The notes under the pieces are model-generated. The model searched no databases. It saw only the letters and a list, made by a program, of their open reading frames with translations, and was not told the DNA's origin. 29,569 bases of DNA from a virus, in the IMG/VR virus record IMGVR_UViG_3300009529_000034, positions 1 through 29,569 of that record, one strand, 5' to 3'. Positions 1 through 29,569 of this stretch are shown here, piece after piece (within the stretch, counting starts at the first letter, position 1; every line of letters starts with the position of its first letter). Made by a program: the position numbers and the translations under genes.

Positions 1-57
1 ACTACTACGACGACTACTTTACCACCAGTAGTACCTTGCATCGTACCGCCTGAATTG

Positions 58-1179
58 ATGGGACATTACCAGGTTATTCTCTTCGACCACGATGGTACGC
101 AATTGGCGCTATTCGATGACGCTGGTGGATTCGAGAGGCTGGAATACATAAAAAGCGTCAATGGTCAAGGACACCATAATTATGGCAATTTCCGTCTTGA
201 GATTCTAGGAATCAACCCTGCCGTCGATGATTTTTTGCTAGATCGATTCATCCAAATAAGGAGAAAATATCCAGATGGCCCGTGGTACACTGATTTCGAG
301 GGCTTTCACAGGCGGCACGAGTTCTTCGTCGACGACGCTGATAAAGAGATCTTTCGCTCTTTAGGTCCAGACTTGAAATCAATCGTCAAACGTCGAATCA
401 TTAGACCAGATGCAGCGAGTGCCTTCTTTACTAGAACCGACGCTTTCACTGATATAATGCGAGAATTGGTACGTTATCAGTTGGGTTTAGCAGCTTTGGA
501 TGTAGCACGGCAATTTGCTAACTTCGTCGTAGATGTCGATACCAATCAAGGTGCATCTGTGCTCAGAGCTTTGCGCCATGTAAACGTCTCAGATGAGTTG
601 GAAATCCTCTCAGAACTTGGTGCAGATTTCGAGGTAGATCGCACAGTAGATACTCTTACTTTTCACGTTCATTATCCCAGAGTCGGCCTTGATCGTAGAG
701 TTGGAAACGTCGATGGCAATCCTCCGACTATATTCTCTCTTCAGAGAGGAAATATGGTCAATCCACACATCGTAACAGATAGAATCGCAGAGATTACTAT
801 GTCTTACGTAGCAGGAGACGGCGTTGGCGTAGCCAGGGAGATCGTAGAGCGTTTCAGCCTTTACGACGCCCAATTTGACTCCCCGTGGAATCGAATCGAG
901 GCTTTCCTTGAAGGGTCGCAGAATATCAACACGGCTGCGCTAAACGCTATGGGCGATGCCTTCCTTATGGAAAATAAAGAGATGTTCACCTTCGAGTTTC
1001 AGGCAATACCCACAGTGGGAACACTCTATGGAAGAGATTGGAACGTAGGTGATCTGGTCACTGGACGATATAAAGAAATTGACTATAATATAAAGATAGT
1101 GGAAGCGCATATCTTACTCGGAGATGCTGGCGAGGAAGTAAGGCCGACATTTTTATATGTACCAGAGGATTTACTGTGA
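58..1179 (+). CDS. Siphovirus Gp37-like tail protein
   Basis: A protein of about 373 residues that resembles the siphovirus ReqiPepy6 Gp37-like minor tail family, a baseplate or tail-tip component found upstream of fibre genes. Support is the beta-rich N-terminus (GHYQVILFDHDG, then LFDDAGGFERLEY) and a C-terminal half that reads like a tail-hub domain (GRDWNVGDLVTGRY, then IKIVEAHI). The assignment is from recalled family layout, not an alignment. The start is uncertain: TTG at 55 or ATG at 58 lacks a clear ribosome site, and the frame stays open to base 1 through a Thr/Pro-rich stretch (TTTTTTLPPVVP), so the gene may be partial and begin outside the window. Alternatively an upstream gene in frame 3 ends at TGA 51-53 and is coupled to ATG 58. 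The 3' end overlaps the next gene as GTGA. Confidence 0.6.
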   Translation: MGHYQVILFDHDGTQLALFDDAGGFERLEYIKSVNGQGHHNYGNFRLEILGINPAVDDFLLDRFIQIRRKYPDGPWYTDFEGFHRRHEFFVDDADKEIFRSLGPDLKSIVKRRIIRPDAASAFFTRTDAFTDIMRELVRYQLGLAALDVARQFANFVVDVDTNQGASVLRALRHVNVSDELEILSELGADFEVDRTVDTLTFHVHYPRVGLDRRVGNVDGNPPTIFSLQRGNMVNPHIVTDRIAEITMSYVAGDGVGVAREIVERFSLYDAQFDSPWNRIEAFLEGSQNINTAALNAMGDAFLMENKEMFTFEFQAIPTVGTLYGRDWNVGDLVTGRYKEIDYNIKIVEAHILLGDAGEEVRPTFLYVPEDLL

Positions 1180-2792
1180 TACTACAAGAAACCATAAGAA
1201 GCATACACCAAAGACTCCGTGCCCTGGAAACCAGGGAATACGTTGAAATTGGTGGTGTAATCGGCTGTTTCGAACAATATATCGAGCACTGTGATGATCC
1301 AGATACGTTCATCAATTTCCAACCTGACAATTTCCAAGTAGACGTGGGTGGGAAGACGGCATTGTATTTGGATGATACCTGGTCTAACGTGCTCTTGGGG
1401 GCTGATGCTGGTGCAGCGTTGACTCTAGGAGACAGCAATACGCTGTTGGGTTTCGAGGCAGGAACAAGTTCCACTGAAGGCGTCGAAAACGTCTTTATTG
1501 GCTACCAAAGTGGCTATACCTGTATCGACGAGGAACGGAATGTTTCTATCGGTACATATTCGATGGGTCTGGCTACAGCAAGTTACAATGTAGCCATAGG
1601 TTATCAGGCCCTGGAAGATGCGGGAACGACGAATCAGGGCGATATGAATGTTGCTATTGGCTATCGAGCCATGATGCAGCAGGACACTGGTGAATTCAAC
1701 GTCGCAATCGGCGCGGATGCTATGCTCAGTTTTGTCAGTGGTGACGGCAATGTAGCCATCGGCGAAGAGGCTATGAGGTCAGTAGCTGGTAGTGGTGAAT
1801 ATAATACTGCTATTGGTTACGATAGCATGAGAGTTATCACATCAGGACATAGTAATGTAGCTATTGGTCCATTTGCCTTGATTAGCATAACAACTGGAAA
1901 CTATAATATCGCCATAGGCCGAGAGGCCATGCGCTATAATGCAGCTTCTCACAATAATGTCGTCATCGGTTATCGAGCAGGGTATAAAGGCGCAGCTACT
2001 ACATATGACAATTGTGTTTTGCTTGGTCATCAGGCAGGCTATCTTTTACAGACGGGAGATGCCAACGTCTTCCTTGGCTACCAAGCAGGCTATAATGAAT
2101 TAGGAGCCAACAGACTCTACATCGAGAACTCAAACTCCGTGACGCCCTTAATTTATGGAGAGTTTGATAATAACCTAGTAAGAGTTCACGGGACTCTAGG
2201 AGTGGGGACGGCTGGGGATTATTTAGACATATCTCTTACAGGAGTTGTTACCTTACTCGGAACAGCCAAGAGGGACTTGACTCTGAGAGCGGACTTGGAT
2301 TATACAACCATCACAGCACAGGGGAAGCCAACCCAAGTAATTATAGGCGTATTTCATGGTTATAGTATGCCTATTTACGCCGCTGATAACGAGGAATTAT
2401 TCTTCAACGAGAACGTCCCTGGTAGATGGGATGGAGCAAGTGATATAAGTTTTCACGTTCTCGTAGCCCTCGAATTGGCGGAAACTGCGGATGAAACTTT
2501 CAAGTTCCAATTTTCTTGGAATCAGGTAGGAACGACAGATATAGTCCCAATTGTATCTCACGACGTGACAGATGAAATAACAGTAATCGATGGGACTCAG
2601 TACGCTACATATATGCTTGAATTCACGATTGACTATGATACAGATGCAGGTGATGTGATAGTACCACACGATGATTTGTCAGCCAGACTTCGCAGGGTAG
2701 CTTCTGGAGGTGATGAAGTAGATAGTGAGATAATTGTACTTGATTGGCATACCCATTATATCGTCGACAAAATGTTCAAGGCTCCTGAGTAA
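1176..2792 (+). CDS. Tail fibre/spike protein with beta-roll NVAIG repeats
   Basis: This 538-residue protein starts at GTG 1176, coupled to the preceding stop. After a short coiled-coil-like N-terminus (QETIRSIHQRLRALE), residues about 85-310 carry roughly 13 degenerate repeats with the core N-V-[AFS]-I-G followed by [YE]xA or [YE]xS. This is the pattern of trimeric autotransporter (YadA-head-like) and phage fibre beta-rolls. The repeat block ends in NRLYIENSNS and PLIYGEFDN, a junction commonly seen in fibres carrying peptidase S74 chaperones, but no S74 catalytic domain is visible. Instead there is a C-terminal beta-rich domain of about 170 residues. Its likely role is host-surface binding in the virion, from its position after a tail gene and its repeat architecture. 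The receptor cannot be inferred. Confidence 0.75.
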   Translation: MILQETIRSIHQRLRALETREYVEIGGVIGCFEQYIEHCDDPDTFINFQPDNFQVDVGGKTALYLDDTWSNVLLGADAGAALTLGDSNTLLGFEAGTSSTEGVENVFIGYQSGYTCIDEERNVSIGTYSMGLATASYNVAIGYQALEDAGTTNQGDMNVAIGYRAMMQQDTGEFNVAIGADAMLSFVSGDGNVAIGEEAMRSVAGSGEYNTAIGYDSMRVITSGHSNVAIGPFALISITTGNYNIAIGREAMRYNAASHNNVVIGYRAGYKGAATTYDNCVLLGHQAGYLLQTGDANVFLGYQAGYNELGANRLYIENSNSVTPLIYGEFDNNLVRVHGTLGVGTAGDYLDISLTGVVTLLGTAKRDLTLRADLDYTTITAQGKPTQVIIGVFHGYSMPIYAADNEELFFNENVPGRWDGASDISFHVLVALELAETADETFKFQFSWNQVGTTDIVPIVSHDVTDEITVIDGTQYATYMLEFTIDYDTDAGDVIVPHDDLSARLRRVASGGDEVDSEIIVLDWHTHYIVDKMFKAPE

Positions 2793-2802
2793 AGGAGGAA
2801 GG

Positions 2803-3222
2803 ATGGCACTAAAGAAAATCACGTTAGCATTTCCTGCGAGGTACGCAACACAGGCGTGGTTGAATAGACCACGACCAGATCTAAGGATGGATTCAATTTT
2901 AAAGGGTATGGAGATTTATGTAAAGTTCGGCCTCGAATTTGTCTCTGAATGGGCCGATAAACACAGTGATGCCAATGGCGTCTTGAGTTTCAAAGAGGTC
3001 TTACATTCAGATATAGAACCAATCATATTCCGCATAGATGAAACATATCTCACTTGGCTGAGAGATCAATTAGCCACATATAAATGGAATGAAATGTTCC
3101 TTCCAGATGGACGAGTAGCACAAATAGCTATATCAACGGGTCTACAATTTGGAATCGCGGCTCTAGGGAAAGCATTGAATGAGGCGATCTCTGGAGCAGA
3201 TGTTGAAGAAAAAGAGGAATAA
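2803..3222 (+). CDS. Hypothetical late phage protein
   Basis: A 139-residue protein. ATG 2803 is chosen because AAAGGAGGAAGG sits immediately upstream; a longer reading from 2734 would overlap the fibre gene with no ribosome site. There is no signal peptide, and the acidic tail ends in VEEKEE. A hydrophobic alpha-helical stretch near the C-terminus (IAISTGLQFGIAALGKAL) could be amphipathic or membrane-associated. It lies between the fibre and a holin-like gene, so a tail-accessory or lysis-region role is possible by position only. I do not recognise the family. Confidence 0.75.
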   Translation: MALKKITLAFPARYATQAWLNRPRPDLRMDSILKGMEIYVKFGLEFVSEWADKHSDANGVLSFKEVLHSDIEPIIFRIDETYLTWLRDQLATYKWNEMFLPDGRVAQIAISTGLQFGIAALGKALNEAISGADVEEKEE

Positions 3223-3223
3223 T

Positions 3224-3454
3224 ATGACAGACTTTGGATTACGGGTACTCGATTTACTGGAGCGTTCGGTGATATTACAAGCTTTTATCACCATCGGAGT
3301 ATTATCGGTTGGCGGTTATATTTGGGTAGCGGGACGACCTATGCCAGCAGATTTGGAAAAGTTGATATTTATAGTTTTAAGTTTCTGGATGGGCAGCAAG
3401 ACCCAATTTGCGGTAGATCAAAATCGCGCTGAAAGATTGAACAATAGTGGCTAG
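3224..3454 (+). CDS. Small two-helix membrane protein, holin-like
   Basis: A 76-residue protein starting at ATG 3224, one base after the previous stop (TAATATG), so probably coupled. Two hydrophobic segments are visible, about residues 16-36 (ILQAFITIGVLSVGGYIWV) and 46-62 (LEKLIFIVLSFWMGS), with a short charged loop between and a polar C-terminus (QNRAERLNNSG). Size, two transmembrane helices and position beside fibre genes fit a holin or holin-like protein that would permeabilise the inner membrane. No endolysin gene is recognisable in the window, so the assignment rests on topology. The 3' end overlaps the GTG of the next gene by 8 nt and ends in TAG, which must act as a real stop here. 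Confidence 0.55.
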   Translation: MTDFGLRVLDLLERSVILQAFITIGVLSVGGYIWVAGRPMPADLEKLIFIVLSFWMGSKTQFAVDQNRAERLNNSG

Positions 3455-3977
3455 AAAAGTATTTGGCCCAGATAGGATAGCTGAATGGATCGTCGATTTC
3501 GCTGAAGGAAAGGGCGTGAAATTACGCGCCTCTATTCCTGTTAATTCGGGCGAACAGGAACTCTTTACTCCTGCCAATCCAGGAAGTATCTTACCTGGTG
3601 GGGGCAATGCCGATCTAATTCTGCTACCACGAGAGATTCGAACGACCGATGCCAACAGTGGGGATCAGCTCAATTCCTACGGAAGAGGATTGATCCTCTT
3701 TGTAAGGGTATATGCCACGACAGATACGCCAGAGATTACTCCAGAACTTCAGATAAAAGATAGTATCAGTGGAGCGTATTTCTCCATCTAGTCGGCATTA
3801 GTTGCGATCACTGCGGCTGGTTCATATGCCTATCTCTTCGATCTTGGAGGGATAGGCTTTGGGGGTGACTACACCGAGGCGGTGAATCTCAGGTTAGGAC
3901 TGGTTTGGCGTTTGATTGTAGAACATGCTGACACAGACGCCATCGAATACAGCGTATCAGCTACTTTATTAGTCTAG
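3447..3977 (+). CDS. Small virion-associated protein gene interrupted by in-frame TAG
   Basis: The GTG start at 3447 overlaps the holin-like gene. The first segment (114 codons) stops at TAG 3789-3791. The same frame then stays open for 61 more sense codons to TAG 3975-3977, just before the AGGAGG of the next gene. Together they make a beta-sandwich-like protein of about 176 residues: N-part TTDTPEITPELQIKD, C-part SALVAITAAGSYAYLFD and WRLIVEHADTDAIEYSVSAT. As I recall, small phage structural proteins share this order (TPxITPxLQ, then alternating-hydrophobic and TGTY-like strands, then RxWRVxVxHxDADSIxYSV), so the interruption falls inside one domain. There is no ribosome site or good start for the second half. 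It may be a nonsense mutation, a sequence error, or readthrough. Conceptual translation yields only the 114-residue N-terminal part. Confidence 0.65.
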
Positions 3978-3985
3978 GAGGCGGT

Positions 3986-4555
3986 ATGGGTTTTTGGAGA
4001 GGTACTAGAGATATTCCTAAAATAGATTCTGAGGCTGCCAATGGATTATTGGGAGTGCATTCTTCGGTTGCTTATCAAGTCCACGAAATCGAAAAGCATT
4101 TTCACGTCGAGGAACGTTGGTGGGGCGCGGTTGCAGTACCTGGCGAAACCAATGCTATCGAAGCCAACGTAGATCGTCCCTTCGCCGCAGTCAGTGGAGT
4201 AAATGCCTGGGGCACTGCGATTCCAATACTAGGCACAGCGGATGATCCCACGGCCTTGGCTGGGGTATCTTTCGACCCTCATCGAATAATGGTCGTCGAT
4301 ATGGACGAAAACGCCGACGTGTGGAGAATACGCTTCATTTGGGGCACGGGAACATCGGCTGCGGCGATTGCTGCTAAACAGTGGACTGAGGTAATGATCA
4401 TCAGCATGATCTCAAAGATCAAAGATATTGGCGGATCGCCTGTTGAAGTTCGTTGCCCTCGAATCCCTGTAGGCTATAAGATGTGGTGTCAGGTATGGAA
4501 TGCGGCGGCAGATACTTTGAGCTTTTTCTATGGAGTCCACGGCTATCCAGGATAA
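3986..4555 (+). CDS. Predicted phage virion protein of unknown function
   Basis: A 189-residue protein with a strong AGGAGG eight bases before ATG 3986. The N-terminal part has an HEIEKHFHVEERWWG segment and the rest is beta-rich, ending in LSFFYGVHGYPG. I recall similar proteins, with HxIExHxHxxERW near the N-terminus and a FYFGxHxY-like end, in many siphovirus late regions, annotated only as hypothetical or structural. A jelly-roll-like decoration or receptor-binding part is plausible but inferred. It is the last plus-strand gene. Its stop at 4553-4555 overlaps the end of the convergent helicase gene by 13 nt, leaving no room for an intergenic terminator. Confidence 0.65.
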   Translation: MGFWRGTRDIPKIDSEAANGLLGVHSSVAYQVHEIEKHFHVEERWWGAVAVPGETNAIEANVDRPFAAVSGVNAWGTAIPILGTADDPTALAGVSFDPHRIMVVDMDENADVWRIRFIWGTGTSAAAIAAKQWTEVMIISMISKIKDIGGSPVEVRCPRIPVGYKMWCQVWNAAADTLSFFYGVHGYPG

Positions 4556-6231
4556 CGCTTTTTCAGATCTTCCAAGAATGCTGGGCCTAGAACAGCTTCC
4601 TGCATATTAATTTTGCCTACTAAAATAGCCTCTACCAAATCATCTACGGTGTTTGGGCAATAGAGGCTTATTATGTGTACCTTTTGAGTCTGGCCACCTC
4701 GATGTAGTCGATCTTCCGCCTGTGTTTGCTTTTCAGGATTGAACCACTTATCTACAAAAATAGCAGTATTCGCTCCAACTAAGTTTAATCCCACACCGCC
4801 AGATTGAAGAGTGGCGACCAAGACCCTTACCCCCCCTGTGTTTAGTCTTGCCTCTTCTTGGCTTATTTCTTCTGAGGTCATTCCACCCCAAATTCGTGTA
4901 TGAGAAATTTCCGCTTTTACAAGGCGTTTGCACAGGGCATCCACAGTCTTTCTAAACGCAGTGAATATAACGATAATGTTATGTGTACCAAGAACGATGT
5001 CCATAGCAGCGTCGAGTTTCGCGCTTTCGTCAGGTAGGTCAAAGTTCGCAGGTGTGCTTAGGATTTGACGAAGGCGAGTAATCATAGAGATGACGTTCAC
5101 GGCGTAAAGTTTCTTGGTCTCTGAAAGTTCGATATAGAATCGCTTCGCCATATCGTCGTAATGTTTTTCTTGCTTGGGCAGTAATTCTAGAGAGATCGTC
5201 TGAAATAACTTCTCTGGCAGGAATGGCATGACCTCCGCCTTCGTCTTGCGGATCATTCTAGGTGCAAGTTCTCGCCTAAGAAGTTTTGGTCGTTTTACGC
5301 CTATGATTTTTCTAGTGCCCCAGTAATCTTCTGAATAGGAAACGTAAAATTCAAAGAAGCGCCAGTAGCTCGTGTATCGCTCTGGCTCCAGAAAGTTTAG
5401 TAGCGACCATAACTCCGATGGGTTATTACCAAATGGTGTACCTGTGAGCAAGCAGCAGTTCTTGAAACGCAACTGTTTCGTCAAAAAAGCTATTTGCGTC
5501 TTCCTATTTCGTATAGTCTGCGCTTCATCGAGGATGAGCCAGTCCCAAGTATTCACGAAATATAATGATTGTTCTCTGAGCGTATCAATGTCAAATTTCT
5601 GCGAGATGCTCTGTTGACCAATACTTTTAGCCTCAGCCCTGATTTGGGCATAGTTAGCAATGATCCATCCCCCATCATAAGCGGCAAGGGCATCTCTGCG
5701 ATTCTTCGTTTCAACCACAGTAGTTGGCTGGTTTGGAAACGCCGTCCAAGTATTCTTTTCATTCTTCCACCAGGTCTTCAAGGAATTCGGGCAGAGTACG
5801 AGCACCTTATCATTCTCCATGCTCTCTTCCACTGCTATAATGGCTGTGGCTGTTTTCCCCGTGCCCATGTCAGATGCTAAGAGAGTGCGTTTGAATTTGG
5901 TGAGGCAGTCTGCGGAGACGCGCTGGAAAGGCCACAATTTAATAGCGTTTGGATGAAACAGGGGTGCGTCGTCTCGAAGTAAGAGTTGAACTCTCTTATT
6001 TTCTTCGGCGATGACTTCTTTGTACCACTGTTGGGCATTCTGGTCTAAAGGCGTTTTGGTCGTCCAGTAGATGAGTTCACAGAGTCTTGCATCGAGGGGG
6101 ATGACGACGCCGTTAGCAGTTTTCTTCACCCCTGTGATGTTTTGTAGCATTTCCCATGTTGGGGCAGCAGCGGCTCCGCTAATGAATAATTTTGGTGAAT
6201 ACTTTTGTGTACGTGGCAAAAGTTTTATCAT
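4543..6231 (-). CDS. SNF2-type superfamily 2 helicase/translocase
   Basis: A 562-residue protein with the two RecA-like lobes of SNF2 proteins. Visible motifs are DMGTGKTATAI (Walker A, about residues 121-131), LDEAQTIRN (motif II, 234-242), LLTGTPFGN (motif III, 261-269), and motif VI QAEDRLHRGGQ (504-514) preceded by GGVGLNL and FVDKWFNP. These define an ATP-dependent dsDNA translocase. Phage homologues are thought to act in replication, recombination or branch processing. The N-terminal 90 residues are not recognised. ATG 6231 overlaps the upstream stop as ATGA, so it is coupled to the homing endonuclease gene. It ends in TAG inside the convergent virion gene. Confidence 0.9.
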   Translation of the reverse strand: MIKLLPRTQKYSPKLFISGAAAAPTWEMLQNITGVKKTANGVVIPLDARLCELIYWTTKTPLDQNAQQWYKEVIAEENKRVQLLLRDDAPLFHPNAIKLWPFQRVSADCLTKFKRTLLASDMGTGKTATAIIAVEESMENDKVLVLCPNSLKTWWKNEKNTWTAFPNQPTTVVETKNRRDALAAYDGGWIIANYAQIRAEAKSIGQQSISQKFDIDTLREQSLYFVNTWDWLILDEAQTIRNRKTQIAFLTKQLRFKNCCLLTGTPFGNNPSELWSLLNFLEPERYTSYWRFFEFYVSYSEDYWGTRKIIGVKRPKLLRRELAPRMIRKTKAEVMPFLPEKLFQTISLELLPKQEKHYDDMAKRFYIELSETKKLYAVNVISMITRLRQILSTPANFDLPDESAKLDAAMDIVLGTHNIIVIFTAFRKTVDALCKRLVKAEISHTRIWGGMTSEEISQEEARLNTGGVRVLVATLQSGGVGLNLVGANTAIFVDKWFNPEKQTQAEDRLHRGGQTQKVHIISLYCPNTVDDLVEAILVGKINMQEAVLGPAFLEDLKKRYPG

Positions 6232-6920
6232 TGATTTTTGGCTTCACGAACTTTTTGCCAATATGCTTTGCGTGCCTTGCTCATTTTGCGTTTAGTCTCT
6301 TCACTATGATGCTTGCCATACATGGGATGTCGTTCGCCAGTTAATGCCCTGCTTATTTTTGTACGTGTTCTCGTACTATGATGTTTTCCATAATTGGGAT
6401 TTCGCTCACCCATCCTCGATGCACTCATTCTCGCGCAAGTTTTTGCACTAAGGTGTTCACCAGTTTTTGCTGCACTAATTTTTGCACGCGTCTTTGCGCT
6501 AAGGTGTTTTCCATAGTTTGGATTCCGCTCACCCATCCTTGCTATACTCATTCTCGCGCAAGTTTCTGCGCTGAGATGCCCACCAATCTTTGCTGCACTC
6601 ATTTTTGCGCGTGCATCATCAGTATATTGAACTCCAAATGAACTACCTGCTGTCGGCAAGATATTATACTCAGGATTTAATGTATCAAGATAATACTGTT
6701 CACGTTCGACTAAATTCTCAGGCTCAAGCTCCTCCAAAACTTCAAATATAAATGCTTCCTTGCTATCTTTGTCAAAAGCTCTCTGAAGATGAATATTATA
6801 GTGACTTCTATGACGCAAAGTGCTTAGATGCACTGCCCATCTTTGGCGAAGATCCACAGCACTACCAATATAACATTTTCCATTCACTATATTTCGAATC
6901 TGATATATGCCACTACTCAT
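6228..6920 (-). CDS. GIY-YIG homing endonuclease with NUMOD3 repeats
   Basis: A 230-residue protein. The N-terminal GIY-YIG nuclease domain (residues about 3-95) shows SGIYQIRN, GKCYIGS, the catalytic-type Arg in DLRQRW, and EREQYYLD with the conserved Glu. Residues about 105-215 form NUMOD3-like DNA-binding repeats (GERNPNYGKHLS and variants), including two 41-residue tandem copies. Together these mark a seg-like free-standing homing endonuclease. Unusually, the gene overlaps both neighbours: its ATG lies in the last codons of the Cas4-like gene and its TGA overlaps the helicase ATG, so it is translationally integrated in the operon. Its cleavage site is unknown; a neighbouring gene or an allele lacking the insertion is the usual target. 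Confidence 0.9.
   Translation of the reverse strand: MSSGIYQIRNIVNGKCYIGSAVDLRQRWAVHLSTLRHRSHYNIHLQRAFDKDSKEAFIFEVLEELEPENLVEREQYYLDTLNPEYNILPTAGSSFGVQYTDDARAKMSAAKIGGHLSAETCARMSIARMGERNPNYGKHLSAKTRAKISAAKTGEHLSAKTCARMSASRMGERNPNYGKHHSTRTRTKISRALTGERHPMYGKHHSEETKRKMSKARKAYWQKVREAKNQ
6333..6578 (-). repeat. Two tandem 123-bp repeats encoding NUMOD3 units
   Basis: Two adjacent 123-bp units (6456-6578 and 6333-6455) inside the homing endonuclease gene each encode 41 residues, HLSAETCARMS to AAKTGE and HLSAKTCARMS to RALTGE. They differ at scattered positions at both DNA and protein level, so this is an older in-frame duplication that extended the DNA-recognition array. The array continues downstream as a partial third unit (RHPMYGKHHSEET). 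Confidence 0.8.
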
Positions 6921-7749
6921 CTTCCAGCCACCACTTTGGCAGGCTACTGTTGTATCGCTCCAAGTACGTTGCAGTATCGCTTCGTTCAGAGTAAGTAAAT
7001 TCCTCGGCGACTATTTTACTCATATCTTCCATCCTATTGTGCAGGTCGAGTTTACATAAATCTTTGTAGTCACACCAAGAGCAGTCATTCTGGAATGCTC
7101 GTGGGAGATCGGCCATCGAGGTGCTATCTGGCGGTAGGACTCTGCAACTGATTATAAAGTTCTTGTTTCGAGAAATCAAATCGGTTTCGCTCACCTCTTC
7201 AGAGAATCTAGCAAAGGTAGGCGTCTTCGCTGTGGTTAGACGATTCACGCCATAACCGTCTATTGGTGCTCCCAATCTCATCAAACCCCACGCGTATAGT
7301 GAGAGTTGCTCCCTTTCAGGATAGGTGAGTCCTTGTGTCATTCTGGAGGCTGTCTTGTGATCCCAAAGCCAGAGTTTGCCATCTATTTTGGCAATCAAGT
7401 CGATCCACGCCACCAAAATCGTGTCAAATGGTAATGTGACTTGAAAAGGAAACTCTACAGCCAGAATTTTACCAGGGAACTCGCTCTTTCCGCTATTAAG
7501 ATAAGCATCAACTACTCGCTTACTCTCTGCCAGGATTTCTGGCCTCAAATCCCCCATAAACTCAGAGCGTAGGATTTCCCAATCGATCTCTCCAAAGCCG
7601 TAGAATTGCGCCAAAGCATTATGGACTAGCTTACCTGTGTCCAAGGGGTCTGATTGTTTCTTTGGATAAAGAGTCTTCAAATACCTTGCACCCCATTGCC
7701 ATTGACAACGACTGAAACTACGCAGTTGTGAGTAACTAACGATTTTCAT
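6913..7749 (-). CDS. PD-(D/E)XK nuclease, Cas4/RecB-like, Fe-S type
   Basis: A 278-residue protein of the PD-(D/E)XK nuclease superfamily. Visible are H43 in KLVHNAL, E99 in LAVEF, D117 in WIDLIA, DHK at 130-132, and the REQLSLYAW (Q148/Y152) motif typical of RecB/Cas4 nucleases. C15 plus CSWCDYKDLC (C223, C226, C232) form the four-cysteine [4Fe-4S] arrangement of Cas4, AddB and Dna2-type enzymes. The likely activity is ssDNA exonuclease or end processing in phage recombination and replication. No cas1 or CRISPR array is present, so an adaptation role is unsupported. ATG 7749 follows AAGGAGGAGAA and overlaps the RuvC-like gene by 14 nt, consistent with joint production. Confidence 0.85.
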   Translation of the reverse strand: MKIVSYSQLRSFSRCQWQWGARYLKTLYPKKQSDPLDTGKLVHNALAQFYGFGEIDWEILRSEFMGDLRPEILAESKRVVDAYLNSGKSEFPGKILAVEFPFQVTLPFDTILVAWIDLIAKIDGKLWLWDHKTASRMTQGLTYPEREQLSLYAWGLMRLGAPIDGYGVNRLTTAKTPTFARFSEEVSETDLISRNKNFIISCRVLPPDSTSMADLPRAFQNDCSWCDYKDLCKLDLHNRMEDMSKIVAEEFTYSERSDTATYLERYNSSLPKWWLEDE

Positions 7750-8140
7750 TTCTCCTCCTTAGATAAGCGATTAAATGTTTCAACGCATCCCTGGCATGTG
7801 GCCCTGAGACTCCAGCGATGTAACGTGGCAAAGACACTACTTCCTTAGCCGAGGCTGGTTGAGCGACCAATTGACGAACCGCATACTTCTGAGCTAAATA
7901 CTTGAGCACTCCAATAGTTTCCACAGTGGGAAGAGTGCTCCAAGCCTTGAACTTCGCTATCTGTGGCGAAAGATGGAATGCTTCGTAGACTATAACATCC
8001 GTAATCCAATTGACTATCAACGTCTCAAGTAATTGCCAGTTGGGGAACTGCCCACTGAGTTTTATGTCATAGTTGATTCCATCTACCTCGGCGATTACGT
8101 AACCTGTGGTTTCTCCTGGATCAAGAGCTAATACTAGCAT
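7736..8140 (-). CDS. RuvC-like Holliday junction resolvase
   Basis: A 134-residue RNase H-fold protein. Catalytic-type acidic residues sit where RuvC-like enzymes place them: D7 in LALDPGETTGY, E53 in VIVYEAF, and H115/D118 in GPHARDALKHLIAYL. At this length it matches phage RuvC-family crossover junction endodeoxyribonucleases, which cut branched DNA before packaging and in recombination. AAGGAGATCT precedes ATG 8140. It lies directly upstream of the Cas4-like nuclease, forming a small DNA-processing cassette with the SNF2 helicase. The family is recognised by motif only, so junction versus replication-fork specificity is unknown. Confidence 0.8.
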   Translation of the reverse strand: MLVLALDPGETTGYVIAEVDGINYDIKLSGQFPNWQLLETLIVNWITDVIVYEAFHLSPQIAKFKAWSTLPTVETIGVLKYLAQKYAVRQLVAQPASAKEVVSLPRYIAGVSGPHARDALKHLIAYLRRRNENR

Positions 8141-8196
8141 AGATCTCCTTCCCTATTTGCATTTTGGGTATGAAATGATAATAAGAACGATGCTTA

Positions 8197-9765
8197 TTAG
8201 CATTTTCGCAAACAAGTCTTTAGAATCGCTTTAGGATCTGTCAGTCCACTTTCTCGTATCTTGGCAAACCACCAATTAATCCTCTTTTGACCAATGTTAC
8301 AATATTCCTTTTCAAGCTCAATCGCTGTGATATTCCTCCATCCTGCTAAAAGTGCGCCGATTGCTTCACTCAGCACACCAGCGAAGGGGATCAGAAGGTT
8401 AGCCTCATCTCGATACTCTTCTGGTGGAATGATGAGGGTGGCTAGATATTTACAAAGAGCTAAAGGTTTCACAGTGGTATGAGAATTACGACGTGGTGCG
8501 CCAAGAGCAGATTGTCGCCCTGGTGCTGGTTTGCTGCGTCCCGATGCTGGAGGAGGACTAAGAGACAATTCTTCCAACCCTGCATCACGTTCTTTCTTAT
8601 TGGCCTTTGGCGTATAGAAAAATCGTTCGCCTTCAAAGCATCGAAAATAGCGAGCAGCACCACCTTTATCACTGTATGTTGAGTTCCCTAAATAGCCACC
8701 TCCACCAAAGATTCCACCACCATATTGAAGTCCTTCATCCGCATATTTCTTACCATAGTTCTTTTTCCATTTATTGCCACATTCCCCACTTTGAGCATTT
8801 AGCATATTCACAGGGCATCCCTCGATACATTCCCACGCCTCCACCGTCTCAAAGCCATCGGGGTCACTCATTTCGATTCGTTGGGGACGTGTTTCTGATT
8901 GCACAAACATAGAAGTCCCGTGCTGTTGCGGAAATGCCCCGCTTCCTTTCACCTTTTTTGTCCCAATCTTTTTGCACTCTGGCGAATGACTGAAAACTAC
9001 GTTTGCTGGCCATCTCCCACTTTGTTGGCGACTTGTAAAAGGATGTCCTGCGCCATCTCCAAAAGGTTTAGCGCCATCATCCCAAGTATTGATGACATAT
9101 GGCTCGGCACTTGGTATTCGGCAGCCATCTATGTTGAGGGCAGAAGAACCGTGCTCCATCGCCGTCTGCGCGAAAGTTGTATTTCGGGGTTTTCGAGCGA
9201 GCAAGATTGGCTCGAAGCTGGGCTTAAGATTTGTCCCATAGCCTTCCCAAATCTTGGCAGCGTCAGTGGCGGGAGCAGTGATTGCAAAATGCTTTTCGTT
9301 GCCTTCATAGGGGCTATAAATATTTGTATTAACGCTTTGATTGTATGATCCAGTAGGCCATTCATCTCGATAAGTGCCGCGTTCTATCTGTCTAGGATGT
9401 ACATATTTGCCCACCACCTCCCGCTCCGTGCCCGCCGCCTTGTCTATCGCCTTACCAATGTTGTGAGATTTCGGCATCCCCTGCCCATGAAGCCACATCA
9501 TGGTATCGAACAATTCAAACCCAGCATCCTCTATCGCCACACCCAGTCGATGCCAAGTCCTTGTACCAGAGAATGCCATAAGTATCGCACCAGGTTTGAG
9601 CACACGTAGTATCTCTGCCCAATAAGGAGATGCTGGTACACCGTGATCCCACGCCTTGCCCATAAATTTTAATCCATATGGCGGATCACAAAGAGCACAG
9701 GTGAAAGATTCATCTGGATAATCCCTGAGAACTTCTATCACATCACCTTGAATTATTGAGATCAT
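8197..9765 (-). CDS. DNA methyltransferase (N4/N6 type, DPPY), large
   Basis: A 522-residue amino-methyltransferase. DPPY is at residues 27-30 (ALCDPPYGLKFMGKAWDH) and the AdoMet-binding FAGVLSEA-type motif is near the C-terminus (about 461-468), followed by ITAIELEKEYCNIG. This DPPY-first order is of the beta type and predicts N4-cytosine or N6-adenine methylation. A long middle region of roughly 250 residues, rich in Gly, Ser and Cys, probably holds target recognition. ATG 9765 is chosen over GTG 9789: the segment between contains AAGGAGAGG, which works as ribosome site for 9765. The 5' end overlaps the nrdD stop by 23 nt. No restriction enzyme is adjacent, so protection of phage DNA is more likely than a restriction-modification pair. 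Confidence 0.85.
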   Translation of the reverse strand: MISIIQGDVIEVLRDYPDESFTCALCDPPYGLKFMGKAWDHGVPASPYWAEILRVLKPGAILMAFSGTRTWHRLGVAIEDAGFELFDTMMWLHGQGMPKSHNIGKAIDKAAGTEREVVGKYVHPRQIERGTYRDEWPTGSYNQSVNTNIYSPYEGNEKHFAITAPATDAAKIWEGYGTNLKPSFEPILLARKPRNTTFAQTAMEHGSSALNIDGCRIPSAEPYVINTWDDGAKPFGDGAGHPFTSRQQSGRWPANVVFSHSPECKKIGTKKVKGSGAFPQQHGTSMFVQSETRPQRIEMSDPDGFETVEAWECIEGCPVNMLNAQSGECGNKWKKNYGKKYADEGLQYGGGIFGGGGYLGNSTYSDKGGAARYFRCFEGERFFYTPKANKKERDAGLEELSLSPPPASGRSKPAPGRQSALGAPRRNSHTTVKPLALCKYLATLIIPPEEYRDEANLLIPFAGVLSEAIGALLAGWRNITAIELEKEYCNIGQKRINWWFAKIRESGLTDPKAILKTCLRKC

Positions 9766-11821
9766 AGACTCGCCTCTCCTTATATTCACTGGTTTTACCG
9801 AAATTCCATTCGCTCACAGGTCGCAAATAGCCAACCACTCGACTATACACCAGAGGCTTCTCATCGCAGTGAGGACATTCATAATGTTCGCCGTTCAGAT
9901 AACCGTGGCTAGGGCAGATAGAAAACGTCGGTGTTATGGTAAAGTAGGGAAGTCTAAACTTTGTGGCTATCTTTTTCACTAGACTCTTGACTGCTGTCGC
10001 AGAAGGCATCTGCTCACCGAGGAAGGCGTGGAAGACTGAGCCACCTGTGTAAAGAGGGAGAGTCTCATCCTGCCATTCGAGTGCTTGGAATAGATCATCG
10101 ATAGCATTCACAGGTAGTTGAGTGCTATTTGTATAATATGGCTCATCGCCTCCTGCAGTGATTATATCAGGGTATGCCGCTTTGTCCAAAAGCGCAAATC
10201 GATAGGCTGTGCTCTCTGCAGGCGTCGCTTCGAGATTGAAGAGTTGTCCAGTTTCAGTTTGATAACTAAGAAGTTTTTCATTCATAAACTCAAGGACTTC
10301 CTTAGAGAACTCTCTAGCCTCCTCTGATGTTAAATCTTTCCCAAGAAGATTTAACGTAGCTTCATTCATCCCACACAGGCCGATGGTATTGAAATGTCCG
10401 CTCCACCAACCTCCGAAACGCTCTTTGGTATAGGCCAAGTAATGCTTCGAGTATGGATAAAGTCCCTGTTCGGTGAATCGCTCTACGATCTTTCGTTTAG
10501 TCAAGAGACTATCCTTGGCGATGTCCATAAGTTCGCCGACTCGTTGTAAAAATGCTTCTTTGCTCTTGGTCAAGTAACCAATTCTGGCTAGGTTGAGCGT
10601 AACCACGCCAATACTCCCTGTGCTTGGCGCGGAGCCAAATAAGCTTCCTGCTCGGCGCATGAGAGCATTCAGCTTAATAGACAACCTGCAGCACATACTT
10701 CGCACATCGTCTGGACACAGATTAGAATTGACAAAATTGGCGAAATAAGGAATGCCATATTTTCTGGTGACTTCCCACAGGGGTAAATATCTAGGATTGT
10801 CCCAATCAAAATCTTTGGTGATGTTCACCGTGGGTATGGGAAAGGTGAACGGCTTTCCAGAAGCGTCGCCTTCTAACATAACTTCAAGCAGGCATTCATT
10901 GAGCAAGTCCATCTCAGATTGAAAGTCTGCATAGAATTCGTCGTATTTTTCGCCACCAATTATGATATTCTGCTCTCTTAGGTGCTCTGGTACGGTAAAG
11001 TCCAGTGTTATATTTGTGAATGGCGATTGATGCCCCACTCGCGTTGGCACATTCATATTGAAAATAAATTCTTGAAGATATTGTTTTATATCTTTCTTGC
11101 TAAGATTGTCAAAAGAAATAAAAGGTGCAAGGAGAGTATCGAAGTTAGAGAAAGCAACTGCCCCTGCGACCTCTCCCTGGACGGTGTAGAGAAAGTTCAC
11201 TATCTGCCCTAGTGCAGACGAAAAGTGCTTGGCAGGAGCACATTCCAGTTTTCCAGGAGCACCGCCAAAGCCCATAATCAGCAGGTCTTCCAAATCCCAT
11301 CCACAGCAATATGGCGCGAGGAGATAGAGATCATGAATGTGCAAATCACCGCTGATGTGTGCATCCCTGGCTTCTCTTGGGTATAGAGAATTCAACCAAT
11401 AGGCGCGGTTTACCTCAGTGAATATATGATTATTGAGTCCTTGTAGAGAATACCCCATATTAGCATTCTCTTGCACTCTCCAATCGGTTCTATCCAAGTA
11501 GCCATTGATAAGCTCATTGGCATCTATCAGAGCACGGACATCACGTAACTTTCGATGAAGGTCTCGATATAGGATGTACGCCTTAGCAGTCTTGGCGTGC
11601 CCATTTCTTATGAGCACTTCCTCGACTACATCTTGGATTTCCTCTACGGAGGGCGTATTGAAACGCTTCTCAAGAACTTTTAAGACATCGTTAGAATTGT
11701 GTATCGCCAACGACATATCATCGCCACCAACTGACTGTGCAGCCTTGAATATGGCGTTGGTTATCTTTTGTTGATCGAACTCTACTACTCTATTATCACG
11801 TTTTTTGACTTTCATTATCAT
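9743..11821 (-). CDS. nrdD: Anaerobic (class III) ribonucleoside-triphosphate reductase
   Basis: A 692-residue glycyl-radical enzyme that reduces NTPs to dNTPs without oxygen. An N-terminal ATP-cone occupies about residues 1-95 (KKRDNRVVEFDQQKITNAI). The catalytic barrel contains the family motif LCPDDVRSMCCRL and the SIGVVTLNLARIGY segment. The C-terminal zinc site is C636, H639, C649, C652, followed by RVVGYLRPVSEWNFGK, where Gly664 is the predicted radical site. AGGAG sits eight bases before ATG 11821, which overlaps the upstream TGA. The cognate radical-SAM activase NrdG is not in the window; the radical SAM protein at 26300-27730 does not look like NrdG. This gene argues for replication in an anaerobic or facultative host. 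Confidence 0.95.
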   Translation of the reverse strand: MIMKVKKRDNRVVEFDQQKITNAIFKAAQSVGGDDMSLAIHNSNDVLKVLEKRFNTPSVEEIQDVVEEVLIRNGHAKTAKAYILYRDLHRKLRDVRALIDANELINGYLDRTDWRVQENANMGYSLQGLNNHIFTEVNRAYWLNSLYPREARDAHISGDLHIHDLYLLAPYCCGWDLEDLLIMGFGGAPGKLECAPAKHFSSALGQIVNFLYTVQGEVAGAVAFSNFDTLLAPFISFDNLSKKDIKQYLQEFIFNMNVPTRVGHQSPFTNITLDFTVPEHLREQNIIIGGEKYDEFYADFQSEMDLLNECLLEVMLEGDASGKPFTFPIPTVNITKDFDWDNPRYLPLWEVTRKYGIPYFANFVNSNLCPDDVRSMCCRLSIKLNALMRRAGSLFGSAPSTGSIGVVTLNLARIGYLTKSKEAFLQRVGELMDIAKDSLLTKRKIVERFTEQGLYPYSKHYLAYTKERFGGWWSGHFNTIGLCGMNEATLNLLGKDLTSEEAREFSKEVLEFMNEKLLSYQTETGQLFNLEATPAESTAYRFALLDKAAYPDIITAGGDEPYYTNSTQLPVNAIDDLFQALEWQDETLPLYTGGSVFHAFLGEQMPSATAVKSLVKKIATKFRLPYFTITPTFSICPSHGYLNGEHYECPHCDEKPLVYSRVVGYLRPVSEWNFGKTSEYKERRVYDLNNSR

Positions 11822-12045
11822 GTTGTTTGCTCCTTTGATGTTAATTCGATGTTAGCCCACTCCCTGCAAGAACTCACCAATATCACTAACAAACCTTTTA
11901 GTTTACAACGTCCCAGAGCAAGTCGATTCTCGCCAGGAGTCGTCAAGAGGAATCCCATAAATTGTTCATAGTAGAGCCGTTGGCAATGAGTACAGTTACC
12001 ACAGTTGGCCTCGATAAGATTTAGTATTGATTTACTCTTAGGCAT
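11818..12045 (-). CDS. Small cysteine-rich protein, putative zinc finger
   Basis: A 75-residue protein with GGAGAG ahead of ATG 12045. Cysteines are arranged as CGNCTHC near residues 15-21, then GRCKLKG and SSCREW. This spacing recurs in small phage proteins and suggests one zinc site. It ends with TGA overlapping the nrdD ATG (ATGA), so the two are translationally coupled. A role as a regulator or accessory factor of the reductase is conceivable from coupling alone. The function is unknown. Confidence 0.7.
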   Translation of the reverse strand: MPKSKSILNLIEANCGNCTHCQRLYYEQFMGFLLTTPGENRLALGRCKLKGLLVILVSSCREWANIELTSKEQTT

Positions 12046-12057
12046 TCAACTCTCTCC

Positions 12058-13071
12058 TCATTCACATTCACCAATGATCTCATAAATCATTTGATCACCA
12101 AAAGCCTTCCTCAGACGCCTCTTGCTCAGATTGATTGCTAGAGGTCCATTGTCTATTCCGATCCACTGGCGATTTAATCTCTGAGCCACCTCCATAGTGG
12201 TGCCACAGCCACAGAATGGATCAAGTACCAAGTCATCCTCATTGCTACTGGCCTTGATTATACGCTCAAGCAGAGCCTCTGGCTTCTGTTTAGGATATCC
12301 TAAACGTTTGTTCTTGCGTTCATAGTCGCAAAGAAACCAATCTCGTGGTGGTACACCAAGAGGGACAAGTTGGCGATAAGTCTCTGAAGAGGTGTCCTTT
12401 TCTATGGGTGCAAATCCGCCACCTCTTTTATAACGCAAGATGAAGAATCTACCTTGTTCATCTATGTGCTGGGAAAGAGCTATCCGCGAAGATTCCTTCA
12501 GTGGAAGCATTACCTCATGCCAATTGAATGTCCATTGGGAGCTTTTAGTATAGAAAAGAAGAACGTCATGCTTGCGATTCCATCGTCTTTTGGCTAACTC
12601 ACGCCCTTCATAACACCATATCACCTCGTTTTGGAAATTCTTGACATTAAACACTGCATCCATCAGCATCTTCAGGTAGTGACTGGCCGTCGGGTCGCAA
12701 TGGAGGTAGATGGAGCCAGTCGGCTTGAGCACCCGACACAGTTCCATCAAGCGCGGGGCCATCATGGACAGATAGGATAACATATTGTCATCACCCAGGA
12801 ACATTCTAAAGGCTTGCATAGCTTGGGATACCTTGCCCCCCACCTCTACCACCTCCTGGTAGGCTTCCTCCGCTGCTTGATCCCATCGCCAGATGTCCTT
12901 GAAAGCCTTTTGGCTAGTGGTCTTACTTTCGTTCTTCTCTATGAAGAATGCGTTATAGGTGGTGTTGCTGTTGAAGGGCGGATCGAGGTAGATGAGATTG
13001 ACGGACTCATCTTTGATGTACTGTCGCAAAACATTCAGATTGTCACCATAATATAGAGCATTATTACACAT
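12058..13071 (-). CDS. DNA methyltransferase (N4/N6 type, DPPF)
   Basis: A 337-residue methyltransferase with DPPF at residues 30-33 (IYLDPPFNSN) and the AdoMet motif DPFCGCGTT at about 284-292, then WIGIDNGPLAIN. The DPPF-first order places it in the beta group. The central region (CYEGRELAKRRWNRKHD, then FYTKSS) is typical of the N6-adenine/N4-cytosine family. It overlaps the polymerase gene by 8 nt (ATG inside the last codons of PolA), so it is translated in the same unit. It is the second of three distinct methyltransferases here. Their low mutual similarity outside motifs argues for different specificities rather than duplication. Confidence 0.88.
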   Translation of the reverse strand: MCNNALYYGDNLNVLRQYIKDESVNLIYLDPPFNSNTTYNAFFIEKNESKTTSQKAFKDIWRWDQAAEEAYQEVVEVGGKVSQAMQAFRMFLGDDNMLSYLSMMAPRLMELCRVLKPTGSIYLHCDPTASHYLKMLMDAVFNVKNFQNEVIWCYEGRELAKRRWNRKHDVLLFYTKSSQWTFNWHEVMLPLKESSRIALSQHIDEQGRFFILRYKRGGGFAPIEKDTSSETYRQLVPLGVPPRDWFLCDYERKNKRLGYPKQKPEALLERIIKASSNEDDLVLDPFCGCGTTMEVAQRLNRQWIGIDNGPLAINLSKRRLRKAFGDQMIYEIIGECE

Positions 13072-15319
13072 CCAAGTCCCCCCACCTGTCTCCGATTGCT
13101 GTCTTGACTAAAAATGGAATTCTTTCCCCACAAACTTCTCTTGCTGTCTCTTCCATAATCTTTACGATTTCAGTAGCCACCCTCTGTGCGCTGTCTTCTG
13201 GAATTTGACATAAGATTGAGTCATGAACGGTTAGAAGCACCTGCCAACCTTTTTTGGCTATCTTTACTAAGGAGATTAGAGTGATGTCGCTGGCGATTGA
13301 TTGGGGGAGGAGGTTAATTCCCTGGCGAAAGATGTCTTCTCTGGATCTTTTGGGAATATATGGAAATCTCCTTCTCCTACCTAAGGAAGTCTCTAAGTAT
13401 CGTTCCCTGAGTATCTTTTCTTGAATCTCTCCACGCCACTGAACAAAACGAGGAATCCTAGTAAAATAGTCTCTAACGATCCGTTCAGCTTGATGATAGT
13501 CAACACCAGGAACATTTACATTAGTCACCATCCGTTTTATTCCCATACCATAAGCCAAACCGAAGTTACAGGACTTGGCCACTCCTCGCTCCACAGGGTT
13601 GAAGTCTGGGCCAAAGAGGGTTTTGGCCATCTCATCGTGGAGATCGCCTGCTTTTTCATAGGTATTTATTAGGAAGGGATCTCCAGACAAGATGGCCATT
13701 ACTCGGAACTCCGCTTGAGACAGGTCGGCATAGATCAACTTCATCCCCTCATCGGCGACGAAGAAGTTGCGAATTAACGGCGTATCCGCTGGTTGATTTT
13801 GCAGATTCGGATCTTGTGAACTGAGTCTTCCAGTAACCGTACCGTGCAGAAGGAATTGAGTGTGTATCCTATCATCTTGCACGCTTTTAGCTAAAGAGAC
13901 GACGTATGTGGAATGCAGCTTCATCAACTTTCGATACTTTAGCAATTCATCGACGAAAGGATGGCCTTTGAGCCTGTCTAAGACTTCTTTATCAGTCGAG
14001 CGTTTCTTGATCTGTGGCAATCTGAACTCGTCGAATAAAATCTTGGCTAATTGCTGTGTGCTATTAGGATTGAAGTCGTGTTTGACGAATTCTCGAAGGT
14101 CGATTCGCAGTTGCCTAAGCTCTTTCTTTAATTGTTCATCGACTCGATGTACCTCTGCTAAGTCGATCCTCGTACCGAAAAGCTCCACGTCTGCCAAGAC
14201 ATTGGCTAGAGGAACCAAGATGCGGTCAAGAACTGATCGTTGCTTAGGATACCTCTCAAGAGCTTTCTGAAAATATTCTGTCAACTTGTAGGTGTAAAAT
14301 CCATCCCACATTGTGTATTTGTAAAGCATATCTTGGGGAAGGTCGGCGTAGCTCTTGCTTTTAGGAAGTTTCACATCCCAATCGTGAGCGTTCAAGTAAA
14401 TTCTGGCAAGGTGCTTCAAGCCGTGGCTGCCCTTCCTTTTGGCATTTCGCTCGTCGAGGACGTAGTGAGCGAGCATCGTATCGAAGTTGAACTCAAAATC
14501 AACGCCGAGACATCCCTTGAGTAACTTTCTGTCGAACTTGAAATTGTGACCGATCCAACACGTATCATACTCAGCTAGAGCGGTCATAAAGGAGATGTCG
14601 TTGGCGAGTTCTTTAGAGAGCACCAAGACTTTATCCTTCGTAGCTACGACGCCACAGAGTATCGTGCAATCCAACGGATTTAGACTTGAGGCTTCTATGT
14701 CGAAAACAGCCATCGGCGAATTCGCTAAAGCATCGAACACCTGCTTTGGATCATCAACAATAGACCAATCGACTTTTGGATCGCTCAGATCATATTCACT
14801 GCGATAGGATGGAATGAACCAAAACTTGGCCTTCTTCAAGTCGAATAAAACATCTCTATAGTAATCTAAGAAGCGAAGAACCGCTGCTGGATGAATCGTG
14901 GGAAGCACCTCAGTCTGTAACTCCTCAGAATAGCACACGCGACCTCTGCGTAAAGTAATCCCTGCTCCCTTTCCCAAAAGAAGGTCGGTAGCGATTGCTC
15001 CGAGGGCGATGACCAATTCAGGCTCGTGATCTCGGATCTCCTGAATGAGACGATTTCGACAACAGTAGGCGGCGGGTACTTTGTATTTCACATCAGTGGG
15101 AAGGCAAAGTGTCGTATTGGTGAAGAAGATGTCATCAAGACCCACAAGTTTGATCGCCCCGTGGAGAAGTTGCCCGCTAGGCCCTACGAAGACTTTTCCC
15201 TGGCGATCCTCATCACGACCAGGCCCCTCGCCAACAATGACATATCGAGGTTTTTCTGGGCCGTGACCATACACCAGTTTCTGTCCCTGAAGAGGGCAGG
15301 AAGCGCAATCGGTGAGCAT
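13064..15319 (-). CDS. polA: DNA polymerase I fused to N-terminal uracil-DNA glycosylase
   Basis: A 751-residue fusion. Residues 1-170 match family-4-like uracil-DNA glycosylase: CASC at 5-8, GEGPGRDED at 30-38, FVGPSG at 44-49, C72 and C86/C87 completing a probable [4Fe-4S] site, and TIHPAAVLR at about 141-149. Residues about 200-385 are a DnaQ-like 3'-5' exonuclease with FDIEASS (D207, E209), GHNFKFD and a final YxxxD. The polymerase has motif A YADLSQAEFR (about 530-539), motif B KSCNFGLAYG (about 582-591) and motif C VHDSI (698-702), where Ser replaces the usual Glu of HDE. There is no 5'-3' exonuclease domain. ATG 15319 overlaps the upstream TGA as TGATG. It is the likely replicative polymerase; the glycosylase could scan for uracil ahead of the fork. 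Confidence 0.93.
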   Translation of the reverse strand: MLTDCASCPLQGQKLVYGHGPEKPRYVIVGEGPGRDEDRQGKVFVGPSGQLLHGAIKLVGLDDIFFTNTTLCLPTDVKYKVPAAYCCRNRLIQEIRDHEPELVIALGAIATDLLLGKGAGITLRRGRVCYSEELQTEVLPTIHPAAVLRFLDYYRDVLFDLKKAKFWFIPSYRSEYDLSDPKVDWSIVDDPKQVFDALANSPMAVFDIEASSLNPLDCTILCGVVATKDKVLVLSKELANDISFMTALAEYDTCWIGHNFKFDRKLLKGCLGVDFEFNFDTMLAHYVLDERNAKRKGSHGLKHLARIYLNAHDWDVKLPKSKSYADLPQDMLYKYTMWDGFYTYKLTEYFQKALERYPKQRSVLDRILVPLANVLADVELFGTRIDLAEVHRVDEQLKKELRQLRIDLREFVKHDFNPNSTQQLAKILFDEFRLPQIKKRSTDKEVLDRLKGHPFVDELLKYRKLMKLHSTYVVSLAKSVQDDRIHTQFLLHGTVTGRLSSQDPNLQNQPADTPLIRNFFVADEGMKLIYADLSQAEFRVMAILSGDPFLINTYEKAGDLHDEMAKTLFGPDFNPVERGVAKSCNFGLAYGMGIKRMVTNVNVPGVDYHQAERIVRDYFTRIPRFVQWRGEIQEKILRERYLETSLGRRRRFPYIPKRSREDIFRQGINLLPQSIASDITLISLVKIAKKGWQVLLTVHDSILCQIPEDSAQRVATEIVKIMEETAREVCGERIPFLVKTAIGDRWGDLDV

Positions 15320-16062
15320 CAATCTTTTATCCTATTCATAATCAATTGATAGTATTTCTCATCTATCTCAGCAGAAATAAAATTCCGTTTGAGAACTTTG
15401 CACACTTCGATTTCCGAGCCACTTCCACCGAAAAGAATCAAAACAATGTCTTGAGGCATAGTACACGACTTAATTAACATTTCCGAAAGTGCTTGAGGAA
15501 TTTGACATGTATGAAATGTTTTCTCTTTGCTAACATTTTTTACCAAGTTATAGTAAAACCAATCATATGGCATTCTACCTTTTGAGCCGTTTGCCAAGTT
15601 GTGTATAATTCGACGATCCGTGGGATTCTGATACGGCACAGCCACATTGTTCTTATAAAAAAGGTTATTCTTTGTTTTACGACAGTGGAGAATGCTACGA
15701 TGTGCAGTCGTAAAGCGTTTCGGCGTGTGCCCCACATTTGTATTGAAAATCCAAGCGTAATCGGCTATTTCATAACAAATATCATCTAAAAACTTTACCC
15801 GCAAATGTGCATTTTGTTTCGGGTAGTTAATGAGAAACATATTTCCTGTGTCTTTGAGGACACGTAATGATTCCCTCACCAATTCAATATACCAATCGAT
15901 ATAGTCATCGAAGTTCCGCGTGTAGGACTTGCCCCTATAATGCACACCTACATTATAATCAGGATCTCCATACACCATATCAACGGACTGATCTGGTAAC
16001 TCCTGAAGGAGTTCCATTACATCCTTCAAGAAAATCCTATTCAAGTATGGTTTGATGTCCAT
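15319..16062 (-). CDS. DNA methyltransferase (N6-adenine type, DPDY variant)
   Basis: A 247-residue methyltransferase if started at ATG 16062 (MDIKPYLNRIF), which has GAGG just upstream. A TTG reading from 16113 would add 17 poorly supported residues and overlap the small interrupted gene. The catalytic motif reads DPDYNVG at residues 33-39, not DPPY; DPDY-type variants occur in some phage and TTV-like adenine methyltransferases. The AdoMet motif LFGGSGSE is near residues 210-217, followed by SAEIDEKYY. The catalytic Asp and Tyr are kept, so activity is plausible. It ends in TGA overlapping the polymerase start. It is the third methyltransferase in 8 kb. Confidence 0.85.
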   Translation of the reverse strand: MDIKPYLNRIFLKDVMELLQELPDQSVDMVYGDPDYNVGVHYRGKSYTRNFDDYIDWYIELVRESLRVLKDTGNMFLINYPKQNAHLRVKFLDDICYEIADYAWIFNTNVGHTPKRFTTAHRSILHCRKTKNNLFYKNNVAVPYQNPTDRRIIHNLANGSKGRMPYDWFYYNLVKNVSKEKTFHTCQIPQALSEMLIKSCTMPQDIVLILFGGSGSEIEVCKVLKRNFISAEIDEKYYQLIMNRIKD

Positions 16063-16081
16063 ATCCTCAGTCTTAGACCAA

Positions 16082-16336
16082 TTAGACAGTATCTTCCGCC
16101 AATACCCGTGCAATTCTACCTAAAGCTTTATAGACAGCAATGCGAACGCCATAGTCTGCATCCCATTTATCAGGATAGCAAACTTTGGAAAATCCAAAAC
16201 AAGGCTTCTTTGTTCACATATAAAGCACTTTAGCTGCAGTATAGGGTCGCTCTTGCCATATTTCAACTTGAATACCCGAAGAATGACGTTCATACAAAGC
16301 AGCCAACTTTTGAAGAATCTCCGTACGTTTACTCAT
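16082..16336 (-). CDS. Small phage protein gene interrupted by in-frame TGA
   Basis: AAAGGAGAAAA precedes ATG 16336, directly after the primase gene. Forty codons (MSKRTEILQKLAALYERHSS, ending AAKVLYM) reach TGA 16214-16216. The same frame continues for 43 codons to TAA 16082-16084 with a coherent C-terminus, KPCFGFSKVCYPDKWDADYG, then VRIAVYKALGRIARVLA. As I recall, small phage proteins often end with a C-x-P-x-D-x-[FW]-D-x-x-x-G-x-x-[IL]-A-x-x-[RK]-A-L pattern, matching the part after the stop. So the downstream half is real coding sequence and the TGA breaks or recodes one gene of about 84 codons. Function is unknown. Neither product alone is long enough to look complete. Confidence 0.6.
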
Positions 16337-16345
16337 TTTTCTCCT

Positions 16346-18862
16346 TTAAGTATAGTCTTCCTTAACATCGCTGATTTCGGTATGTAATGAAAGGCAATCA
16401 GGAGTTTCCAAACCGCACTTGAAAGCTCGACCGAGGTGAATCCCTGTGCATCTGTAGGTTTCACCAGAGATGGGTATTGGCTTAGTCCCAATTACATACT
16501 TGTTTTCCCGCTCCTTTAATTGAATTATAACGGCTTTATACTCTATTGGGTCTCTTCCCTGTCTGCCCCGCTCCACCCGCCACCAGCCGTAGGCTGCATA
16601 CATCGGTATCCAAAGGACATTATCGGCAGCGTCATACCTCCAACGGAAACGTTCTAGTCCACTACGTAGGGAAACATAGTTTACCACATCTTCGACGAAA
16701 CTATCCACAGCTATCCTTGTGCCACCTGTTACTGTCTTCAACATAATGTTGTCCAAGGTAGCCATAAAATCAACGCGATCCCAGACTATAGGAGGAGCTT
16801 CGTACCTCTTGGCGAATTCATTGTACAATTTAATTCCGACTACGGAGACGGCGAGATTTCTCCGTAATCTATCAGGTAGAACATCTGAAAATACTGTAAA
16901 CAACTCAGACATCGATTCGTTGAATAAATTAGAAATCTCCTCACAACCATATTCCAAAGTAAATTGGATATATCTACCAGCAAAGAGATTCAGCGGATAT
17001 TCGATTAGGGTCTTCAACGCTTCATAGCGAGAGCTACCTTCTTTGATAGTCTCTGGATGCAAGTTCACGATCAAAGCCCGTTCTTTAATTGCTCCTGTGC
17101 CATCTTCCAAAGCGTCCTCTCCATCGACACACACAGGAGCGATCAATGGATAAGTAACGGTTGTTTGATCTTGCCGCCCGCGCATATCCTCCTGTCGATT
17201 GTATGCGGTACGCATTATGTCGAGGAAATCAGCGTGACGTTGAGAGCGTGCCAAGGCTCGATAATCGCCGAAAGAAATGGGAATCGCATTAGTAGAACCG
17301 AATAAGGATAATAAACTAAATCTAGTGGTATGGTAGGAATAAGCTGTCGGAGGATCGTAACCAAATAAAGGCAAAAAGATACTCTCGACTGTAGTAGTTT
17401 TACCGCTACCCGTGGTTCCAACGATATTAAGATGAGGAAATTGAATTCCCGACTCCCAGAAAACCGTAGCCAAAGGAGTCGCGAAAAACCAACCGATGAT
17501 TGGAGTCATAACATCGGCGTAATTTATCTTTGGTAGATAATTAAAGATATTTTGTACCAGTTTTTCATATTGCACGGGATTGGGAAATTCATATCTCAAC
17601 TTTGGTGGATTACGTCCTGTAGGAATGTAGACATAAGGAGCCTCGTCATCTTCATATAACTTATGAGCATCGAAAGTTATGCCTTGTGTAGTCCAGTAAT
17701 TCTTATGTCTCCCCAAAACTTGAGTTCCATAGGCTGTAGGTGCATCATCCTCTCTAAGACGATCCATAAGAGCTGGAAGAAGACTGCGTACCTCGAAATC
17801 TGTTCCCAGCCATTGCCATGAGGCATTTTTCATTTGTTTCAAGAAGTTCATCGTCGAATTAAATACTGAACGCGGAAAGGCTTGATTGGGCACTTCTTTA
17901 TCCATTGATCGCACCGTTCCAAAGATTATATCCTCGTTATTTTCTACTGACCTCAAGAGTTTCTTAGGGTCTATTACGAACGTACTGACTCTTTTACGTT
18001 TAGTTTCAGTAATGTACCAGTAACAGCTATTCTTATCCTCTTGAAAATTAGTCGATAACGTTCTATTTGCACGATCCTTTGCCCTGGGGAGGTCGTAATT
18101 GTGCAGAAGTCGAAGACCACCATCCTCTTGAATCCGCTCTCCAAACGGTAAGGAGAGACACAGTTGCTCTATCCCAGCATCAGAAACTTTACATTTTACT
18201 AATTCCATAATTACGACTAGATCGCGTTCGCTACGAGAGCGATAATTCCAGAGCTTTTTATTACTAATCGCCCCTGACCACATCATATCCTTGATTTTCT
18301 GTGAAACTTTACAGAATTTTAACAAGTCATTGGGATTGTAAGTAAGATTCTCATAGAACTCCATCACCTTCACTGGCACGGGATGGTCAGGTTCCTTGAA
18401 GTTGGTGCTCCCTGGAATTCTTAGACGCCAGCCAGCGTGATGGGTTGGATCAGACCCTATGGTGTTGCAAAAAGAGCGCATTATTTCTTGCGCCTTCTCA
18501 GGTGTTACTGGACTCTGCAACTTCCAATAGGAATGGTATCCGTGGCCACTGAAGACTAAGCAGGTAGGAGATGCGGGGATGGCTTGGATAGACGCTTTAG
18601 CTTTTTCTGAGGAACCGAAATCTTTAGAATCGATGTCTGCCCAAACACAGGTCACTCTGCTTACTGTTTCTTTGAGGCCCCTGATTCTAGGTGCAACGCC
18701 AAAGAAGCAGTCGTGATCCTTGAACTTATCTCGATAAGCGAGAGCATTCACGACACCATCGACCAACTCACCAGGCAGAAGACCAACCCCTGCATGAGGT
18801 CGATGAGTGACTAAGATTTGTTCACTGGGATTTATGTCGGAGAAGATGTTTTCTAGGAGCAA
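16346..18862 (-). CDS. Primase-polymerase (AEP-like) fused to P-loop helicase
   Basis: An 838-residue replication protein. The N-terminal third resembles archaeo-eukaryotic-type primases: WADID (D76, D78), SGHGYHSYW at 105-113 with the conserved His, and RLRIPGSTN at 146-154 with the nucleotide-binding Arg. A linker of about 250 residues follows, then a P-loop NTPase with Walker A VGTTGSGKTT (about 478-487), FGDYRALARS and APVCVDGEDAL, as in SF3-like or RepA-like phage helicases. It probably primes and unwinds DNA at the fork with the PolA fusion. The start is TTG 18862, since the in-frame upstream codon block holds TAA and no ATG or GTG fits; no clear Shine-Dalgarno is seen. It lies just downstream of the non-coding stretch with the orphan T-arm. 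Confidence 0.85.
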   Translation of the reverse strand: MLLENIFSDINPSEQILVTHRPHAGVGLLPGELVDGVVNALAYRDKFKDHDCFFGVAPRIRGLKETVSRVTCVWADIDSKDFGSSEKAKASIQAIPASPTCLVFSGHGYHSYWKLQSPVTPEKAQEIMRSFCNTIGSDPTHHAGWRLRIPGSTNFKEPDHPVPVKVMEFYENLTYNPNDLLKFCKVSQKIKDMMWSGAISNKKLWNYRSRSERDLVVIMELVKCKVSDAGIEQLCLSLPFGERIQEDGGLRLLHNYDLPRAKDRANRTLSTNFQEDKNSCYWYITETKRKRVSTFVIDPKKLLRSVENNEDIIFGTVRSMDKEVPNQAFPRSVFNSTMNFLKQMKNASWQWLGTDFEVRSLLPALMDRLREDDAPTAYGTQVLGRHKNYWTTQGITFDAHKLYEDDEAPYVYIPTGRNPPKLRYEFPNPVQYEKLVQNIFNYLPKINYADVMTPIIGWFFATPLATVFWESGIQFPHLNIVGTTGSGKTTTVESIFLPLFGYDPPTAYSYHTTRFSLLSLFGSTNAIPISFGDYRALARSQRHADFLDIMRTAYNRQEDMRGRQDQTTVTYPLIAPVCVDGEDALEDGTGAIKERALIVNLHPETIKEGSSRYEALKTLIEYPLNLFAGRYIQFTLEYGCEEISNLFNESMSELFTVFSDVLPDRLRRNLAVSVVGIKLYNEFAKRYEAPPIVWDRVDFMATLDNIMLKTVTGGTRIAVDSFVEDVVNYVSLRSGLERFRWRYDAADNVLWIPMYAAYGWWRVERGRQGRDPIEYKAVIIQLKERENKYVIGTKPIPISGETYRCTGIHLGRAFKCGLETPDCLSLHTEISDVKEDYT

Positions 18863-19209
18863 GTTTTATCTCATTAGAAGAAATGATTTTATTTTCTCTC
18901 AAGGCAGCGGTGCAGGATTCGAACCTGCTATGTGTATGCTTGACCCGTACACTGTGGGTATGTAGGCCGCTCGTCACGCGGTCATCATTATACTCGGCTA
19001 TGCTAGAGCTTTTTACGACTTTGCTGACCCACAGGCGTACACTTGAGGTTTTTGTTCAGCGTTTTCGCCAGAACGCCACCCGCGCCCTCTAGCGTGATTC
19101 CACCTGGTACGGTTTTACAAGCGGTATCCAGCTACGCTTTGACCCTGCACGACATACTAGAATTGTCGATTAGGCTACTGGAAATCACACGCCGCCCGCA
19201 CCATATTCA
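18863..19209 (-). other. Non-coding stretch with an orphan tRNA T-arm
   Basis: This 347-nt stretch has no credible ORF on the minus strand. At 18928-18912 the minus strand reads as a perfect tRNA T-arm: GCAGG stem, TTCGAAT loop (consensus TTCRANY), CCTGC stem. ACCGCTG then C follows, as in an acceptor 3' strand, with no encoded CCA. I find no matching 5' acceptor (CAGCGGT) and no D-arm, and the putative anticodon arm has an 11-nt loop or a mismatch, so this is not a normal tRNA. A weak alternative is a long RNA: GGCGGCG at 19196-19190 can pair with CGCTGCC at 18909-18903 with one G-U, enclosing about 294 nt. CTGTGGGT and ACCCACAG further inside also pair. It could be a tRNA-like RNA, a tRNA remnant, or an attP core. 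Confidence 0.4.
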
Positions 19210-19365
19210 TTACCATAGAAACTGACTAAGCCTGTCCCAGAATGGCTTTCTGCCGAATAGCCAAAAAGTCACGTTGTAAAGCCACCATCGAAATCGGTGG
19301 TCTTCAGGTGAACCAGATTCTACATGGAGGAATCCATCCGCATCCAAATCCAAATTATATCCCAT
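19210..19365 (-). CDS. Small hypothetical protein
   Basis: A 51-residue protein starting at ATG 19365, chosen because AGAAGGATTGTG precedes it; a TTG reading from 19446 adds a basic, ill-supported N-terminus. The sequence is aromatic and partly hydrophobic (RWWLYNVTFWLFGRKPFW), which might anchor it at a membrane or in a complex. It is the first ORF after the structured leader and promoter at 19443-19586, and is followed by the non-coding stretch. I do not recognise a family. Confidence 0.5.
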   Translation of the reverse strand: MGYNLDLDADGFLHVESGSPEDHRFRWWLYNVTFWLFGRKPFWDRLSQFLW

Positions 19366-19442
19366 CACAATCCTTCTTTTGAGTTTGTTTGATTGTCGCC
19401 TGTGCCATACTTTACCTTTTATATTTCTATCCCATAGAGAAG

Positions 19443-19550
19443 GCAAACCCCTCGTTGCTTAGTGTATAATTTCGGCGAACCTCAACGTGGTGGTTACGCC
19501 GCATTCACCACGAGGGGCGGAGGCCAACCCACCTCGTCAACGAGGGTTGC
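19443..19550 (-). promoter_or_regulatory. Structured leader with two alternative pairings
   Basis: Predicted transcription from the promoter at 19558-19586 starts near 19551. The RNA would begin with GCAACCCTCGTTG (19550-19538). That segment can pair locally in CAACCC-N13-GGGTTG (with inner CCTCG/CGAGG), or distally with CAACGAGGGGTTTGC at 19457-19443. Between them lies a second strong hairpin, GTGGTG/CCACCAC with a 12-nt loop. Such mutually exclusive pairings are the hallmark of attenuators and other cis-regulatory leaders. There is no clear U-run, so control of translation or RNA stability is as likely as termination. The leader is about 185 nt up to ATG 19365. Confidence 0.45.
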
Positions 19551-19557
19551 ACAAACT

Positions 19558-19586
19558 AGGATAGCACAAGAGGTTCTTTCTGTCAA
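19558..19586 (-). promoter_or_regulatory. Sigma70-type promoter, TTGACA-N17-TATCCT
   Basis: On the minus strand a perfect -35 TTGACA (19586-19581) and a -10 TATCCT (19563-19558) are 17 bp apart, with TTGTGC just before the -10 (extended -10 TGC). The promoter overlaps the last codons of the upstream gene. It shares TGTGCTAT with two other promoters in this window. It would drive the structured leader, the 51-residue ORF and probably the primase. Confidence 0.7.
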
Positions 19587-20338
19587 ACGGGAATATCCCC
19601 ACCCTCCTCTTCTTCGACCGCGCCAGTTTCTTCTTCAGTCTCTACGGTTGTCTCTACCTCAGTGGTGACTTGGAACTCGCGGAGTTCGAGGAACTTGTCG
19701 CGGAAGGGACGCCAATCGTAGGTTTTCGACGCCTCTTCGTCAACGTTTATCACCGTTTCATACCAAGTCCCGATGTCTCCAGTGATTGGGCCGATGGAAG
19801 AGATGACCACAGGTCTTGAAAAGAGAACCGACTTAAAACGAATCTTGAACTCACTCAGGATTCTCTTTGCGTGTCTGACGCTCATGCCACGCATCGACAG
19901 CATGAAGGGGCTGTTCTCTTCCAAGTCCCAACAAAGAAAGTTGTACATAATGGGACACTGAGGTCTGGTGCGATCCTTCCCCCAATTGGCATTTACACAG
20001 TCGGAGCATACCTTGGCGTATTCACCAGCAAATCGCACCATAGGAGTATGTGCATCATTGCTGGAGCACAACAGGTTTGCCTTTTGATCGAACATCGCCC
20101 TGCCGTGGGTGAACCGCAAGAGAACCGCCTTAATTAGTGGTTTCGCGTTTCTAGTTACGTTGTTAATGTACCAACCCAACTCACCCTCGGTGATCTTCGA
20201 GAGAGCTTCCCTCTTGATATAACGAGGGATTATCAAATCTGCTCGCCCAAAGTCTTCCATACCTTCCCCTACTAGGTCGTCAGGGATTTCTGGGACTACC
20301 GTCGGCAAAAACTCTTCCTTCTTGATCAAGTCAGTCAT
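19583..20338 (-). CDS. Probable ssDNA-binding protein
   Basis: A 251-residue protein. TAGGAGGAAGAG precedes ATG 20338, which overlaps the upstream stop by 8 nt. After an acidic N-terminus comes RADLIIPRY, then CSSNDAHTPM and CSDCVNANWG with a later Cys, probably one zinc site, and a beta-rich region. The last 45 residues are very acidic (EVETTVETEEETGAVEEEEG), the kind of tail by which single-stranded-DNA-binding proteins contact partners. Position between primase and coiled-coil genes fits a replication accessory. I recall phage proteins with this RADLIIPR...C...C..C layout annotated as hypothetical or SSB-like. DNA binding is inferred, not shown. Confidence 0.55.
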   Translation of the reverse strand: MTDLIKKEEFLPTVVPEIPDDLVGEGMEDFGRADLIIPRYIKREALSKITEGELGWYINNVTRNAKPLIKAVLLRFTHGRAMFDQKANLLCSSNDAHTPMVRFAGEYAKVCSDCVNANWGKDRTRPQCPIMYNFLCWDLEENSPFMLSMRGMSVRHAKRILSEFKIRFKSVLFSRPVVISSIGPITGDIGTWYETVINVDEEASKTYDWRPFRDKFLELREFQVTTEVETTVETEEETGAVEEEEGGDIPV

Positions 20339-20798
20339 CTCTTCCTCCTAAGAGTTGTGCGAGGGCTATGTTAGCCCTCAATGCGTTCTGCCTTCCATGC
20401 AATGCCGCTTCTAACTTCGCCAGATACGCTTCTACATTCGCCATCCTTTTCGCTATTTCATTTACCTTCTCCTGTGCATCCATCAATCCTTTCTCCCGCG
20501 ATAGAAACCTCCCTAACTCGATCTTGCGAATCTCCGCGTTCCGCCCCTTCACCACCGACGTTTTTGGATCATCCAAACCAAAAGCTAGAGCACTGGCATC
20601 AAACTCAGCTTGTTGAAGAATCAATCGTGCTGACTCCAAGTTCTCACGCTTCATACTGTCTAAACGCACCTGCTCATCGATACAACGTCTTTCAGCCTCC
20701 TCGATTTCTTGCGGAACTTTTAGCAATTGCTCGATAATGCCCTCCCGAATACCTATTTTATTCAGGATGGACTCTATTGCAGTTTTCCTTTCCTCCAC
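20331..20798 (-). CDS. Coiled-coil protein of unknown function
   Basis: A 155-residue, mostly helical, charged protein. GTG 20798 is chosen: GGAGG lies five bases upstream within the end of the previous gene, whose TAA is one base away. Heptad-like patterns run through about residues 20-75 (LLKVPQEIEEAERRCIDEQ) and 100-150 (LMDAQEKVNEIAKRMANVEA). This could be a recombination or replication partner of the downstream SSB-like protein, since the two overlap by 8 nt and are co-translated. No catalytic motif or cysteine cluster is visible. Confidence 0.65.
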   Translation of the reverse strand: MEERKTAIESILNKIGIREGIIEQLLKVPQEIEEAERRCIDEQVRLDSMKRENLESARLILQQAEFDASALAFGLDDPKTSVVKGRNAEIRKIELGRFLSREKGLMDAQEKVNEIAKRMANVEAYLAKLEAALHGRQNALRANIALAQLLGGRDD

Positions 20799-20799
20799 C

Positions 20800-21045
20800 T
20801 TACCTCCTCCCACCTAGTTTCCCATAGATTGTGGTGTAAGTATCTGATCCTTTTTCTGCCCTTCGCACTTGACCATCCTCTTCGTATTCATAGAAATCAG
20901 GGCCGTCGTCTGGCAAGAGTAACTCTGGTTCCCAAACTATTTGATCGTGGATTACTGGTTCGCTTTTCAGCTTCGACGAAACATAGGAGATCAAAAACAC
21001 TCCCCATAAGGCACAGGCGAAAATAATTATGACGATGAATCCCAC
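20800..21045 (-). CDS. Small single-span membrane protein
   Basis: An 81-residue protein with an N-terminal hydrophobic helix (residues 2-22, GFIVIIIFACALWGVFLISY) followed by a basic residue and a polar, acidic domain (ELLLPDDGPDFYEYEEDG). The topology suggests an N-in anchor with the rest depending on charge; a cleavable signal is less likely, as no Ala-x-Ala site follows. The start GTG 21045 overlaps the upstream gene by 19 nt. Function is unknown. Confidence 0.6.
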   Translation of the reverse strand: MGFIVIIIFACALWGVFLISYVSSKLKSEPVIHDQIVWEPELLLPDDGPDFYEYEEDGQVRRAEKGSDTYTTIYGKLGGRR

Positions 21046-21713
21046 AAAAAATCACGCCACTCCGATTTCAAATCAATCGACGCTATACTTTCAAACTCTT
21101 GAAGAAGGATGAATGAGGCCAAAGTGACCATATTCGCTTTGTAACGATCCTTGGCCTCCCTCAATGAAAGATAGAAAGACTCTGGAAGATTCATAACTGT
21201 GGCGTTGTCGTGTACTTGCTTGGAATAAGATTGGAACTTTTCAGATCGGGCAACCGCTAAAACTGTATCCCTATCAAGCGAGACAAAAATGTCTTTGGCT
21301 AATTTGGTGCGACTTACTCCCTCTCGTTTTGCCAGATTTGAAAGAGTCTCATAGATGTCGATGTAGATACCTACACAGGGCCTGAACTTTTTATCTGCTA
21401 ATTTCTCTAACACTGGGTAGACCACTAACGAAAACTGTAAAACTGGTAAGTGTTGTTGGATTAGTGCAGTCAAGATTGCTTGTTTGGAACAGTCATATAG
21501 AACTGACAAATCCCTTATAGTCTCAGCCGCGTTCCTAGAGATTCTCAAGTCTCGACAATTCGACGAATACAGTCTCTTCCAAGGCTTGACCAGTTCTACA
21601 TCTAAAACAAATGAGTGCTCCGTCACCAGATGAGAAGCGACGAAATTCGGATTGAGACCATGCGCTTCACAGGTGGCAAAGAAGGGATCTGCAATCTTGG
21701 TGGCTATGAACAA
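21027..21713 (-). CDS. Hypothetical protein
   Basis: A 228-residue, mainly alpha-helical protein of unrecognised family. The central and C-terminal parts contain helix-turn-helix-like stretches (LAKREGVSRTKLAKDIFVSL), suggesting nucleic-acid binding. It follows a ribbon-helix-helix gene and overlaps it by 10 nt, starting at TTG 21713 with only a weak upstream GGGAAAG. The start could be further in. A DNA-binding partner of the small regulator is a guess from context. Confidence 0.6.
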   Translation of the reverse strand: MFIATKIADPFFATCEAHGLNPNFVASHLVTEHSFVLDVELVKPWKRLYSSNCRDLRISRNAAETIRDLSVLYDCSKQAILTALIQQHLPVLQFSLVVYPVLEKLADKKFRPCVGIYIDIYETLSNLAKREGVSRTKLAKDIFVSLDRDTVLAVARSEKFQSYSKQVHDNATVMNLPESFYLSLREAKDRYKANMVTLASFILLQEFESIASIDLKSEWRDFLWDSSS

Positions 21714-21940
21714 TTTAACTTTCCCAAACGCTCTAACAATTCTTGTAGATTCTTCACAAGCATAGCGACCTTATCCTCAAGGGACAACGATTCGTAGATA
21801 AAGTATTCCTCCAAATGCCTCGTGTGCGCTTCTCTAACGAAGGCTGCCCGCGAAGCAATCTTTCCTTGATCTACTAACTCGCCAGTCTTACGCCAACTTT
21901 CAATATCGACTCCAATCATTCGCTGCATAATCTTTTTCAT
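21704..21940 (-). CDS. Ribbon-helix-helix (CopG-like) regulator
   Basis: A 78-residue protein. The N-terminal 45 residues have the CopG/Arc pattern: a short strand (RMIGVDIESW), helix A (KTGELVDQGKIA), then SRAAFVREAHTRHLEEYF, like the S-[RE]-[AS]-x-F-[VI]-R-E-A helix-turn of RHH proteins. The C-terminal helix (LEDKVAMLVKNLQELLERLG) probably dimerises. It is likely a DNA-binding repressor or antitoxin-like factor; no toxin is obvious next to it. GAGGAGAAATT precedes ATG 21940. Confidence 0.7.
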   Translation of the reverse strand: MKKIMQRMIGVDIESWRKTGELVDQGKIASRAAFVREAHTRHLEEYFIYESLSLEDKVAMLVKNLQELLERLGKLNCS

Positions 21941-21949
21941 AATTTCTCC

Positions 21950-22873
21950 TCAATCGTCTCCAAAAAGAAGTGTTCGTGTCAATAATTGCTCTTTATACCA
22001 TTCGGCCAAGCCACGGGTGGATATGCGAACGATGTCTCCTACGTAGAGTTTATAGAGTTCCTCCTTGATATTTTCTGTTTCTTCCTCTCGTATATCCTCC
22101 TGTACCAACCTTACAAGTGTTCCAATGTCTCTTGGTTGATACTCTAAAGAACCATCTTCCCGCATCCGCTGAACAGCCTTCTGCCAACGCGCCTCTGAAT
22201 GGAAGGATTCCAGATAGGTTTCTAGTTTCCCCTTGGTACTTCGATCTTTCCAATCTACGGAGTGACGTTCCTTGAACGCCTCGTTGACCAGTTTACAAAA
22301 GACGGGATATATACGTCCACCGATGGCAATCAATTCATTGTAATTCTTTATTACCAAACCCTCTACGGTCTGGCCTCCAAGGAAACTTGGTGTCGCCAAT
22401 AGTTCCTTGAGTTCTTCAGCAGTAATTAGCCCACAGTGTAGTTCTGGAACGATGTCAATATCCAGTCGAGTTGCTAATTCTTTTAGCATTGCAGGTGCTG
22501 CCCAAACCTCCAGAATATTCGCATCAAAAAGAATCAAGTGATTTTTAGGCATTCGCTCGTATGCCAAAGTATTCTGTTTAGGCTTCTGTAAATATTCGCA
22601 ATAAAACCAACACTCCCCAAACTGATCAGCCATATCATGCAATTGGACTATGCTTTGCTGAACGTGATCTACTGCGGGAGCAAACATTCCTCTGGAGCCG
22701 TCCAAGAGAATCTGCTGATGATGACTACGGCATCCTATATTGCCATCAACATCCACGCCAAACGAAAATTGGGAGCCGTCCACCTTTTCTTGGACGATTA
22801 CTGGCCCAACCAGAGCGTGTTCAGTACCCCGTGCTCCTAAAGTCAATACTTTCGTATATCCTGGAACTTCCAT
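21950..22873 (-). CDS. RNA ligase (Rnl2-like nucleotidyltransferase)
   Basis: A 307-residue covalent nucleotidyltransferase. Motif I is QEKVDGSQFSFG, with adenylated Lys30 of K-x-D-G; a motif III-like FDANILEVW lies near 116-124; motif IV is VEGLVIKN (170-177) and motif V CKLVNEAFKE (193-202). This is the ATP-dependent RNA ligase family of phages. The usual role is resealing host or phage RNA, for example tRNA cut by host anticodon nucleases. No polynucleotide kinase/phosphatase partner is visible in the window. ATG 22873 is chosen for the GGAG nine bases upstream; TTG 22888 would add five residues. Confidence 0.85.
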   Translation of the reverse strand: MEVPGYTKVLTLGARGTEHALVGPVIVQEKVDGSQFSFGVDVDGNIGCRSHHQQILLDGSRGMFAPAVDHVQQSIVQLHDMADQFGECWFYCEYLQKPKQNTLAYERMPKNHLILFDANILEVWAAPAMLKELATRLDIDIVPELHCGLITAEELKELLATPSFLGGQTVEGLVIKNYNELIAIGGRIYPVFCKLVNEAFKERHSVDWKDRSTKGKLETYLESFHSEARWQKAVQRMREDGSLEYQPRDIGTLVRLVQEDIREEETENIKEELYKLYVGDIVRISTRGLAEWYKEQLLTRTLLFGDD

Positions 22874-22895
22874 ATTCACTTTCTCCAATGTGAAT

Positions 22896-23468
22896 TCATT
22901 GACACAACCTATCAGCCCAATCCTTGTGCCCTTTCAACCGCAAATAAGCACCGCAAACAGCACCACCGAAACTCTCCTCATCGAATTGTCGCAGGAACGG
23001 ATAGACGGAAGAAGAGCACAACCATTTCAAACTATACGCATTCCAAGTCAAACTGAAATCGAGGGACTTTCCACTACTACAATCGATTTCATTCATCTCC
23101 TTGAGAAGGTCGGGCCAGCGTTTGGTTTCCCACGGTGGTAAGTGTCCACGAACATCGCAAGTACAAGTGCCTTCTGAATTCCTCAACTCCCAGAGCAGGG
23201 GCCGAAAAGGGTAGTTTTCTGGAAGACGCCTCCAGCCTTTACATAATGACATAGCCTCGTCATAGTCCTGTGGCTCATAGACAACTTCGGCACAGGGTTG
23301 TGGCTCACCGATTTCTCCTCTCAGAATAGACTTGGCAATCCGTGCCAATTCTTCGCGTAAACAACAATTCTCCTCCTGCCCACGCTCAACAAGTTGAGCT
23401 AACTCTTTGAGCCAATCCGCCCAAATCGTATCACTATAAGGTACTCGCTCACTAAGTTTTATTGTCAC
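22896..23468 (-). CDS. Hypothetical protein, Cys- and Trp-rich
   Basis: A 190-residue protein starting at GTG 23468 behind GAGGAGGAAAA. The N-terminus is a helix with a heptad-like KELAQLVERGQEEN segment. The rest holds scattered Cys (CCLREE, CTCDVRG, DCSSG, WLCSSS) and many Trp. The cysteines are not in a standard CxxC pair, apart from CTC. I do not recognise a family. It sits directly upstream of the RNA ligase gene with a 22-nt gap. Confidence 0.6.
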   Translation of the reverse strand: MTIKLSERVPYSDTIWADWLKELAQLVERGQEENCCLREELARIAKSILRGEIGEPQPCAEVVYEPQDYDEAMSLCKGWRRLPENYPFRPLLWELRNSEGTCTCDVRGHLPPWETKRWPDLLKEMNEIDCSSGKSLDFSLTWNAYSLKWLCSSSVYPFLRQFDEESFGGAVCGAYLRLKGHKDWADRLCQ

Positions 23469-23477
23469 TTTTCCTCC

Positions 23478-23648
23478 TCAGAACACCTCAATCGCTACTG
23501 GTGGCAGCAAGGCTACTTCACCACATTGTGGGCAACGAACCTCCGCCCAATCATTCGATGTGATACCTAAAAGTATCCACCAGCAAAACTTGCATCGACG
23601 GCAGGAAAATCTTACCGATGGATGGGGTAAGGAAAACGGGCACGTCAT
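23478..23648 (-). CDS. Small zinc-ribbon protein
   Basis: A 56-residue protein with CRRCKFC and, about 20 residues later, CPQCGE, the two knuckles of a zinc ribbon. The ATG at 23648 is preceded by TGGAGCG. A TTG at 23687, overlapping the previous stop as TTGA, would give 69 residues and cannot be excluded. It follows another zinc-ribbon gene with a different sequence. Such proteins often bind nucleic acid or RNA polymerase; no specific role is visible here. Confidence 0.6.
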   Translation of the reverse strand: MTCPFSLPHPSVRFSCRRCKFCWWILLGITSNDWAEVRCPQCGEVALLPPVAIEVF

Positions 23649-23683
23649 CGCTCCAGGCCAAGTTTGAATCCCATAGGCGATTA

Positions 23684-23890
23684 TCAAGAATACTTCCTAC
23701 AAAGTTCAGCTATCTCGCCTGCGTTGGAAGCGTCCTCGTAGCTAATTCCAGTAAGTTCCATAAGGTCTACGACGAAGCCACATTTGGGACACTTCCAAGT
23801 CACAAAATCACACGTCGGAGCAAAGTATACGTCGTCATCCTCGAAGCCACACTCAGGACAAATTACTGTTATGATATATCGTGTTCCCAT
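23684..23890 (-). CDS. Small zinc-ribbon protein
   Basis: A 68-residue protein: MGTRYIITVICPECGFEDDD, a spacer with an extra Cys (PTCDFVTW), then KCPKCGFVVD and an acidic helix. The two CPxCG knuckles form a classical zinc ribbon. ATG 23890 is preferred to 23932, because the longer reading overlaps the upstream gene's coding end and AGAGATAAA lies before 23890. It is the middle of three short genes after the promoter at 24274-24302. Confidence 0.65.
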   Translation of the reverse strand: MGTRYIITVICPECGFEDDDVYFAPTCDFVTWKCPKCGFVVDLMELTGISYEDASNAGEIAELCRKYS

Positions 23891-23898
23891 TTTATCTC

Positions 23899-24255
23899 TT
23901 ATCTCCACATTTGATGCTTTTCTGCTATCCATTCTAGTCCATCATACTCTTCAACTACCCAGTCCACGCCGTTGGGAATCTCTATGATCTTCAACTCAGC
24001 ACAATCCCCACTGGCATCTGCGTGCAGTTCCTTGATGACCTGTATTAGCAGTGAATCATTTCGAGCAATATCATAGCAAAAGGTTCCCTCAGAACCCTCA
24101 TAAAAAGGTTTACATATTCCGCTTCCATCGCTCCAAGGTTCATCCCAATCTGCTTCCTCTAAGGCATCTTTCTGACCTAGTTCCCGCAGACGCAGAAAGC
24201 CTTTTCTCGAAACACTAAAGCCTCCATAACAACGATTGATTACGATTTCTTGCAT
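23899..24255 (-). CDS. Conserved phage hypothetical protein (VINxCYGGFxxS type)
   Basis: A 118-residue protein starting at ATG 24255, behind TGGAGGTACTCG. The N-terminus reads EIVINRCYGGFSVS, and the C-terminus has KIIEIPNGVDWVVEEYDGLE then WIAEKH. I recall many phage and environmental proteins with the same ends (VINxCYGGFxLS ... VEIPDGVxWxIExYDGxEWVAExHRxW), so it is a conserved family of unknown function. The promoter at 24274-24302 lies directly upstream, so it heads a transcript. Confidence 0.75.
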   Translation of the reverse strand: MQEIVINRCYGGFSVSRKGFLRLRELGQKDALEEADWDEPWSDGSGICKPFYEGSEGTFCYDIARNDSLLIQVIKELHADASGDCAELKIIEIPNGVDWVVEEYDGLEWIAEKHQMWR

Positions 24256-24273
24256 CGAGTACCTCCAGACCAT

Positions 24274-24302
24274 ATAGTAGCACAATGTCAACGATTTGTC
24301 AA
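24274..24302 (-). promoter_or_regulatory. Sigma70-type promoter, TTGACA-N17-TACTAT
   Basis: The minus strand has TTGACA (24302-24297) and TACTAT (24279-24274) 17 bp apart, with TTGTGC just before the -10. It sits in the last codons of the upstream gene, and the first ATG (24255) is about 12 nt past the expected start. The upstream flank (AATTTGACAAATC) is identical to that of the promoter at 29017-29045. Confidence 0.75.
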
Positions 24303-24707
24303 ATTCGCCAAACATTCCTTCGCAAACCGATAATTAGTGCTCTCCTGTGCAAAACCCTTCATAACCTCTTTGAGCAACGCCTCATCTTTGAGGCAACGAA
24401 TCGCCATCTCTCTCACTTGCCAGTCTTCGTCGGTATAGATGACTTCCATCAAGGTTTCCTTGTCTCTAATGAACATCAAGGCCGCCCTTCGGAGGTATGA
24501 ATCGGGATCTCCTAAGACGATCTCGGTAGCAAGCTCTGGATCGTCCAACTCGATTAATGCCCTGCCTCGTGCTTGGCGAGTCTGCTTTTGACTACACACT
24601 AAAGATCGCAGAGCACCTTGTCTCTTGATGTTTCGAAGAGCTGCCCGCACAGCGCAGGGCTTGCAGAAATCGACGAATTCCTTGCCACAGGTCTTACAAA
24701 GATTCAT
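24288..24707 (-). CDS. Helical repeat protein with N-terminal zinc finger
   Basis: A 139-residue protein. The N-terminus CKTCGKEFVDFCKPC is a CxxC...CxxC zinc finger. The rest looks like HEAT-type helix pairs: DDPELATEIVLGD, DPDSYLRRAALMFI, DEDWQVREMAIRCL, where D-[PE]-x-x-[LV]-R-x-x-A-[LI] recurs every 25 residues or so. It is probably a protein-binding scaffold; no enzyme motif is seen. The start overlaps the upstream gene by 14 nt and the stop lies inside the next promoter. Confidence 0.65.
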   Translation of the reverse strand: MNLCKTCGKEFVDFCKPCAVRAALRNIKRQGALRSLVCSQKQTRQARGRALIELDDPELATEIVLGDPDSYLRRAALMFIRDKETLMEVIYTDEDWQVREMAIRCLKDEALLKEVMKGFAQESTNYRFAKECLANLTNR

Positions 24708-24981
24708 CGAATGACTTTATCACTGGCGCAATTGCCCTTTCTGTGATGATGTCAGCAGCCTTTTCGAGAGCCTTTTTGATGGCGTCGTTCAATGCCTCGT
24801 TTTCATGTCCGAGAAATGTGAAGGGGTATCCAGTTATCTCTTGAATCAGCGTATCATGGCTGCCATCATTGACGATAACCTTGACGTAAGTGAGTGAGTC
24901 TTGTTGAAAAGAATCGATCACGGAAATCCTTGAATCACCGTGCAAGTACAGTTCCCATAACACGTTGCTTAGTCTAGACAT
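24694..24981 (-). CDS. Hypothetical protein
   Basis: A 95-residue protein starting at ATG 24981, overlapping the zinc-ribbon gene upstream by 8 nt. It has a beta-like middle (SFQQDSLTYVKVIVNDGSHD) and a C-terminal amphipathic helix (NDAIKKALEKAADIITERAI). There are no cysteines or catalytic motifs. I do not recognise a family. Confidence 0.55.
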   Translation of the reverse strand: MSRLSNVLWELYLHGDSRISVIDSFQQDSLTYVKVIVNDGSHDTLIQEITGYPFTFLGHENEALNDAIKKALEKAADIITERAIAPVIKSFDESL

Positions 24982-25210
24982 TTTTCATCTCCGATCTTAG
25001 AAATTCCCAAGGATCACCGAAAGTAAAATCGCATTCAGGGGAGGGGCAGTAGATTGATTCCACACTATCTTCTGCTCTAACACCCGTGTCACCGAAGACA
25101 AAGTGTGCCAATCCATTTTCATCAACCTCACCTTTCGCTTGCACATCCACAAACATTAAGGTAACGACCAGTCGCAATTCCTTTCCACAACGGGGACAGG
25201 TTAGGAGCAT
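24974..25210 (-). CDS. Zinc-ribbon domain protein
   Basis: A 78-residue protein with GGAGGTGAA before ATG 25210. It begins LLTCPRCGKELRL and closes with YCPSPECDFTFGDP, giving a C-x2-C...C-x4-C zinc ribbon around an acidic beta core. The spacing differs from the two ribbons at 23478-23890, so these are separate genes rather than recent copies. A possible promoter lies upstream at 25273-25302. Confidence 0.65.
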   Translation of the reverse strand: MLLTCPRCGKELRLVVTLMFVDVQAKGEVDENGLAHFVFGDTGVRAEDSVESIYCPSPECDFTFGDPWEFLRSEMKNV

Positions 25211-25272
25211 TTCACCTCCAAACCAGGCACGGCTGCGGACAGGTCAACTTCGATGTCGCCACATTTGGGGTA

Positions 25273-25302
25273 ACAATAGGCTATTGCACCTAGAATTGTC
25301 AA
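25273..25302 (-). promoter_or_regulatory. Possible promoter, TTGACA-N18-TATTGT
   Basis: TTGACA (25302-25297) and TATTGT (25278-25273) on the minus strand are 18 bp apart. It lies in the 129-nt gap between the genes ending at 25340 and starting at 25210. It lacks the TTGTGC element of the three stronger promoters, so confidence is lower. Confidence 0.35.
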
Positions 25303-25339
25303 ACTGTCCTCGCAAAACTAGGGAGATTTTTTGCACGTC

Positions 25340-25726
25340 CTAAATCTCTCCTGTACCCCAGCATCTACGGCAGCCAATGGATGGAATTCCGTCGGCGTGT
25401 TCGATGCCCTCGCCGTAGCAGGAGGGACAAATCGTGTAGGACATTTCAGGATTATACTCGGCCTCCTTTGAAAGGATGAGTTCGAGTTTACATATGGATT
25501 TATAACCTCTTTCCGACATACCTGATGCAAAGAAGAAAAGAAGTTCTATGCACTTATCCATTATTGGGGCGGCTATATTATCCAAGACTTGCTGAAGCTT
25601 GACAGCAAGCTCACATTCCCAAGCACCATCAGTCGGCGCTATAAACTTTCTAAAATCATTCTCGCTCGATCCAGGTAGACTAAGATAGACGCTCAATGTA
25701 CGTTGATATAGTTTATCGTCGTTCAT
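25340..25726 (-). CDS. Protein with C-terminal DnaJ-type zinc motif
   Basis: A 128-residue protein starting at ATG 25726, behind GGGGAGGTCTTCG. The body is helical. The last 30 residues have CPSCYGEGIE and CRRCWGTGEI, the CxxCxGxG pair of DnaJ-type zinc domains, which bind zinc and unfolded or partner protein. There is no J domain, so this is a free zinc module in a phage setting. A longer reading from 25798 lacks a ribosome site. Confidence 0.65.
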   Translation of the reverse strand: MNDDKLYQRTLSVYLSLPGSSENDFRKFIAPTDGAWECELAVKLQQVLDNIAAPIMDKCIELLFFFASGMSERGYKSICKLELILSKEAEYNPEMSYTICPSCYGEGIEHADGIPSIGCRRCWGTGEI

Positions 25727-25751
25727 CGAAGACCTCCCCAAAGTCGATTCT

Positions 25752-25775
25752 GCCTCAAAAACCCGCCTCAAAAAA
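25752..25775. repeat. Short direct repeat of GCCTCAAAAA
   Basis: GCCTCAAAAA occurs at 25752-25761 and again at 25765-25774, 13 bp apart, in the leader of the gene starting at 25726. The spacing is about one helical turn plus, so an operator is conceivable. It may equally be slippage. Confidence 0.35.
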
Positions 25776-25816
25776 CGACCACATAAAAGCAAGTGCAATT
25801 ATTTTGGACATAAGCT

Positions 25817-25960
25817 TCAAGAATAAGAGATAGCGAGTATGCAGAAACCTGTAAGCACGGTAAAGATAAACAGTTGCCAAGAAGGTTTTACAGCAGAACC
25901 AATCATAAACCAAGCTGAGAAAATCCAAAGAATCAAGGCAACTTTTTCTAGATTATTCAT
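25817..25960 (-). CDS. Tiny membrane protein
   Basis: A 47-residue protein with GGAGGTGAAG before ATG 25960. It has two hydrophobic segments, about residues 6-20 (KVALILWIFSAWFMIG) and 29-46 (WQLFIFTVLTGFCILAIS), joined by a short polar turn (SAVKPS). Strong ribosome site, tight spacing to the upstream gene (2 nt) and clean topology support it as real. Function is unknown; an inner-membrane or lysis-related role is possible. Confidence 0.55.
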   Translation of the reverse strand: MNNLEKVALILWIFSAWFMIGSAVKPSWQLFIFTVLTGFCILAISYS

Positions 25961-25962
25961 CT

Positions 25963-26289
25963 TCACCTCCAATAACCAAGATCGTTAACATCCTTTGGGT
26001 TTGCACCAAAGAAGTAACCTTCTGGGGATAGGTCGTCTAGAGCGTCCCAATAAATAACATCCACCAACTCACCAGCAACATCAGAGATATCCTTGGGTGG
26101 CCTCCATTTATCTCCTGTCCAATAGGCAGGATTTTTCAACGAATCAAAGACTTCTGAGAATTCCCAACGAAGTTCTTCTCCTTTTTCTGGCCAATAATAG
26201 TCAAGAAAGGCTGCGAATGTTTTGAGCAATTCCGCGTCACTTATCAATCCTCTAGACACTGTGCCAACAAAATCTACTGATGTAGGCAT
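25963..26289 (-). CDS. Hypothetical protein
   Basis: A 108-residue acidic protein starting at ATG 26289, behind GAAGGAGGAAAA. It has many aromatic residues (FLDYYWPEKG, PAYWTGDKWRPP, DVIYWDAL), and the C-terminus ends in NDLGYWR. No motif or family is recognised. It lies two bases upstream of the tiny membrane-protein gene and 10 nt downstream of the radical SAM gene. Confidence 0.6.
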   Translation of the reverse strand: MPTSVDFVGTVSRGLISDAELLKTFAAFLDYYWPEKGEELRWEFSEVFDSLKNPAYWTGDKWRPPKDISDVAGELVDVIYWDALDDLSPEGYFFGANPKDVNDLGYWR

Positions 26290-26299
26290 TTTTCCTCCT

Positions 26300-27730
26300 T
26301 CAATCAAGGTTGTTTGCAAAACTTGTCAAAATGCGCTCCCCCAAATTCTGAACTATGCCATTCTCGTGACTTATGTTCTCCAACTCAACCGAATATGAGC
26401 ACGGCCCCATTTTCCTGTCTACGGCATCGATATACCAAGAAAACTTGCCTTCATCCAAGTGATATAGCCAACTAGAAATGTCTGAATTCTTTAATGTATC
26501 CCCAAGTTCGGCAGCTAGAGCAGTATCTAAAGAAATCTGAGAATAACGCTGTGTCAACTCCTTATCGATGACTGGCCAAATATCCTTTGCAGAAACTGGT
26601 CGCTGCCCCAAATTGTACTGTGCTCCCCGACCGCTCCTCTTGTAACCTAGCAATGTAGCCCGCAAATTACATATCCCCGCCACTTCTAGTATTTTTTCTG
26701 TGCCAAGAACACCAACGACAACAGGAATAAATTGGACAGCAACCCTGCTGGAAGAAATTCCATTGACACTGAGCAATCCTGAAAGCTGAATCACATCATC
26801 TGGATGTGACACAGATAACGCGAAAGAACCACACTGCGCCATAATCGGTTGCCATCTTGTAGGGTCGCGCAACCAAGATGTCTCCCTCGTCGTGAAGTTG
26901 GGCACTATGCCTACTTGTCGAAATTGCTGTAATATGAGAGCTAGAGACGGAACCAACAATGGTTCTCCACCACCAATAGCCACCTCGAAGACTTTCAGTT
27001 CAGCCAACGATTTAGCTACTCGATAAATATCATAGGTATCGGCTGTTTCTCCATCTGGTGTAGATGATTGGTAGCACCACGGACATTCCCGATTACACTT
27101 ATTGGTGATCTTCACATCCACTAACTCAGGTGCAAATGCTCTTTCGGGAATTACAGCGTTTTCAGAGAATGAAAAGCGGATTTTACACCCTGTATCCCTA
27201 TTGAAAATCGTCCAATAATCATATACAGAGTCTCTTCTAGCAACGATATTCCCGCCATACTTCCTGAATGGCAACTTTAAGGTCTTCACGTCAAAGGTTG
27301 TTGGAGGACTGTCCTCATTATCATTTCCGCCGAGGACTACCATATCATCACGGAGAAAGAGTTCTTTGAGTGCTCGACAGAATTCATAATCTACACCCAT
27401 CCCTGTCCAAGCTCTGGGAATCTTAAAGGCGCTTTGATGATCGATGTACATATCGTCGAAGTCAACTCGATCTGAAATGCTTCCTTCGAATCCAAGCCAG
27501 GCAGAGATGATCGTATCTGTGACCTCTTTGCTACACATCTCAGATAGGGTGTAGTACAACAAGAGCGACAAATAATCTAATTTTGCCTCCTTAGAAGCCA
27601 CTATAAAGTCATTCCAGCCAAACTCCCTACCAGAAAGGTCTCGATCCTGAAGTGGTCGATCAACTAAAACCAAACTGTGACTACTGCTGGAATTAGTTGC
27701 CAAGCCAAGTCGAACGTTGAAGATTTTCAT
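26300..27730 (-). CDS. Radical SAM protein with ATNSSSSHS-type N-terminal domain
   Basis: A 476-residue protein starting at ATG 27730, behind GAGGAGGACTGAA. Residues 1-200 begin RLGLATNSSSSHSLVLVD, an N-terminal signature I recall from other phage proteins of unknown function. Residues about 203-440 are a radical SAM domain: KCNRECPWCYQ (C212, C216, C219) binds the SAM [4Fe-4S] cluster, and AIGGGEP (251-257) contacts SAM. A further Cys near the end (KMGPCSYS) could bind an auxiliary cluster. The CxxxCxxC plus GGGEP layout differs from NrdG and is more like MoaA/PqqE-type or sensor-type enzymes. The substrate is unknown; modification of RNA, a nucleotide or a peptide are all open. Confidence 0.85.
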   Translation of the reverse strand: MKIFNVRLGLATNSSSSHSLVLVDRPLQDRDLSGREFGWNDFIVASKEAKLDYLSLLLYYTLSEMCSKEVTDTIISAWLGFEGSISDRVDFDDMYIDHQSAFKIPRAWTGMGVDYEFCRALKELFLRDDMVVLGGNDNEDSPPTTFDVKTLKLPFRKYGGNIVARRDSVYDYWTIFNRDTGCKIRFSFSENAVIPERAFAPELVDVKITNKCNRECPWCYQSSTPDGETADTYDIYRVAKSLAELKVFEVAIGGGEPLLVPSLALILQQFRQVGIVPNFTTRETSWLRDPTRWQPIMAQCGSFALSVSHPDDVIQLSGLLSVNGISSSRVAVQFIPVVVGVLGTEKILEVAGICNLRATLLGYKRSGRGAQYNLGQRPVSAKDIWPVIDKELTQRYSQISLDTALAAELGDTLKNSDISSWLYHLDEGKFSWYIDAVDRKMGPCSYSVELENISHENGIVQNLGERILTSFANNLD

Positions 27731-27731
27731 T

Positions 27732-27935
27732 TCAGTCCTCCTCGTGATGCCAAGCGAATTTGAAGACTTCACCAAAGACAGCTGTTGTCGCCACGAAAGC
27801 TGGCATACGACGGTCGGTTTGCAGACCATAAGGATCACGCAGTACTAAGTTAGGTTCTGTCTCGATTACAGCCCATAAGCTTTGTGTTGAAGAATGTATC
27901 AAGACATCACCAACTTGGAGTCCATTTTCAGGCAT
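27732..27935 (-). CDS. Small hypothetical protein
   Basis: A 67-residue protein starting at ATG 27935, coupled to the upstream gene (8-nt overlap). It has a small beta-barrel-like pattern (LQVGDVLIHSSTQ, AVIETEPNLVLRDPYG), similar in feel to SH3-like phage proteins, though this is only a pattern impression. It lies 1 nt before the radical SAM gene. Whether it acts with that enzyme is untested. Confidence 0.5.
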   Translation of the reverse strand: MPENGLQVGDVLIHSSTQSLWAVIETEPNLVLRDPYGLQTDRRMPAFVATTAVFGEVFKFAWHHEED

Positions 27936-28518
27936 CAAGGCTACCTTTGAGTGCTTGAATCCATTCAGTCCGCTCCTTGGCCCGATTCAATTCCTTTAGA
28001 CATTCTTTAGCATTGTATTCTATATCTGCCAAACAACAGGTCAACCTCTTATGTCTGTAGTCTGCGCTATTGAGTTGCCGTGGTTCTGTAAAATCTGTAC
28101 TGCAATCAAATCCTATGCTTTCCTGCAACTGCTTGATCATAAAATCTTTTAAGCCTTGGTGCTCATCGGTTGGGGGTTGCCAAGCCCTCGCCTTCTCCAA
28201 CATCGCATTGTAGCGATCCAGTAGCACAGTATTCTTTTCTGCTGCCTCTTGACGCCGTTGCATCTTTTTCACATAATCTGTTATAGTTGCCTCCTTCCAA
28301 GCATCATTATCCCAGGATTCCATAGCAATCAAAGACTCAAAAGATGCTTGGAGTTGTTTTCGCTGCCATATAGAAGGCTCTATTTGGTCAGGGATCGATT
28401 CGTCCAATGGTTCATCTCTTATAGAAACGAAAGCACCAAAGGCTTTAGCACAGCGAAACAAGAAATCACGAAACATTACTTCACCTTCACAAATAGGAGC
28501 GGTATATCCACTAGGCAT
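27928..28518 (-). CDS. Conserved phage hypothetical protein (MPSGYTxxI type)
   Basis: A 196-residue helical protein starting at ATG 28518, behind GAGGAAGTCATAA and overlapping the upstream stop by 8 nt. The N-terminus MPSGYTAPICEGEVMFRDFL, then CAKAFGAFVSIRDEPLD, matches a pattern I recall in many phage genomes (MPSGYT ... CARAFGAxxxMRDxPxDxPIP). It is followed by long helices with coiled-coil character (MQRRQEAAEKNTVLLDRYN). It is a conserved phage family of unknown function. Confidence 0.75.
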   Translation of the reverse strand: MPSGYTAPICEGEVMFRDFLFRCAKAFGAFVSIRDEPLDESIPDQIEPSIWQRKQLQASFESLIAMESWDNDAWKEATITDYVKKMQRRQEAAEKNTVLLDRYNAMLEKARAWQPPTDEHQGLKDFMIKQLQESIGFDCSTDFTEPRQLNSADYRHKRLTCCLADIEYNAKECLKELNRAKERTEWIQALKGSLDA

Positions 28519-28684
28519 TTATGACTTCCTCCAACTCAAAATCGGGATCATAGTATTGCAATGAACCCTCAATCTCCTCGCCCTCACCATCGTCTAAGCG
28601 TTCACGAGCTTCTTCCTCGTTTTCGGCTCTGACCTCGACTAAGACAGAGAAAGTGCCTGATTCAGAGAAACGATAGATAGGCAT
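28511..28684 (-). CDS. Small acidic hypothetical protein
   Basis: A 57-residue protein starting at ATG 28684, behind GAGGAGGAATAAA. The sequence is two short strands around an acidic helix (ENEEEARERLDDGEGEE), like small ferredoxin-like or DUF-type phage proteins. It overlaps the next gene by 8 nt and follows the interrupted gene at 28686-28973, all in one unit. Function is unknown. Confidence 0.6.
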   Translation of the reverse strand: MPIYRFSESGTFSVLVEVRAENEEEARERLDDGEGEEIEGSLQYYDPDFELEEVINA

Positions 28685-28685
28685 T

Positions 28686-28973
28686 TTATTCCTCCTCTTG
28701 TGGCTCAAAGATCGCATAGCCCTCGCAGTCTGTCCAGGTCTCGCGGTTATAATACTCAAGCGTATAACCACGATTTGCCATCTCTACCTCGATAATAGCA
28801 GTAACCTCAATCTTGGTATTACATTCTCAACAGGAGCGGATGTTTGGTGTGTCACGATAAAGTATGTCTATGCCTAATATGACTATCTCACCAAGATCAT
28901 TCTGGAAAGGGCGCACCAGCAATCGATGTTCGCGCCCGTTCTTATCCACGAGGTCTAGCTTAATTAATTCCAT
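28686..28973 (-). CDS. Small CxxC protein gene interrupted by in-frame TGA
   Basis: AAGGAAGGAGAAGATTC precedes ATG 28973. The frame runs 48 codons (MELIKLDLVDKNG, ending PNIRSC) to TGA 28827-28829, then 46 codons to TAA 28686-28688 (ECNTKIEVTAIIEVEMANRG, ending FEPQEEE). The stop falls between the two Cys of a CxxC knuckle, C-stop-E-C, so the two halves are clearly one gene. The next gene's ribosome site overlaps its end, as for an intact member of the operon. A Trp (TGG), Arg (CGA) or Ser (TCA) codon is one base away. The promoter at 29017-29045 drives it. No selenocysteine signal was recognised. Function is unknown. Confidence 0.6.
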
Positions 28974-29016
28974 GAATCTTCTCCTTCCTTATGGCCATCA
29001 AGGTTTAGTTTCCATC

Positions 29017-29045
29017 ATTATAGCACAATCACTATGATTTGTCAA
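29017..29045 (-). promoter_or_regulatory. Consensus sigma70 promoter, TTGACA-N17-TATAAT
   Basis: On the minus strand, TTGACA (29045-29040) and TATAAT (29022-29017) are exactly 17 bp apart, with TTGTGC before the -10, giving an extended -10 (TGCTATAAT). It is the strongest promoter in the window. It overlaps the last codons of the gene ending at 29032 and reads into the gene starting at 28973, with a leader of about 37 nt. Confidence 0.85.
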
Positions 29046-29259
29046 ATTTCAGGTTAATGAATACCATACAATCTAGGTCTCGTGTCAAGTTCTCTTGGAT
29101 GTCCCGCAGCATCTCCTCTGGCAAGAGGTCGGGATTGGTGCAGTAGATGTTGAAACGCACATACTCTGGCTTGGCGAGGTCGTCGCGCACCACGAACTCA
29201 GTAACCTCGTGGACACTAGAGAGGGCTTTAATAGCGGCCTTGGCCTCATCCAGGTTCAT
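29032..29259 (-). CDS. Small hypothetical protein
   Basis: A 75-residue protein starting at ATG 29259, behind AGGAGGCACAAG, whereas the ATG at 29280 has no site. The pattern is alpha-beta with DEAKAAIKALSS, EFVVRD, YVRFNIYCT and FINLKF, compatible with a small ferredoxin-like fold. It overlaps the upstream gene's end by 14 nt. I do not recognise a family. Confidence 0.6.
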   Translation of the reverse strand: MNLDEAKAAIKALSSVHEVTEFVVRDDLAKPEYVRFNIYCTNPDLLPEEMLRDIQENLTRDLDCMVFINLKFDKS

Positions 29260-29569
29260 CTTGTGCCTCCTTCTGGGCATCCAGAAACTGTTCTACGCTC
29301 GAACATATCGCCTTGGCACGTTCCTCGTGAACTCCTAGCCAACAAGGGCCACGACATTCTGCTGGCATAATCCAAACCTCATGCAGGTGCAGGGAATCAT
29401 AGTGTCTCGTTTTCACGTTCGCATCGAAGCCAAGGGCCACAACTGTATCCAGCACCCTCAGTGCCTGTTCCACGTCGAGATGGGGTTGCCAGCCAGAGAA
29501 CGCATGGAGGGGGAACACAGACTCATGTTGGCGCTTCCAATAGTTCTTCTTCCACCGCTCCAGCGACAT
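29246..29569 (-). CDS. Hypothetical protein, possibly partial at window edge
   Basis: A 107-residue protein whose first ATG is the last three bases of the window, so upstream sequence is needed to tell whether this is the true start. The sequence mixes alpha and beta (VEQALRVLDTVVALGFDANV, LHLHEVWIMP) with two Cys (ECRGPC) and a C-terminal helix. No family is recognised. It overlaps the next gene by 14 nt and belongs to the same small-gene run. Confidence 0.55.
   Translation of the reverse strand: MSLERWKKNYWKRQHESVFPLHAFSGWQPHLDVEQALRVLDTVVALGFDANVKTRHYDSLHLHEVWIMPAECRGPCWLGVHEERAKAICSSVEQFLDAQKEAQDEPG

Follow-up and report, generated by a model that had tools for sequence, protein, structure and literature searches.

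The stretch of DNA analyzed here, called the window below, is a 29.6-kb IMG/VR virus fragment (29,569 nt) with tail genes on the plus strand at one end. The remainder carries mostly minus-strand genes for replication and nucleotide metabolism, including a primase-like/ATPase gene, a DNA polymerase A gene with an N-terminal UDG-family domain, DNA methylases, an anaerobic ribonucleotide reductase, an SNF2-type helicase and an RNA ligase. The locus under study lies between a gene for a 251-aa protein (19583-20338) and the primase gene. Its features are listed below.

19558..19586, minus strand: promoter TTGACA -17- TATCCT (TTGACA 19586-19581, 17-nt spacer, TATCCT 19563-19558) with an extended -10 TG; member of the phage class TTGAC-N13-TGTGCTA
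19443..19550, minus strand: structured leader RNA, ~108 nt, conserved in the related loci L002, L003, L004 and L005
19538..19550, minus strand: 5' strand of helix P1, GCAACCCTCGTTG, at the predicted transcript 5' end; invariant in all variants
19443..19457, minus strand: 3' strand of P1, CAACGAGGGGTTTGC, with a 2-nt bulge (1 nt in L005)
19516..19533, minus strand: hairpin P2, GGTGG-gttggcct-CCGCC (19533-19529 with 19520-19516); two pairs changed on both sides
19486..19512, minus strand: hairpin P3, CGTGGTG/CACCACG (19512-19506 with 19492-19486); two pairs changed on both sides
19473..19501, minus strand: probable H-type pseudoknot, loop CGGCG(T)AAC (19501-19493) with GTTCGCCG (19480-19473)
19532..19545, minus strand: alternative 5' hairpin CCTCG-TTGA-CGAGG, invariant; excludes P1 and P2 and is predicted solely for the early phase of transcription
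19525..19549, minus strand: proposed local arm, CAACCC (19549-19544) with GGGTTG (19530-19525); not conserved
19210..19365, minus strand: small 51-aa ORF past the leader; a 17-aa ORF with its start at 19408 lies ahead of it
16346..18862, minus strand: primase-like/ATPase gene, 838 aa, the first long gene of the leader-headed unit

The sequence-only reading had placed a strong promoter ahead of a leader RNA, and a promoter is present there on the minus strand. In the window the 251-aa gene ends in a stop codon that overlaps the -35 element, and the transcript is predicted to start at 19552-19550, 6-8 nt after the -10 element. Two further promoters of the same make were found in the window, at 29045 and 24302. 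The pattern TTGAC-N12-14-TGTGCTA occurred in 26 copies in the window and four related contigs (3-7 per record), whereas reversed-pattern controls gave 0. The promoter is therefore more than a chance match, and these counts indicate that the class is genuine.

The same RNA was found behind the same promoter in IMGVR 3300031566_000084, 3300031566_000009, 3300031539_012188 and 3300009499_000008, with one copy per record. Three distinct sequences were obtained: that of the window, one shared by L002, L003 and L004, and that of L005. Identity to L005 is ~89% in the RNA versus 77% in the neighbouring DNA. Rfam 15 covariance models gave no match at the gathering threshold in the window and none up to E=5 in 18850-19620, and blastn of the RNA against 50,697 phage records returned chance fragments only (best E=4). 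An exact-motif search of prokaryote genomes, where diverged relatives could exist, gave 0 matches. A looser motif, AATGCGGCGTAAC..GTTCG, matched L013, L014 and L015; the rest of the RNA is absent there and these matches look like chance. Alignments of the primase or the 251-aa protein revealed no distant relatives beyond the same four contigs. The primase ATPase domain had no relatives in prokaryote genomes, and among phage records the primase had distant matches only, to Halorubrum virus CGphi46 and an Oceanotoga phage. An RNA on the plus strand was rejected, as the RNA covariance model scored at most 17 bits on that strand. Protein coding in the RNA direction was also rejected, with stops in all three frames of all variants; one antisense frame across the RNA is open, without support as coding.

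With column 1 set at 19550, the fold model pairs columns 1-13 with 94-108 (P1), 18-22 with 31-35 (P2), 39-45 with 59-65 (P3), and 50-54 and 56-58 with 71-78 (pseudoknot). P1 comprises 13 bp with a small bulge and was recovered independently as a 9-nt perfect inverted repeat. It is the long-range pairing that the earlier reading had described, GCAACCCTCGTTG (19550-19538) with CAACGAGGGGTTTGC (19457-19443), and it forms the closing helix of the model. Since P1 never varies, it is backed by conservation and complementarity and not by covariation. P2 reads GGCAG/CTGCC in L002 and GGTGG/CCACC in L005, with pair changes U.G/C-G/U-A and G-C/A-U. P3, which corresponds to the separate hairpin proposed between the arms, is compensated in L005 (CACGGTG/CACCGTG), where the pair changes are G-C/A-U and U-A/C-G. 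All eight pairs of the pseudoknot are kept, with one consistent one-sided change from G-C to G.U (GTTCGCTG in L005); together with complementarity, this points to a probable pseudoknot in the second inner hairpin.

Pairing in the model was found in 98 of 98 counted cells, compared with 36-55% when the partner was slid by 1-3 columns, and it was preserved at all nine substituted columns within helices. Among 42 helices of at least 4 bp common to all variants, at least two both-sided changes occurred solely in P2 and P3. Relocating the same substitutions at random produced two such helices in 1 of 2000 trials. These results indicate that the P2 and P3 hairpins are real and preserved by compensatory changes, which number four in total; the covariation is thin because there are only three distinct RNA sequences. 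One-sided changes go via G.U pairs present only on the minus strand (P2 pair 20-33 and pseudoknot pair 51-77), and thus the direction of the RNA matches that of the promoter. The leader region folded better than its shuffles in the three variants (z about -2.6 to -3.7). RNAalifold, run without pseudoknots, preferred a competing pairing over the pseudoknot, and standard folding programs (also without pseudoknots) yielded other layouts, so the global fold remains a model. Compact, well bounded and without an Rfam match, this structured RNA is a clean candidate to found an RNA family of its own.

The RNA had been described as sitting at the head of the primase transcript. It does appear to head the replication unit; the primase itself starts ~580 nt farther on, past small ORFs and tRNA-like elements. 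The small genes downstream of the RNA differ between the window, L002/L003 and L005, and the place of the 51-aa ORF is taken by unrelated genes in relatives. L002/L003 have a gene of 135 aa between the 251-aa gene and the promoter; it weakly resembles nucleoside deoxyribosyltransferases. The promoter and RNA are thus fixed in place while the genes on both flanks are swapped between relatives, and the operon beyond the adjacent small genes is conserved. The next start codon lies ~29-34 nt past the RNA. In each of the five records, the series of class promoters ends with the RNA-bearing one. Behind it lie 12-16 kb of replication genes, mostly in the same orientation, as far as the convergent structural genes, and no further promoter of the class was found within this unit in any of the five. 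Two records contain one opposite-strand 260-codon frame inside the unit, which was not judged a gene.

That the RNA-bearing promoter closes its series and has 12-16 kb behind it, while the genes beside the RNA are swapped, favours an operon-level leader over a gene-specific riboswitch. Such a pattern is in keeping with an element that acts on its own transcript, whatever the first gene. We assign a probability of about one half to the reading that this is a pseudoknotted ~108-nt leader RNA, the first segment of the long replication transcript, acting in cis. Within this reading, the promoter class, the position and the P2 and P3 hairpins are established by sequence comparison; the single stable fold and the action in cis are what we infer. 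Transcription from the phage promoter would yield the RNA as the first segment of the replication transcript, which would run from primase to helicase (~15 kb in the window). The nascent RNA would pass through the short 5' hairpin and then reach a stable three-way junction closed by P1, in which its 5' end would pair with its own 3' part. The folded RNA would act in cis on whatever sequence it is joined to. It may modify the elongating RNA polymerase, allowing put-like read-through of the long, partly untranslated operon, or it may guard the long mRNA against decay at its 5' end. Antitermination would be the most interesting cis role and 5'-end protection the plainer one. Terminator-like sites inside the unit (9 observed) are rarer than expected by chance (13.2) and so give no direct reason for antitermination. 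Counting against a cis leader, short leaders suffice for most genes behind the other class promoters.

The sequence-only reading had interpreted the leader as a switch or attenuator. In an element of this kind, a ligand, a protein or translation would decide whether the 5' segment pairs locally or with the distal strand. The structured leader behind a promoter stands, given its conservation, compensatory changes and promoter class; the switch gained no support. Its competing local arm is broken in two of the three variants, by C.A in L002 and by A.A in L005. Compensatory change was found in neither of the helices proposed to be mutually exclusive, P1 being invariant and the local arm broken. 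In favour of a switch, the other hairpin at the 5' end, CCTCG-TTGA-CGAGG, the one alternative fold left, excludes P1 and part of P2, and the total invariance of P1 would suit a double constraint. This hairpin (5 bp, about -6.7 kcal/mol versus about -15.1 for the closing helix, both predicted) is predicted to form once transcribed and then to be displaced when the distal strand appears. It is invariant across variants, hence uninformative for covariation, and may represent either a step in folding or a genuine alternative state. The leader position and such a hairpin are common to riboswitches, attenuators and the phage RNA. Unlike them, the phage RNA has no terminator after it, no consistent start-site sequestration (mean probability of downstream bases pairing with the leader 0-0.12, with no consistent pairing predicted for the ribosome-binding region), no conserved gene beside it to be regulated and no matching riboswitch in Rfam. 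We therefore consider a switch improbable, and under the favoured reading the leader would not be a sensor for one downstream gene.

The main rival to the cis leader is a stand-alone phage small RNA whose 3' end would arise behind the closing helix, through processing or termination, and which would act in trans by binding a host or phage protein or RNA. The RNA has its own promoter, its 5' and 3' ends are paired as in many stable small RNAs, it contains invariant unpaired stretches, and its flanking genes are exchangeable. However, no terminator follows it, a start codon lies within about 35 nt in every variant, and it always heads the replication unit, which makes a free small RNA possible but rather unlikely. 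A DNA-level element, whether operator dyads or a replication origin whose repeats merely resemble RNA helices, could account for the CAACGAGG-like word repeated locally and for the site beside replication genes. Against this, pairs are kept via G.U on one strand only, the element lies exactly after the promoter, and the hairpin stems change together, where protein sites would keep their letters. A replication origin was rejected because GC skew tracks gene direction and shows no switch at the locus; DNA-level explanations as a whole seem very unlikely. The closed 5'-3' helix and three-way junction of the model resemble phi29 pRNA, and one hairpin loop contains a self-complementary GGCC, yet with no Rfam match and structural genes not adjacent, a packaging-RNA-like or replication-primer RNA is the most remote of these readings.

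Returning to the cis-acting operon leader, comparable elements are known. LoaP-type NusG paralogues mediate processive antitermination through leader elements, which resemble the phage RNA as structured leaders heading long operons; the two were set beside each other by the Rfam scan only. In HK022, putL lies just downstream of its promoter, and antitermination by put is RNA-mediated (PMC9378689). Like put (putL/putR), the phage RNA lies close behind a promoter, here presumably an early one, and would act in cis at the head of a long transcript. The put RNA is ~70 nt, has two stem-loops and occurs twice per genome, whereas the phage RNA is ~108 nt, has a 5'-3' closing helix, two hairpins and a probable pseudoknot, and occurs once. 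The blastn search described above showed no sequence similarity of the RNA to known phage elements. As length, fold and sequence differ, we do not claim membership of the put family, and put-like activity is proposed by analogy. A new phage RNA class that, through its own fold and with no dedicated protein, keeps the host RNA polymerase processive along a 15-kb replication operon is doubtful, though conceivable; it would be an antiterminator that works like put but has an unrelated structure, in phages of an uncultured group. A pseudoknot in the tisB mRNA 5' UTR serves translation standby of one gene (PMC7708055). The likeness lies in a pseudoknot near the 5' end and upstream of a small gene; in contrast to tisB, the gene following the phage RNA is not conserved.

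Fold-preserving changes in related phages indicate that the fold of this about 108-nt RNA, which is undescribed, is real. The RNA sits at the same site in each of the five members identified of an uncultured phage group, linked to a defined promoter class. Few phages, HK022 among them, are known to control polymerase by RNA alone. If the antitermination reading is true, the RNA would provide a second RNA-only polymerase-control fold, unrelated to HK022 put. Even with a simpler role, it would help define the transcription plan of these phages.

Several further observations were made in these records. The window encodes a family A DNA polymerase with an N-terminal uracil-DNA-glycosylase-family domain (13064-15322, minus strand) and three separate DNA methylase genes in one replication unit (8197-16113, minus strand). 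The tRNA-like elements just upstream of the primase lie at 19203-18898 on the minus strand of the window, where the 5' part is present in two copies. In L002 (~5651-5767), ARAGORN in intron mode called a 117-nt tRNA-Leu(gag) with a 25-nt intron. The elements of L003 (~5599-5780) and the window appear to keep the acceptor, D-arm and T-arm (GCAGGTTCGAATCC), with a longer and different middle. Directly behind another promoter of the class, L040 (1301-1421, minus strand) contains a tRNA (Rfam 47 bits) whose anticodon region is enlarged by ~50 bases. In the L005 phage, two more long leaders behind class promoters (L043 from 1500 and L048 from 1500) look structured by eye and have no Rfam match. Several class promoters (e.g. 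L045, L047, L056) carry a palindrome, TAGCAC-TT-GTGCTA, that overlaps the extended -10 and is possibly a repressor site; the RNA's own promoter is without its left half.
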